NCBI GenBank assembly: GCA_014800945.1
Contig: JAAVFD010000034.1
Span: forward strand, 62,001 to 126,000
Source of the DNA: Barnesiella sp.
Lineage (GTDB): Bacteria > Bacteroidota > Bacteroidia > Bacteroidales > Muribaculaceae
Direction: 5' to 3'
DNA length: 64,000 bases
The notes under the pieces were generated by a model, which saw only the letters and a program-made list of their open reading frames with translations, was not told the origin of the DNA and did no database searches. This document shows positions 1-64,000 of this stretch, in pieces. Position numbers and translations under genes: made by a program. Position 1 is the first letter of the stretch; each line of letters begins with the position of its first letter.

Positions 1-9542: not shown

Positions 9543-9550
9543 CAAATATA
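9543..9550 (-). promoter_or_regulatory. Candidate -7 box for the secreted-protein gene
   Basis: The minus strand reads TATATTTG here, a full match to TAnnTTTG, about 100 bp upstream of the start at 9445. The presumed leader contains a small hairpin at 9491-9511 (CCTGTTT / AAACAGG). No clear -33 element is seen. Confidence 0.45.
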
Positions 9551-9674
9551 TCATTCTTTAATAGGATTGAGTCATAATTGTAACTGATATGTAACATGGT
9601 AGGTGATGTTTATTGTGTTAAATTAATGATTAACAGTGTTAAATATTCCGTTTTAACGAAATTGGGCTCATCTT

Positions 9675-9707
9675 TTTGACTGTCAGAGTTGTTTATAAAT
9701 ATATTTT
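9675..9707 (+). promoter_or_regulatory. Candidate gadB promoter
   Basis: TTTG at 9675-9678 is followed after 21 bp by TATATTTT at 9700-9707, one mismatch from the -7 consensus. The predicted start would give a leader of about 60 nt before gadB. The 326-bp divergent region 9446-9771 holds this, the minus-strand -7 box and nothing else recognised. Confidence 0.45.
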
Positions 9708-9771
9708 TCAGGTGCGAGTTTCAATCCTGTAAATTCAGTTAACTTATCAATTCACTCTAAAACAAACTATT

Positions 9772-11211
9772 ATGTTAGACCAGAAATTTGATCCCAACTT
9801 CCGTAAGGGTGACGCAAAAACTGATGTTTTCGGTTCAGATGCAATGTTGCAGCCCGCACCTGTAGAAAAGATTCCACAGGGTTCAACAACCCCTGAAATC
9901 GCTTATCAGATGGTGAAAGACGAGACTTTTGCGCAGACTCAGCCGCGACTCAATCTCGCAACATTTGTAACCACTTACATGGATGAGTATGCTACCCGAC
10001 TGATGAACGAGGCTATCGATATCAACTATATCGATGAAACCGAGTATCCGCGCATTGCCGTGATGTGTCAGAAGTGTATCAATATCGTAGCAAACCTGTG
10101 GAATACCCCGGAAACAGCCAAATGGAAAGCGGGTGCTCTTGCTATCGGCTCATCTGAAGCATGTATGCTTGGCGGACTCGCTGCCCTCAAGAGATGGAAA
10201 GCACGCCGTAAAGCAGCCGGTAAGCCATACGATAAGCCTAATCTGGTAATGTCAACCGCCTATCAGGTTGTATGGGAGAAGTTCTGTAATTTCTGGGATA
10301 TCGAGATGCGTCTTGTGCCTCTGAGTGTTGAGCATCCTACACTTGATGTTGACGCAGCAATCAAAATGTGTGACGAAAACACAATCTGTGTAGTTCCTAT
10401 TCAAGGTGTTACATGGACCGGTCTTAATGATGACGTTGAGGCTCTCGATGCAGCCCTTGATAAATATAATGCTGAAACAGGCAACGAGGTGTGCATTCAC
10501 ATCGATGCCGCTTCAGGAGGTTTTATTCTGCCGTTCCTCGATCCGGACAAAAAGTGGGATTTCCGCTTGAAATGGGTGCTGAGTATCAGCACATCAGGCC
10601 ACAAGTTCGGTCTCGTTTATCCGGGGCTCGGCTGGGTGGTATGGAAAGACAAGAAGTATCTGCCGGACGATATGTCATTTACTGTGAATTATCTCGGTGC
10701 CGAGGTAACTCAGGTGGGTTTGAATTACTCGCGTCCCGCAGCGCAGATTCTCGGTCAGTACTATCAGTTTATCCGTCTCGGATTCGAGGGCTACAAGAAT
10801 GTGCAGTACAATTCGCTCCAGGTTGCCGAATATCTGAAATCAAAGGTGAGCGCAATGACTCCGTTCATGCCTTATGCTGACTGCAAGCTGCCTAACCCGA
10901 TTTTTGTGTGGCGCATGAAGCCTGAATACCAGGCATCAGCAAAATGGACTCTGTATGACCTTCAGGATAAACTCGCTCAGAAGGGCTGGATGATACCCGC
11001 TTATACCATGCCGGCTAATATCGAAACAATGATTGTGATGCGCGCTTTGTGCAAGCAGGGCTTCAGCCGCGATATGGCAGATCAGCTCATAGCCGATATC
11101 GAATTTGCGGTTGCCGAGCTTGAAAAGCTGGAATATCCTACTCCCACACGTATTTCTCTGGAAAAGAATATTCCGCTGAAGGCTCAGGTTTTCAACCACA
11201 CAGGTAAGTAA
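9772..11211 (+). CDS. gadB: Glutamate decarboxylase
   Basis: PLP-dependent enzyme that converts L-glutamate to GABA and CO2, consuming a cytoplasmic proton. 479 residues, near the 466 of the E. coli enzyme. The PLP lysine is Lys278 in STSGHKFG, and HIDAASGGF upstream supplies the PLP-contacting Asp/Ala positions. The N-terminal stretch TPRxxLATF-like (QTQPRLNLATFVTTYM) is the substrate-loop region of the bacterial GadA/B clade. It is followed by glsA and gadC, which gives a complete route: glutaminase makes glutamate, GadB decarboxylates it, GadC exports GABA. An intrinsic terminator separates it from glsA, so gadB can be expressed at a different level from the other two. Confidence 0.97.
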   Translation: MLDQKFDPNFRKGDAKTDVFGSDAMLQPAPVEKIPQGSTTPEIAYQMVKDETFAQTQPRLNLATFVTTYMDEYATRLMNEAIDINYIDETEYPRIAVMCQKCINIVANLWNTPETAKWKAGALAIGSSEACMLGGLAALKRWKARRKAAGKPYDKPNLVMSTAYQVVWEKFCNFWDIEMRLVPLSVEHPTLDVDAAIKMCDENTICVVPIQGVTWTGLNDDVEALDAALDKYNAETGNEVCIHIDAASGGFILPFLDPDKKWDFRLKWVLSISTSGHKFGLVYPGLGWVVWKDKKYLPDDMSFTVNYLGAEVTQVGLNYSRPAAQILGQYYQFIRLGFEGYKNVQYNSLQVAEYLKSKVSAMTPFMPYADCKLPNPIFVWRMKPEYQASAKWTLYDLQDKLAQKGWMIPAYTMPANIETMIVMRALCKQGFSRDMADQLIADIEFAVAELEKLEYPTPTRISLEKNIPLKAQVFNHTGK

Positions 11212-11229
11212 TAATTGATTATAATTGAT

Positions 11230-11277
11230 ATCCCGGCAGGTAACTGTCAATCGATAGTTTTCTGTCGGGATTTTTTT
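11230..11277 (+). terminator. Intrinsic terminator between gadB and glsA
   Basis: ATCCCGGCAG (11230-11239) pairs with CTGTCGGGAT (11262-11271) with one G-U pair; an inner AACT/AGTT stem extends it. A run of seven T (11271-11277) follows at once. Confidence 0.8.
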
Positions 11278-11284
11278 ATTTTTG
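11277..11284 (+). promoter_or_regulatory. Candidate -7 box for glsA, giving a near-leaderless mRNA
   Basis: TATTTTTG matches TAnnTTTG and ends 4 bp before the glsA ATG at 11289. A start site a few bases downstream would leave little or no 5' leader. It overlaps the T-run of the preceding terminator. Confidence 0.4.
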
Positions 11285-11288
11285 CAAA

Positions 11289-12254
11289 ATGATTGTCAAC
11301 ATAACCAAAAGTCAGATTAAGGAGGCCGCTCAGCAGGCTTACGATTTTGCGAGTAAGGTAACAGGTGGAGAGAATGCGCATTACATTCCGTATCTTGCCA
11401 ATATTGATTCCAATCTGTTCGGACTCAGCGTTATGCTGCCTGACGGCTATAGCGTGAATCTCGGTGACACAACCTATCAGTTCGGAATAGAGTCGGTTAG
11501 CAAGGTGCCCACCGCCATCCTTGCGATGAAACAGCACTCTCCGGAGGCGGTGATGGAAAAAATCGGTGCTGATGCAACCGGATTGCCGTTCAATTCAATT
11601 TTCGCGATTTTGCTTGAAAATCACTCACCATCCACTCCGCTTGTAAATGCCGGAGCTATTTCTGCCTGCTCGATGATAACTCCAAAGGGGGATTCGGATG
11701 CAAAATGGAAGGCTATAACCGATAATATCACCGATTTGTGCGGTAGCGCACCGGTGCTTATCGACGAGCTATACAAGAGCGAGAGCGCCACAAATTTCAA
11801 TAACAGGGCTATTTCGTGGCTGCTGAAGAATTATGACCGGATATATGACGAGCCGGATATGAGTCTTGACCTATATACCCGTCAGTGCTCACTCGGCATT
11901 ACCACCGAACAGCTTGCTGTAATGGCAGCTACCATAGCTTCTCATGGTGTGAATCCGGTAACCGGAAAGCGGGTGTTTGACACAGCTATTTCACCCAAAA
12001 TCACCACTTTGATAGCTACAGTAGGTTTTTATCAAAGCACGGGTAACTGGTTATATACCAGTGGTATTCCTGCAAAGAGCGGTGTGGGTGGCGGAGTTCT
12101 CGGAGTGCTTCCGGGACTGTTCGGCATCGCGGCTTTCGCTCCACCGCTTGATGAGGCGGGCAACTCGGTCAAGGCGCAGGCAGCTGTGAAGAAATTCATG
12201 CAGATTCTGGGGCTGGGTCTGATGAATGGCGACCATGTTACCATAACCGACTGA
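11289..12254 (+). CDS. glsA: Glutaminase A
   Basis: Hydrolyses L-glutamine to L-glutamate and ammonia. It belongs to the serine-dependent beta-lactamase-fold glutaminase family: the S-x-x-K motif is Ser69-Lys72 in ESVSKVP, and PLVNAGAISAC and the late glycine-rich SGVGGGVLGVLPG are family signatures. 321 residues, normal length. In acid-resistant gut bacteria glutaminase contributes both by releasing ammonia and by supplying glutamate to GadB. It sits between gadB and gadC on the same strand, 59 bp before gadC, so co-transcription with gadC is likely. Confidence 0.96.
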   Translation: MIVNITKSQIKEAAQQAYDFASKVTGGENAHYIPYLANIDSNLFGLSVMLPDGYSVNLGDTTYQFGIESVSKVPTAILAMKQHSPEAVMEKIGADATGLPFNSIFAILLENHSPSTPLVNAGAISACSMITPKGDSDAKWKAITDNITDLCGSAPVLIDELYKSESATNFNNRAISWLLKNYDRIYDEPDMSLDLYTRQCSLGITTEQLAVMAATIASHGVNPVTGKRVFDTAISPKITTLIATVGFYQSTGNWLYTSGIPAKSGVGGGVLGVLPGLFGIAAFAPPLDEAGNSVKAQAAVKKFMQILGLGLMNGDHVTITD

Positions 12255-12313
12255 ACCAGTACGGTATAGTCTATACAATTATCTATCAGTTCAACTAATA
12301 AAAATTTACAACA

Positions 12314-13858
12314 ATGGCAACCTCTACATCAGGTACAGGCGGCACTGTAAAGAAAGCCGCCAAGCTGGGTGTTTTTACCCTGATGATAATGAACATCGTT
12401 GCCGTGGTATCGCTTCGAGGGCTTCCGGCAGAGGCGGAGTACGGGATGAGTTCGGCGTTTTATTACCTTTTTGCGGCTCTGGTGTTTCTTATTCCGGTGT
12501 CGCTTGTAGCTGCGGAGCTCGCGGCGATGTTTCCCTACCAGCAGGGCGGAATGTTCCGCTGGATAGGAGAGGCATTCGGCACCAAAGCGGGTTTCCTGGG
12601 CATTTTCCTTCAGTGGGTCGAGAGCACGATATGGTTTCCAACCGTGCTGACTTTCGGTGCGGTGAGTCTCGCTTTTGTGGGTATGGATCATGTGTTTGAT
12701 TCTCACCTTGCGGCAAACCGCTATTACACTATTGCGGTGGTTCTTGCAATCTACTGGCTCGCGACTTTCATTTCTCTCAAAGGTCTCGGCTGGGTAGGTA
12801 AGGTGTCGAAAATCGGCGGTATGGTCGGTACAATAATTCCTGCGGGTGTGCTGGTGATTTTCGGCGTGATTTACCTGTGTATGGGTGGTAAGTCCTGCAT
12901 GGATTTCCACGGCAGCTTCTTTCCGGATCTGACAAATTTTGACAATGTTGTTCTGGCGGCATCCATTTTCCTGTTTTATGCGGGAATGGAGATGAGCGGT
13001 GTGCATGTCCGTGAAATTTCGCGTCCGGCGGTGAATTATCCGAAGGCTGTGTTTGGCGGCGCACTCGCCACGGTTCTGATTTTTGTGCTCGGCACGTACG
13101 CTTTGGGTGTAATTATCCCGAAGAACGACATCAACCTTGTGCAGAGTCTGCTCGTTGGTTTTGATAACTATTGCAAAGTGTTTCATATCGAATGGCTTAC
13201 TCCCGTAATCGCTATAGCGCTTGCTTTCGGAGTTCTTGCCGGAGTGCTCACCTGGGTGGCGGGTCCTTCAAAGGGTGTGTTTGCCGTTGGTAAGGCGGGC
13301 TATCTTCCACCTTTCTTCCAGAAGACCAATAAGAACGGTGTACAGAAAAATATCCTGCTCATTCAGGGTGGTGCGGTGACTCTTCTGTCACTACTCTTTG
13401 TGGTGATGCCAACCGTGCAGAGTTTCTATCAGATACTGTCGCAATTGACTGTGCTGCTTTATCTTATCGCTTATCTGCTGATGTTTGCCGCCGCTCTTTA
13501 TCTGCGCTATTCCATGAAAAATGCTAAGCGTCCGTTCAGAATTGGCAGCAAGGGCAATTGGCTGATGTGGATTGTGGGCGGTATTGGATTCGCCGGTTCA
13601 CTCCTTGCATTCGTTCTCAGCTTCTTCCCTCCGAGCCAGATAAATGTAGGCGGTAATACGATATGGTTCTCGGTACTGTTTGGCGGTGTGGCTCTGTTTG
13701 TGATACTTCCTTTTATCATTTACGCTTGCCGCAAGCCGTCATGGGTTAATCCTTCAAGCAATTTCGTGCCTTTCCACTGGCAGAAGGATGCCGAGAGTCA
13801 GAAGCTTCTCGCTGAAGCTCAGGCGGGGTACGAGTCTCAGCAAAAAGCTGAAGAGTAA
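12314..13858 (+). CDS. gadC: Glutamate:GABA antiporter (APC superfamily)
   Basis: Integral inner-membrane antiporter of the amino acid-polyamine-organocation superfamily, 514 residues with about 12 hydrophobic segments. The first helix carries the unwound-helix sequence MNIVAVVSLRGLPAEAEYG, typical of the GadC branch. The cytoplasmic C-terminal tail (WVNPSSNF ... ESQQKAEE) resembles the pH-dependent plug of GadC, but is short. Neighbours gadB and glsA support glutamate/GABA exchange rather than another substrate. The last 15 bp, including the stop codon, are repeated directly 5 bp downstream (13864-13878), the trace of a small tandem duplication. Confidence 0.93.
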   Translation: MATSTSGTGGTVKKAAKLGVFTLMIMNIVAVVSLRGLPAEAEYGMSSAFYYLFAALVFLIPVSLVAAELAAMFPYQQGGMFRWIGEAFGTKAGFLGIFLQWVESTIWFPTVLTFGAVSLAFVGMDHVFDSHLAANRYYTIAVVLAIYWLATFISLKGLGWVGKVSKIGGMVGTIIPAGVLVIFGVIYLCMGGKSCMDFHGSFFPDLTNFDNVVLAASIFLFYAGMEMSGVHVREISRPAVNYPKAVFGGALATVLIFVLGTYALGVIIPKNDINLVQSLLVGFDNYCKVFHIEWLTPVIAIALAFGVLAGVLTWVAGPSKGVFAVGKAGYLPPFFQKTNKNGVQKNILLIQGGAVTLLSLLFVVMPTVQSFYQILSQLTVLLYLIAYLLMFAAALYLRYSMKNAKRPFRIGSKGNWLMWIVGGIGFAGSLLAFVLSFFPPSQINVGGNTIWFSVLFGGVALFVILPFIIYACRKPSWVNPSSNFVPFHWQKDAESQKLLAEAQAGYESQQKAEE

Positions 13859-13901
13859 GACCCAAAGCTGAAGAGTAACAGTATTTACGATATTATAAAT
13901 A

Positions 13902-13932
13902 AGTGCGGAGCAATTGTGCCCCGCACTTTTTC
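13902..13932. terminator. Bidirectional terminator between gadC and a convergent gene
   Basis: AGTGCGGAGCA (13902-13912) pairs with TGCCCCGCACT (13917-13927); the single odd pair is A-C on the plus strand and G-U on the minus strand. TTTT follows on the plus strand and a T-rich run on the minus strand. Confidence 0.75.
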
Positions 13933-14701
13933 ATTTGTCTTTGTCTTTCTTTTTCTTATTTTTCTTCTCTTTTTTCAGATCGGAGTCCTCATCCGGATCG
14001 GCTATCGGAGGATTTGTTTCAAGAAATTCCTCATAGCGGAGAAGTATTGTAGAGGGGTTGTCGTTAAGTTCTTTTCTGTGAGCTTTAGAGTCCTTGCCCT
14101 TGTGATAGTATTCCTCAAGATATTTTTTGAAATCGGGATTCTGCTTTTTCAAATAGAAAAGCAATTGAGCAAGAGTAGTTTGTCCGTTCAATATTATACC
14201 GTAAGCTGCTTTTGCTCCTTTGAACTTAACACCTACAACAGGTACAAGAACTCTTGTACCTACAGCATTGGTTTGCCAAATGTCCCATCGGAGAATCGAG
14301 CCGGACTCTCTTTTGTCGCATTCCCACGCGAATCCTCTCACACAGTAGTTGGGCTTGAATGGTAGCGGTGAATTGATTCTTTCAGAAACCATTACAGCTC
14401 CGTCGGGGTAACCTTCCGTCGGTTCAAGAAACTGATAGTACTTTACCTCGGATGAATTATAACGTTTGGTCTCACCGCCTTTAGGCTCCTCTCCGAGGTT
14501 AATGTACTGAAGGAGACCTCCGCCGGTCTTGGAAAAGATATTCTTCAACACGGTTTTAGCGTCGTTGCGCAAGTATCCGGAAATTGTGTCTCCTGAAAGG
14601 AGCACAACCCTTACATGATGTTCTTCGGGGTCATCTTTGGCGGTTACAGTGAATGCGGCAGTAAAGCAGAGCACTGAAAGCAGAAGTTTTTTGAGTCGCA
14701 T
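13931..14701 (-). CDS. Secreted protein of unknown function with lysine-rich tail
   Basis: 256 residues; I do not recognise a family. The signal peptide is MRLKKLLLSVLCFTAAFTVTA. The mature part starts with VRVVLLSGDTISGYLRND, a small beta-rich segment of the kind found in surface-antigen-like Bacteroidetes proteins, and later has VGTRVLVPVVGVKFKG. The C-terminus is highly charged (EDSDLKKEKKNKKKKDKDK), unlike a sorting domain. The preceding gene on the same strand lies 7 bp away, so the two form an operon of small exported proteins. Location is probably periplasm or outer membrane. Confidence 0.75.
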   Translation of the reverse strand: MRLKKLLLSVLCFTAAFTVTAKDDPEEHHVRVVLLSGDTISGYLRNDAKTVLKNIFSKTGGGLLQYINLGEEPKGGETKRYNSSEVKYYQFLEPTEGYPDGAVMVSERINSPLPFKPNYCVRGFAWECDKRESGSILRWDIWQTNAVGTRVLVPVVGVKFKGAKAAYGIILNGQTTLAQLLFYLKKQNPDFKKYLEEYYHKGKDSKAHRKELNDNPSTILLRYEEFLETNPPIADPDEDSDLKKEKKNKKKKDKDK

Positions 14702-14708
14702 ATTGTAT

Positions 14709-15317
14709 TTATTTATTTGGTGAATAAAGGTTTAACATTCTGAGGATTTTATCTCTGCGTGAAGACGATTGCATAATCATTCTTACAAGCCCGGCATCAT
14801 CGCTGACTATCTCGGCTACCTGTTGCCTGAATTTATTGTCGGCAAACTTTTCCGGCTTACTGAAAAGATATGTAGTGTCTCCTTTTCTAACAATAATATC
14901 AAGTTTTTTACGCGCCCATATCCCTCCGTTTCCGGAAATTGTGTAGCCCTTGGGTGAAAATGCATAAACACTGATATGGTTTCCATGTTCAAGCAGCCAG
15001 CACCATCCGTAGCGGGGTATGTATTCAAACGTATGGGGTCTTTCCGGTGCTGTCGGATTCCAAAGTACTATGGAGTCAATTTGTTGCGGTTGGATTTTGT
15101 CCCTGACTTTCTGCCGGGCGGTGTAAGGATTTGTGACAATTCTGAGCGGCTTTTGTTTGACCGGTATTTCTATGCCGAGTGAGTCAGCGGTTGAGATGAC
15201 AGAACCGGTGCTAAGATAAACTATACCGTCCATAAGATTTCTCTGTGCTGTCGCCTGAAAGGCTATAGTGAGGATTACAGCAGAGAGGATGTGCTGAATA
15301 ATGCGCCTGTGTTTCAT
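14709..15317 (-). CDS. Secreted protein of unknown function
   Basis: 202 residues with a signal peptide (MKHRRIIQHILSAVILTIAFQATA, cut near AQRN). No family recognised. It begins with DGIVYLSTGSVISTADSLG and contains two separated W-rich segments (WCWLLEHGNH and GGIWARKK). A short stretch IIVRKGDTTYLF recalls the SGDTISGYL segment of the next gene, so the pair could be distantly related (weak inference). First gene of a two-gene minus-strand unit; a -7-like TATTTTTG lies at 15342-15335. Confidence 0.72.
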   Translation of the reverse strand: MKHRRIIQHILSAVILTIAFQATAQRNLMDGIVYLSTGSVISTADSLGIEIPVKQKPLRIVTNPYTARQKVRDKIQPQQIDSIVLWNPTAPERPHTFEYIPRYGWCWLLEHGNHISVYAFSPKGYTISGNGGIWARKKLDIIVRKGDTTYLFSKPEKFADNKFRQQVAEIVSDDAGLVRMIMQSSSRRDKILRMLNLYSPNK

Positions 15318-15334
15318 TCCGGATTATTTTTTCG

Positions 15335-15342
15335 CAAAAATA
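15335..15342 (-). promoter_or_regulatory. Candidate -7 box for the two-gene secreted-protein unit
   Basis: The minus strand reads TATTTTTG, a full match to TAnnTTTG, 17 bp before the start at 15317. Confidence 0.4.
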
Positions 15343-15364
15343 AAAACGGTTTGTCAGAAGTGGC

Positions 15365-15403
15365 GGGACATTTGTCCCGTCCGGTCAATAATTATATGAC
15401 CGG
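15365..15403 (-). terminator. Two hairpins after the Crp-type regulator gene
   Basis: CCGGTCA (15381-15387) pairs with TGACCGG (15397-15403), directly behind the stop codon at 15406; a second dyad GGGACA/TGTCCC occupies 15365-15378. No T-run follows the first hairpin, so the terminator call is tentative. Confidence 0.4.
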
Positions 15404-15405
15404 CT

Positions 15406-15960
15406 CTAATTATCGCGTATGCGCTGGAATTGTCGGCGAGAAATATTGAGAAATGATGCGAGCTCTTTGTGTGGAATGAGGTCGAGATCCATTCGAGTTC
15501 TGTTGCGTAACTCGTTATATCTCTCGGCTGGGGTCTTCTGATATGAATCGAGGTATCTGCGATAAGCTTCCAGTAAAAGAACTTTGCATGAGCGGTTTAT
15601 GAAGTCGGAATCGTGTTTTTCAAAATATTGCCGCGCCTCTGCGATTGAAACCTGAAGCACCTGAGTGTCACATCCGGCTATAACGGATGTTTTAGCAGGA
15701 GAGTTGAAGAGAAATGACTGTATGAAATCAGACGCTACCTCACCGGCAAAAGTGAATCCTGTGACACATTCCTCGCCCCTTGTGTTTATAGTCACATACT
15801 TGAAATAGCCTGACCGGATGATGCCTATATATTTACAAATATAGCCTTCTTCAACCATAGGAGTACCTTTGGGATAGGTTACAAGTTGCCCGTGCTCGGT
15901 GCAGCAGTTGAGCAGTGACCTTAGTTCGGAAGGTTGTATGAATGTGTTGAAACGCGTCAT
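15406..15960 (-). CDS. Crp/Fnr family transcriptional regulator
   Basis: Predicted regulator of 184 residues with an N-terminal cyclic-nucleotide-binding-type barrel (about 20-115; GYICKYIGIIRSGYFKYV is its core) and a C-terminal helix-turn-helix (HKELASFLNISRRQFQRIR). This short form without a glycine-rich cAMP pocket is common in Bacteroidetes, where the effector is generally unknown. The start chosen is MTRFNTF at 15960; an in-frame start 45 bp upstream would lie inside the terminator of the preceding gene. It is monocistronic between two hairpin terminators. Confidence 0.88.
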   Translation of the reverse strand: MTRFNTFIQPSELRSLLNCCTEHGQLVTYPKGTPMVEEGYICKYIGIIRSGYFKYVTINTRGEECVTGFTFAGEVASDFIQSFLFNSPAKTSVIAGCDTQVLQVSIAEARQYFEKHDSDFINRSCKVLLLEAYRRYLDSYQKTPAERYNELRNRTRMDLDLIPHKELASFLNISRRQFQRIRDN

Positions 15961-15975
15961 GTTCGGGATTATAGG

Positions 15976-16010
15976 AAAAAAGTGCGAGACATTGGAGCCT
16001 CGCACTTTTT
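15976..16010 (-). terminator. Terminator after the GH57 gene
   Basis: AAAAAGTGCGAG (15976-15987/8) pairs perfectly with CTCGCACTTTTT (15999-16010) around a 10-nt loop, giving T-runs on both strands. It lies between the GH57 stop (16029) and the Crp-type start (15960). Confidence 0.85.
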
Positions 16011-16028
16011 GCGTTATTTGTCAGTTGG

Positions 16029-17477
16029 TTATTTCGCAGCTTTTTTTGCAGCGGGTTTCTTAGCGGCAGCCTTTTTTGCAGGTGCAGCTTTTTTTGCGGG
16101 TGCTTTCTTAGCCGGAGCCTTTGCGGCAGGCTTAGCGGGTTCCTCTGCTTTTTCACGAAGAGCGTGCTCCTCATTGTAGTGCTCAAGGTTTTTGCGCATT
16201 GAGTTAACCTCTTTGTTGAGTGTCTCAATCTCGGTTGCCTGATTGCGGATAGTGGTGAGTAGTGAGTTAAGCTCTTCATTTTCAATAGATAGTGGATACT
16301 GCTCTTCAACACGCACAATGAAGTCGGCGAGTACATTCATATAGTTTGTAAACGCCTGGAATGGTGTTTCGTATGGGCTGAAGTGAGAGTGAACCGCTCC
16401 ATCGTTCATGTGCTTTGTAGCCATGTAGAAGAAGTGATCGGAGCCCTGAAGGTAGTACCAGTCCTGCTTAAGGCGGCGGTCGTCACATAGTCTAACACGC
16501 TCTGCGACAGAGTATAGCTTGTTGAAAGCCTCGTTCTGGAGCTTATTTCCGAGCCAGGCAGAGGTGTCTCTTGCTTCATCCGCCCATGAAATGGGGTGCA
16601 TGATAGAGAGTTCGCCAACGGGTTTGAGCTTGCTAACGGCTTCGCTTGGTGTCCAGAAATCGATTCCGCGCTCTTTGGCGAATCTGGGTAGAGCTTCAAG
16701 GAACTGGAATATACCTGTGTCGCGGTTCTGTAGCTCGCCGAAGGTTTCGAGATTCATGAATAGGTTTACAATCTGCTCATCTGCGGGGGTGTTTGCAATC
16801 CAGTCAATGTATTTGTCGGCAGTGAGAGGATATGCATCCCATTCGGGGTTGCTGAAACGGAAAGAGATGTCATCGCTCAATTTGGAGTTTTTGAGAAGCA
16901 TCTTTAGTTTTGGCGCACTTGTAGCTGAGTAAACATAGTTTGGTGATTTCCATCCAAGAATATGCTTAGCACCTTCTGTAATTACGCCTTTGTAGCCCAT
17001 CTCAAGAATCTGTGGTGCAAGATCATCGCAGTAAATAAGCTCTGTGTTTCTGAACACCTTCGGGCGTACTCCGAAGAGTTCGAAAATCTTATCATCGTGA
17101 GCTTTAACCTGTGCTGCAAATTCTTCAGGGTCGGCAAGAGAAGAGAGGGAATGAGCATATGTTTCAGCAAGAAACTCCACCTTACCGGTGTCAGCGAGTT
17201 TTTTGAGCAAATCAACGAATTCGGGCACATACTGCTCGCATTGCTCAAGGGCAGTTCCTGTGATTGAAAGCGCACAGCGGAATGCTCCTTTGCTATCTTC
17301 AATCATTCTGAGCAGGCTCTCAGCAGCGGGAATGTAACTGTGGTGTGCAATTCTGGTGAGGATATCGTCGTTGGCAAAGTCATCGTAGTAGTAATGGTCG
17401 TTGCCGATATCGAAGAAGCGGTATCTTTTGAGCCTGAATGGCTGATGAATCTGAAAATAAAAACAAATTGCTTTCAT
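16029..17477 (-). CDS. Glycoside hydrolase family 57 protein with Lys/Ala/Pro-rich tail
   Basis: 482 residues, N-terminal (beta/alpha)7 barrel of the GH57 family, which includes alpha-amylases and 4-alpha-glucanotransferases acting on glucans. The start FYFQIHQPFRLKRYRF is the first family motif. The usual nucleophile position is Glu146 in FRNTELIY. The motif that normally supplies the acid/base aspartate (D-x-E-x-F-G) reads NLETFG, so Asn242 replaces Asp: activity may be altered or lost (inference from family motifs). The last ~39 residues are almost only Lys, Ala and Pro in PAKKA-type repeats, like histone H1 or AlgP tails. It is third in a glycogen-related run after debranching enzyme and glycosyltransferase. 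Confidence 0.9.
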   Translation of the reverse strand: MKAICFYFQIHQPFRLKRYRFFDIGNDHYYYDDFANDDILTRIAHHSYIPAAESLLRMIEDSKGAFRCALSITGTALEQCEQYVPEFVDLLKKLADTGKVEFLAETYAHSLSSLADPEEFAAQVKAHDDKIFELFGVRPKVFRNTELIYCDDLAPQILEMGYKGVITEGAKHILGWKSPNYVYSATSAPKLKMLLKNSKLSDDISFRFSNPEWDAYPLTADKYIDWIANTPADEQIVNLFMNLETFGELQNRDTGIFQFLEALPRFAKERGIDFWTPSEAVSKLKPVGELSIMHPISWADEARDTSAWLGNKLQNEAFNKLYSVAERVRLCDDRRLKQDWYYLQGSDHFFYMATKHMNDGAVHSHFSPYETPFQAFTNYMNVLADFIVRVEEQYPLSIENEELNSLLTTIRNQATEIETLNKEVNSMRKNLEHYNEEHALREKAEEPAKPAAKAPAKKAPAKKAAPAKKAAAKKPAAKKAAK

Positions 17478-17533
17478 GATGTCAATCGTATTTGATTTGA
17501 ATTTTTGACTTCTAAATTTTTAAGGTTAGTGAT

Positions 17534-18793
17534 TTATCTGCCGAGCACCTTATTATATATATCAATGACTTTAGCCCCGGCTTTGTCCCAGGTTATGCGG
17601 TTTACCTCGTCGAGCCCATCCTCTCTGAGCTGATTGTACATCGCCGGATAGGTAATTATCGAGTTGATGGCATCAGCCATAGCGTCAATATCCCAATAGT
17701 CTGTCTTGATAACATTATCGAGAATCTCGGCACATCCGCTCTGTTTTGATATAATAGATGGTACTCCAATCTGCATAGCTTCAAGCGGTGATATGCCGAA
17801 TGGTTCGGAAACCGAAGGCATGACATATACATCACTTGCCTTGAGCATTTCATACACCTGCTTTCCTTTCTGGAATCCGGGGAAGTGGAAACGGTCGGCA
17901 ATTCCTCTCTCGGCAGCGAGGAGAATCATTTTGTCCATCATATCACCGCTACCAGCCATAACAAAACGCACATTGTGATTGTTTTTCAGGACTTTAGCGG
18001 CAGCTTCAACAAAGTATTCAGGTCCTTTCTGCATGGTGATTCTACCGAGGAAAGTAACGACTTTTTCCTTGGGCTTTGAAACACTGAGATTTAGCATTTC
18101 CTCGCTGAGAGGTGTCACCGCATTGTGAACGGTAGTGACTTTAGCGGGGTCAATGCCGTACTTTTCTATAACGGTCTGACGTGTGAGGTTGCTGACAGTA
18201 ATGATGTGGTCGGCATGGTTCATGCCATCTTTCTCAATACCGAATACAGTAGGATTTACATTTCCACGTGAGCGGTCAAAGTCGGTTGCGTGTACATGGA
18301 TGACAAGTGGCTTGCCGGTAACCTGCTTGGCGTGTATTCCGGCAGGGTACGTAAGCCAGTCATGAGAATGAATGACATCAAAATCAATAGTGCGTGCAAT
18401 GACACCGGCGCAAATAGAGTAGTTGTTGATTTCCTCAAGAAGGTTGTCGGGGTATCTTCCTGAGAATTCAAGGCAGCCGAGGTCATTGGTGTGCATATAG
18501 TTGAAATCGGCGTAAATGTGGTCGCGGAGCTTGAAGTAGAGATCGGGATTCATAACATTACCGATTCTCTGCTCCACATATTCGCGGCTTACATCACGCC
18601 ATGCTATGGGCACCTGTGATGCACCGATAATGTGAGCAAAACTTTTGTCCTCGTCTCCGAAGGGTTTGGGTATGACGAATGTTATGTCCATATCGCCACA
18701 CTCCCACATCCCTTTAGTGAGTCCGTAGCTGGCGGTACCGAGTCCGCCGAGAATATGAGGTGGGAACTCCCACCCGAACATTAGAGCTTTCAT
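17534..18793 (-). CDS. Glycosyltransferase family 4 (glycogen/starch synthase-like)
   Basis: 419 residues from the ATG at 18793. The first residues MKALMFGWEFPPHILGGLG are the classic N-terminal GT-B start with the glycine-rich nucleotide-sugar loop; a longer reading would overlap the upstream gene. The C-terminal Rossmann domain contains VVTFLGRITMQKGPEYF and the E-x7-E signature SEPFGISPLEAMQIG that binds the donor sugar nucleotide. Lying between a debranching enzyme and a GH57 protein, it most likely elongates or transfers alpha-glucan chains in glycogen metabolism; the exact donor (ADP- or UDP-glucose) cannot be read from sequence. Confidence 0.9.
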   Translation of the reverse strand: MKALMFGWEFPPHILGGLGTASYGLTKGMWECGDMDITFVIPKPFGDEDKSFAHIIGASQVPIAWRDVSREYVEQRIGNVMNPDLYFKLRDHIYADFNYMHTNDLGCLEFSGRYPDNLLEEINNYSICAGVIARTIDFDVIHSHDWLTYPAGIHAKQVTGKPLVIHVHATDFDRSRGNVNPTVFGIEKDGMNHADHIITVSNLTRQTVIEKYGIDPAKVTTVHNAVTPLSEEMLNLSVSKPKEKVVTFLGRITMQKGPEYFVEAAAKVLKNNHNVRFVMAGSGDMMDKMILLAAERGIADRFHFPGFQKGKQVYEMLKASDVYVMPSVSEPFGISPLEAMQIGVPSIISKQSGCAEILDNVIKTDYWDIDAMADAINSIITYPAMYNQLREDGLDEVNRITWDKAGAKVIDIYNKVLGR

Positions 18794-18806
18794 GGAGTGT
18801 GGAGAT

Positions 18807-20750
18807 TTACATGTGGAACTTTTTGAGAGTAGTGAGTGTGCGAAGGATTTCAGCAACATTGGTGATGTGGCTGATTGCTCCTCTGCCGCTGAATGGCGGG
18901 TTGCCGTCATAGAGCTGTGACAGCGAACCGATACATCCGTTGGTCATTTCATCTTCGTAACCGATGAGCATACGGTCGATGTAGCTGACTCCGCTCATGC
19001 CGAACACCCTGAGGTAGGCGTCAGCATAGAATCCGAAAAGCCAGGGACGAGCCGGGCCATTGTGGAGCGCCATTTCTCGTTCTTCGGGAGAACCGAGATA
19101 GTGGGGACGGTAGCCGTAGCTTTTGGGCGAGAGTGTTCTTAGTCCTTTGGGTGTGAGTAGCTCTCTGGTGACAACATCAAGCACACCTTTGCGCTGACGT
19201 CTGTCAAGGGGCGAATAGTCGAGTCCGATAGCCACCGCCATATTGGGGCGAACAGAGGGGTCGGCATAAGTGCCGTTGACATAGTCGTAAAGGTATCCGT
19301 AGTCGTTAAGGAATGTATTGATGAATTCGGGCTTCATCTTTTCTGCGGTTTCCAGCCACTTGGCTCTTTCGCTGTCAAGTTCAGTCATGCCTTCGGTAAG
19401 ATTTGCCGCAAACATAAGCGCGTTATACCAAAGAGCGTTGAACTCAACAAGATAGCCTGTGCGAGGCACAACCGGACGCCCATACATCGAGGCATTCATC
19501 CATGACACGGGTGATGAGGCACCCATTGTGAACACCATTCCGTTGTTCTCAACTCGCAGGTTCGGATGACGGTTTTCAAGAATATATGTGAGGATTTCGC
19601 GTATGAACGGCAGATATTTAGCCTTGGTATCATCGTTGCCGTAAGCTTTAGCATACTGCTGGAGCGCCCACATGCACCAAAGCGGAATGTCCGGAAGGTC
19701 AATGCCCTGAATGCGCGGTGAAAGTTCACCTGTGTTCATGTAGTGAAGAAGCGCGGCTCTTCCGCTTTCCATAATTGCTTCGTAGTCATCGCGGTGGTTA
19801 ATGGCGATAGTTGCTCCGGGGAGTGCCATGAAGGTATTTCTTGCAAGTACTTTACCCCAGGGATAGCCTGAGATAAGGAATTCGCCATCTTTATCTTTGA
19901 GGTAGCACTGCTTTGCTGCGTTCTTCAGGCAGTTGAAGAAACTTGTGCGGCAGGTGCGTGAGGCAATCTCTGACTCGTACATCTTGGTGAGTGACCGGGG
20001 AGCTATTTCGCTGACACCTGCGGAGAAGATTATCGACTCACCTTTTTTTATAGGAATCTCAAATGTGCCCGGAACCCAGAGGTCTTCGGTGTAGGGGACT
20101 CCTCTTTCAAGATCCTTCAGGTACTCGAAGCCTTTGTACCAGTGGGGATCGTATGTCCACTCGGGTTTGCGGCTGAACTGCATATAAAGGGTAGGGTAGC
20201 CATCGTAAAGTCTTGCAGCAACTCCGTTTGCAACCTCAGGGCACTCAGTATTGAGAGCAGTGTTTTCCACACACAGCTGATTGGCTTCGCGGAAAGCGAG
20301 CATAGGTTTGAACCGGAGGGTGGTGGCACTATGTGCATCAACGAGTGTGTAGCGGATGAGGAGTCGGTTTTCGTGAGAGATGAAGATTTTTTCCTTGGTG
20401 AGAATTACTCCACCCACGCGGTAGGTTGTTCTGGGAACGCTCTCGCAGTCAAATTCGCGGATGTATTTGTGACCCGCCGGGCTGTACACTCCTCCGCTGT
20501 AGCGGTGAAGTCCGAGGTTGAAAGGTGCGCCGTGCTGAATCACAGTAACATCCATAGACGATAGGAGTACATGTGAAGAATTGCCCATTTCAGGAATGGG
20601 AATCACAAGTAGTCCGTGCTGTTTTCTGGTGTTACAGTCAACCACCGAAGTGCAATGATAAGCACCGCTCTGATTAGTGCGCAGCATCTCCTTCATCAGG
20701 CTCTGCTCCAGATTAATCATGAGGTTTTTATCAAATTTCAGATAGCTCAT
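18807..20750 (-). CDS. Glycogen debranching enzyme (amylo-alpha-1,6-glucosidase)
   Basis: 647 residues. N-terminal GDE_N domain (about 20-250; KQHGLLVIPIPEMGNSSHVLLSS) and C-terminal (alpha/alpha)6 GDE_C barrel (about 280-645), with WMNASMYGRPVVPRTGYLVEFNALWYNAL as the active-site region (shown by its sub-motif PRTGYLVEFNALW). It removes alpha-1,6 branches from glycogen. The glycosyltransferase gene starts 13 bp after its stop, and GH57 follows, forming a storage-glucan operon. Length and domain order are normal for the Bacteroidetes protein. Confidence 0.94.
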   Translation of the reverse strand: MSYLKFDKNLMINLEQSLMKEMLRTNQSGAYHCTSVVDCNTRKQHGLLVIPIPEMGNSSHVLLSSMDVTVIQHGAPFNLGLHRYSGGVYSPAGHKYIREFDCESVPRTTYRVGGVILTKEKIFISHENRLLIRYTLVDAHSATTLRFKPMLAFREANQLCVENTALNTECPEVANGVAARLYDGYPTLYMQFSRKPEWTYDPHWYKGFEYLKDLERGVPYTEDLWVPGTFEIPIKKGESIIFSAGVSEIAPRSLTKMYESEIASRTCRTSFFNCLKNAAKQCYLKDKDGEFLISGYPWGKVLARNTFMALPGATIAINHRDDYEAIMESGRAALLHYMNTGELSPRIQGIDLPDIPLWCMWALQQYAKAYGNDDTKAKYLPFIREILTYILENRHPNLRVENNGMVFTMGASSPVSWMNASMYGRPVVPRTGYLVEFNALWYNALMFAANLTEGMTELDSERAKWLETAEKMKPEFINTFLNDYGYLYDYVNGTYADPSVRPNMAVAIGLDYSPLDRRQRKGVLDVVTRELLTPKGLRTLSPKSYGYRPHYLGSPEEREMALHNGPARPWLFGFYADAYLRVFGMSGVSYIDRMLIGYEDEMTNGCIGSLSQLYDGNPPFSGRGAISHITNVAEILRTLTTLKKFHM

Positions 20751-20868
20751 GTTATATTAATGTTAAGGTATTTATTTTCTATGGTATAGATGTAAATGCA
20801 GTTTCGCACACGAATGTAAAGCAAATTCCGCGAATTTGCAAATAAAAATATTTTTTAATGAAAAAAAA

Positions 20869-22260
20869 TCAGTTTTTGCTCACTGTAGCCTGCCCGGGTA
20901 CACTTTTTGCAATAGCCCGAAACTGCCACCATATCATGCCGGCTGTAACTATAGTGGCGAGTATGTCGCTGAGGGGGAATGATGCCCACACTCCATCAAG
21001 TTGGTATTCTTGCGGAAGCAGGAGCAACAGGGGAATAAGAAACAGCACCTGACGGGTGAGACTTAGGAAGATGGATTTGCCGGCTTTGCCGATTGACTGG
21101 AAAAATGTTGTTGATACCACCTGAAATCCTACTACCCAAAATGCGAGGAGCGCTAATGTGAGGGCATGAGATGTGTGCGCAATCAGAGCGGTGTCTGTAG
21201 TGAAGGCACGGGCAATGAGTTGAGGGAAGCATAATCCGAAAATACACCCGAGTGTGCATATTGTAGAACCGGCGGCAACCGCAATCCAGTATGCTTTCTT
21301 TAGCCTATGGTGCTTTCCGGCACCGTAGTTGTAGCCGATAATAGGTTGTAATCCCTGGCAAATGCCTATTACCACCATTACGAGCAGTGATGTGTAAGTG
21401 GTAAAGATTCCGGCAGCGGCAACCGCGCTGTCATTGCCGTATTTCATCAGTTCACGGTTTATCAAAATATTGATAGCGCTACCGGCGAGATTGACAAGGC
21501 TTGGCGCGGCACCGATGCCGATAATGCCGATAATAACCTTTAGATGCAGCCGGTATGTTCCTTTAGTAAAATGGAGTGCGCTGTCACGACGTGTGAAATG
21601 ATAAACTACATATATTGCGGATAGCCCCATAGCAATGTCGGTGGCTATAGCGGCTCCTTTAATACCCATGTCGAGGGTAAAAATAAAAATAGGGTCGAGG
21701 ATAAGATTTGCCCCTGCACCTATAAACATTGCAATCATAGCTTTGACCGGGTAGCCGGATGCTCGCATAACATTGTTGAAGCTAAATGCCACGTTCATAA
21801 TAAGCATTCCCGGCAGAATCCAAAGCATATAGTCTCTCGCAAAGGGCAACGATGTACTGCTGGCACCGAATGCGGTGAGAATATCGTCAAGAAATATTGC
21901 AAACAGAGAGATATATACAATGGCATTTAACAGGGTGAGTACAAAGGCGTTGCCGAGTACGGTTTCAGCTCCGCGAATATCCTTTGAGCCGAGCAGGATA
22001 GACACTCGGGCTGCTGCACCGGCACCGATAAGTACACCGATAGCCGCGCTTACATTCTGTACCGGGAATGTGATGGCAAGTCCGGCTATGGCTTGAGTGC
22101 CCACACCTTGACCGATAAATATGCGGTCAATTACATTGTAGAGAGACACAACAAGCATGCCGACAACCGCAGGAATACTGTATTCCCACAGCAGTCGCGC
22201 GATAGAGCCTGTTTCGAGTTTGTTGAGGTTGCCCTGAGTGGCTGATTTGTTCTGTGACAT
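20869..22260 (-). CDS. MATE family efflux transporter
   Basis: 463 residues with about 12 transmembrane segments; multidrug and toxic compound extrusion family, exporting cationic drugs or metabolites by Na+ or H+ antiport. The N-terminus has LLWEYSIPAVVGMLVVSLYNVIDRIFIGQGVG, whose parts IPAVVGM and YNVIDRIFIG are family-typical; the repeated half begins near residue 240. Same strand as the glycogen genes but 118 bp ahead of them, so the link may be positional only. Substrate unknown. Confidence 0.92.
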   Translation of the reverse strand: MSQNKSATQGNLNKLETGSIARLLWEYSIPAVVGMLVVSLYNVIDRIFIGQGVGTQAIAGLAITFPVQNVSAAIGVLIGAGAAARVSILLGSKDIRGAETVLGNAFVLTLLNAIVYISLFAIFLDDILTAFGASSTSLPFARDYMLWILPGMLIMNVAFSFNNVMRASGYPVKAMIAMFIGAGANLILDPIFIFTLDMGIKGAAIATDIAMGLSAIYVVYHFTRRDSALHFTKGTYRLHLKVIIGIIGIGAAPSLVNLAGSAINILINRELMKYGNDSAVAAAGIFTTYTSLLVMVVIGICQGLQPIIGYNYGAGKHHRLKKAYWIAVAAGSTICTLGCIFGLCFPQLIARAFTTDTALIAHTSHALTLALLAFWVVGFQVVSTTFFQSIGKAGKSIFLSLTRQVLFLIPLLLLLPQEYQLDGVWASFPLSDILATIVTAGMIWWQFRAIAKSVPGQATVSKN

Positions 22261-22268
22261 TTCAGCTA

Positions 22269-22276
22269 CAAAGGTA
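22269..22276 (-). promoter_or_regulatory. Candidate -7 box for the MATE gene
   Basis: The minus strand reads TACCTTTG, a full match to TAnnTTTG, 8 bp before the start codon at 22260; transcripts would have a very short leader. Confidence 0.4.
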
Positions 22277-22632
22277 CGAAAGAATTTTGTTATGAAACAG
22301 GTAAGAAGTGGGTTTATATGGTGTTAATTGCTCTTTTGTTTGTGGTATGCTCTTGTTTCTGCACATAGATAGAGCTTCTATTAGGGAGTTTAGGGAGGGT
22401 AAGCATACGTGAGATTACTATTACAGCTAAGACAGGAGCAGATTTTGTATTTGTTTATGATACTTGGCTGAATTGTCATCGGTTAGAAGAGTGCTGATGT
22501 GATAGATCAAATTGAGAAGGTGGATGTACCAACCTAACTTTGGGACATGGGGTAAAATTTTGATGTGATGTGCTTCTAACCACACCCCACCGACATTTTC
22601 ACAAAAGTAGAATTTCAAATTTCTAAAATGAT
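22277..22632. other. AT-rich intergenic stretch without a recognised gene
   Basis: No credible reading frame was found; the longest minus-strand frame (ending at 22427) opens with TTG and resembles nothing I know. It may be the decayed edge of the accessory island that continues to 24.5 kb. Confidence 0.5.
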
Positions 22633-22666
22633 AAAAAACTCCAACTGATTTAGCTGGAGTTTTTTG
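22633..22666 (-). terminator. Terminator after the lipoprotein gene
   Basis: AAAAAACTCCAACT pairs with AGCTGGAGTTTTTT across a 6-nt loop; the one odd pair is G-U on the minus strand. It lies 62 bp past the lipoprotein stop. Confidence 0.75.
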
Positions 22667-22727
22667 TGTCTTTTATAAGCTTACATTACTTTTAAGAACT
22701 CACTTTGGTATAATACCAAATAGTAGA

Positions 22728-23213
22728 TTAATAATTTATATCAGATATTCTGTTGAACATAATAAGATTCCCATAAATATTTGCTGCAAATTTATATTCA
22801 GACTTAATGTGTTTAATATAATTTATATAGTCTGTAGTATTAGGGGTTAATTTGCTGAAATCAGTATTCTCATTTATCTCTCTTCCATAAAAATCAGTAA
22901 GAGAAGCATAAATCACCTCCATACTTAGTGGATAGTAAGGCGCTACAACACCATATTGGCTAGGTGGGATATTAAGCTCTCGTAAATCATTGCTCATAGC
23001 ATTAATACTTTCACTATTAATCCAAAAGTGATAGTATTCAACACTGAACTTCCCATCGCCAGAAAGATTAAGTTCTACACCTTCAGCATTAGCTTTATAT
23101 ACTTCTTTTTCTGGTTCATCGTCATCATCGCTACAGCTAGTGAAAGCCATTGCCATAATGACACACAGGGCTACAGTAACCAGCGACTGTAGATGTAGTA
23201 GTTTGTGTTTCAT
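22728..23213 (-). CDS. Lipoprotein of unknown function
   Basis: 161 residues. The signal peptide ends in a lipobox (IMAMAFTSC), followed by an acidic SDDDDEPEKE linker, which in Bacteroidetes favours export to the outer surface. The rest (FSVEYYHFWINSESINAMSNDLRELN ... shown by YYHFWINSESIN) matches no family I know. The start chosen is the ATG at 23213; an in-frame GTG 24 bp upstream would only lengthen the signal peptide with a repeated MKHK. A large structured RNA ends about 35 bp upstream and may be its 5' leader. AT-rich surroundings and the neighbouring toxin-antitoxin pair suggest acquired DNA. Confidence 0.72.
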   Translation of the reverse strand: MKHKLLHLQSLVTVALCVIMAMAFTSCSDDDDEPEKEVYKANAEGVELNLSGDGKFSVEYYHFWINSESINAMSNDLRELNIPPSQYGVVAPYYPLSMEVIYASLTDFYGREINENTDFSKLTPNTTDYINYIKHIKSEYKFAANIYGNLIMFNRISDINY

Positions 23214-23249
23214 TGTAAAACAATATTTGTGCTTCACAATCCCTATAAA

Positions 23250-23530
23250 GCGGTTGAGAATCGGATATAGAAAAGGTGTGGGATTGTACTCTGCATATCT
23301 CTTTTAGTAGGCTTCTCGCATTGCCTTAGATAGTGGATAAACAGCGAACCCACACCGAGAAGCTATATAGATATCCCAAAAGGGGTAAGTATATGCTACC
23401 GATGTAGGCGTTATCTGCTCTTATCTTACTATCTATTAGCGAATTTTGCGAGAATTTACTAAAAGAAGATAATTCAAATAACACCTTTTCAGATGAATGA
23501 GCCAACTCTTCGGCTCTATTTTTCAACCGC
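23250..23530 (-). ncRNA. Large structured RNA or 5' leader element upstream of the lipoprotein gene
   Basis: Nested long-range helices cover the whole interval: 23250-23257 with 23523-23530 (8 bp); 23270-23279 with 23481-23490 (10 bp, perfect); 23301-23309 with 23457-23465, extendable with one bulge; 23313-23320 with 23447-23454 (8 bp); 23327-23334 with 23428-23435 (8 bp); 23336-23340 with 23421-23425. A large asymmetric internal loop (about 10 against 20 nt) lies between the second and third helices, and a local hairpin (GAGCC/GGCTC) sits at 23499-23516. The minus strand is preferred because a perfect -7 box TAACTTTG ends at 23530, so both RNA ends would pair. The segment GGTGTGGG (RNA of 23350-23357) could compete for the same 3' partner, hinting at a switch. 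No family assigned; a 6S-like hairpin or a cis-regulatory leader are the options. Confidence 0.65.
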
Positions 23531-23537
23531 AAAGTTA
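23530..23537 (-). promoter_or_regulatory. -7 box for the structured RNA
   Basis: The minus strand reads TAACTTTG, a full match to the Bacteroidetes -7 consensus, exactly at the 5' end of the predicted RNA fold. No TTTG is seen at the -33 position. Confidence 0.5.
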
Positions 23538-23717
23538 CTAAATAATTTTGGAAGTACACTCTTCATATCAAGTATTTCAGCTAATTTTATGATGTAGTAT
23601 CTGGAGATGTAACTGATATGGGTGTAATGAGCATAAACTGGAGCGATATGATAACTCTATGGAGCGGAAAACAGCCTTGTTTTTCTAAAACAAATTTTGT
23701 AAGGTATCAAAAATGGA

Positions 23718-23748
23718 TTTTGAAAAATGGAATTATGTTCGTATTTTT
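23718..23748 (+). promoter_or_regulatory. Promoter of the higBA operon
   Basis: TTTG at 23718-23721 and TATTTTTG at 23741-23748 are separated by 19 bp, a complete Bacteroidetes -33/-7 pair. The start codon of higB follows 24 bp later. Confidence 0.65.
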
Positions 23749-23772
23749 GCAATTAAATAGTAAATATAAAAA

Positions 23773-24069
23773 ATGAGAATAATATCTGCAAGGACTATAC
23801 GGCTGTATTACGAGGCTCATCCCGAGTCAAAATCAGCTCTGCAAGATTGGTTTAAAAAGGTTGAGGCGGCTGAGTGGAGTGACTTTAGCGATATGCGGAG
23901 GACATTTAATAGTGTTGACTATGTGGGTAATCAGCATTATGTGTTTAATATAAAGGGAAATGATTTCAGACTTGTGGCTGTAGTGAAGTTTACCGTACAT
24001 TTTGTTTTGATACGGTTTATTGGTACACACAGTGAATATGATAAGATAAAAGATATCGCAAATATTTAA
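23773..24069 (+). CDS. higB: HigB-type toxin (mRNA interferase)
   Basis: 98 residues, RelE/HigB superfamily toxin expected to cut mRNA on the ribosome. Visible family features are the N-terminal MRIISARTIRLYYEAHPES, the central DFRLVAVVKF strand and the C-terminal FIGTHSEYDKI, whose His and Tyr are the usual catalytic region. The antitoxin gene follows after 9 bp, and the toxin-first order is the hallmark of higBA modules. Moderate AT content and isolation between a terminator and a lipoprotein gene fit an accessory module. Confidence 0.93.
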   Translation: MRIISARTIRLYYEAHPESKSALQDWFKKVEAAEWSDFSDMRRTFNSVDYVGNQHYVFNIKGNDFRLVAVVKFTVHFVLIRFIGTHSEYDKIKDIANI

Positions 24070-24078
24070 AATAGAGAA

Positions 24079-24444
24079 ATGGTAAGGATAGAAAATGAGG
24101 CGCAATACATGGGTGCGCTGAAAAGGGTAGAGGATCTTATGCTAAAGTTGTCGGATGATACTCCAAAGGAAGATCCAGAAATGATAGAACTTGTTCTTTT
24201 AGGAAATCTCGTAGCCGATTATGAGGAGGAGCATTATCCTATCGGTGAGCCTTCACTTATAGATGTAATCAAGCTCAGAATGTATGAGATGGGTTTGAAT
24301 CAAGTAGCATTGGCAAAGTTGATAGGAGTTAGCCCATCGCGCGTGTGTGATTATCTGTCGGGCAAAAGTGAGCCGACACTTAAAGTGGGTCGAGTTATCA
24401 GCAAAAAATTAAACATAGACCCGGCGATAGTTTTAGGCGTGTAA
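24079..24444 (+). CDS. higA: HigA-type antitoxin, XRE-family HTH
   Basis: 121 residues. The C-terminal half is a lambda-repressor-like helix-turn-helix (LNQVALAKLIGVSPSRVCDYLSG), and the N-terminal half (about 1-60) should bind and mask HigB. Such antitoxins also repress their own operon; the promoter at 23718-23748 would be the target. A perfect palindromic terminator follows. Confidence 0.93.
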   Translation: MVRIENEAQYMGALKRVEDLMLKLSDDTPKEDPEMIELVLLGNLVADYEEEHYPIGEPSLIDVIKLRMYEMGLNQVALAKLIGVSPSRVCDYLSGKSEPTLKVGRVISKKLNIDPAIVLGV

Positions 24445-24459
24445 ATTGAGCAGTAATAT

Positions 24460-24495
24460 AAAAATGTCCTTCGGAAATTTCCGAAGGACATTTTT
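24460..24495. terminator. Bidirectional terminator between higA and groEL
   Basis: An 18-bp perfect inverted repeat: 24460-24477 (AAAAATGTCCTTCGGAAA) and 24478-24495, with A- and T-runs at the ends. It serves two convergent units. Confidence 0.9.
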
Positions 24496-24520
24496 ATTGA
24501 TGTGTGTAATATCTGTGACT

Positions 24521-26182
<1,662 letters not shown>

Positions 26183-26194
26183 TTAAATAAGATA

Positions 26195-26470
26195 TCAGTC
26201 GGCGATAACAGCAAGTATGTCGCTCTGACGCATGATGATGTATTTTTCACCATCAAGTTCAATTTCTGTACCGGCATATTTGCCATACAGAACCTGATCA
26301 CCTTCTTTCACAATCATTTCCTCATCTTTAGTGCCTTTTCCGGCTGCGAGAACAGTGCCTTTAAGGGGTTTTTCTTTAGCGGAATCGGGAATGATGATAC
26401 CCGCCATAGTAACTTCTTCTGCGGGTGTGGGCTGAATCAATACTCTGTCAGCCAATGGTTTGATGTTCAT
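26195..26470 (-). CDS. groES: Co-chaperonin GroES (10 kDa)
   Basis: 91 residues; forms the heptameric lid of GroEL. Starts MNIKPLADRVLIQPTPAEE and has the mobile-loop equivalent AGIIIPDSAKEKPLKG. First gene of the groES-groEL operon. The upstream region lacks a CIRCE element and a TAnnTTTG box but contains a sigma-54-type match at 26521-26536. Confidence 0.98.
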   Translation of the reverse strand: MNIKPLADRVLIQPTPAEEVTMAGIIIPDSAKEKPLKGTVLAAGKGTKDEEMIVKEGDQVLYGKYAGTEIELDGEKYIIMRQSDILAVIAD

Positions 26471-26520
26471 AAGATATTGAATTTATTGGTTATTTTAATT
26501 TTTTTATTTGTTTACTTATG

Positions 26521-26536
26521 TGCATATTTCATGCCA
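26521..26536 (-). promoter_or_regulatory. Candidate sigma-54 promoter of groES-groEL
   Basis: The minus strand reads TGGCATGAAATATGCA. The GG and GC doublets have the exact 10-nt spacing of the sigma-54 -24/-12 consensus TGGCACG-N4-TTGC; two bases deviate. The expected start would give a leader of about 40 nt. Assignment rests on motif matching only. Confidence 0.45.
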
Positions 26537-26577
26537 AAGCCGTTTTCGTGTGGAAAACTGACAAATTGACAATCACG

Positions 26578-26597
26578 GTGTCAGTTTTTGCTGACAC
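26578..26597. promoter_or_regulatory. Inverted repeat upstream of groES, possible activator site
   Basis: GTGTCAG (26578-26584) and CTGACAC (26591-26597) form a 7-bp perfect dyad with a 6-bp spacer, centred about 80 bp upstream of the predicted sigma-54 start. Alternatively it is a weak hairpin behind plsC, though no T-run follows. Confidence 0.4.
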
Positions 26598-26646
26598 TTA
26601 ATTCATGGTATAAAACAAATGAGCTTATAGAGGGGTTCACGCAAAA

Positions 26647-27360
26647 TTATTCCGGCAGCGCTGACGCGATTGCTTCTCTGGAGTCAGCCATCAGTTTGGC
26701 AAGATTGTGTCCGTCGGCGTCCGGATGAATCGGCTTGTGAATGGTCAGTATGATGGAGCCCGGTCTCGGAAATTTTTTGAATCGTGGCATCACTTTGAAT
26801 GCTCCGTCAATTGTGAGCGGCACCACCGGCAGATTAAATTCCATGGCAAGTGCGTAGGCCCCGCGTTTGAATGTTCGCATCTTGCCGTCCCAGGTTCTCG
26901 CCCCTTCGGGAAACACAACCACAGACATTCCGCCGGCAAGCAGAGCCTCCGCTTTCTGCATGGTTTCCTTAACCCGCGTAGGGGAGGAGTTGTCAACATA
27001 CACCTGTTTGGCTTTCTCACAGGCATATCCCACGAGCGGAATTTTTCTCAGCTCCTTTTTCATGAGCCAACGGAAATTGTGACCGAGCCATCCGTAAACA
27101 GTGAATATATCATACGCTCCCTGATGGTTGGCAACAAAAACGTAGGATGTTTTCGGGTCGATATTCTCTTTGCCGCGCACTTTCACGCGAACAAAAGTGA
27201 GCGCGCACATAATTCGGCTCCAAATACTCGGCGGATAATAGCCCGCCCACCTGCCGGCACCGGTCATTGAGCCTATTATCACAATAATAGCAGTGATAAA
27301 TGTTGCCACTACCATGAGCGGCAACATTATCACGATCTGATATATTCTGTAGAAAATCAT
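26647..27360 (-). CDS. plsC: 1-acyl-sn-glycerol-3-phosphate acyltransferase
   Basis: 237 residues, membrane-associated. Transfers a second acyl chain to lysophosphatidate, giving phosphatidate. The catalytic HX4D motif is NHQGAYD (78-84) and the glycerol-phosphate-binding FPEG is at 150-153 (FPEGARTWDG). An N-terminal hydrophobic segment (about 5-32) anchors it. It begins 3 bp after the prfB stop on the same strand, so it is translated from the prfB transcript. Confidence 0.94.
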   Translation of the reverse strand: MIFYRIYQIVIMLPLMVVATFITAIIVIIGSMTGAGRWAGYYPPSIWSRIMCALTFVRVKVRGKENIDPKTSYVFVANHQGAYDIFTVYGWLGHNFRWLMKKELRKIPLVGYACEKAKQVYVDNSSPTRVKETMQKAEALLAGGMSVVVFPEGARTWDGKMRTFKRGAYALAMEFNLPVVPLTIDGAFKVMPRFKKFPRPGSIILTIHKPIHPDADGHNLAKLMADSREAIASALPE

Positions 27361-27362
27361 CG

Positions 27363-28482
27363 CTATTCCTGCTCGCTTCCGGCAAACTCCATGAGATATG
27401 CCTTGATGAAACCGTCAAGATCGCCGTCCATAACTCCACCGACATCAGATGTCTGGTAACCGGTGCGATGGTCTTTAACGCGGCGGTCGTCAAACACATA
27501 GCTGCGAATCTGAGAGCCCCATTCAATCTTCATCTTGCCGGCTTCCACCTTAGCCTGCTCCTGCAGGCGGTGCTGCAGCTCCTTGTCATAAAGAATGGAT
27601 TTTAGCTGTCTCATCGCATTTTCTTTATTCTTAGGCTGGTCGCGGGTCTCGGTGTTTTCAATAAGGATTTCCTCCTTCTCGCCTGTGTATGGGTCGGTGA
27701 ACTGATACCTGAGTCGAACACCCGATTCCACCTTGTTGACATTCTGTCCACCGGCGCCACCGCTTCGGAATGTATCCCATGACAGCAGTGCGGGGTCAAC
27801 TTTAACCTCGATGGTGTCGTCAACAAGCGGTGTGACGAAAACCGATGCAAACGAGGTCATTCGCTTGCCCTGGGCATTGTAGGGCGACACCCGCACAAGG
27901 CGGTGCACACCGTTCTCGCTCTTGAGATAGCCGTAGGCAAAATCACCCTCAACATTGATGGTGCACGATTTTATGCCCGCTTCATCACCCTCAAGCAGGT
28001 TGGCAACTGAAGTTTTGTAGCCGTGAGCCTCACACCAGCGCATATACATTCGCATGAGCATCGATGCCCAGTCCTGACTCTCTGTGCCGCCTGCGCCCGA
28101 GTTGATTTTGAGCACCACTCCGAGTTTGTCTTCTTCGCGACGGAGCATATTGCGCAGTTCAAGGCGCTCGATTTTGTCAATGGTTGAGGCGTACATTTCA
28201 TCAAGTTCGCTCTCCTCCATCTCACCATCCTTTACAAACTCCCAGGCAATCTGAAGCTCATCCACCGCGTCCTCAATCTCGGCATAGCCGTCAATCCACG
28301 CCTGGATGTCCTTGATTTTCTTCATCTGAGCCTGAGCCTCTTTAGGGTGTTCCCAGAAATCGGGCACATGAGTGCGCAGTTCTTCCTCTTCTACTTCTAT
28401 TTTCTTGCTGTCAATGTCAAAGATACCTCCTCAACGCGAGCTTGCGTTCAAAAGTCTCTTTTAGCTGCTCCTGTGTAATCAT
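27363..28482 (-). CDS. prfB: Peptide chain release factor 2, with programmed +1 frameshift
   Basis: Releases peptides at UGA and UAA. Translation starts at the ATG 28480-28482, runs 21 codons to an in-frame TGA at 28417-28419, then shifts +1 to read 351 more codons, 372 residues in all. The shift site is the classic AGGAGG-TAT-CTT-TGA-C, with the Shine-Dalgarno-like element at the usual distance. The GGQ peptidyl-release motif is at about 244-246 (SGGAGGQNVNKVESG). The codon-recognition tripeptide is SPY at about 199-201 in place of the common SPF, as I recall for other Bacteroidetes. In-frame calls starting at 28367 miss the first 38 residues. Confidence 0.96.
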
Positions 28483-28562
28483 TGATGTTACCGGATATAG
28501 GGTTAATATTATGTTTATTTATTAATTAAGGTGTGGCAGAATGTGTGATTACTGTCACGATG

Positions 28563-28593
28563 CAAAAATAACTAAAAAAAGCTTGTCCCGCAA
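28563..28593 (-). promoter_or_regulatory. Promoter of prfB-plsC
   Basis: On the minus strand TTG (28593-28591) and TATTTTTG (28570-28563) are 20 bp apart, fitting the Bacteroidetes -33/-7 layout; the prfB leader would be about 75 nt. Confidence 0.5.
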
Positions 28594-28668
28594 TTGTTGA
28601 GGCTTCTTCATATTCCGGCAATACATTTATTTTAACGCTACCGCATAGCGATATAACGATTTTGTTTA

Positions 28669-28676
28669 TATCTTTG
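28669..28676 (+). promoter_or_regulatory. Candidate -7 box for the DUF6242 lipoprotein operon
   Basis: TATCTTTG, matching TAnnTTTG, 21 bp before the start codon at 28698. Confidence 0.4.
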
Positions 28677-28697
28677 CAGGCTGAAAAAGTATATATT

Positions 28698-30155
28698 ATG
28701 AGATTTAAAGTACCGGTCATTATATTTGCCGCATCTCTTGCCGCCGGGGTGTGCTCTTGCAATAGCGACAGCGTAGAGAATGTGGTGCTCACCGATTTAG
28801 GCGCTTCAAGTGTTGAAATCAAGGCATTTTCAGTCACCTCAACTTTCGGTACTGAAGACGAGGATTCGCTGAGCTTTTCCGTAGATTTGAACACAGGGCG
28901 TATTTTTAACGCAGATTCTCTTCCGGTAGGCGTTGAACTGAAAAAAGCGCTCGTTTCTTTGGATTTACCCACTGTGAGCAAGGCTGAAATAGTGATGCAC
29001 TATGATCAGGATGATAAAGAAGATGTGGTTGTGGACTATCTCACTTCTCCCTCCGATTCAATTGATTTCTCTGCCGATAAAGTTTCAGTGCGCATCGTTT
29101 CAGCTAATCAGACCTTGCGTCGGGAATACTCGGTAAAAGTTAATGTTCACAAGCAGAAACCGGACAGTCTTTATTGGGACAGACTGCCCTATAATCTCAT
29201 CCCGGGAGCTGTTGTAGGTGCGAAATCAAGCCGTACCGTTCTGATGGAGGGCACATATTACACACTCACCGAATTGCCTGCCGGTACGATTCTTGCAACC
29301 GGAACTGATTTGGCTGAGGCGGCATCTTGGCAGAGCGGCAGCGTCACACTCCCCGCAGGAGCTCTGGTAAATAGCTTCTCGGCTTCTGACAATGCGCTTT
29401 TTATTCTTGATGATAGCAACAAACTTTACATTTCTGCTGATGGACAGACCTGGAGCGACACCGGTGAGTCGATGTGTCACATTTACGGCGGTTACGGAGA
29501 AACGCTTCTCGGGGTCAAGAACGATGGCGGTAAATACTATCATGTTACATATCCCGCAACTGTTGAAACAGAGATTGACAACGGTTGTCCCATAAGCGGC
29601 ACAAGCACGATTACTCTATACTCCACAGAGTGGAGCGAAAATATAATGGCGGCATTTACCGGTGGTAGGGATTCAGAGGGAAATCTCAGCGGCGCCACAT
29701 GGGGTTATGACGGCTCTGAATGGGCTAAACTCAGCCTTGAGCCAATCCCTGCACTCGAAGGAGTGTCTGTCTGTCAGTACTACTCGGCATCCACCACACT
29801 TTTCAAAACCACTACCACCCCTATGCTCTATGCTTTTGGCGGCAGTGATAAGAACGGGTCAGTTAATAGCAAGGTGTATGTGTCGATTGACCGTGGTGTT
29901 CATTGGCGCGAAGGTGATGCAAATATTCAGCTCGCGGCTTCCGTCCCCAAACTCGCTGCTGCGCAGGTGATTGTTGAAAACCGTACGATGTACGTTCCTT
30001 CCGAAGCTGAAACCAGTAGCCGTGCCATCAAGCCGATTACCTCATGGGAGTGCCCGTATATGTATCTCATGGGCGGTTATTCAGCCTCAGGCACATTCAA
30101 CCCCAATATATATAGAGGTGTAATCAATTTCCTCGCATTCGTCCCAATCCAGTAA
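28698..30155 (+). CDS. DUF6242-type lipoprotein
   Basis: 485 residues from the ATG at 28698, chosen because it opens a lipoprotein signal (MRFKVPVIIFAASLAAGVCSC) with the lipid cysteine in AAGVC. The rest holds a beta-sandwich-like N-terminal part (about 30-150) and a C-terminal part with kelch-like repeats (ALFILDDSNKLYISADGQTW, later MLYAFGGSDKNG and YMYLMGGYS). I associate it with the DUF6242 family from memory; its function is unknown. It leads the envelope operon that continues to murI, so a role at the cell surface is plausible. Confidence 0.8.
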   Translation: MRFKVPVIIFAASLAAGVCSCNSDSVENVVLTDLGASSVEIKAFSVTSTFGTEDEDSLSFSVDLNTGRIFNADSLPVGVELKKALVSLDLPTVSKAEIVMHYDQDDKEDVVVDYLTSPSDSIDFSADKVSVRIVSANQTLRREYSVKVNVHKQKPDSLYWDRLPYNLIPGAVVGAKSSRTVLMEGTYYTLTELPAGTILATGTDLAEAASWQSGSVTLPAGALVNSFSASDNALFILDDSNKLYISADGQTWSDTGESMCHIYGGYGETLLGVKNDGGKYYHVTYPATVETEIDNGCPISGTSTITLYSTEWSENIMAAFTGGRDSEGNLSGATWGYDGSEWAKLSLEPIPALEGVSVCQYYSASTTLFKTTTTPMLYAFGGSDKNGSVNSKVYVSIDRGVHWREGDANIQLAASVPKLAAAQVIVENRTMYVPSEAETSSRAIKPITSWECPYMYLMGGYSASGTFNPNIYRGVINFLAFVPIQ

Positions 30156-30168
30156 TTAAACCGTAATC

Positions 30169-30852
30169 GTGATACTCCGAAATCTGTTCATCTTTATGGC
30201 TGCTGCTGTTTCACTGATATCCGCAAGCGCTCAGGAAGCGAAATATAAATGGGATGTCGGTGTGGCTGCGGGCATGAGCGGATATATCGGTGATGCTAAT
30301 GGCGGATTTCCCTTCCGTCATCCCGGAGCTGCAGTATCGGTGTTAGGCAGGTATAATTTCAATACCCGTTTGGCGCTCAGGGCGCAGGCGGGGCTTCAGA
30401 CTATCTCGGGCAATACTGCTGATATGGATAATGTTCTCCCCGGAAATGCGCAATACAAATTCAACACATCGGTATTTGATTTCGGAGTAAAAGGTGAGTT
30501 TAACTTCTTCCCATACGGCATAGGAGAAACTTATAAAAGACTGCGCAGATGCACTCCTTATGCCACTGTCGGCATTGGTGTGGCTGTCGGTGGCAGCAAA
30601 GGCAACCGTGCTGCTGCATTTGCATTGCCTTTGGGTGTAGGTGTGAAATATAAGCTGAGCGAGAGATGCAATCTCGGAGCCGAATGGGCTTTCACCAAAA
30701 CTTTCAGCGATAAGATAGACAGCAAGGAACTGACGGATTTGTACCTCATAAAAAGTTCATTTATTAAAAACACAGATTGGTTGAGCACTCTCACGGTAAG
30801 CATAACTTACGAGTTCGGTGAGCGATGCGAGGTGTGTAACCGTAAGGACTGA
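30169..30852 (+). CDS. Outer-membrane beta-barrel protein (DUF6089-like)
   Basis: 227 residues with a GTG start at 30169; later ATGs would cut into the signal peptide (MILRNLFIFMAAAVSLISASA). The mature part shows alternating strands typical of a small barrel, opening with YKWDVGVAAGMSGYIGDANG and closing with LSTLTVSITYEFGERCEVC. A short cysteine-containing tail follows the last strand. It lies between the DUF6242 lipoprotein and uppS, the usual place of DUF6089 proteins in this phylum as far as I recall. Specific function unknown. Confidence 0.82.
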   Translation: MILRNLFIFMAAAVSLISASAQEAKYKWDVGVAAGMSGYIGDANGGFPFRHPGAAVSVLGRYNFNTRLALRAQAGLQTISGNTADMDNVLPGNAQYKFNTSVFDFGVKGEFNFFPYGIGETYKRLRRCTPYATVGIGVAVGGSKGNRAAAFALPLGVGVKYKLSERCNLGAEWAFTKTFSDKIDSKELTDLYLIKSSFIKNTDWLSTLTVSITYEFGERCEVCNRKD

Positions 30853-30870
30853 TAAAACATAAAACAATAT

Positions 30871-31617
30871 ATGACTTCACTGCTTCACAAAATAGACCCT
30901 CGTAATGTGCCGGCCCATGTTGCCATTATTATGGACGGCAACGGCAGGTGGGCAAAAATGCGCTCGCTGGACCGCTCGGAGGGGCATGTTGAAGGGGTGA
31001 ATACTGTAAGGCGTATCACTGAGGCGGCATCGGAAGCAGGTGTCAGATTTCTTACACTTTATGCCTTCTCAACCGAAAACTGGAATCGTCCCCAGGCTGA
31101 GGTGGACGCTCTGATGCACCTGATTGTAATTGCTATAGAGAGAGAAACACCCGACCTGATTAAGAATAATGTCCGCCTGTCTATGATTGGCGACTTTGAC
31201 CGTATGCCACAGGAAGCTCTCAATAGACTCCAACGCTGCATGCAGGACACCGCACATTGCACCGGGCTCACCCTTAATCTCGCGCTAAGCTACTCGGCTC
31301 GATGGGAAATCACCGAGGCTGTTAAAGCTATTGCAGCAGATGCTGTCAGCGGCAAAATCAATCCTGCTCAGATTACACCGGATACTGTTGACAAGTATCT
31401 CACAACAGCGGGAATGCCTGACCCGGACTTGCTTATACGCACCGGAGGAGACAACCGTGTCAGCAATTTCCTCCTCTGGCAAATCGCTTATTCAGAAATT
31501 TATATCACCAACACATACTGGCCGGACTTCAGCAAGGAAGATTTCTTCCGGGCTATACTTGAATATCAGTCAAGAGAGCGACGCTTTGGTCTGACATCCG
31601 AACAATTAACCAAGTGA
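30871..31617 (+). CDS. uppS: Isoprenyl transferase (undecaprenyl diphosphate synthase)
   Basis: Cis-prenyltransferase that builds the C55 lipid carrier for peptidoglycan and O-antigen. 248 residues. The signature HVAIIMDGNGRWA supplies the Mg-binding Asp22; TLYAFSTENWNRP and the C-terminal PDLLIRTGGDNRVSNFLLWQ are the other conserved blocks. It overlaps or abuts the bamA reading frame, pointing to translational coupling of lipid-carrier and outer-membrane assembly genes. Confidence 0.97.
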   Translation: MTSLLHKIDPRNVPAHVAIIMDGNGRWAKMRSLDRSEGHVEGVNTVRRITEAASEAGVRFLTLYAFSTENWNRPQAEVDALMHLIVIAIERETPDLIKNNVRLSMIGDFDRMPQEALNRLQRCMQDTAHCTGLTLNLALSYSARWEITEAVKAIAADAVSGKINPAQITPDTVDKYLTTAGMPDPDLLIRTGGDNRVSNFLLWQIAYSEIYITNTYWPDFSKEDFFRAILEYQSRERRFGLTSEQLTK

Positions 31618-31637
31618 CTACTTCATCATCAAATATC

Positions 31638-34256
31638 ATGCGTTTTAGAATAGCTGTCATTATCGCTGCAATGTTAACTATGTGCGTTTCCGCTTTCGCA
31701 CAGACACCCGTTGACACAATATACACACCCCCTGTTATTTATTCCGGTATGCCGCCCACATACGAAATTGCCGGAATAACAGTTGAGGGAGCCGACAACT
31801 ATGAGGACTTTGTGGTTATCGGTTACTCCGGTCTCAAGGTCGGGGAAAGAATAGAAATTCCCGGTGATGAAATCACAGCAGCGTCTAAGCGTCTTTGGCG
31901 TCAGGGGCTATTCAGCAAGGTGCAGGTGAGTGTCAATAAGATTGCCGGAGATAAGGCATGGCTCATTATATCGCTCAGAGAGCAGCCACAAATTTCAGCT
32001 ATTAACTATAACGGCGTGAAAAAAGGTGAGAGAGAAGACCTTCAGGAAAAACTGCAGCTCTTTGTCGGCAACCAGATTACACAGAACATAGTCAACAGAG
32101 CTAATCTCATCATCAAAAACTATTTCAAGGAAAAGGGATTCGGCAATGCTGACGTTGTGATTGCGCTCCATGAGGATCTTTCTGAACCCAACAAAATGAT
32201 TGTGGATATCAATATTGATAAACACGACAAGGTGAAGGTTCACAAAATCTATATTGATGGTAACGAAGTGCTTACAGATAAAAAGATTAAACGAACCATC
32301 AAGAAGACAAACGAAAACGGTGATATCATGAATCTTTTCCGACAGAAAAAATTTGTCGAGAATGATTATGAGGATGACTTGAAAAGAATTATTGAAAAGT
32401 ACAATGAGCTCGGTTACCGCGACGCCAAGATTATAAGCGACAGCGTTGTGCCTTACAATGAAAAGAGCGTGGATGTGTACATCAACATTGAGGAAGGTAA
32501 GAAATATTATATCAACGATATTTCTTGGGTGGGTAACACTATTTACGACACCAACTTCCTTAACAGAGTCCTTGAAATTAAGCCGGGAGATGTATATAAC
32601 CAGAAGCTCCTTGAAAAGAGAACTTCTACCGATGATGATGCCGTAGCTAACCTGTATCTCAACAACGGTTATCTCTTCTATAACCTTGTGCCGATTGAAA
32701 AAAATGTGCAGGGTGACTCTATCGACCTCGAACTCCGAATGGAAGAGGGACCTCAGGCACGTATTAACAATGTGATTATTCAAGGCAACGACCGATTGTA
32801 TGAAAAGGTAATCCGACGAGAACTTTACATTCGCCCGGGTGAACTCTTCAGAAAGGATGACCTTGTGCGTTCACTACGAGAAATTGCAAATACCGGACAC
32901 TTCAACCCGGAAAACCTGAACCCGGATGTGCAGCCCGATGCGGAAAACGGTACAGTGGACATTGTTCTTCCTCTTGAATCCAAAGCCAACGACCAGATTG
33001 AATTCTCTCTCGGTTGGGGTCAAACCGGTGTAATCGGTAAAGTATCTCTCAAATTCTCCAACTTCTCCATCAAGAATCTTTTCCACCCGAGCTCTTATAA
33101 AGGGGTGATTCCTCAGGGCGAGGGTCAGACATTCACTGTATCTGCTCAGACAAACGCAAGATACTATCAGGCATATAGTGTTTCATTCCTTGACCCGTGG
33201 TTCGGAGGTAAACGACCTAACTCACTCTCTGTGTCAGCTTACTATAGCCGACAGACCGGTGTTAACTCATCATACTATAATAACACCTGGATGAACTCGG
33301 CATATAACTATGGCTATGGCTACGGTTATGGCTATGGTTATGGAAATGACTACTACGGAAACTCTTACGAAGATGCTTACGACCCCAATAAGCTCCTGCA
33401 GATGGCGGGTGTTACTGTCGGTTTCGGTAAACGTCTTAAATGGCCTGACGACTTCTTTACATTCACCACTGAGTTGTCTTACAACTGGTATAACCTCAAG
33501 AACTGGGAATACCTCTATTATATGAACAACGGCACTTCAAACTCGTTTGTGCTTGGTCTTACACTCGCAAGAAACAATATTGATAACCCGTTATACACTC
33601 GCCGTGGTTCTTCTTTCGCTCTCGGAATTCACCTTACTCCGCCGGCATCGCTTTTCGGAAAGAAGAATTGGGCTAAGCTCGCTGAGGAGAACACTCCCGA
33701 GGCTAAGAAACAACTTTACAGATGGATCGAGTACTGGAAGCTCAAATTCCAGAGCCGTACTTACACTCCTCTCAACGACCCGAATGGAAAATGGACATTT
33801 GTACTCATGACACGCGCTGACTTCGGTTTGCTCGGCAGCTACAACAAGTACCTTAAATCACCGTTTGAAACATACTATATGGGTGGTGACGGTATGAGCG
33901 GTTCATACACTTACGCTACCGAAACAGTGGCGCTAAGAGGTTATGACAATGGTTCACTCACTCCATGGGGTAGAGAGGGCTACGCATATGCAAGACTCGG
34001 TGTTGAGCTCCACTTCCCCTTCATGCTTCAGCCCTCAACCACAATCTATGGTCTCGCCTTTCTTGAAGGTGGTAACGCATGGACGTCTGTCAGCCGCTTC
34101 TCTCCGTTTGATCTGAAGCGTAGCGGTGGTTTTGGTGTGCGCATATTCTTGCCTATGGTCGGTCTTATGGGTATTGACTGGGGTTATGGATTCGATAAGG
34201 TGTATGGAACCCGTGGAGGAAGCCACTTCCATTTCATACTCGGTCAGGAATTCTAA
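31638..34256 (+). CDS. bamA: Outer membrane protein assembly factor BamA
   Basis: Core of the machine that folds outer-membrane barrels. 872 residues from the ATG at 31638, which starts the signal peptide (MRFRIAVIIAAMLTMCVSAFA); an in-frame GTG 24 bp upstream is less likely. Five POTRA domains span about 40-430 and the Omp85 barrel about 440-872, ending in HFHFILGQEF with a terminal Phe. An extracellular-loop-like segment at about 550-575 consists of repeated Tyr-Gly units (YGYGYGYGYGYGND), encoded by a short tandem repeat, unusual for BamA. Downstream are two ompH genes whose products chaperone its clients. Confidence 0.96.
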   Translation: MRFRIAVIIAAMLTMCVSAFAQTPVDTIYTPPVIYSGMPPTYEIAGITVEGADNYEDFVVIGYSGLKVGERIEIPGDEITAASKRLWRQGLFSKVQVSVNKIAGDKAWLIISLREQPQISAINYNGVKKGEREDLQEKLQLFVGNQITQNIVNRANLIIKNYFKEKGFGNADVVIALHEDLSEPNKMIVDINIDKHDKVKVHKIYIDGNEVLTDKKIKRTIKKTNENGDIMNLFRQKKFVENDYEDDLKRIIEKYNELGYRDAKIISDSVVPYNEKSVDVYINIEEGKKYYINDISWVGNTIYDTNFLNRVLEIKPGDVYNQKLLEKRTSTDDDAVANLYLNNGYLFYNLVPIEKNVQGDSIDLELRMEEGPQARINNVIIQGNDRLYEKVIRRELYIRPGELFRKDDLVRSLREIANTGHFNPENLNPDVQPDAENGTVDIVLPLESKANDQIEFSLGWGQTGVIGKVSLKFSNFSIKNLFHPSSYKGVIPQGEGQTFTVSAQTNARYYQAYSVSFLDPWFGGKRPNSLSVSAYYSRQTGVNSSYYNNTWMNSAYNYGYGYGYGYGYGNDYYGNSYEDAYDPNKLLQMAGVTVGFGKRLKWPDDFFTFTTELSYNWYNLKNWEYLYYMNNGTSNSFVLGLTLARNNIDNPLYTRRGSSFALGIHLTPPASLFGKKNWAKLAEENTPEAKKQLYRWIEYWKLKFQSRTYTPLNDPNGKWTFVLMTRADFGLLGSYNKYLKSPFETYYMGGDGMSGSYTYATETVALRGYDNGSLTPWGREGYAYARLGVELHFPFMLQPSTTIYGLAFLEGGNAWTSVSRFSPFDLKRSGGFGVRIFLPMVGLMGIDWGYGFDKVYGTRGGSHFHFILGQEF

Positions 34257-34340
34257 CGTTTTTTAAGTGTGGGTTAATAAACCGGTACATTATTTAATTG
34301 TCTATTTATTAAATCACATCACTATTAATAACTTATATAC

Positions 34341-34856
34341 ATGAAAAAGATAGTAATAGCAATTATTGCGGTTTTTGCCGGTGTCTTTGCTGCAAACGCA
34401 CAGAAATTCGCACTTGTGGACATGGAATACATTCTCTCGAATATTCCAACATACGAGGTTGCTAATGATCAGCTCAATCAGCTCTCAATGAAATGGCAGA
34501 AGGAGGTTGAGGAGGTTGCTAAGCAGGCTGAAAATATGTACAAGGACTACCAGAGCAACATGGTTTTCCTTTCCGATGACCAGAAAAAAAAGCAGGAAAC
34601 TGCAATTACGGCTAAGGAAAAAGAAGCAATGGAGCTTAAAAATAAATACTTCGGACCGGAAGGCGAACTCTATGTTATGCGCTCCAAGCTCATGCAGCCT
34701 ATTCAGGATGAGGTTTACAATGCCGTTAAAGCCGTTGCGGAGGAAAGGGGATTTCAATGCATCTTTGACAGAGCATCTGCTACAGAGATTATTTTCGCAT
34801 CACCCAGAATTGATGTGAGTGCAGAGGTGCTTGCTAAATTAGGATATTCAAAATAA
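34341..34856 (+). CDS. OmpH/Skp family periplasmic chaperone (copy 1)
   Basis: 171 residues. The signal peptide (MKKIVIAIIAVFAGVFAANA) is followed by a short beta strand (KFALVDMEYILSNIP) and a long charged coiled-coil hairpin (about 40-130), the tentacle of Skp trimers that hold unfolded outer-membrane proteins. The C-terminal strand-forming region (GFQCIFDRASATEIIFA) completes the body domain. Tandem duplicate of the next gene in the BamA operon. Confidence 0.94.
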   Translation: MKKIVIAIIAVFAGVFAANAQKFALVDMEYILSNIPTYEVANDQLNQLSMKWQKEVEEVAKQAENMYKDYQSNMVFLSDDQKKKQETAITAKEKEAMELKNKYFGPEGELYVMRSKLMQPIQDEVYNAVKAVAEERGFQCIFDRASATEIIFASPRIDVSAEVLAKLGYSK

Positions 34857-34862
34857 TAAATG

Positions 34863-34870
34863 TATATTTG
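34863..34870 (+). promoter_or_regulatory. Candidate -7 box ahead of the second ompH gene
   Basis: TATATTTG, full match to TAnnTTTG, 41 bp before the start at 34912; it could allow separate expression of the second copy. Confidence 0.35.
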
Positions 34871-34911
34871 CACGGTAAACTTCAGATTAATCACGATAAT
34901 TACATAATAAA

Positions 34912-35409
34912 ATGCTTAAAAAATTTATCGCAGCAATTTTAATTGCACTTCCCGCTCTGACATTTGCTCAGGGTAAGTTTGGAATAATCAAGACTCAGCC
35001 GATTATTGAGGCTCTTCCCGAAACCAAAGACGCTGCTACTCAGCTTGAAACAGCCTCTAACAAATATCAGGAAGAATTCAAGAACTTTGAAGAAGAAATG
35101 AATAAAAAAGTGTCTGAATATCAGGCACTCGGTGAAGATACACCTGCTATGGTTAAAGATCGCAGAATGAAAGAACTTCAGGATCTTAACAATAAAATGA
35201 ACGAGTTTCGTTCTATGGCTGAGAGAGATCTTCAGCGTCAGCAGGAACAGCTATTCGCTCCTATACAGCAGAAAGTACACGATGCTATAATGGCTGTTGG
35301 CAAGGAGGGTAACTACACTTTCATTTTCGAGGATATGGTTCCCGTTTACACCGGTACCGATGTTATCGACGTTACCGATGCTGTTAAGGCTAAACTCGGA
35401 GTTAAGTAA
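34912..35409 (+). CDS. OmpH/Skp family periplasmic chaperone (copy 2)
   Basis: 165 residues with signal peptide (MLKKFIAAILIALPALTFA), a body strand (GKFGIIKTQPIIEALPE) and a coiled-coil region (about 45-125) rich in Glu, Lys and Gln. It is diverged from copy 1, so the pair is an old duplication. Expected to chaperone outer-membrane proteins to BamA. Followed by an intrinsic terminator that ends this part of the operon. Confidence 0.94.
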   Translation: MLKKFIAAILIALPALTFAQGKFGIIKTQPIIEALPETKDAATQLETASNKYQEEFKNFEEEMNKKVSEYQALGEDTPAMVKDRRMKELQDLNNKMNEFRSMAERDLQRQQEQLFAPIQQKVHDAIMAVGKEGNYTFIFEDMVPVYTGTDVIDVTDAVKAKLGVK

Positions 35410-35437
35410 TTTTACTCAATAGAGAAACAAACCAATT

Positions 35438-35475
35438 GAGCGGTCTCGGCTAACTGTTGAGGCCGCTCTGATTTT
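35438..35475 (+). terminator. Terminator after the ompH pair
   Basis: GAGCGGTCTC (35438-35447) pairs with GAGGCCGCTC (35459-35468), one G-U pair, then TGATTTT. Confidence 0.7.
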
Positions 35476-35491
35476 AATAATCGAATCGCTC

Positions 35492-36316
35492 ATGCAACTC
35501 AAAGGACCTATCGGAGTATTTGATTCCGGATACGGAGGGCTTACCATCCTTAAGGAAATACGCAAGCTTATGCCGGAATATTCGTATGTTTACCTCGGTG
35601 ATAATGCCAGGGCACCTTACGGCACCCGCTCTTTTGATGTTGTATATAATTTTACTCTGCAAGCGGTGACTGCACTGTTTGATATGGGATGTCCGCTCGT
35701 GATTCTTGCCTGCAACACTGCCAGCGCAAAAGCTCTCAGGAATATTCAGCAGCACGATTTGCCAAAAATGCAACCGGGACTCAGAGTTCTCGGAGTTATT
35801 CGGCCTACGGCTGAGAATATTGAACGGCTATCAGTAAACGGGCATATAGGCATACTTGCAACGGAAGGAACTGTCAGCAGCCGCAGTTATGAAATGGAAA
35901 TTGCTAAGTTGGCACCGCAGTTCACTGTCACATCACAGGCTTGCCCAATGTGGGTGCCACTCGTTGAAAATAATGAGGCGGCTTCACCGGGAGCTGACTA
36001 TTTTGTCAGCAAGTATGTGAATGAGATTCTTGAAAAGGATAGCGATATTGACACCATTGTTCTGGCGTGTACCCACTATCCGATTCTTTTTCCAAAGATT
36101 CGGCAGGCGGTGCCCCAGCGCATTAAGGTGGTCAGGCAAGGAGAAATTGTTGCGGAGAGTCTTAAGGATTACCTCTGCCGGCATCCAGAAATGAAAGAGC
36201 GGTTGCTCACAAACGGAGATTGCAGGTATCTCACTACTGAAAACCCTGAAAAATTTACCGGTCTTGCATCCCTTTTCCTTGATGAAAAAGTGGATGTGAG
36301 TCACATTGATTTATAA
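35492..36316 (+). CDS. murI: Glutamate racemase
   Basis: Interconverts L- and D-glutamate for peptidoglycan by a two-cysteine mechanism. 274 residues. IGVFDSGYGGLTIL is the N-terminal signature, the first catalytic cysteine is Cys74 in LACNTASAKA, and the second lies in LACTHYPIL. It follows the ompH terminator by under 20 bp, so it may depend on read-through or on a promoter I cannot see. Confidence 0.97.
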   Translation: MQLKGPIGVFDSGYGGLTILKEIRKLMPEYSYVYLGDNARAPYGTRSFDVVYNFTLQAVTALFDMGCPLVILACNTASAKALRNIQQHDLPKMQPGLRVLGVIRPTAENIERLSVNGHIGILATEGTVSSRSYEMEIAKLAPQFTVTSQACPMWVPLVENNEAASPGADYFVSKYVNEILEKDSDIDTIVLACTHYPILFPKIRQAVPQRIKVVRQGEIVAESLKDYLCRHPEMKERLLTNGDCRYLTTENPEKFTGLASLFLDEKVDVSHIDL

Positions 36317-36345
36317 TTGAATACTTTGATTTATACTAAATACCT

Positions 36346-37209
36346 ATGAGACTTGACGGACGACGCAGGAGCAATAATGTTCAGGACAAACGAGGCGGTT
36401 CCAAATCATTAGCGCTTGGAGGCGGCATTGGAGCTGTGATTATTGCTGCTCTTATTGCTTGGATTTCAGGAGGCAATCCTCTCGATGTGCTTATGTCAAA
36501 TTCCGGCTCACTCTTTTCCGGCGGTGAGAATAATACCGAATACGTTGCTGACGAGCAGGACAAGGAACTGGAAGACTTCACTGCCAAGATTCTTGCCGGA
36601 ACAGAGGATGTATGGACTGAGGAGTTCAGAAAAATGGGGCTTGAATATGAACCGCCAACACTCGTGCTTTTCAATGGAGCCATTCAGAGTGGTTGCGGTG
36701 GAGCTACATCACAAACCGGGCCATTTTACTGTTCGGCGGACAATAGCGTTTACATCGACCTCTCTTTCTTCAAGGAAATGCGTAGCACCCTTGGAGCGGA
36801 CGGAGATTTTGCCTATGCCTATGTGATTGCCCACGAGGTTGGACACCATGTGCAGAATCAGCTCGGAATTCTCTCTCAGGCTCATCAGGCTATGAGCCGG
36901 ACAAGTGAAACGGAGGCTAATAAAATTAGTGTCAGATTAGAACTTCAGGCTGACTACTTAGCCGGTATGTGGGCGCACCACGACAACGAAATGTTTGGCT
37001 CACTCGAACCCGGAGACATTGAGGAGGCGTTGGATGCAGCTCAGAAAATCGGAGACGACTATCTCCAGAAAAAAGCTCGCGGATATGCGGTCCCCGAATC
37101 ATTTAATCACGGCACATCGCAGCAGCGAGAGCGGTGGCTGAAAAAAGGATTACAGTTAGGCACAGTTGAGGGTGGTGACACTTTCTCTCCGTCTTATTCT
37201 GACCTATAA
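36346..37209 (+). CDS. Putative neutral zinc metallopeptidase (YpfJ family)
   Basis: 287 residues. One N-terminal membrane helix (about 23-41) anchors a zincin domain with the motif HEVGHHVQ (His163, Glu164, His167). The preceding N-terminal part has an RLDGRRRSNNVQDKRG start typical of the YpfJ/zinc_peptidase family, and the late QLQADYLAGMWAHH-like segment (LQADYLAGMWAHH) provides the third zinc ligand region. Substrate unknown. It follows murI by 29 bp on the same strand. Confidence 0.9.
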   Translation: MRLDGRRRSNNVQDKRGGSKSLALGGGIGAVIIAALIAWISGGNPLDVLMSNSGSLFSGGENNTEYVADEQDKELEDFTAKILAGTEDVWTEEFRKMGLEYEPPTLVLFNGAIQSGCGGATSQTGPFYCSADNSVYIDLSFFKEMRSTLGADGDFAYAYVIAHEVGHHVQNQLGILSQAHQAMSRTSETEANKISVRLELQADYLAGMWAHHDNEMFGSLEPGDIEEALDAAQKIGDDYLQKKARGYAVPESFNHGTSQQRERWLKKGLQLGTVEGGDTFSPSYSDL

Positions 37210-37220
37210 TACTATAACTT

Positions 37221-38426
37221 ATGAAAAAAATTGCAATTGGAATTCTATGTGCTGTTGCATGCACAAGTGCTGTCAACGCGCAGTCTGTAGTTAAGGGCAC
37301 AAGCACCCGCTCGGCTGTTGAAACTCTTATGAGGGATACCAAGCCTTCGCTCGACCTGGACACAACAATGACTCCTGCTCAGTTTGCGCAGTGGAAAAAA
37401 CGTATGAGTGAGGAAATGACCAGACTTATGCGTCATCCAAACGCACCGGTAGCACCACCGGTTATGGTTGCTCAGGCGCAGCGTGATGGCTATCGTATTG
37501 AAAAATGGAACTCTTTCCCACTCCCGGAAACGGTTGTGCCTTACTATGTACTTATTCCGGACGGAGTGAATAAAAACAACCCGGCTCCCGCGGTTCTTTG
37601 TGTTCCCGGATTCGGGCAGACAAAGGAACTCGTTGCTGGAGAAAGAGCCGGAAACTATACACTTGAAGGTGAGCCTGACTCGGTATTGCGCAAAGCTGCT
37701 ATGGCTGTTCATTTTGCTAAGGAAGGGCTTGTTGCCGTTGCCGTTGATAATCCCAGCTTTGGAGAACTCAGCGACAATGGGGTGAACGACTATCTTGTCA
37801 CCTCACGATTCCTGCTTGAACTCGGCTGGAGTTATCTCGGACTCGCTTCATGGCAGGACAAAGTAATACTTGACTGGATGAAAACTCAGCCGGAGATAAA
37901 CAAGGATCGACTCATTGTATGCGGATTCTCGCTCGGCACAGAACCACTGATGGCTCTCGGACTGATGGATGATTCCATCTATGCCTTTGTGTATAATGAT
38001 TTCCTGTGTCGCACACGCGAGAGGGCTCTCGTGATGAATAAACCTGACGCCAACGGCAGGAGAGGATTCCCCAACAGCGACGAGCACCTGATTCCCGAAT
38101 TTCTGACCGTATTTGACTTCCCTGATATTGTTGCCGCACTCGCACCGCGTCCCGTAATCTGCACCGAAGGAGGAATGGACCGCGATTTCAAGATTATTTC
38201 CAAGGCATACGATATCGCAGGAGCACCGGAAGCATTCGAGTATCATCATTATGCCAAGTACGCTGACCCGGCAAACCGTCAGTACCTGGACACCCTGCCT
38301 TCAGGGCTCGATAGAAATGAGTTTTTCCGTCTTGCTAATGTGGATTCGCCAAACCACTATTTCAAGATGGAATGGATTCTCCCATGGGTACGTACCCTCC
38401 TTGCCGGTGACAGGTCAAAAAAATAA
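37221..38426 (+). CDS. Secreted alpha/beta hydrolase (esterase-like)
   Basis: 401 residues with signal peptide (MKKIAIGILCAVACTSAVNA). An alpha/beta-hydrolase fold of the abhydrolase_7/acetyl-xylan-esterase-like group: LCVPGFGQTKE is the strand before the oxyanion region, the nucleophile is Ser237 in CGFSLGTEP, an acid is likely in EGGMDRDF and the histidine in SPNHYFKME. It probably removes ester groups from carbohydrate in the periplasm, but the substrate is not visible. 11 bp behind the metallopeptidase, so co-transcribed. Confidence 0.85.
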   Translation: MKKIAIGILCAVACTSAVNAQSVVKGTSTRSAVETLMRDTKPSLDLDTTMTPAQFAQWKKRMSEEMTRLMRHPNAPVAPPVMVAQAQRDGYRIEKWNSFPLPETVVPYYVLIPDGVNKNNPAPAVLCVPGFGQTKELVAGERAGNYTLEGEPDSVLRKAAMAVHFAKEGLVAVAVDNPSFGELSDNGVNDYLVTSRFLLELGWSYLGLASWQDKVILDWMKTQPEINKDRLIVCGFSLGTEPLMALGLMDDSIYAFVYNDFLCRTRERALVMNKPDANGRRGFPNSDEHLIPEFLTVFDFPDIVAALAPRPVICTEGGMDRDFKIISKAYDIAGAPEAFEYHHYAKYADPANRQYLDTLPSGLDRNEFFRLANVDSPNHYFKMEWILPWVRTLLAGDRSKK

Positions 38427-38469
38427 TTCAATAAGAAAAAACTTTTTGGTGCAAAATTTCTTTATAATA

Positions 38470-38501
38470 TTTGGTTGCACGGATATTAAAGTTTAATTTT
38501 G
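38470..38501 (+). promoter_or_regulatory. Promoter of the trp operon
   Basis: TTTG (38470-38473) and TAATTTTG (38494-38501) with a 20-bp spacer, a complete match to the Bacteroidetes promoter. Transcription would begin about 15 bp before the leader peptide. Confidence 0.7.
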
Positions 38502-38521
38502 TCACAAAATAGATACTTATT

Positions 38522-38596
38522 ATGATAAATTCATACCTCAACCATAATTATTGGTGGCGCATCGGTAATAATTATCGATGGCTTCAAGGTGTGTGA
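38522..38596 (+). CDS. trpL: trp operon leader peptide
   Basis: A 24-residue open frame with three tryptophan codons: a tandem pair at 38552-38557 (context NYWWR) and one at 38579-38581 (YRWLQ), ending with TGA at 38594-38596. Three Tyr and five Asn codons also stand out. The last Trp codon lies inside the antiterminator strand, so stalling for lack of charged tRNA-Trp would alter the fold downstream. The position between a perfect promoter and an intrinsic terminator before trpB is the classic attenuator arrangement. Confidence 0.88.
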   Translation: MINSYLNHNYWWRIGNNYRWLQGV

Positions 38597-38665
38597 TAAA
38601 TCATCATAAATCCTATTTTATTTATACTGCATTAGACCATCGATTCCTTATCGGTGGTCTTTTTT
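38574..38665 (+). promoter_or_regulatory. trp attenuator: antiterminator and terminator
   Basis: ATCGATGG (38574-38581, within the leader peptide codons) is fully complementary to CCATCGAT (38637-38644). The latter is also the left arm of the terminator, AGACCATCGAT (38634-38644) with ATCGGTGGTCT (38650-38660), followed by a T-run to 38665. The two folds exclude each other. A Bacteroidetes trp leader motif of this type has been described (Bacteroid-trp, from memory); this looks like one. Confidence 0.85.
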
Positions 38666-38695
38666 ATTGATTACGTTTTAATTATTTATCAGAAT

Positions 38696-39892
38696 ATGGC
38701 TACTTTCCATTCTTTACTGCCTGTGGACGAGGACGGCTTTTACGGTCATTTCGGAGGAGCATATATACCGGAGATTCTTCACGGCAACGTTGAGAAGCTG
38801 CGTGAGGCGTTTTACAAATATGCCGCAGACGAAGATTTTAATGAAGAGCTCAACCGTTTGCTCAGAGATTATGTAGGCAGACCTACTCCTCTCTATAGGG
38901 CAGCCCGCCTTAGCGAGCATTATGGCACAAATATATACCTTAAACGTGAGGATCTTAACCACACCGGAGCTCACAAGATAAATAATGCACTTGCATCTGT
39001 TCTTCTTGCAAAGTGTATGGGTAAGACCCGTATCATTGCTGAGACAGGGGCGGGGCAGCATGGTGTTGCCACTGCCACCGCTTGCGCACTGATGGGAATG
39101 GATTGCACCGTGTTCATGGGCGCAACGGATGTGGCTCGTCAAAAGCCGAACGTTGACAGAATGAGAATGCTCGGGGCTAAGGTTGAGGCGGTGCAGAGCG
39201 GTAATAAAACATTAAAGGATGCCACGAATGAGGCTATTCGGTACTGGTGCTGCAATCCGGATAGCTTTTATGTGATAGGATCAACTGTGGGGCCGCATCC
39301 TTATCCCGAAATGGTTGCTTACTTCCAGTCGGTTATTTCTAAGGAAATAAGGTCTCAGCTGCTGTCACTTACAGGGTCGGAGTTGCCTGACTATGTGATA
39401 GCTTGTATCGGGGGAGGCAGCAATGCCGCGGGAGCGTTCTATCACTTTATCAACGAACCATCTGTCCGACTTATCGCAGCGGAGGCGGGAGGACTCGGGG
39501 TTCATTCCGGCATGACTGCGGCTACAATGCAAGTGGGTACTGAAGGTATTATCCACGGCTCGCGCACAATGGTTATGCAAACAGAGGACGGACAGATTGT
39601 CGAGCCTTACTCGATATCCGCCGGATTGGATTATCCGGGTGTGGGACCGCTGCACTCGTTCCTTGCATCATCCGGAAGGAGCGAGGTGATGGCTGTGACT
39701 GACCGGCAGGCACTTGACTCAGCGTTGAGGCTTACTCGCACGGAAGGTATCATACCGGCACTTGAATCGGCGCACGCTCTCGGAGTGCTTGATACCGGAA
39801 AATTCTCTCCCGAAGATACTGTTGTTATTAATCTTTCCGGAAGGGGAGATAAGGATATGGAAACATATATTCGTGAACTTGTAAAGGATTAA
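38696..39892 (+). CDS. trpB: Tryptophan synthase beta chain
   Basis: Condenses indole with L-serine. 398 residues from the ATG at 38696; the in-frame ATG at 38654 lies inside the terminator arm and is rejected. The PLP lysine is in HTGAHKINNALA, the glycine-rich phosphate loop is GGGSNAAG, and GHFGGAYIPEIL is the N-terminal signature. First gene of a seven-gene operon (B-E-G-D-C-F-A), an order found in Bacteroidetes. Confidence 0.98.
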   Translation: MATFHSLLPVDEDGFYGHFGGAYIPEILHGNVEKLREAFYKYAADEDFNEELNRLLRDYVGRPTPLYRAARLSEHYGTNIYLKREDLNHTGAHKINNALASVLLAKCMGKTRIIAETGAGQHGVATATACALMGMDCTVFMGATDVARQKPNVDRMRMLGAKVEAVQSGNKTLKDATNEAIRYWCCNPDSFYVIGSTVGPHPYPEMVAYFQSVISKEIRSQLLSLTGSELPDYVIACIGGGSNAAGAFYHFINEPSVRLIAAEAGGLGVHSGMTAATMQVGTEGIIHGSRTMVMQTEDGQIVEPYSISAGLDYPGVGPLHSFLASSGRSEVMAVTDRQALDSALRLTRTEGIIPALESAHALGVLDTGKFSPEDTVVINLSGRGDKDMETYIRELVKD

Positions 39893-39915
39893 GTAAACAA
39901 TTCAATATAAATAAA

Positions 39916-41325
39916 ATGTCACCTCATAAACTTAAGGTCAATTCCCGAATAATACCTGCCGACCTTGAAACACCGGTTGGTATATATCTAAAAATACGTG
40001 ATTTATATCCACAGTCTGCGCTGCTTGAGAGTTCCGACTATCATACATCACAAAATTCAGTCAGCTACATTGGTGTGGAGCCGATTGGCAGTTTTACGGT
40101 TATAAACGGCACAATCAGTATGGAGTTTCCCGATGCACCGGCAAGAGTGATTCAGATTTCAGATGGAGTTGACGTGGTTGAAGAGCTCAAGAATTATGTG
40201 AGTTCATTTGAAGTGGAAGGAGATACAGAGGGAGCGGCAAACGGCTTGTTCGGCTACACGGCTTATGATGCGGTCAGATATTTCGAGAGTGTCGATATTC
40301 AGCCCAAAGAGGAGTGTTTCACTTCAGTGCCGGATATGAAGTATATCCTGTATCGTTTCATCATACAGGTTAATCATTTCAAGAATCAGATGACTCTGTT
40401 TGAGCACACTGTTCCGGGGCAGATTTCTGAAATAGACGAGATTATAAGTGTGATTCACAATAACAATGTGGCTCAGTACTCATTTTATATATCTTCGCAA
40501 CCAACCTCTACAGTTACAGATGAGGAGTATAAGGCAATGGTGCGACGTGGTATAAAGCACGCAATGCGTGGCGATGTTTTCCAGATTGTACTTTCGAGAC
40601 GCTTCGCACAGCGTTTTACCGGTGATGAGTTCAATGTTTATCGGGCTCTCAGATGTGTGAATCCGTCACCCTATCTGTTTTATTTTGATTTCAGTGACTT
40701 CCGTATATTCGGTTCGTCTCCCGAAACTCACCTCAGGGTGGAAGGTCTCACTGCATACATAGACCCTATAGCAGGAACATTCAAGCGCACAGGCGATGAC
40801 GCTCTTGATCATGAACTCGCCAAGGCTCTGCTTGAGGATCAGAAAGAAAATGCCGAGCACATAATGCTTGTTGACCTTGCCAGAAATGACCTCAGCCGAG
40901 GTGGTGGAAAGGTTACTATTGAGTTTCTCAAGCAGATTCAGTTCTATTCTCATGTTATCCACATGGTGTCGCGTGTCAAAGGTGAACTGCCCGAGGGCGC
41001 TGATGTTTACAGGCTTTTTGCCGATACATTTCCGGCTGGCACACTCAGTGGAGCACCGAAAGTGCGTGCAATGCAGCTCATTGATGAGATTGAGCCACAT
41101 TCCCGTATGACATACGGCGGATGTATCGGTTTCATCGGATTCAACGGCAATCTTAATCAGGCTATTACAATTCGCTCCTTCCTGAGTCATGGAAATACAC
41201 TCTATTTTCAGGCTGGAGCCGGAATCGTTGCGCGTTCTGTGCCCGAAAACGAGTTGCAGGAAACAAATAATAAACTCGGTGCGCTTGTTCGTGCTCTGAC
41301 TTATGCAGAATCATTCGGGAAATAA
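39916..41325 (+). CDS. trpE: Anthranilate synthase component I
   Basis: Makes anthranilate from chorismate with ammonia supplied by TrpG. 469 residues. The tryptophan feedback-binding motif LLES is at residues 36-39, so end-product inhibition is expected in addition to attenuation. The chorismate-binding core has FRIFGSSPETHLRV, DPIAGTFKRTGD and the C-terminal AGAGIVARSVPENE. 23 bp after trpB. Confidence 0.98.
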   Translation: MSPHKLKVNSRIIPADLETPVGIYLKIRDLYPQSALLESSDYHTSQNSVSYIGVEPIGSFTVINGTISMEFPDAPARVIQISDGVDVVEELKNYVSSFEVEGDTEGAANGLFGYTAYDAVRYFESVDIQPKEECFTSVPDMKYILYRFIIQVNHFKNQMTLFEHTVPGQISEIDEIISVIHNNNVAQYSFYISSQPTSTVTDEEYKAMVRRGIKHAMRGDVFQIVLSRRFAQRFTGDEFNVYRALRCVNPSPYLFYFDFSDFRIFGSSPETHLRVEGLTAYIDPIAGTFKRTGDDALDHELAKALLEDQKENAEHIMLVDLARNDLSRGGGKVTIEFLKQIQFYSHVIHMVSRVKGELPEGADVYRLFADTFPAGTLSGAPKVRAMQLIDEIEPHSRMTYGGCIGFIGFNGNLNQAITIRSFLSHGNTLYFQAGAGIVARSVPENELQETNNKLGALVRALTYAESFGK

Positions 41326-41359
41326 ACTTCATTGTAAATAATTAATGAAAAGTAAATTC

Positions 41360-41929
41360 ATGAAACTTCTCATTCTCGATAACTACGACTCATTCACTTA
41401 TAATATAGTCCATGCAGTGCGTGAGCTTGGGGTAGAGCCGGCTGTGCGCCGCAATGACAAAATTACCCTTGATGAGGTGGATAACTTCGATAAAATAATA
41501 ATTTCACCCGGACCGGGTATCCCCTCTGAAGCAGGAATATTGCCTCAGTTGCTGGAGCGCTATGCCGGCAGCAAGCCCATTTTAGGGGTGTGTCTCGGAC
41601 ATCAGGCTATCGGGGAATGTTTTGGTGCAAGGCTGAGAAACTTGCCGGAGGTTTACCACGGTATCAAATCCCAAATATCCATTACGGTACCGGATTATAT
41701 TTTTGCCGGATTGCCGGACAGGATAGATGTGGGTAGGTATCACTCCTGGGTGGTGGATAGTAATAATCTGCCTGATTGCCTTGAAGTTACAGCTGTTAGT
41801 GATGACGGTGAAATCATGGCTATGCGTCACCGCACTCTTGATGTGCGCGGGGTGCAGTTTCATCCGGAATCTATACTTACCCCTCAGGGGCTCACGATTA
41901 TTGATAACTGGTTAAAAGCCGAATATTAA
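41360..41929 (+). CDS. trpG: Anthranilate synthase component II (glutamine amidotransferase)
   Basis: 189 residues. Class I amidotransferase: nucleophilic Cys in GVCLGHQAIGE, catalytic His and Glu in VQFHPESIL. Start chosen at 41360 (MKLLILDNYDSF), the conserved family start; an ATG 15 bp upstream is also in frame. Delivers ammonia to TrpE. Confidence 0.97.
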   Translation: MKLLILDNYDSFTYNIVHAVRELGVEPAVRRNDKITLDEVDNFDKIIISPGPGIPSEAGILPQLLERYAGSKPILGVCLGHQAIGECFGARLRNLPEVYHGIKSQISITVPDYIFAGLPDRIDVGRYHSWVVDSNNLPDCLEVTAVSDDGEIMAMRHRTLDVRGVQFHPESILTPQGLTIIDNWLKAEY

Positions 41930-41940
41930 ACCTGATAAAA

Positions 41941-42936
41941 ATGAAGAATTTACTATATAAAATGGTTGAGCATAAAAGCTTGTCGAGAGATGAGTCTCAT
42001 CAGGTGCTGCTCAATATTGCCGACGGGCGCTATAATGATGCTCAGCTATCGGCATTCATGACTGTGTATCTTATGCGTTCCATAACACTTGACGAATTGC
42101 TCGGTTTCCGCGATGCTATTCTTGAGCGGCGCAACCCTGTTGATTTCGGCGATGTCAAGGCAATAGATATTGTAGGTACCGGAGGTGATGGAAAAAATAC
42201 ATTCAATATATCCACGGCATCCTGTTTCGTTGTGGCGGGTACCGGACGCAAGGTCGTGAAGCATGGCAACTATGGTGCGAGTTCAATTTCGGGTGCATCA
42301 AATGTGCTTGAACAGCATGGTGTTAAATTCACCGCCGACATGAATCGTCTTGACCGTTCGCTAAGTGACAGCGGGGTATGTTATCTTCACGCTCCCTTTT
42401 TCAGCCCGGCGCTCAAGAGCGTGGGACCGGTGAGAAAAGCACTCGGAGTCAGAACATTTTTTAATATGCTCGGTCCATTGGTGAATCCGTTCATGCCACG
42501 CTATCAACTGCTTGGGGTGTATAATCTGAAACTTTTGCGACTATACAGCTATATTGCCCAGCACGAGGGAATTGATTGCACGGTGGTGCATTCTCTTGAC
42601 GGATATGATGAGATTTCCCTTACATCACCGTTCAAGGTATGCTCCACAGGTGAAGAAATTCTGCTGAAACCTGAAGACCTTGGTTTTGAAACGGTTGAGC
42701 AGAACTCGCTTTCAGGAGGTGAAACCGTGGAAGAGGCTGCAGCTATATTTGACCGGGTGCTTGCCGGAAATGCAACAAAGGCACAAACCGACTGTGTGGT
42801 GGCAAATTCGGCGTTCGCTATCCGCACTCTTGAGCCGGGTATCTCTATTGAGAATGCCATTAAGGAGGCAAGGGAATCAATAGAATCCGGAGCAGCTCTT
42901 GGCTCATTCAGAAAATTCGTTGAACTCAATTCATAA
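41941..42936 (+). CDS. trpD: Anthranilate phosphoribosyltransferase
   Basis: 331 residues. Adds phosphoribose from PRPP to anthranilate. GTGGDGKNTFNIST is the PRPP/Mg-binding signature; HGNYGASSISGASNVLEQHG is next to it in the standard order. Ends 3 bp before trpC. Confidence 0.98.
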   Translation: MKNLLYKMVEHKSLSRDESHQVLLNIADGRYNDAQLSAFMTVYLMRSITLDELLGFRDAILERRNPVDFGDVKAIDIVGTGGDGKNTFNISTASCFVVAGTGRKVVKHGNYGASSISGASNVLEQHGVKFTADMNRLDRSLSDSGVCYLHAPFFSPALKSVGPVRKALGVRTFFNMLGPLVNPFMPRYQLLGVYNLKLLRLYSYIAQHEGIDCTVVHSLDGYDEISLTSPFKVCSTGEEILLKPEDLGFETVEQNSLSGGETVEEAAAIFDRVLAGNATKAQTDCVVANSAFAIRTLEPGISIENAIKEARESIESGAALGSFRKFVELNS

Positions 42937-42939
42937 GCC

Positions 42940-43701
42940 ATGGCAGATATTTTGCAGCAGATAGTAACCAACAAGCGCCGCGAGGTTGAGGCGGTGGGCT
43001 CGCTATGCACTTATAGCTGTACCGGTCGTGTTAAAGCAAGGTCTATGAGCCGTGCCCTGACCGATAGCGATACCGGAATAATTGCCGAGTTCAAACGCCG
43101 CTCACCCTCCAGGGGAGAAATCCATCCCAAGGCACTTGTTGAAGACGTTATTCCCGGATACACCTCTGCCGGAGCATCAGCTTGTTCAATTCTCACCGAC
43201 ACTCCGTTTTTCGGAGGCGCTCTTACCGATCTTGCCGTGGCTCGTTCGCTCACTGATATTCCGTTGCTGCGCAAGGATTTTATAGTCAGCGAGTTTCAGA
43301 TTCATGAGGCTGCCCGCTTCGGTGCCGACACCATATTGCTTATAGCGTCGGCTCTAACAGGAGATGAAATTGAACGTTTTACAAAGTGCGCTCACAGCGT
43401 GGGGCTTGAAGTGCTTCTCGAACTCCACTCTATGGACGAGCTTGAAAAGTTCTGTACTGGTGTTGAAATGGTTGGTGTGAATAACAGAAATCTTGCCACA
43501 TTCCACACCGATCCGGAGCTATCGCTTAAAGTAGCCCGTGAATTACCCGATAATGTTGTCAAGGTAGCAGAGAGCGGACTCACATCCATGAGTGAAGTGC
43601 GTCGTCTCAGGGATGCCGGTTACCGCGGCTTCTTAATAGGGGAGACCTTCATGCGTGAGCCTGATCCGGGCTATGCCTTGGCTCGTTTTCTTACCGACTA
43701 A
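42940..43701 (+). CDS. trpC: Indole-3-glycerol phosphate synthase
   Basis: 253 residues, TIM barrel. IIAEFKRRSPSRG holds the catalytic Glu and Lys, LLRKDFIVSEFQIHEAARFG the next catalytic Lys, and VGVNNRNLATF the later strand. Separate from TrpF, unlike the fused E. coli protein. Confidence 0.98.
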   Translation: MADILQQIVTNKRREVEAVGSLCTYSCTGRVKARSMSRALTDSDTGIIAEFKRRSPSRGEIHPKALVEDVIPGYTSAGASACSILTDTPFFGGALTDLAVARSLTDIPLLRKDFIVSEFQIHEAARFGADTILLIASALTGDEIERFTKCAHSVGLEVLLELHSMDELEKFCTGVEMVGVNNRNLATFHTDPELSLKVARELPDNVVKVAESGLTSMSEVRRLRDAGYRGFLIGETFMREPDPGYALARFLTD

Positions 43702-43707
43702 TTTTCA

Positions 43708-44334
43708 ATGAATATGTTGATTAAAGTGTGCGGTTTGTCAGCCCCTCAATCCATTTGCGGCATATCCGGGCTGCAGCCCTCTGTAATGGGGTTCATATTC
43801 TATCCGCCATCTCCAAGAAATGCTTGTTCGCTCAGCCCCGCTATAGTGAAGTCTATTCCGGATGGTATAGAGAGGGCGGGAGTGTTTGTAAATTCTTGCA
43901 TAAGGCAGATTTTGGATACGGCTGAGAGATATTCTCTGACAGCAGTGCAGCTTCATGGTGAAGAAACTCCTGAAATGTGCAGTCAGTTGCGACTCAGCAA
44001 CCTTAAAGTCATTAAGGCGATTGGAGTAAATGAGAGTCTTGATAATAAGCATCTCGGCGAGTTTGAAGGTGCTGTGGATATGTTTGTTTTCGATACCGCA
44101 ACAGCCGGCTATGGTGGTTCCGGTAGAAAATTTGACTGGACTAAGTTAAAAGACTATTCTTTATCTACTCCCTTTCTGCTCAGCGGTGGTATCGGACCCG
44201 AGGATGTGGAAGCTGTACACCAGGCTGCCGCAGTATTACCCCGGATGGCAGGAGTGGATATCAACAGCCGGTTTGAAATCAATCCCGGAAATAAATCAAT
44301 AGAACTTGTAAAAGCCTTTATGGAGGCAATGTAA
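43708..44334 (+). CDS. trpF: Phosphoribosylanthranilate isomerase
   Basis: 208 residues, TIM barrel. The general base is the Cys of IKVCGL (the usual form is KICG), and the general acid is the Asp of FVFDTATAGYGGSG. The first two codons offer alternative starts (MNML). Normal length, 7 bp after trpC. Confidence 0.95.
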   Translation: MNMLIKVCGLSAPQSICGISGLQPSVMGFIFYPPSPRNACSLSPAIVKSIPDGIERAGVFVNSCIRQILDTAERYSLTAVQLHGEETPEMCSQLRLSNLKVIKAIGVNESLDNKHLGEFEGAVDMFVFDTATAGYGGSGRKFDWTKLKDYSLSTPFLLSGGIGPEDVEAVHQAAAVLPRMAGVDINSRFEINPGNKSIELVKAFMEAM

Positions 44335-44352
44335 CTTAAAACTAAGAAAACT

Positions 44353-45150
44353 ATGAATCGTTTGCAATCGCTTTTCGCACGTAAATCATCAGATATACTG
44401 TCGGTTTTTCTTACCGCCGGTTTCCCGGAATTGAACTCAACCGCCGGGGTTATAGAGCAACTTGCACGTCAGGGAGTGGATATGGTTGAAATTGGTGTAC
44501 CATTTTCCGACCCGATGGCTGACGGAACAGTAATCCAGCACAGCTCATCAGTGGCACTGGGCAACGGTATGACTCTTGCCAAGCTTCTTGAGCAGGTGTC
44601 AGATGCACGTAAAAAGGTGCCTGATATGCCCTTCGTTCTTATGGGTTACCTCAATCCGATGCTAAGGTACGGCATCGAGAATCTGTTTTCCAAGTGCCGT
44701 GAGGTTGGAATTGATGCAATCATTATACCCGACCTGCCATTTGCCGAGTATCTGAGGGAATATAAGCCGCTTTGCGAAAAATACGGTATAGACCTGATAA
44801 TGCTTATTACACCTGAGACGAGTGATGAACGCATACATCTGATAGATGACAACTGCTCAGGTTTCATCTATATGGTATCTACAGCCTCTACAACCGGTAC
44901 AAAGGACCGATTCACCGATGCGCAGGTTGATTACTTCCGTCGCATTGCCGCAATGAGGCTCAAGCATCCTCGTCTGATAGGATTCGGTATTTCCAATCCT
45001 GTGACCATGAAGGATGCCTGTACCTATTCATCAGGAGCTATAATAGGTTCGTTATTCATCAAGTGTCTTGAGCGTAACACCACTGTCTCCGTTGCCGTTG
45101 GTGATTTGCTCACCACCCTCGGAATACGGAACGACAGGACAGACGCTTAA
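44353..45150 (+). CDS. trpA: Tryptophan synthase alpha chain
   Basis: 265 residues. Cleaves indole-3-glycerol phosphate; catalytic Glu and Asp lie in MVEIGVPFSDPMADG. Final gene of the operon. Its TAA overlaps the TAA of the convergent nitroreductase gene within the four bases 45147-45150, with no terminator between them. Confidence 0.98.
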   Translation: MNRLQSLFARKSSDILSVFLTAGFPELNSTAGVIEQLARQGVDMVEIGVPFSDPMADGTVIQHSSSVALGNGMTLAKLLEQVSDARKKVPDMPFVLMGYLNPMLRYGIENLFSKCREVGIDAIIIPDLPFAEYLREYKPLCEKYGIDLIMLITPETSDERIHLIDDNCSGFIYMVSTASTTGTKDRFTDAQVDYFRRIAAMRLKHPRLIGFGISNPVTMKDACTYSSGAIIGSLFIKCLERNTTVSVAVGDLLTTLGIRNDRTDA

Positions 45151-45893
45151 CTAATCACATCGAAGCCTCTGCGGCGCACTGCATCGAGCATATTGTAGCT
45201 CATAGCCATGCGGTAGTAATTTACCATGTGAGCCGCCCAGTCATTTGTGGTCTTGTCTCCGGCGCGGGTGGCATTGTAGTGCTCAATCTCCTTGTCGTAA
45301 TCGATAAGTGCCTGTTTGATACCATCTTCGGAGTATGTATTGGAATGGATTACAAGTCCGATAGGCTGCTTGGGTTTGAGATCAGGCATTTCGCGGGGCA
45401 CTCCGATAGCGAGTCCGCACACAATATATGTGTCCTGCGGTAGATTGAGCAGCCGGCTCACCTCTTCCGGAGCGGCTGTGCGAGTATAACCTATGCAGCA
45501 GGTGCCGAGTCCTGCCGATTCAGCGGCAACCACCGCACTCATCATGGCAAGTGCCGCATCTACCGTGCCTACAATCACACCGTCAAGAGTTTTTTGAAAT
45601 TCGGGAAATTCAATGTTTTTCTCTTCAGCTATTACCTTTATCTTGTGGAAGTCAGCGCAGAAAACCAAAAAATGATTGCAGGTTTTAATCTGTTTCTGAG
45701 ATGTGAGTTCATATATTTTTTCCTTCATCTCCTGATCGGTCACATCTATAACAGAGAATTGCTGACCGTTATAACTTGTAGGAGTATTTCTTATCGCCTC
45801 GTAGATGAGATTCATTGTTTCCTCAGAAATCGGTTCGCGTTCATACCGGCGGATGCTGCGGCGCTGCAGCAGAGTGTCTTTAACAGTTTTCAT
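45147..45893 (-). CDS. Nitroreductase family protein (FMN-dependent)
   Basis: 248 residues. RRSIRRYEREPISEETM is the FMN-contacting N-terminal signature and GLGTCCIGYTR the later flavin loop; the length fits NfsA/FRP-like NADPH oxidoreductases. Likely dimeric cytoplasmic enzyme reducing quinones or nitro compounds. It is the next gene on the minus strand after the PerR-rubrerythrin unit, separated by a strong terminator, so it needs its own promoter. Substrate unknown. Confidence 0.92.
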   Translation of the reverse strand: MKTVKDTLLQRRSIRRYEREPISEETMNLIYEAIRNTPTSYNGQQFSVIDVTDQEMKEKIYELTSQKQIKTCNHFLVFCADFHKIKVIAEEKNIEFPEFQKTLDGVIVGTVDAALAMMSAVVAAESAGLGTCCIGYTRTAAPEEVSRLLNLPQDTYIVCGLAIGVPREMPDLKPKQPIGLVIHSNTYSEDGIKQALIDYDKEIEHYNATRAGDKTTNDWAAHMVNYYRMAMSYNMLDAVRRRGFDVIS

Positions 45894-45955
45894 GCTTATC
45901 GGTTAATAATATTCTTAAGTTATAATGCGTTTAAGCAGCATTTAGTTCAAAAAAA

Positions 45956-45988
45956 CTGCTCCGGATCGGTTTCCCGATTCCGGAGCAG
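45956..45988 (-). terminator. Terminator after the rubrerythrin gene
   Basis: CTGCTCCGGATCGG (45956-45969) pairs with CCGATTCCGGAGCAG (45974-45988) with a one-base bulge; a T-run follows on the minus strand. Confidence 0.88.
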
Positions 45989-46015
45989 AATTAATATAGA
46001 TAGTTGTGTATGAGC

Positions 46016-46567
46016 TTATTTTTTGAAGAAACGCTTGTAGAGTCCCTCAAATCCCTGACCATGACGGGCTTCGTCCTTAGCCATTTCATGAACGGTGTCA
46101 TGGATGGCATCAAGGTTGAGCTGTTTTGCACGGGCAGCGATACGCATCTTGTCCTCGTTGGCACCGGCTTCGGCAGCCATACGCTTTTCAAGATTGGTCT
46201 TGGTGTCCCAAACGCAATCACCGAGGAGTTCGGCAAATTTAGCAGCGTGCTCAGCTTCCTCAAAAGCGTAGCGCTTGAATGCATCGGCAATTTCGGGATA
46301 GCCTTCGCGGTCAGCCTGACGGCTCATAGCGAGGTACATACCCACTTCTGAACATTCACCGTTGAAGTGCGCGGTAAGGTCAGCAATCATCTGCTCGTCT
46401 GTGCCTTTGGCAACACCGATCTGATGCTCGGTTACAAATTTGAGAGCTTCATCGGGTGTGAGTTCCTTGAACTTGCTCTTGGGAGCTTTGCAAAGGGGGC
46501 ACTGTTCGGGAGCTTCGTCACCTTCGTGTACATAACCGCATACGGTGCAGATAAATTTCTTTTTCAT
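46016..46567 (-). CDS. Rubrerythrin with N-terminal rubredoxin domain
   Basis: 183 residues; reduces hydrogen peroxide in anaerobes. The rubredoxin Fe site is Cys7-x2-Cys10 (CTVCGY) and Cys23-x2-Cys26 (CPLCKAP), placed at the N-terminus, the reverse of the classic rubrerythrin order. The diiron four-helix bundle has the paired EAEH and DEARH motifs ([20 protein letters not shown]). Located 48 bp behind the PerR/Fur gene on the same strand, so it is likely peroxide-inducible. Confidence 0.95.
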
Positions 46568-46615
46568 TTTGGTTAGATTTTGAATAATTATACTTAAATG
46601 TTGGATATTAAATGG

Positions 46616-47044
46616 TTAATGTAATCGTTTTGAATTGTCGCACTCAGGGCACTCACCGGTGAGATTTACCTGAATCGTTGAAATTTTGAACTCGTCAGGA
46701 AAATTCATGTCAGTCATATCGATGTCGAAAATCCTTCCGCATTTCGAGCACCTGAAATGTGCGTGTGGCTTGGTGCATCCGTCAAACCGGGTTATTCCAG
46801 GCTCCACATTCACCTCAAGCACAGCACCGTGGGCTGCAAATGAGTGAAGGGTATTGTAAACGGTGGTGCGAGACAGCGACGGATAGCGGTTTTTCAGTCC
46901 GCTGTAAATCTCATCAGCTGTAGGGTGGCACAGGTGAGACAAAACATATTCGGCAACAGCGATGCGCTGGGGCGAAGGGCGAAGTCCGCATTCGGTCACC
47001 ATTCTTATTGCATCGGTGGTTGGATTATGTATGTTACCTGCCAT
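46616..47044 (-). CDS. Fur/PerR family transcriptional regulator
   Basis: 142 residues. The N-terminal winged helix (about 15-80; PTADEIYSGLKNRYPSLSRTTVYNTL) precedes the dimerisation domain with the metal-site sequences HAHFRCSKCGRIFDID and GECPECD, two CxxC pairs for structural zinc. The rubrerythrin gene in the same transcript makes a PerR-like peroxide sensor more likely than an iron regulator. A dyad overlapping the predicted start site may be the autoregulatory operator. Confidence 0.92.
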   Translation of the reverse strand: MAGNIHNPTTDAIRMVTECGLRPSPQRIAVAEYVLSHLCHPTADEIYSGLKNRYPSLSRTTVYNTLHSFAAHGAVLEVNVEPGITRFDGCTKPHAHFRCSKCGRIFDIDMTDMNFPDEFKISTIQVNLTGECPECDNSKRLH

Positions 47045-47052
47045 ATTGAATA

Positions 47053-47070
47053 GATTATCAATTTGTAATC
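47053..47070. promoter_or_regulatory. Candidate PerR/Fur operator
   Basis: GATTATCAATTTGTAATC: the two 9-bp halves match at 7 of 9 positions as an inverted repeat. It sits between the -7 box and the regulator's start codon, over the expected transcription start. Confidence 0.4.
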
Positions 47071-47074
47071 AGTA

Positions 47075-47105
47075 CAAAATTAAAATCATTTCAATACACT
47101 GCAAA
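47075..47105 (-). promoter_or_regulatory. Promoter of the PerR-rubrerythrin operon
   Basis: On the minus strand TTTG (47105-47102) and TAATTTTG (47082-47075) are 19 bp apart, a complete -33/-7 pair. Confidence 0.65.
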
Positions 47106-47129
47106 AAATATCGTCTTAAAAAATATTAA

Positions 47130-47501
47130 TCAGAATCGTGAAAGGGGTGGCATGAAAGCATCAGGATAGTGTGTGACCCTGGATTCTTTACCGGGCTCGC
47201 CAATAACCACTATTACATCAAACTGCACCGGTTGGGGAATATTATAAGCAGTCACATAGGCTTCGGCAGCCCTGCAAAGATGGGAAATCTTTTTACTGTC
47301 AATGGCATCCAGAGGGTCATACTCATCATCTGTGCGTGTCTTTACCTCTACAAACACTATGCGGTCGTGGTGGCGGGCTACTATGTCAAGTTCGTTCTTG
47401 CCGAAACGGGCATTTGTGTCAAGAATAGCATAGCCTTTCCCAACAAGAAAATCGCGAGCCTGCTCCTCGCCCCAGGCGCCAAGGTCGTTGTGGTCAGCCA
47501 T
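47130..47501 (-). CDS. YraN family protein (UPF0102), nuclease-like fold
   Basis: 123 residues. Starts HNDLGAWGEEQARDFLVGKGY and contains ELDIVARHHDRIVFVEVKTR, the D-x(n)-E-x-K core of the PD-(D/E)XK fold. Role undefined, thought to involve nucleic-acid processing. Its first 8 bp overlap the end of rlmN. Confidence 0.93.
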   Translation of the reverse strand: MADHNDLGAWGEEQARDFLVGKGYAILDTNARFGKNELDIVARHHDRIVFVEVKTRTDDEYDPLDAIDSKKISHLCRAAEAYVTAYNIPQPVQFDVIVVIGEPGKESRVTHYPDAFMPPLSRF

Positions 47502-48525
47502 TTGAATCAGATTTACCGGCGAGCATGCCGCAGGCTGCCATTATATCCTCGCCACGCGATGCGCGTATAGTGGCGGTGATACCAAGAGAGTTGAGCGTGT
47601 CGCGAAATTCAGTCATCACCTTTTCGGAAGCGGTATTGCCGTCAAAGCCCGGAATTTTGTGGAAGCGTATAAGATTGACACGCGCATGAGTGTCGCGCAG
47701 CAGCCTGGCGAGTGCTCTTGCATGGCGCATATCATCATTTTTTCCTGCCCACATGGTGTATTCTACCGACAGGCGCCGCTGACCGGTGAAGTCATACCGG
47801 CGAAGCAGGTTCATGACATCAGCCACCGACCAAGCTTTTTCAACGGGCATAATCTCCTGACGCTCCTCGGCAAAGGGTGTGTGAACGCTTATGGCGATAT
47901 GAACTTTTGTTTCATCAAGCAGACGTTTGAGTCCTGCAATATTGCCTATTGTAGAAACAGTTATACGCTTCGGGCTCCAAGCCATGCCCCAGGGTGCGGT
48001 GAGAATCTCTACCACGCTCAGAACGGCATCAAGATTATCCGTTGGCTCACCCATGCCCATAAACACTATATTGGTGAGTCTCTCGCTCTCGTCAACCGAG
48101 AGTATCTGGTTCATTATCTGAGCGGCAGTAAGGTTACCGTCAAAGCCGTTGCGTCCGGTCATGCAGAAGGCGCAGTTCATTCTGCACCCAGCCTGACAGC
48201 TCACGCACAGTGTTGCCCGCTCCTTGTCCGGTATCATCACCGCTTCGATATTTCTGCCCGGCACTCCGCTGAATATATATTTGGCTGTTCCATCCTTGCT
48301 GCGGTAAGTGGCAAGAGGCTCCTCACGCCCAACCGTAAATTCGGCTTTTAATCTCTCACGCGCCGCTTTCGATAGATTAGTCATCAAGTCAATATCGGTT
48401 ACACGCTTCACATACAGCCAGTCGGCAATCTGCTTAGCTGCAAATTTAGGCATGGCGCATTCACCGGCTATAGCCTGAAGCTGTTCAAGCGTGCAACCTA
48501 TGAGTGGTCTTTTTTGCTCAGTCAT
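47494..48525 (-). CDS. rlmN: 23S rRNA (adenine-2503-C2)-methyltransferase
   Basis: 343 residues, radical-SAM enzyme that methylates A2503 of 23S rRNA and also some tRNAs. The 4Fe-4S cluster cysteines are Cys114, Cys118 and Cys121 (CRMNCAFC). A C-terminal Cys in AACGMLAG and one in CVSCQAG supply the methyl-shuttling pair. Second to last of four minus-strand genes. Confidence 0.96.
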   Translation of the reverse strand: MTEQKRPLIGCTLEQLQAIAGECAMPKFAAKQIADWLYVKRVTDIDLMTNLSKAARERLKAEFTVGREEPLATYRSKDGTAKYIFSGVPGRNIEAVMIPDKERATLCVSCQAGCRMNCAFCMTGRNGFDGNLTAAQIMNQILSVDESERLTNIVFMGMGEPTDNLDAVLSVVEILTAPWGMAWSPKRITVSTIGNIAGLKRLLDETKVHIAISVHTPFAEERQEIMPVEKAWSVADVMNLLRRYDFTGQRRLSVEYTMWAGKNDDMRHARALARLLRDTHARVNLIRFHKIPGFDGNTASEKVMTEFRDTLNSLGITATIRASRGEDIMAACGMLAGKSDSNG

Positions 48526-48538
48526 GACTTACTTAAAT

Positions 48539-49570
48539 CTATTTGTGTAATGTGAATAGGGGAGATGCATTAAATCGCGGAAGCACTTCAAGGTGAATGC
48601 TTCCCGGCTGTGGCACAACTCCGGGAGTAATACCCAATGCTTCTGCAACAGTGGTGTAGGCGAGCGCCGGAGTATTGTTATCCTGGCTCAGATGGCACAG
48701 AAACACATTCTTAAGTTCAGGTGATTTAATAGAAGCGAGATATCGAGCTGTCTCCACATTGTCCATGTGTCCGTTTTGAGCGGCAATTCTTGCCTTCAGG
48801 TAAGAGGAGTATCTGCCGTTTCTGAGCATATCGGCATCGTAGTTGCTCTCGATCACGATGAAATTGGATTGGCGCATATAGTAGTCGGCGCGCTCAGATA
48901 TGCAGCCCAAATCTGTTGCAACGGTCATGTGCAGGTCGCCTCGCTTAATAAAGAATCCGGCATTGTCAGTGCCATCGTGATTCACCTCAAAGGCGGTTAT
49001 TTCCAATCCGCCTATCTTGAATGGAAACTCCTTGTAGATGGGGTGATGATAGTCTTTGAGGCGACGCGAGATGCTGTGTCTGCGCATTATGCCAGAGAGA
49101 GCCTTAGGGGTGCAATACACCTGTATGTGGTTGTGACGTCTGATGAGTGAATACACGCATCTCACATGGTCGCCATGATCGTGAGTTATGCAGATGCCAT
49201 GAATGTCCCTCATATCGAGGTCAATGCTTTTCAGACCCTCGATTACCGTTTTTGAGTCCACTCCGGCATCAATGAGAATGCCACCGCTTCGGTCACCTAT
49301 AAATGCACAGTTTCCACTGCTTCCGCTACCGAAACTTTTGAAAAGAATGGCATCATGCCGGCGTAAATCAATAGATATCGGCTGAATCACATGATTGGAG
49401 CCGGTGTCTGTGGAATCCTGCTCAGCAGAGCGTTGTTTCTGCACCTCCACCACAAAATCATCAAAGGATGGATGCACAGGAAGCTCCGGCTCGGTTTTCG
49501 GTAGCAAGTCCTCCATAAAGTCAAATAGTCCCGGCTGCGGAGTGAGCTGATTGTCTGTATTTTTACTCAT
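48539..49570 (-). CDS. MBL-fold metallohydrolase (YycJ/WalJ-like) with N-terminal extension
   Basis: 343 residues. The metallo-beta-lactamase fold begins near residue 78 (KSFGSGSSGNCAFIG) with the zinc motif HDHGDH at 130-135 (ITHDHGDHV) and a C-terminal LCHLSQDNN. The first ~75 residues, rich in Pro, Asp and Glu, are an extension not usual in YycJ proteins and could be partly non-coding; no better start stands out. Likely a phosphodiesterase or nuclease; the target is unknown. 13 bp before rlmN. Confidence 0.87.
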   Translation of the reverse strand: MSKNTDNQLTPQPGLFDFMEDLLPKTEPELPVHPSFDDFVVEVQKQRSAEQDSTDTGSNHVIQPISIDLRRHDAILFKSFGSGSSGNCAFIGDRSGGILIDAGVDSKTVIEGLKSIDLDMRDIHGICITHDHGDHVRCVYSLIRRHNHIQVYCTPKALSGIMRRHSISRRLKDYHHPIYKEFPFKIGGLEITAFEVNHDGTDNAGFFIKRGDLHMTVATDLGCISERADYYMRQSNFIVIESNYDADMLRNGRYSSYLKARIAAQNGHMDNVETARYLASIKSPELKNVFLCHLSQDNNTPALAYTTVAEALGITPGVVPQPGSIHLEVLPRFNASPLFTLHK

Positions 49571-49571
49571 C

Positions 49572-50297
49572 TCAGTTAAACAGCAGGAATATTGTTGGAG
49601 TATGCGAATAGTCGTATGCGGTTTTTTTCCACTCGCCTATCGGTTTGGTGACGATGCTCTGCTTTTCGCCGGAAATATCCGAGGCTACGCATAGCAGCAT
49701 AGATGAGGGCAGAGAAGCACAAAGCTCTGCGATGAGCTTGTTGTTGCGGTAAGGTGTTTCAATGAATATCTGAGTCTGGCGTTCCTTGTTTATCCTGCGC
49801 TCCATCTCTTTAAGGCGGGCGACTCTCTGTGCCTGGTCAACAGGCAGGTATCCCGCAAAAGCAAATGTCTGACCGTTGAACCCCGAACCCATAAGCCCCA
49901 TAAGTATGCTGGACGGACCCACAAGGGGCACCACCTCTATGCCTTTGCGCTGCGCAAGTGCAACGATGTCGGCGCCGGGGTCGGCAACAGCGGGACAACC
50001 TGCCTCTGAAATCACCCCGATGTCATTTCCCTCAAGAACCGGCACAATCATCTGAGGCACCTCCTCGGGTGCGGTGTGCTCGTTGAGAGTGAAAAATGTA
50101 AGGGTGTCGATGTCGATAGAGCGGTCACACTTTTTGAGAAACCGCCGTGCGCTGCGGATATTCTCCACAACAAACACTTTTATATTTTTTATCAGTTCAA
50201 TATTTCTGGCGGGGAGTACCGAGTCGAGGTTACCCTCGCTCAACGGCACCGGAAAAAGAAATATTTTCCCTGATTGAATTTTTCGCTGGTCTGTCAT
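49572..50297 (-). CDS. RsmI-like SAM-dependent rRNA methyltransferase
   Basis: 241 residues, tetrapyrrole-methylase fold. IFLFPVPLSEGN and the loop EAGCPAVADPGADIV with LVGPSSILMGLMGSG are family marks; the Bacteroidetes form is shorter than E. coli RsmI and may methylate C1402 of 16S rRNA (inferred). The gene starts 4 bp after a -7 box (TAACTTTG, 50309-50302, minus), so its mRNA would be almost leaderless. Leads the MBL-rlmN-yraN operon. Confidence 0.85.
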   Translation of the reverse strand: MTDQRKIQSGKIFLFPVPLSEGNLDSVLPARNIELIKNIKVFVVENIRSARRFLKKCDRSIDIDTLTFFTLNEHTAPEEVPQMIVPVLEGNDIGVISEAGCPAVADPGADIVALAQRKGIEVVPLVGPSSILMGLMGSGFNGQTFAFAGYLPVDQAQRVARLKEMERRINKERQTQIFIETPYRNNKLIAELCASLPSSMLLCVASDISGEKQSIVTKPIGEWKKTAYDYSHTPTIFLLFN

Positions 50298-50301
50298 ACC
50301 A

Positions 50302-50309
50302 CAAAGTTA
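50302..50309 (-). promoter_or_regulatory. -7 box directly before the RsmI-like gene
   Basis: TAACTTTG on the minus strand, full match to TAnnTTTG; four bases separate it from the ATG at 50297. Confidence 0.45.
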
Positions 50310-50375
50310 CGAAATTTTGTTGCATCACACGGCTGCCGTTCATTAAATTTGTGAGTGTGTTAACTTAATTTTTCG

Positions 50376-50383
50376 TACCTTTG
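50376..50383 (+). promoter_or_regulatory. Candidate -7 box for the Fic gene
   Basis: TACCTTTG matches TAnnTTTG, 57 bp upstream of the chosen start at 50441. Confidence 0.4.
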
Positions 50384-50440
50384 TGATTATTGGATTGGTT
50401 TCAATTCCAATTTCCATACACAGTTTATAATAGTACCGTA

Positions 50441-51433
50441 ATGATTTCACCTCCATTTAATGTATCACCTGAGGCTATAAATCTGATAGCTGAGATATCG
50501 GCTCTCCTTGAAAGGCATAATATTGCGCTTGATGGTGAGCAGGAGTTGAGACTGCGCAAGGCTAATCGTGTCAAGACTATTTATTCTTCGCTTGCCATAG
50601 AAGGCAATACTTTAAGCGAGGATGAGGTAAGAGATATTGTCAACGGTAAGGAGGTGGTAGCTCCATTACGTCAGATTCAGGAGGTTAGGAATGCAATTCG
50701 AGTATATGACATATATTCGCAGTTGAACCCATTTTCCGAGAAAGATTTGCTTAAAGCACATGCGGTCATGATGGCGGCATTGGTTGATGATGCCGGGAAA
50801 TATCGCAGTTGCGCTGTGGGTGTTTTCGGTGAAACCGGAATTATTCATGTGGCTCCCCCTTTTCAGCGTGTTCCGGAACTTATGGGCAATCTTTTTACCT
50901 GGTTGAAGGAGTCAAAGGATCATTTGCTGATTCGGTCGTGTGTTTTTCACTATGAGTTTGAGTTTATTCATCCTTTTTCAGATGGAAACGGACGTACCGG
51001 ACGTCTTTGGCAATCGCTTATACTTGGTGAACTCAATCCACTCTTTGAATATCTGCCGGTTGAAAATATGGTTTATTCTAATCAGCAGGACTACTATGAT
51101 GCTATAGCAAGGTCAACAGAATCAGGACAATCCGGTCCGTTTATTGATTTTATGCTTAAAGAGATTTTGACAGCCCTTCAAAGAAATTTAAAGATAGAAA
51201 AATCTGATAAAGTGCCCAGAAAAGTGCCCAGAAAAGTGCCCGGAAAATCAGAATTGATGATTTTGGATATCCTCCGTCAGAATCCGGCAGCTACACGCAA
51301 GGAGCTGTCAGAAATGACATTACTCTCTGAGAGCGGTATAAAAAAGATAATTGCCAACCTTAAGAGTTCGGGATGGATTGTGCGAAATGGTAGTGACCGT
51401 TCCGGATATTGGGAGGTTTTAATTGAAAAATAG
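50441..51433 (+). CDS. Fic family protein with inhibitory helix and winged-helix C-terminus
   Basis: 330 residues from the ATG at 50441; an earlier frame would need a TTG at 50390. The Fic motif HPFSDGNGRTGR (177-188) carries the catalytic histidine and phosphate-binding residues of AMP transferases. An N-terminal inhibitory helix is present (SSLAIEGN, about 49-56), so activity is likely self-restrained. After residue ~255 lies a triple repeat KVPRKVPRKVPGK and then a winged helix-turn-helix (TRKELSEMTLLSESGIKKII). The gene may be a signalling AMPylator or a DNA-binding regulator; target unknown. The tandem repeat in DNA (about 51209-51247) could change in copy number. Confidence 0.92.
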   Translation: MISPPFNVSPEAINLIAEISALLERHNIALDGEQELRLRKANRVKTIYSSLAIEGNTLSEDEVRDIVNGKEVVAPLRQIQEVRNAIRVYDIYSQLNPFSEKDLLKAHAVMMAALVDDAGKYRSCAVGVFGETGIIHVAPPFQRVPELMGNLFTWLKESKDHLLIRSCVFHYEFEFIHPFSDGNGRTGRLWQSLILGELNPLFEYLPVENMVYSNQQDYYDAIARSTESGQSGPFIDFMLKEILTALQRNLKIEKSDKVPRKVPRKVPGKSELMILDILRQNPAATRKELSEMTLLSESGIKKIIANLKSSGWIVRNGSDRSGYWEVLIEK

Positions 51434-51463
51434 AATAGATTACCTAATAAATACAGTAAGGAT

Positions 51464-52027
51464 ATGAAGAATTTTAAACCTAAAGCATGGATGCTTCCTC
51501 AGCCGGTACTTATTATCGGCACCTACAATGAAAACGACATTCCTAATGCCATGAATGCCGCCTGGGGCGGACAGTGGGATATGAACGAGATAATGATTTC
51601 GCTCGGCTCTCATGCCACTACCGCTAATCTTAACCGCTGCGGTGATTTCACTGTGGCATTCGCAACCAAAGATACTATGGTTGCAGCTGACTATGTTGGA
51701 ATTGTAAGCGGAAAAACCACTCCGGATAAGATTAAGAATACCGGCTGGCAAAGTGTAAAGGGCGAAACCGTCAATGCTCCGGTTTTCACCTGTTTCCCGA
51801 TGACAATGGAGTGCCGTATTAAAGAGAAACTGTATGAATCGGAAACCGGTTACTATATTATAGCCGAGATACTTAATATTGTTTGTGACGAGTCATATCT
51901 TGCCGAGGACGGTAAGCCTGATGTGGAGAAAATGAATCTGATAACATTTGACCCTGTTCACAACGGCTACATTGCGTTGGGCTCGCGTGCAGGCAATGCC
52001 TTTCACGATGGCAAGGAACTAAAATAA
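51464..52027 (+). CDS. Flavin reductase family protein
   Basis: 187 residues, FMN-binding split-barrel fold. MLPQPVLIIGTYNENDIPNAMNAAW is the usual N-terminal strand pair (marked here by PVLIIGTYN and NAMNAAWGG), and SLGSHATTANL the flavin contact. Such proteins reduce flavin or bind FMN in small redox systems; the partner is not visible nearby. 30 bp after the Fic gene. Confidence 0.9.
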   Translation: MKNFKPKAWMLPQPVLIIGTYNENDIPNAMNAAWGGQWDMNEIMISLGSHATTANLNRCGDFTVAFATKDTMVAADYVGIVSGKTTPDKIKNTGWQSVKGETVNAPVFTCFPMTMECRIKEKLYESETGYYIIAEILNIVCDESYLAEDGKPDVEKMNLITFDPVHNGYIALGSRAGNAFHDGKELK

Positions 52028-52059
52028 AAAAGCATGAAGATCTTCACAGACCCTCATGC
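52021..52059 (-). terminator. Terminator after galK
   Basis: 52032-52043 and 52048-52059 form a 12-bp stem that pairs fully in minus-strand RNA (two G-U pairs) with a 4-nt loop, followed by a T-run (52031-52021 on the minus strand) that overlaps the flavin reductase stop codon. Confidence 0.75.
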
Positions 52060-52091
52060 CCAAAATATTAACTCTCTTTATTGTTTAATCT

Positions 52092-53234
<1,143 letters not shown>

Positions 53235-53273
53235 AGTATTTGTTTTAAGGATTTTTTGTCAATGTAGCCGGGC

Positions 53274-53289
53274 ACGCCCCGAAGGGCAT
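53274..53289 (-). promoter_or_regulatory. UUCG-loop hairpin in the galK leader
   Basis: On the minus strand ATGCCC-TTCG-GGGCGT forms a very stable 6-bp stem with a UUCG tetraloop, 40 bp upstream of the galK start. Role unknown. Confidence 0.35.
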
Positions 53290-53365
53290 CCCTATTCAGT
53301 GGCAAAGTAATGAAAAAAAATCGGTAAATAAAAATAGTATTATGACAATGTTTGTAAATTTGCGC

Positions 53366-53373
53366 TATATTTG
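53366..53373 (+). promoter_or_regulatory. Candidate -7 box for the PurF paralogue
   Basis: TATATTTG, full match to TAnnTTTG, 11 bp before the start codon; a second match, TAAATTTG, lies at 53355-53362. Confidence 0.4.
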
Positions 53374-53384
53374 CTTAACGTGTT

Positions 53385-55274
53385 ATGGAGATTCTGAAGC
53401 ATGAGTGCGGAGTGGCGATGATACGCCTTCTTAAGCCGCTCGAATATTATAAGAAAAAGTACGGAACATACTGCTATGGTCTCACCAAGCTCTATCTTAT
53501 GATGGAGAAGCAGCACAACCGCGGTCAGGAAGGTGCGGGAATTGGAGTGGTCAAACTCCATGCTGAGCCGGGACATGAGTATGTGTTTCGCGAAAGAGCA
53601 CTCGGCACAGGTGCCATTCAGGAAATATTCGATTCCATTCGTCCGCAGCTCGAAAAGAGCGGGGTAGAGTACAGAAGCCCAGAGTTTGTTGAAAAAGAGG
53701 TGCCTTTTGTCGGCGAGATTTATATGGGGCATCTCCGCTACAGCACCACCGGCAGAAGCGGACTCAGCTATGTGCATCCCTTTTTGAGACGCAATAACTG
53801 GCGCAGCAGAAATTTGCTGCTGTGCGGCAACTTCAATATGACCAATGTCGAGCAGATATTCGATAGTGTCGTGGCTATGGGGCAACATCCCCGCATTTAC
53901 AGCGACACAGTTATGCTTCTGGAGCAGCTTGGATATGCTCTTGACAAGGAGAATCACCGGATTTACCGCCGCTACCGCGATTCGTTGAGCGAACCCGAAC
54001 TCAGCAGAAAAATAGAGGATATGCTCGACATGAGGGAGGTGCTGAAATATGCGGCTCCCAAGTGGGACGGAGGATTTGTGATTTGCGGAGCAACCGGCAG
54101 CGGAGATATGTTTGCTCTACGCGACAGGCACGGAATAAGACCCGCTTTTTACTATTGCGATGATGAGGTAGTGGTAGTGGCATCGGAGCGGCCGGTAATT
54201 CAAACCGTGATGAATGTGCGCCGCGCCGATGTGCGTGAACTTGCCCCCGGCAGCGCTATAACCGTAAGCAAAGCCGGTGAGGTGATGGTGAGCGATATTC
54301 TCGGAGAGGGGGAGAACCGCAAATGCTCTTTCGAGCGTATCTATTTTTCGCGGGGCAGCGATGCCGACATATACCGTGAGCGCAAGGCGCTCGGCAACGC
54401 GATTGTGCCGCAGGTGCTGGAAAGCGTGGGCTATGACCTTGACCACACTGTCGTATCGTTCATTCCCAATACAGCCGAAGTGGCATTTATCGGCATGGTG
54501 GAGGGATTGGAAAAATATCTTGACAGCCTTAAAGCTGATCGTATTCTCGCAGCACAGGAGACCGGTAATCTTGACATGGATACTCTCAATGAAATAATGA
54601 GCCACAAGCTCAGGGTTGAGAAAGTAGCCATCAAGGATATAAAGTTGCGCACATTTATTGCTGAAGGTGAGGCACGAAACGACCTCGCTGCTCATGTGTA
54701 TGATGTAACCTACGGGTGTGTGAAGAATCATGTTGACAATCTGGTGGTGATAGATGACAGTATTGTGCGCGGCACTACTTTGAAACAGAGCATTCTGCGC
54801 ATTCTTGACCGTCTGCACCCTAAAAAGATTGTTGTGGTGAGCTCATCGCCGCAGGTGCGCTATCCCGACTGCTACGGTATTGATATGTCGCGCATGGGAG
54901 AGTTCATAGCCTTTAGGGCGGCTGTGCAACTGATTAAGGAGAGCGGCAGGGAAAAACTGCTCGGGGAGGTGTATGAAAAATGTGGGGCAATGGAGTCTGC
55001 CACCGATGAAGCTCTTGAAAATTGCGTGAAAGAGATATATGCTCCCTTTACAGACCGGCAGATTTCTGAAAAGATAGCAGAGATGCTCACACCGGAGGAC
55101 ACCGGTGCGGAGGTGGAGATTATTTACCAGACATTAGACGGACTCCACGCATCGGTTCCCAATCATCCGGGCGACTGGTACTTTTCCGGCAACTATCCCA
55201 CACCCGGAGGTACAAGACTCGTCAACAAAGCCTACATAAACTATTATGAGGGCAATGATGACAAGAGGGTGTGA
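53385..55274 (+). CDS. Amidophosphoribosyltransferase-like protein (long PurF paralogue)
   Basis: 629 residues, longer than the 470-510 of normal PurF. The N-terminal glutaminase would be unmasked by cutting before Cys8 (KHECGVAMI), leaving a 7-residue propeptide; NRGQEGAGIGVV is its next motif. The PRPP-binding loop is VVIDDSIVRGTTLKQ (about 450-465). About 100 extra residues at the C-terminus and insertions in the glutaminase part set it apart, and the cysteines for an Fe-S cluster are not obvious. It may catalyse the first purine step or be a diverged amidotransferase; a standard purF elsewhere in the genome would favour the latter. Confidence 0.85.
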   Translation: MEILKHECGVAMIRLLKPLEYYKKKYGTYCYGLTKLYLMMEKQHNRGQEGAGIGVVKLHAEPGHEYVFRERALGTGAIQEIFDSIRPQLEKSGVEYRSPEFVEKEVPFVGEIYMGHLRYSTTGRSGLSYVHPFLRRNNWRSRNLLLCGNFNMTNVEQIFDSVVAMGQHPRIYSDTVMLLEQLGYALDKENHRIYRRYRDSLSEPELSRKIEDMLDMREVLKYAAPKWDGGFVICGATGSGDMFALRDRHGIRPAFYYCDDEVVVVASERPVIQTVMNVRRADVRELAPGSAITVSKAGEVMVSDILGEGENRKCSFERIYFSRGSDADIYRERKALGNAIVPQVLESVGYDLDHTVVSFIPNTAEVAFIGMVEGLEKYLDSLKADRILAAQETGNLDMDTLNEIMSHKLRVEKVAIKDIKLRTFIAEGEARNDLAAHVYDVTYGCVKNHVDNLVVIDDSIVRGTTLKQSILRILDRLHPKKIVVVSSSPQVRYPDCYGIDMSRMGEFIAFRAAVQLIKESGREKLLGEVYEKCGAMESATDEALENCVKEIYAPFTDRQISEKIAEMLTPEDTGAEVEIIYQTLDGLHASVPNHPGDWYFSGNYPTPGGTRLVNKAYINYYEGNDDKRV

Positions 55275-55366
55275 CCGGGCAAAGCATCAGTTTCATTATT
55301 TTGTTTCTTTGATAAGGTAAAATATCCGGGTGTTTCCTCTCTTGAACTCTATGGGAGATTCAAAAT

Positions 55367-55405
55367 AAAAACTGGGCTGAATTCGATGTGATTCAGCCCA
55401 GTTTT
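55367..55405. terminator. Bidirectional terminator between the PurF paralogue and the thioredoxin gene
   Basis: ACTGGGCTGAAT (55371-55382) pairs perfectly with ATTCAGCCCAGT (55391-55402) around an 8-nt loop, flanked by an A-run and a T-run. Confidence 0.9.
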
Positions 55406-55425
55406 ATATGAATTAAGTATTGGGA

Positions 55426-55896
55426 TTACTTTTCTGCAATAGCTTTTTCAACATAAGCCTTGAAATCTTCATAGGTCTGCAGGCCTAAGAGATTGTCTAA
55501 GTCCGCACCGTTGGGCACAACAGCCACAACAATGGGAATTGAGGTTACATTGAATTTCTTTGCCAGTTCAGGACAATCATCAACGTCAACACTTACAAAG
55601 AGTGCTTTGCCTTTGAATTCTGCAGCTACTTTGTGGAAGATAGGCTTGAAGCTCTGGCAGGGTCCGCACCAGGTAGCGCTGAAATCAACGATTACGGGAA
55701 CATCAGCAACAGGCAGATCGGTCGATCCTTTTTCAAGAGCGATAACTGCATCGCCGTCCTCAGTCTGAGGAGCTGCTTCCTCAACCGCTTCGGTTGCGGG
55801 TTCCTCGGTTTCAGCTGCAGTTTCTGTCTTTGCGGTGCTGCTGCAAGATGCAAATACTAAAACTGCTGAAGCAAATAAAAATTTAATGACTTTCAT
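55426..55896 (-). CDS. Thioredoxin-family lipoprotein
   Basis: 156 residues. Lipoprotein signal with Cys18 (LVFASCSS), an acidic Ala/Glu/Thr-rich linker (about 20-50), then a thioredoxin domain with the active site WCGPC (Cys77, Cys80) and a cis-proline loop TSIPIV. It should act as a periplasmic, membrane-tethered thiol oxidoreductase. It lies 9 bp after mdh on the same strand. Confidence 0.92.
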   Translation of the reverse strand: MKVIKFLFASAVLVFASCSSTAKTETAAETEEPATEAVEEAAPQTEDGDAVIALEKGSTDLPVADVPVIVDFSATWCGPCQSFKPIFHKVAAEFKGKALFVSVDVDDCPELAKKFNVTSIPIVVAVVPNGADLDNLLGLQTYEDFKAYVEKAIAEK

Positions 55897-55905
55897 ATCT
55901 GTGAA

Positions 55906-56835
55906 TTAGCAAGAGAGTGCAGAGTTAGTTTTGCGAACAGCTTCAGCGCTCTTCTTGAAGAGGTCTTTCTCCTCTGCATTGAGATCGAACTCAACGATTT
56001 TTTCAATACCGTTCTTGCCGAGAATACAGGGAACACCGATGCAGATGTCTTTTTCGCCGTATTCGCCGTCGAGAAGGGCTGAGCAGCTGATGAGTTTCTT
56101 CTGGTCACCGATAACAGCGGCAACAACCTGAGCTGCTGCAGCTCCGGGAGCATACCATGCTGATGTGCCGAGGAGTTTGGTGAGAGTAGCACCACCAACC
56201 ATTGTGTCAGCAGCAACTTTTTCAAGCTGTTCAGCGGGGATAAGTGTAGAAGCGGGAATTCCGCGGTAAGATGCATAGCGGGTTAGAGGAATCATTGTTG
56301 TGTCGCCGTGACCGCCGATAACAATGCCTTCAACTTCGGTGGGGTTGGCACCGAGTGCAATGCTGAGGAAATATTTGAAGCGTGCGCTGTCAAGAGCACC
56401 ACCCATACCTATGATTTTGTTTTTGGGAAGACCGGAAGTCTTGTGGATGAGGTAAGTCATTGTGTCCATGGGGTTTGATACGCACACAATAACTGCGTTG
56501 GGTGAATATTTGAGAACGTTGTCGGTTACTGACTTTACAATGCCTGCATTAACACCGATGAGCTCTTCACGGGTCATGCCGGGCTTGCGGGGAATACCTG
56601 ATGTGATAACCACAACATCGCTGCCGGCTGTTTTTTCATAATCGTTGGTTACACCTACAAGGCGTGTTTCAAGGTTGAGGATATTTGCTGTCTGCATGAT
56701 ATCCATTGCCTTACCTTCTGAAAGGCCTTCCTTAATGTCGATGAGAACTACTTCATCAGCGATGCTTTGGGTTACGAGCACATTAGCGCAAGTAGCGCCT
56801 ACATTGCCTGCACCCACAACTGTTACTTTAGACAT
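55906..56835 (-). CDS. mdh: Malate dehydrogenase
   Basis: 309 residues, NAD-dependent, LDH-like clade. KVTVVGAGNVGATCAN is the dinucleotide loop, GIPRKPGMTREEL the substrate-loop arginine segment, and GGHGDTTMIP holds the catalytic His. In these anaerobes it works in the reductive branch towards fumarate and succinate. Confidence 0.97.
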   Translation of the reverse strand: MSKVTVVGAGNVGATCANVLVTQSIADEVVLIDIKEGLSEGKAMDIMQTANILNLETRLVGVTNDYEKTAGSDVVVITSGIPRKPGMTREELIGVNAGIVKSVTDNVLKYSPNAVIVCVSNPMDTMTYLIHKTSGLPKNKIIGMGGALDSARFKYFLSIALGANPTEVEGIVIGGHGDTTMIPLTRYASYRGIPASTLIPAEQLEKVAADTMVGGATLTKLLGTSAWYAPGAAAAQVVAAVIGDQKKLISCSALLDGEYGEKDICIGVPCILGKNGIEKIVEFDLNAEEKDLFKKSAEAVRKTNSALSC

Positions 56836-56880
56836 AACTTTATATTTTTTTTAGGGTTAAAATTAAATTCGTTTGTTTCG

Positions 56881-56888
56881 CAAAGTTA
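56881..56888 (-). promoter_or_regulatory. -7 box of the mdh-thioredoxin operon
   Basis: TAACTTTG on the minus strand, full match to TAnnTTTG, 45 bp upstream of mdh. Confidence 0.45.
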
Positions 56889-57007
56889 GAGAAAAAAATG
56901 AGAGGCAATTCAAAAATTTGGTTAAAATGGATAACACTCCTGCAACCGGCATCAAAGGTTCAATTTTTTTTCGTAATATTTGCATAATAATTAGCTTATA
57001 ATAAGTG

Positions 57008-58402
57008 ATGAATGAACTGAAATGTCCTAAGTGCGGTCATGTGTTTCAAGTTGATCGTGATAGCTTTAATTCCATAGCTTCACAGGTGAGAGACAAGGCT
57101 TTTGAGCAGGAGGTGGAGAGAAGAGTGGCTGATGTGAAGGCTCAGTTTGCCCGCGAGATGGAGAGTAAGGCGCAAGTAGCTGAAATGGAGGCTGAGAAGA
57201 ACCGCCGGCAAATGGAGTTTGACAGCAGGGAGAAGCTTCTTTCGGTTGAGGTGAGCTATAAGCAGCAGCTTGCCGAGATTATGAGCAAGTACGATAAGGC
57301 GGTTGCCGAGGCTCAGGAGGCTAAGCGCAAGCTTGACGATGCGGAGCAGGTGTATCAGGCTCGTGAAAGAGCTGTGGTGTCGGAGCTTAACCGCGATATG
57401 GAAAAAATCAAGTCATCGCTTGAGGATGCTGACAATCGCACACGAATCGCTGTGCTTGAGGAGAAGGAACGTTTCAACACCACCCTTATTGCCAAGGAGC
57501 GGGAGATTGCAGCTATAAAGAGCGATGCAGAGGCGAAGCTTACCGAAGCGGCTGTTCAGCGTGAGGCGATGAAGGAGCATCATGCTCAGGAACTTAAGCA
57601 GAGCATGGAGCTTGTTGAGCACTACAAGAATATGAAGGCTTTGATGTCAACGAAAATGCTTGGGGAAACGCTTGAAGTGCATTGCGCCAATGAGTTTGCC
57701 AAAGTGCGCCCGTATCAGTTTCCGAGGGCATATTTCGAGAAAGATAACGATGCTTCGGCAGGCTCCAAGGGCGATTTTATATTCCGCGACTATGATGTTG
57801 ACGGCACGGAGTATATATCCATTATGTTTGAAATGAAGAATGAAGCTGATTCTACACTCACCAAACATAAGAATGAGGATTTCTTTGCGAAACTCGACAA
57901 GGACCGTAAGGCTAAAGGGTGCGAGTATGCGGTGCTGGTTTCACTGCTGGAGGCTGACAGCGATCTTTACAATAGCGGCATTGTGGATGTGTCATACCGA
58001 TATGATAAGATGTATGTTGTCCGTCCTCAGTTTTTTATGCCTTTGATTTCTCTGCTGTGCAATGCGTCGATAAAAAGCGTGGAATATAAGCGTGAACTTA
58101 TTCAAGCGAGAGCGCAGAATGTGGATGTCACCAATTTTGAGGAGCGGCTTGAGGAGTTCAAGACGAAGTTTAGCAATAACTACCGCCTGGCGAGTGAAAA
58201 ATTCAATGCAGCCATTCAGGAGATTGACAAGACTATAGAGAGGCTTAACAAAATAAAGGCGAATCTGCTTGGCAGCGAGAATAACCTGCGCCTTGCAAAC
58301 GATAAGGCGGAGGCTTTGACGGTGAAGCGGCTCACCCGAGGTAATCCCACTATGAAAGCAAAATTTGAGGAGGCGAGTAAAAACCGCACCTCCTCAAACT
58401 GA
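57008..58402 (+). CDS. DUF2130-type protein: zinc ribbon, coiled coil, nuclease-like domain
   Basis: 464 residues from the ATG at 57008 (a GTG precedes it by one codon). A short N-terminal CPKCGHVF zinc half-ribbon is followed by a long coiled coil (about 25-215, Glu/Lys/Ala-rich) and a C-terminal domain with [11 protein letters not shown] and [10 protein letters not shown], an acidic-E-x-K arrangement that recalls PD-(D/E)XK nucleases. The family assignment is from memory; function unknown, RmuC-like DNA handling being one possibility. A MITE-like element lies 6 bp behind its stop codon. Confidence 0.82.
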
Positions 58403-58408
58403 TATTAA

Positions 58409-58783
58409 GACCCCGTTCCCCCAATATTTGTTAACGCTGAGGTCGCATATCTCCGAGTGATTTTTTTGATGGCATGAAGGAGCGATGGGGTTCCATCGTG
58501 ACAGAGTGACAACACAAAAAGCACCGGAGAGATGCGACTGTAAGGTAACTTTTTCACATCGTCATACAACAAAAAGCATTTGCACCGGACTGCCTCAGTC
58601 AGAAAGGGAGTAGGCAGAGGTAAGAAAATCAAGGGTATAAATTACCATCGCCTCGGCCCATCGTCACGCATCTGCGTCCGCTTGTTTCGGTCACGATGGG
58701 ACTCCATAGCTCCCTCACTGCGCGAACACAGCTGCATAACGCTTGACCGCCTCAGCATTAACAAATATTGGGTGAACGGGGTC
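58409..58783. mobile_element. MITE-like non-coding element with 34-bp terminal inverted repeats
   Basis: 58409-58442 and 58750-58783 are inverted copies with 32 of 34 positions identical, each starting GACCCCGTTC. The element is flanked by a 3-bp direct repeat TAA (58406-58408 and 58784-58786), as expected after transposition. Imperfect inverted similarity continues inside, for example GGAGCGATGGGGTTCC near 58471 against the inverse of a block near 58690. No transposase frame is present; the short frames inside are by-products of the repeats. It fills the whole 395-bp gap between the DUF2130 and porin genes. Confidence 0.85.
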
Positions 58784-58797
58784 TAAGCCTCTAATCC

Positions 58798-60123
58798 TTA
58801 GAAGCTGAACATGCACATGGCGCCGACTCGGTTCGCGCTCCGGCTGGCTCCGTTGAAATCATGGCGCACGCCATAGTCATATTCTGCGCCGACCTGAATT
58901 CTCGGAGTCAGATTCCAGAATACATTCACAGCAGCTGCAATGCCATAGCGGTATTCCGACGGGCTAACAGTGTGCTGCGGAAGATAGCGGGTCTGGCTTG
59001 CATTTGCCGATACAAACAGGTTAGGGCGGAAGTTGTACTGCAATCCGAGGCACCATCCATATGATGCGGGGGCGTACATTTTGCCTATTGCATCAGGATT
59101 TCCCACCAGGTCATAGCTGCCTATTGAAAGGTCACCACCGGTGCCGGCATATCCCTTGCCGTATGATGCTGTTAAATACAACGTAAGAGGATCGGCAGGA
59201 TGCGATACTGAGCTCAGCTGCAATCCCCACCCGGCTATGTTGTGATTTCGCTCGCTCACAAGGTCGCGGTAAGAGAGTGTGCGCACTATTCCGCTGAGTC
59301 GTATATGCTGCCCGCGCTGCCACTGATATTGAGCGAATGCAGCCCAGTCAGGCATCCAGTTGGACACTTTCTTAGTGTGCTCTCCGTCAACTCCGGGTGA
59401 ATTGGAGGGTGTTTCACCAGAAACAGCCAATACCCATTTGTCCTTGATTACCGGCATATATCTTATCAGTGTGGCGGTAGGCGCAATTTTGTTGGCAGGA
59501 CCTTGTGCGTCAACGGTTGGAGGCACTGCCGCAGGGTCAGAGAATGTGGAGTTTGCGTAACCGATTGTGAAATCATTTATAATAGCGTAGGCTTTTTTCA
59601 GATGAAAGTCGCGAGACTGGTAGCCGTTGAAGTTGGCTTCAATATATAGCTGATAGTTGCCGAGAACCTTATTTCGCCCGATTACTCTGAAAAACAAGCA
59701 GGTTCCTGCCGGAGTAGTGTCAAAATGACGCATATTCGCAGGGTCTTTGACCATAGGTATGAGATAGGGAGCGAATCCCGGTGAGGGTTGTGCACCGTCC
59801 CAGTCATAATAAGCTCTCATTCTCACAGCACCACCTATTCCCATTGCAAGCTGGGAGTCCCGGCTCAGAAAAAGGAAATATGGTGCGTCAGGATCGGAGA
59901 AATGGCGGAACTGGTCGTAGTAGAATTCTGTGATTTTACTTCTGAGAGAGTCGATAATTCGGTCTTTCTCATCATTATCATCCGGTTTGCCGTCAAGAAA
60001 AATCACTTTGTGATTCTTTACCAGAGAATCAATCTGGGCATCTGCCAGACTGTTGGACTGTGCTGAAACAGATGTTGTTACGGCTAAGGTGGCAATGGCT
60101 GTCGCCGCTATTTTTTTTAGCAT
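58798..60123 (-). CDS. Outer-membrane porin (DcaP-like)
   Basis: 441 residues with signal peptide (MLKKIAATAIATLAVTTSVSA). A short helical, coiled-coil-like segment (about 45-75) precedes a barrel whose strands start at GIGGAVRMRAYYDWDG and end with the terminal Phe of VGAMCMFSF. The order of coiled coil plus barrel fits DcaP-type trimeric porins; the substrate is unknown. Monocistronic. Confidence 0.8.
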   Translation of the reverse strand: MLKKIAATAIATLAVTTSVSAQSNSLADAQIDSLVKNHKVIFLDGKPDDNDEKDRIIDSLRSKITEFYYDQFRHFSDPDAPYFLFLSRDSQLAMGIGGAVRMRAYYDWDGAQPSPGFAPYLIPMVKDPANMRHFDTTPAGTCLFFRVIGRNKVLGNYQLYIEANFNGYQSRDFHLKKAYAIINDFTIGYANSTFSDPAAVPPTVDAQGPANKIAPTATLIRYMPVIKDKWVLAVSGETPSNSPGVDGEHTKKVSNWMPDWAAFAQYQWQRGQHIRLSGIVRTLSYRDLVSERNHNIAGWGLQLSSVSHPADPLTLYLTASYGKGYAGTGGDLSIGSYDLVGNPDAIGKMYAPASYGWCLGLQYNFRPNLFVSANASQTRYLPQHTVSPSEYRYGIAAAVNVFWNLTPRIQVGAEYDYGVRHDFNGASRSANRVGAMCMFSF

Positions 60124-60241
60124 AATGTGAATGATATTTAATATTTCTAAAATTAAAACGCGCTATATATACTTATTGTTTGGTGCGATTTCAGAACCTC
60201 TTGCAATGTATATGCGTTTTTCTTTTATAAAATAATATGTT

Positions 60242-60838
60242 ATGGAAACAGACATCAATTCACTGCCTATAGAGTCACATCCCTGGCAACCTTTTATTCC
60301 TGATCACACCAAAGTGTTGATAATGGGTACTTTTCCTCCTAAAAGTAATCGATGGAGTATGGATTTTTACTACCCTAATAAAATCAATGATTTCTGGAGG
60401 GTTATGGGACTGGCGTTTTATGATAATGCTGACAGGTTCTGGGAAGGAATTTCTAAACAGTTCAGGCTTGAGGATATAAAAAATTTCCTGATTGAGCGTG
60501 GAATAGCCATGAATGATACCGGTGCCAAGGTACGGCGGCTCAAGGATAATGCCTCAGACAAATTTCTGGAGATTGTGGAACCCGTTAATCTGAAAGCGCT
60601 GCTTGAGCTTATGCCGGAGTGCAAGGCTATTGCAACCACAGGCGAGAAGGCTGCGGAAGTGATAGCGCAACTCACCGGAACAGTTGTGCCGAAAACAGGC
60701 TCATCTGTTGAAACAGAATATCTCGGCAGAAAGCTGACTATATGGCGAATGCCTTCAACCAGCAGGGCATACCCTCTGCCGTTGGCAAAGAAAGCGGATG
60801 CTTACGCTGAGATGTTTCGCCGCATCGGCATTCTGTAG
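60242..60838 (+). CDS. Uracil-DNA glycosylase superfamily protein
   Basis: 198 residues. VLIMGTFPPKSNRW is the first UDG-fold motif and MPSTSRAYPLP the second, as in the MUG-like small branch; LLELMPECKAIATTGEKAA lies between. It may excise damaged or mismatched bases, but several members have no known activity. It ends 3 bp before the convergent DUF4919 gene. Confidence 0.85.
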   Translation: METDINSLPIESHPWQPFIPDHTKVLIMGTFPPKSNRWSMDFYYPNKINDFWRVMGLAFYDNADRFWEGISKQFRLEDIKNFLIERGIAMNDTGAKVRRLKDNASDKFLEIVEPVNLKALLELMPECKAIATTGEKAAEVIAQLTGTVVPKTGSSVETEYLGRKLTIWRMPSTSRAYPLPLAKKADAYAEMFRRIGIL

Positions 60839-60841
60839 AAG

Positions 60842-61558
60842 CTATTCTTCTTCAGGATATTTACGATAGTATTCATCAAGAATAGTCTTGATGTTGAAAT
60901 AATATCCTTCGGGAGAGGTAGTGTCTATCTTATTGATGGTGATATACTCGAAATACGGGGCGTAAAAAAGATGGTTAAGTACTTTATGTCCCATAGCGGT
61001 AATGAGTACATACTCATGCTGCGGAGCAATAACGTACCAGGCGTTCTCTTCATCAAGTCCGGTGCCGGACGAGGCTATTGTCATTAAAATATAATTCAGT
61101 TTATACTGCCAGATATTGGCGAGGTTATTCTTTCCCTTAAGATGTAGCGCGGATATGAGACGCATCATGCTTGTGAGGTCAAAAGGGTTGTCATCAAGAG
61201 CTTGCTCACATAGCGAAATGACCGAATCACACTCGGCGCGGGTAAGCGAAGGGTTTTCAGACGGGTCAGGCACAACGCTTTTCACGGCAACGGGACGGTA
61301 AGGATTGTAGTCTTCCTGAAACATATAGCCGAAATACAGATGCCTGAATTTGTCCAGTTTCATTAAGGTGTCGTTGCGCATATATTCATTCATCAGCCTC
61401 GGATAATAATATGGGGAGGTGCGGTCGTATGTAGCCGCTCTGATGGCATCAAGGTTGGGTTTCTCAATTTTGAACTGAGGCTTTATGTTTTTCTGTGCGC
61501 TCAGATTGAGAGAAAACAGTGCAGCGAGTAGTATAAGTATAGCTTTTTTTAATCTCAT
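60842..61558 (-). CDS. DUF4919-type exported protein
   Basis: 238 residues with signal peptide (MRLKKAILILLAALFSLNLSA). Conserved-looking core YDRTSPYYYPRLMNEYM and LDKFRHLYFGYMFQEDYNPYRP; tetratricopeptide-like helices may follow (ALDDNPFDLTSMMRLISALHLK, marked by NPFDLTSMMRL). Family name from memory, function unknown. Its ATG overlaps the end of the PgpH-type gene by 4 bp, so it is translationally coupled. Confidence 0.82.
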   Translation of the reverse strand: MRLKKAILILLAALFSLNLSAQKNIKPQFKIEKPNLDAIRAATYDRTSPYYYPRLMNEYMRNDTLMKLDKFRHLYFGYMFQEDYNPYRPVAVKSVVPDPSENPSLTRAECDSVISLCEQALDDNPFDLTSMMRLISALHLKGKNNLANIWQYKLNYILMTIASSGTGLDEENAWYVIAPQHEYVLITAMGHKVLNHLFYAPYFEYITINKIDTTSPEGYYFNIKTILDEYYRKYPEEE

Positions 61559-63627
61559 GGTGTTGTAACTTTGTCCGTTGATTCGGTTTCTTTCGGTTTA
61601 ACGATATCCGGATAGGATATGCGTGAATGGAACATGGTGCGCAGACGGTTGGCAAATACTTCCTTGACCTCTTTGATGTCACGGAACGACATAGGTGAGT
61701 CGTCATGAAGTCCGTCCGCTATCTGTGAATCAATAATCTTATTGACAAGTGCCGAGATTGTTTCAGGAGTATGATCCTTAAGACTCCTTGATGCTGCTTC
61801 AACAGCATCTGCCATCATAAGAATCGAAGTTTCCTTTGACTGGGGGTTCGGTCCCGGATAAGTAAATAATTTTTCATCAGGCTCTTCTCCCGGATGAGTG
61901 TTGCACCAGGTATTGAAGAAATACTTAGCCTTGCCGGCACCGTGGTGCTCGCGGATAAATGTTCGTATGCTTTCCGGAAGATTGGCTTTGTCTGCCCGGC
62001 GGAGTCCGTCGGTGATATGTCCTATAACTATTCGTGCGCTCTGAATAGGGTCAAGGGCATCATGCGGATTAACCCCGTGCTGATTCTCGGTGAAGAACGC
62101 GGGATTGTTTATTTTGCCGATGTCATGATAAAGCGCGCCGGCTCTCACAAGCTGAACATTGGCGCCGATTTTGTTAGCTGCCGCCGATGCGAGATTACTC
62201 ACAGCCATAGAGTGCTGGAAGGTTCCGGGGCACTCTTCCGAGAGTTCGCGCAGAAGAGGGTTGTTGATATCAGACAGCTCCACAAGAGATACTTTGGATA
62301 TGAAACCGAAAGTCTTTTCAAACAGGAATATGGCAACGTAGGCAAACGAGATGAAAAGTGAGTTGATGGCGAGGAATCCGAACATTTTCGGTGAAAGCCT
62401 TGTCACGGAGCCGGAATGGAACAGCTCGATTGAAATATAGGCAAGAGAGTAAGCTATGAATACAAGGAATGCGGTGCGCAATAGCTGTGACCGCTTGGTT
62501 AGCTCTCTGAGACTGTCTATAGCGGTAACACCGGCAAGAAATTGCATGAAGATAAATTCAAGAGGAAAGTTGGTGGCGATACTGGCAAGCAAAATAGTTA
62601 CTATGTGTGCGGAAACAGCTGTGCGCGCATCAAGAAAAATTACAAGTATTACGGGCACGATTGCAAACGGCACCATATAAATGCCGAGCGTGAAAACATG
62701 GCTCATTCCGAATGCGATAAGGGTAACCGCTGTGATTGTAATCATTATCAGCAATACCTTGCTTTTCGATTCATAGTAGCTTGGCCGGAAAAAGAAAAGA
62801 TAGGAATATAATGCACCGAGCAGGAGTATTATATATAATGTCTGTCCGATAATGGGATAATAGAAGTCAACGCTCTCTTTACCTCCTCTTTTTGCATTCA
62901 GTGTGTCATAAGTGCGAAGCACTGTGTAGAGTTGCGGAGTAACAATGTCACCGCGGTCAATTATTCTCTCTCCTTGCTGAATGACTCCTATCGGTGCCAT
63001 TGCTCTCTGCATCATTTCATCATGGAGTTTTCTGGTTTCAGCTGTGTCGAGAATAATGTTTGGCGTGAGAATGTCGGATAGTCCTGATGCGCTTAGCGCA
63101 CGTGTAAACCGGGAGTCATGGAAAACACTGTCTATGGTTGCATAAGCTTTTCTCACCGAGCAGTATTTGGACGTTGGCACGGATAAGGCTACATTTTCGT
63201 GAATCATTCTCACAGACGGAAGTTCACCGGTGTTTATCGCCTTATAGGTATTGGCATCAACTATGCCATGCTCAAATGCTTTTCTTACCTGAGCTGTGAG
63301 GGCGTTTTTCTCAAGGGGACTGAGGTTTACGTCCGATTCAGTGTTCAGTCGCGATGTAAATTGCGAAAGAGCATTTTTTTCAATGTTGGGGTTGCGGTAA
63401 TATACCGGTTCAAATCTCGACTCCAGGCTGTCCCTCACGTGTTCCGCTCTAATAGAGTCCATATAAACAGGAATGTCAAACGGCGCGGTGAGAAGCGAGT
63501 ACGACCAAGGTCTGTTTACTTCGTAGGTGTATTCTCTGCCGTCTTTTCTCGGCAGGAAATAGAGTATGAGAATGGTTGAAATCAGGAAGACGGTTCCTCT
63601 GACGTATGCTGACTTTTTTATTTTCAT
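61555..63627 (-). CDS. PgpH-type HD-domain membrane phosphodiesterase
   Basis: 690 residues. One N-terminal helix, a long extracytoplasmic region (about 30-265), seven transmembrane helices (about 270-460), and a cytoplasmic HD domain (about 470-680) with the metal motif LYHDIGKINNP and HHGAGKAKYF. This 7TMR-HD layout is that of c-di-AMP phosphodiesterase PgpH, and the same role is likely here. Upstream on the same strand is the (p)ppGpp synthase/hydrolase gene, so two second-messenger genes are neighbours. Confidence 0.9.
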   Translation of the reverse strand: MKIKKSAYVRGTVFLISTILILYFLPRKDGREYTYEVNRPWSYSLLTAPFDIPVYMDSIRAEHVRDSLESRFEPVYYRNPNIEKNALSQFTSRLNTESDVNLSPLEKNALTAQVRKAFEHGIVDANTYKAINTGELPSVRMIHENVALSVPTSKYCSVRKAYATIDSVFHDSRFTRALSASGLSDILTPNIILDTAETRKLHDEMMQRAMAPIGVIQQGERIIDRGDIVTPQLYTVLRTYDTLNAKRGGKESVDFYYPIIGQTLYIILLLGALYSYLFFFRPSYYESKSKVLLIMITITAVTLIAFGMSHVFTLGIYMVPFAIVPVILVIFLDARTAVSAHIVTILLASIATNFPLEFIFMQFLAGVTAIDSLRELTKRSQLLRTAFLVFIAYSLAYISIELFHSGSVTRLSPKMFGFLAINSLFISFAYVAIFLFEKTFGFISKVSLVELSDINNPLLRELSEECPGTFQHSMAVSNLASAAANKIGANVQLVRAGALYHDIGKINNPAFFTENQHGVNPHDALDPIQSARIVIGHITDGLRRADKANLPESIRTFIREHHGAGKAKYFFNTWCNTHPGEEPDEKLFTYPGPNPQSKETSILMMADAVEAASRSLKDHTPETISALVNKIIDSQIADGLHDDSPMSFRDIKEVKEVFANRLRTMFHSRISYPDIVKPKETESTDKVTTP

Positions 63628-63668
63628 TTCATTCTATAAAAATAATTATTTTTTTGAGGCGTTTTTTA

Positions 63669-64000
63669 CTAAACTTCCGCAGAGTGATCTCCTACTCTGG
63701 CGGCGGTGGTTATGCCTCTGATATGGCTCACTTTTGAACAAAGCTGATTGACAACCGCAGTGTCATTTACAAGCACTGTAAGCCTGCATCGGAATACCTC
63801 CTGCTCGGTGTCTATATGAAGAGAACGTATATCAATGTTCAGCTGATTGGAAATCATTTGGGTGAGTTCCTGAAGAATACCGTGGCGGTCAACACCCTCA
63901 ATGTGTATTTCAGCGAGGAATTTTCTATTTACTTCTTCCCATCTGGTGCTTACTATCCGGGTGCCGTGGGCGGCTTTGAGAACCTGAGCGCGCGGGCAGG
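63669..64000 (-). CDS. RelA/SpoT family protein, C-terminal part (cut by window end)
   Basis: About 110 C-terminal residues are in the window, ending at the TAG 63669-63671. They read CPRAQVLKAAHGTRIVSTRW and then EIHIEGVDRHGILQELTQ, the zinc-finger/CC region and ACT domain of bifunctional (p)ppGpp synthase/hydrolases. The catalytic domains lie beyond 64000. The ACT domain senses amino-acid starvation through the ribosome. Confidence 0.88.
   Translation of the reverse strand, partial: CPRAQVLKAAHGTRIVSTRWEEVNRKFLAEIHIEGVDRHGILQELTQMISNQLNIDIRSLHIDTEQEVFRCRLTVLVNDTAVVNQLCSKVSHIRGITTAARVGDHSAEV

Follow-up and report, generated by a model that had tools for sequence, protein, structure and literature searches.

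A large folded RNA is encoded, in one copy, on the minus strand of the window (the whole 64,000-nt stretch of Barnesiella sp. DNA that was analysed). It probably represents a new class of leader RNA that acts in cis, is built as a strand-exchange switch, and heads assorted accessory genes of the Bacteroidales. Four strands of this RNA, A to D, can pair in two mutually exclusive ways, A:B + C:D or A:D + B:C, and the comparison of homologous copies revealed that each of the two pairings is preserved. The window copy consists of the following parts, in the order of the RNA.

23530..23537, minus strand: predicted -7 box TAACTTTG, of the sigma-ABfr type TAnnTTTG
23499..23516, minus strand: 5' hairpin P0, GAGCC-GAAGAGUU-GGCUC, past the presumed transcription start; seen by eye in many homologues
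23273..23487, minus strand: structured RNA core, matching models R1 and R2 over their entire length
23477..23487, minus strand: strand A AAGGUGUUAUU, partner of B or D
23466..23472, minus strand: local stem P2, 5' side UUAUCUU, pairing with 23427-23421
23457..23463, minus strand: inter-domain helix K3, 5' side UUUAGUA (mutual-information scan and covariation)
23447..23454, minus strand: kissing loop K1, 5' side UUCUCGCA (covariation)
23428..23435, minus strand: inter-domain helix K2, 5' side UAGAUAGU, complementary over 8 nt in the window copy
23421..23427, minus strand: local stem P2, 3' side AAGAUAA (covariation)
23407..23416, minus strand: strand B AGAUAACGCC, partner of A or C
23349..23356, minus strand: strand C GGUGUGGG, partner of B or D
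23335..23342, minus strand: local stem P3, 5' side GUUUAUCC, with a partner near 23301-23296 that is weak in the window copy
23327..23334, minus strand: inter-domain helix K2, 3' side ACUAUCUA (covariation)
23313..23320, minus strand: kissing loop K1, 3' side UGCGAGAA, within the SL3 hairpin AGGC...GCCU (covariation)
23303..23309, minus strand: inter-domain helix K3, 3' side UACUAAA (mutual-information scan and covariation)
23280..23289, minus strand: linker GUACAAUCCC, pairing with the leader loop 23243-23236 over 8 bp (ACAAUCCC:GGGAUUGU)
23273..23279, minus strand: strand D ACACCUU, then a U-rich run; partner of C (terminator-like) or A
23231..23251, minus strand: leader hairpin GCUUU-AUAGGGAUUGU-GAAGC, whose loop is complementary to the linker (3' pseudoknot); it ends 17 nt before the ATG
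22728..23213, minus strand: lipoprotein gene of 161 aa, lipobox TSC/SDDDD by eye, ATG at 23213, 59 nt past the core

A folded RNA and its homologues

The stretch 23250-23537 had been described in an earlier note as a structured RNA, and folding confirmed this: the minus strand reached -105.1 kcal/mol against -60.8 ± 4.9 for shuffled sequences (z = -9.1), and none of 200 shuffles was as low. The plus strand folded comparably (z = -8.6), so that folding energy by itself cannot assign the strand, and since both strands fold equally well, a mobile miniature element or DNA hairpin was considered first. The minus strand was identified as the RNA strand from the side of the promoter box, the scores of model R2, and the excess of G-U pairs. 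R2 gave 180.5 bits on the minus strand against 27.1 on the plus strand, and R1 gave 191.1 bits for the core, where the window copy is among the sequences used to build both models. Among 70 aligned copies, G-U cells numbered 385 against 106 A-C cells, with G-U:A-C ratios of 45:1 in P3, 76:7 in P2, 97:8 in A:B, 75:33 in B:C, 17:4 in A:D, and 16:0 in C:D; no such excess was found in K1 (1:3), K2 (50:43), or K3 (8:7). The G-U excess in the local helices, together with the promoter box and the distance to the ATG, led to the rejection of a mobile miniature element or DNA hairpin. No blastn match of the window copy was found in phages or plasmids, and two patterns had no match in viral contigs.

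The perfect -7 box that the earlier note had reported on the minus strand was found at 23537-23530, and the location upstream of a lipoprotein gene was likewise borne out. As to its extent, the element is real but continues beyond the stretch first proposed, into the small hairpin 23251-23231 that precedes the ATG. Every NCBIfam match of the window lipoprotein was below the cut-off. Two small genes of 98 aa and 121 aa (23773-24444, plus strand) are divergent from the RNA promoter; the product of the former had no NCBIfam match and resembles a HigB-type toxin by eye, and that of the latter had weak matches, below the cut-off, to HTH repressors or antitoxins.

Further copies, for which the earlier note had proposed a homology search, were plentiful. 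Of 61 relatives searched at the DNA level, 9 gave matches, and the genome of the window itself had two copies. Model R1, which was built from eight homologues and comprises 216 positions in two local hairpin domains, matched, within the family, 147 of 247 genomes in 27 of 30 genera (E <= 1e-3) and, within the order, 43 of 393 genomes (E <= 1e-4). The broader model R2, built from 70 copies, detected copies within the order in 94 of the 393 genomes, representing 50 of 207 genera, when five candidates were scored per genome; in a class sample of 149 genomes it matched four, namely the window's genome, a second member of its order, and two genomes from other orders. With fuller scoring, R2 matched 25 of 39 relatives and revealed 14 copies in the window's genome; within the genus, 22 of 24 genomes were matched, with 0 to 22 copies per genome, and in other families 3 of 15.

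A pattern scan of named contigs yielded 57 stretches, of which R1 confirmed 56. These contigs include Muribaculaceae, Duncaniella, and Barnesiella sp. WM24 as well as Parabacteroides gordonii, P. distasonis, P. chinchillae, and P. acidifaciens. The pattern was also present in records titled Staphylococcus sp. (L171), a title that is probably wrong, and Eubacterium sp. (L170), where R1 did not confirm the pattern match. One copy (L016, 115-309 and 2077-2150) is apparently interrupted by about 1.8 kb. In another locus (L083), two copies of different subfamilies lie back to back, at 1057-1298 on the minus strand and 1556-1769 on the plus strand; one heads a 119-aa lipoprotein frame and the other only a 42-aa frame.

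The earlier note could not assign the RNA to a named family, and a covariance-model scan with Rfam 15 bears this out. The whole window gave 0 matches at gathering scores, and the surroundings of the element gave only four chance-level matches at E values up to 10. In 16 homologous loci, the scan found only three tRNAs and one DUF805b RNA (RF02914; L134, 3158-3192), which starts 77 nt behind a copy. No description of such an RNA was found in the open-access literature searched.

Covariation of two exclusive pairings

Strand A resembles strand C and strand B resembles strand D, and hence the four strands can swap partners. In alignment A5 (70 matches from 69 sources, made with R1), whose copies are related sequences so that cell counts exceed independent events, 87.9% of cells were paired in conformer I (A:D + B:C, with P2, P3, SL3, and the kissing helices) and 90.7% in conformer II (A:B + C:D). 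Covariation was 0.438 for conformer I, compared with 0.214 after shuffling of the partners and no more than 0.107 after sliding, and 0.464 for conformer II, compared with 0.216 and at most 0.106, respectively. P2, P3, and K1-K3 jointly gave 0.606 against 0.235 (shuffled) and at most 0.140 (slid). The test for compensatory changes that the earlier note had suggested thus revealed abundant covariation, and its proposed refutation by lack of covariation fails.

Among the 70 copies, A:B was paired in 98.5% of cells, A:D in 97.7%, and C:D in 99.8%, the last with changes on both sides at four of six pairs. The four-pair core of B:C was paired in 96.8% of cells and its outer part in 64-94%. P2 was paired in 96.4% of cells, with both-sided changes at all seven pairs, and P3 in 95.9-97.7%. 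K1 was paired in 97.5% of cells over seven pairs, though its letters vary in dozens of copies, and showed both-sided exchanges at three pairs in 22-33 copies. K3 was paired in 89.1% of cells over four pairs and 74.8% over the two outer pairs. The weakest helix was K2, with 66-71% of aligned cells paired and up to six pair types per pair.

An unguided mutual-information scan gave a K3 pair as its top column pair, and this helix had not been drawn beforehand. The top 60 column pairs of the scan comprised 21 within named helices, at least one from each, and 39 that are not helix pairs, many of which join columns of the same helices. R1's structure does not contain A:D, B:C, K1, K2, or K3; their support is therefore independent of model fitting. 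A second alignment of 45 rows (A7), which was fitted to R2, overlaps A5 in copies, and includes two weak wrong-strand matches, repeated the picture with a covariation of 0.613 against 0.269. The crossed pairings P2a:P3b + P2b:P3a were hardly supported (0.275 against 0.251).

Taken together, covariation among the copies strongly supports two hairpin domains, kissing helices between them, a leader pseudoknot, and an alternative pairing of four strands. The five to six helices reported at the outset are not simply nested: local hairpins and inter-domain kissing helices also covary. The minimum-energy fold, one long nested rod and also the picture given by the earlier note, was rejected as incomplete, since P2, P3, A:B, and C:D covary and the crossed alternatives hardly do so.

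The two stretches that had been said to compete for 23270-23285 were identified as strand C (23356-23349) and strand A (23487-23481, AAGGUGU), both of which can pair with strand D (23279-23273). Both pairings are conserved at the percentages given above, and this conservation of mutually exclusive helices among the homologues is consistent with the switch that the earlier note had considered possible. Its statement that no clear terminator lies before the gene is only partly right, as the C:D helix followed by the U-run looks like a terminator. The G+C-rich C:D stem with a U-run directly behind it has, as a sequence, the form of an attenuator, and 100 of 105 distinct copies have at least five T among the 7 nt at the end of the core. 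The U-run after strand D can also pair with the run of A residues in strand A, and need not be a terminator.

Folding energies were calculated for the same 70 copies. In a nested-only model, most copies fold as a rod, with mean pair probabilities of 0.87 for A:D, 0.95 for K1, 0.82 for K3, and 0.47 for K2, and of 0-0.02 for A:B, B:C, C:D, P2, and P3. When P2 and P3 were forced, A:B + C:D was lower in energy than A:D + B:C in 70 of 70 copies, by a median of 22.7 kcal/mol. These pseudoknot-free energies, forced and free, disagree and hence do not decide the balance of the states. Because of this conflict, it is plausible that the two-hairpin state would form first, followed by docking and strand exchange.

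The identity of the four strands could also serve folding alone. In that reading, the leader would be a fold that binds a protein or affects the ribosome and would act on translation or RNA stability only, the alternative pairings being a mobile four-way junction used in folding. We regard this as unlikely, as all four complementarities are kept in 96.8-99.8% of cells, which exceeds the needs of a single fold; the position of the 3' pseudoknot hairpin, 17 nt before the ATG in the window copy, and the lack of a ligand-related gene theme among the matches listed for the downstream genes speak in its favour.

Promoter box, start codon, and linker pseudoknot

The sequence TAnnTTTG, which we take to be the -7 box consensus of the sigma-ABfr-type promoter of Bacteroidota, was found in 98 of the 105 distinct copies, at 41-93 nt upstream of the core, compared with 9.3 expected from shuffles; none of 98 control windows contained it. 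The motif AG[AC]G occurred in the 5' hairpin region of 80 of 98 copies against 40.3 expected, and was unpaired in 49 predicted folds. By eye, a block like TAGCCCCACCAATAACATTTTTT lies directly upstream of the -7 box in many copies (e.g., L079, L081, L017, and L097), and is possibly a shared activator element or -33 element.

A start codon was located for 100 of the 105 copies, one of which was TTG. When the ATG nearest to 57 nt was taken, it lay 48-72 nt downstream of the core in 95 of 105 copies, compared with 270 of 1990 random places (14%) under the same rule. Without this rule, the first ATG followed by at least 60 codons lay at 48-72 nt in 76 of 105 copies. The element therefore sits, as expected of a cis-acting leader, between a predicted promoter and the first start codon, and its secondary structure is conserved with compensatory changes.

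The linker that immediately precedes strand D shows complementarity to the loop of the small leader hairpin ahead of the ATG. In the 105 distinct copies, taken from 125 matches, the longest Watson-Crick match between linker and loop had a mean of 5.96 nt, against 4.83 ± 0.10 when partners were shuffled and a maximum mean of 5.10 in 200 shuffles. Besides the pairing in the window copy, examples were CAAUCCUC:GAGGAUUG, GAAUCCUC:GAGGAUUC, GUUCCC:GGGAAC, and AUAAUCCC:GGGAUUAU; 12 copies had a match of only 3 or 4 nt. The exclusive structures and the linker-loop pairing before the ATG resemble a riboswitch as a sequence pattern only.

The promoter box before nearly all copies, and the likeness of C:D with its U-run to an intrinsic terminator, would also suit a trans-acting small RNA that ends at C:D, in which case the gene behind would be reached by read-through and would not be the target. 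Such an RNA is improbable here, given that an ATG is placed 48-72 nt behind 95 of the 105 copies and that the linker's partner loop is located past the U-run, before the ATG, and would be missing from an RNA terminated there.

The mechanism of a cis-acting switch may be proposed as follows. Each copy would be transcribed from its own promoter up to the start codon of the accessory gene, giving an RNA of about 310 nt in the window. The two quasi-repeated hairpin domains, A-P2-B and C-P3-D, would dock through K1, K2, and K3. In the A:B + C:D state, the closing helix C:D and the U-run behind it would act like an intrinsic terminator, ending transcription and limiting read-through. In the A:D + B:C state, presumably the ON state, strand A would capture strand D, the terminator helix would be lost, and the linker, once released, could pair with the leader loop immediately ahead of the ATG. 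The choice of state in the cell, made in response to a putative signal, would most likely set the amount of the downstream message (attenuation) and/or its translation.

Cargo genes and comparison with known systems

Of 100 distinct first downstream proteins, 92 were scanned against Pfam, PADLOC, and NCBIfam. Pfam matches included BspA-type LRR_5 (9) and TerB (7), and weak matches (E <= 0.01) included DUF4972 (8) and PLCC lipoprotein (7), with 39 families matched in all. Later genes of the same runs were diverse (122 scanned of 148; Pfam and PADLOC), and no common pathway was found among the matches listed for the 92 first and 122 later genes. PADLOC matches were scattered, each with no more than two members, and included a single weak match (E = 8.7e-4) to Drt5, presumably a reverse-transcriptase system; a retron or self-splicing intron was set aside on these scans. 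Other copies in the window's genome head, by eye, a lipoprotein, a BspA-type, and a glycosyltransferase gene among others.

The accessory genes behind related copies often differ. Among 2137 locus pairs that have 700 nt or more on either side, which are not independent of each other, flank homology was found in 50, of which 17 were homologous upstream only, 28 downstream only, and 5 on both sides. Alignments (E <= 1e-10) reached at least 250 nt upstream of the core in 16 pairs, and of these alignments 13 ended at most 54 nt past the core, one ended at +111, and two ran through the gene; L125/L157, L085/L179, and L098/L100 of these pairs count as homologous on both sides under the looser flank rule. 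At one locus found in five genomes (L079, L097, L169, L194, and L161), the upstream flank and the RNA are conserved, the upstream homology stops 4-47 nt past the core, and the genes behind differ.

One-sided homology of this kind, with different genes behind the five-genome locus, could also come from an integron-like recombination system in which the element is a DNA attachment site for gene cassettes, and in 5 of 99 loci the gene closest upstream encodes a small tyrosine recombinase. This is very improbable, however, because the strand-specific G-U excess indicates selection on RNA, no repeat recurs between successive genes in the four loci examined, and the candidate hairpins, 53 nt long, are limited to 3 of 105 loci and lie upstream of the RNA as well. 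An integron attI site with a cassette array was accordingly not supported, given the lack of an intergenic site in those four loci and the rarity of the hairpin. Nor did an integrase accompany the RNA regularly: Phage_integrase matched 5 of the 99 upstream genes, and the recombinase has an RNA nearby in 4 of 12 places, all of them among the five most similar. We read the RNA instead as a control head on cargo genes that are exchanged via ordinary recombination.

Several observations on the flanks are recorded here. Some of the nearest upstream genes of the 99 loci look mobile-element-like, with four matches each to DUF3871 and RadC besides the integrases. A 195-aa tyrosine recombinase consisting of the catalytic domain only lies upstream of the RNA in L227, L228, L229, and L230, and also in L157, in genomes from three families. 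Because it has the RNA within about 1.5 kb in only the four places mentioned, it was not taken as an obligate partner; its more distant relatives precede other cargo, which in L234 is, by eye, a type I restriction methylase gene. The 53-nt hairpin (ACGTACCTTTTT...AAAAAGGTACGT) has six copies in L079, L161, and L169, inside and outside gene runs, and is perhaps a REP-like element.

Riboswitches and attenuators exchange terminator and antiterminator helices within a 5' leader. The element resembles them in its predicted own promoter, its exclusive helices, one with a U-run, and the start codon behind. It differs in having no known ligand or leader peptide, in its four-strand exchange between two kissing hairpins with a pseudoknot near the start codon, and in occurring many times in a genome, ahead of unrelated genes. 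6S RNA is a long imperfect hairpin, stand-alone and present in one or two copies per genome. The nested fold of the element is also a long imperfect hairpin, as in 6S RNA (RF00013) and 6S-Flavo (RF01685), but it has no Rfam match, occurs in up to 22 copies per genome, heads protein genes, and is pseudoknotted. The analogy to 6S RNA drawn in the earlier note thus does not fit, the copies being numerous and nearly all directly before a gene start. UpxY/NusG-type antitermination allows conditional read-through of 5' leaders in Bacteroides capsule loci. Conditional read-through of a 5' leader is likewise proposed for the element; no NusG family was found among the matches listed (the 25 commonest) for first, later, and upstream genes.

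Bacteroidales-1 (RF01693) and Bacteroides-1 (RF01694) are structured RNAs of Bacteroidales (Weinberg 2010, PMC2864571), whereas the element gave no Rfam 15 match to either, even at a permissive threshold. FopS of B. thetaiotaomicron is a multicopy Bacteroidales sRNA family with sigma-ABfr promoters, composed of a single-stranded 5' stretch and a terminator hairpin and acting in trans on susC mRNAs (PMC11697453). The element is similar in being multicopy in Bacteroidales with predicted sigma-ABfr-type promoter boxes, and different in being folded throughout, with no single-stranded 5' seed.

A wider reading may be offered tentatively, namely that the RNA works by branch migration across the order: docked hairpins would swap strands, dissolve the terminator, and rewire the pseudoknot, forming a shared head on many surface and accessory genes that are unrelated and exchangeable. 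If this were true, newly acquired cargo genes would fall under a shared signal. If the assignment to a new leader class is right, a many-copy structured leader RNA of gut Bacteroidales has been missing from the RNA catalogue, and it heads lipoprotein, BspA-type, and other accessory genes of unexplained regulation. The pairing pattern makes the strand-exchange switch directly testable, and identifying its signal would place these unrelated genes in one regulatory context.
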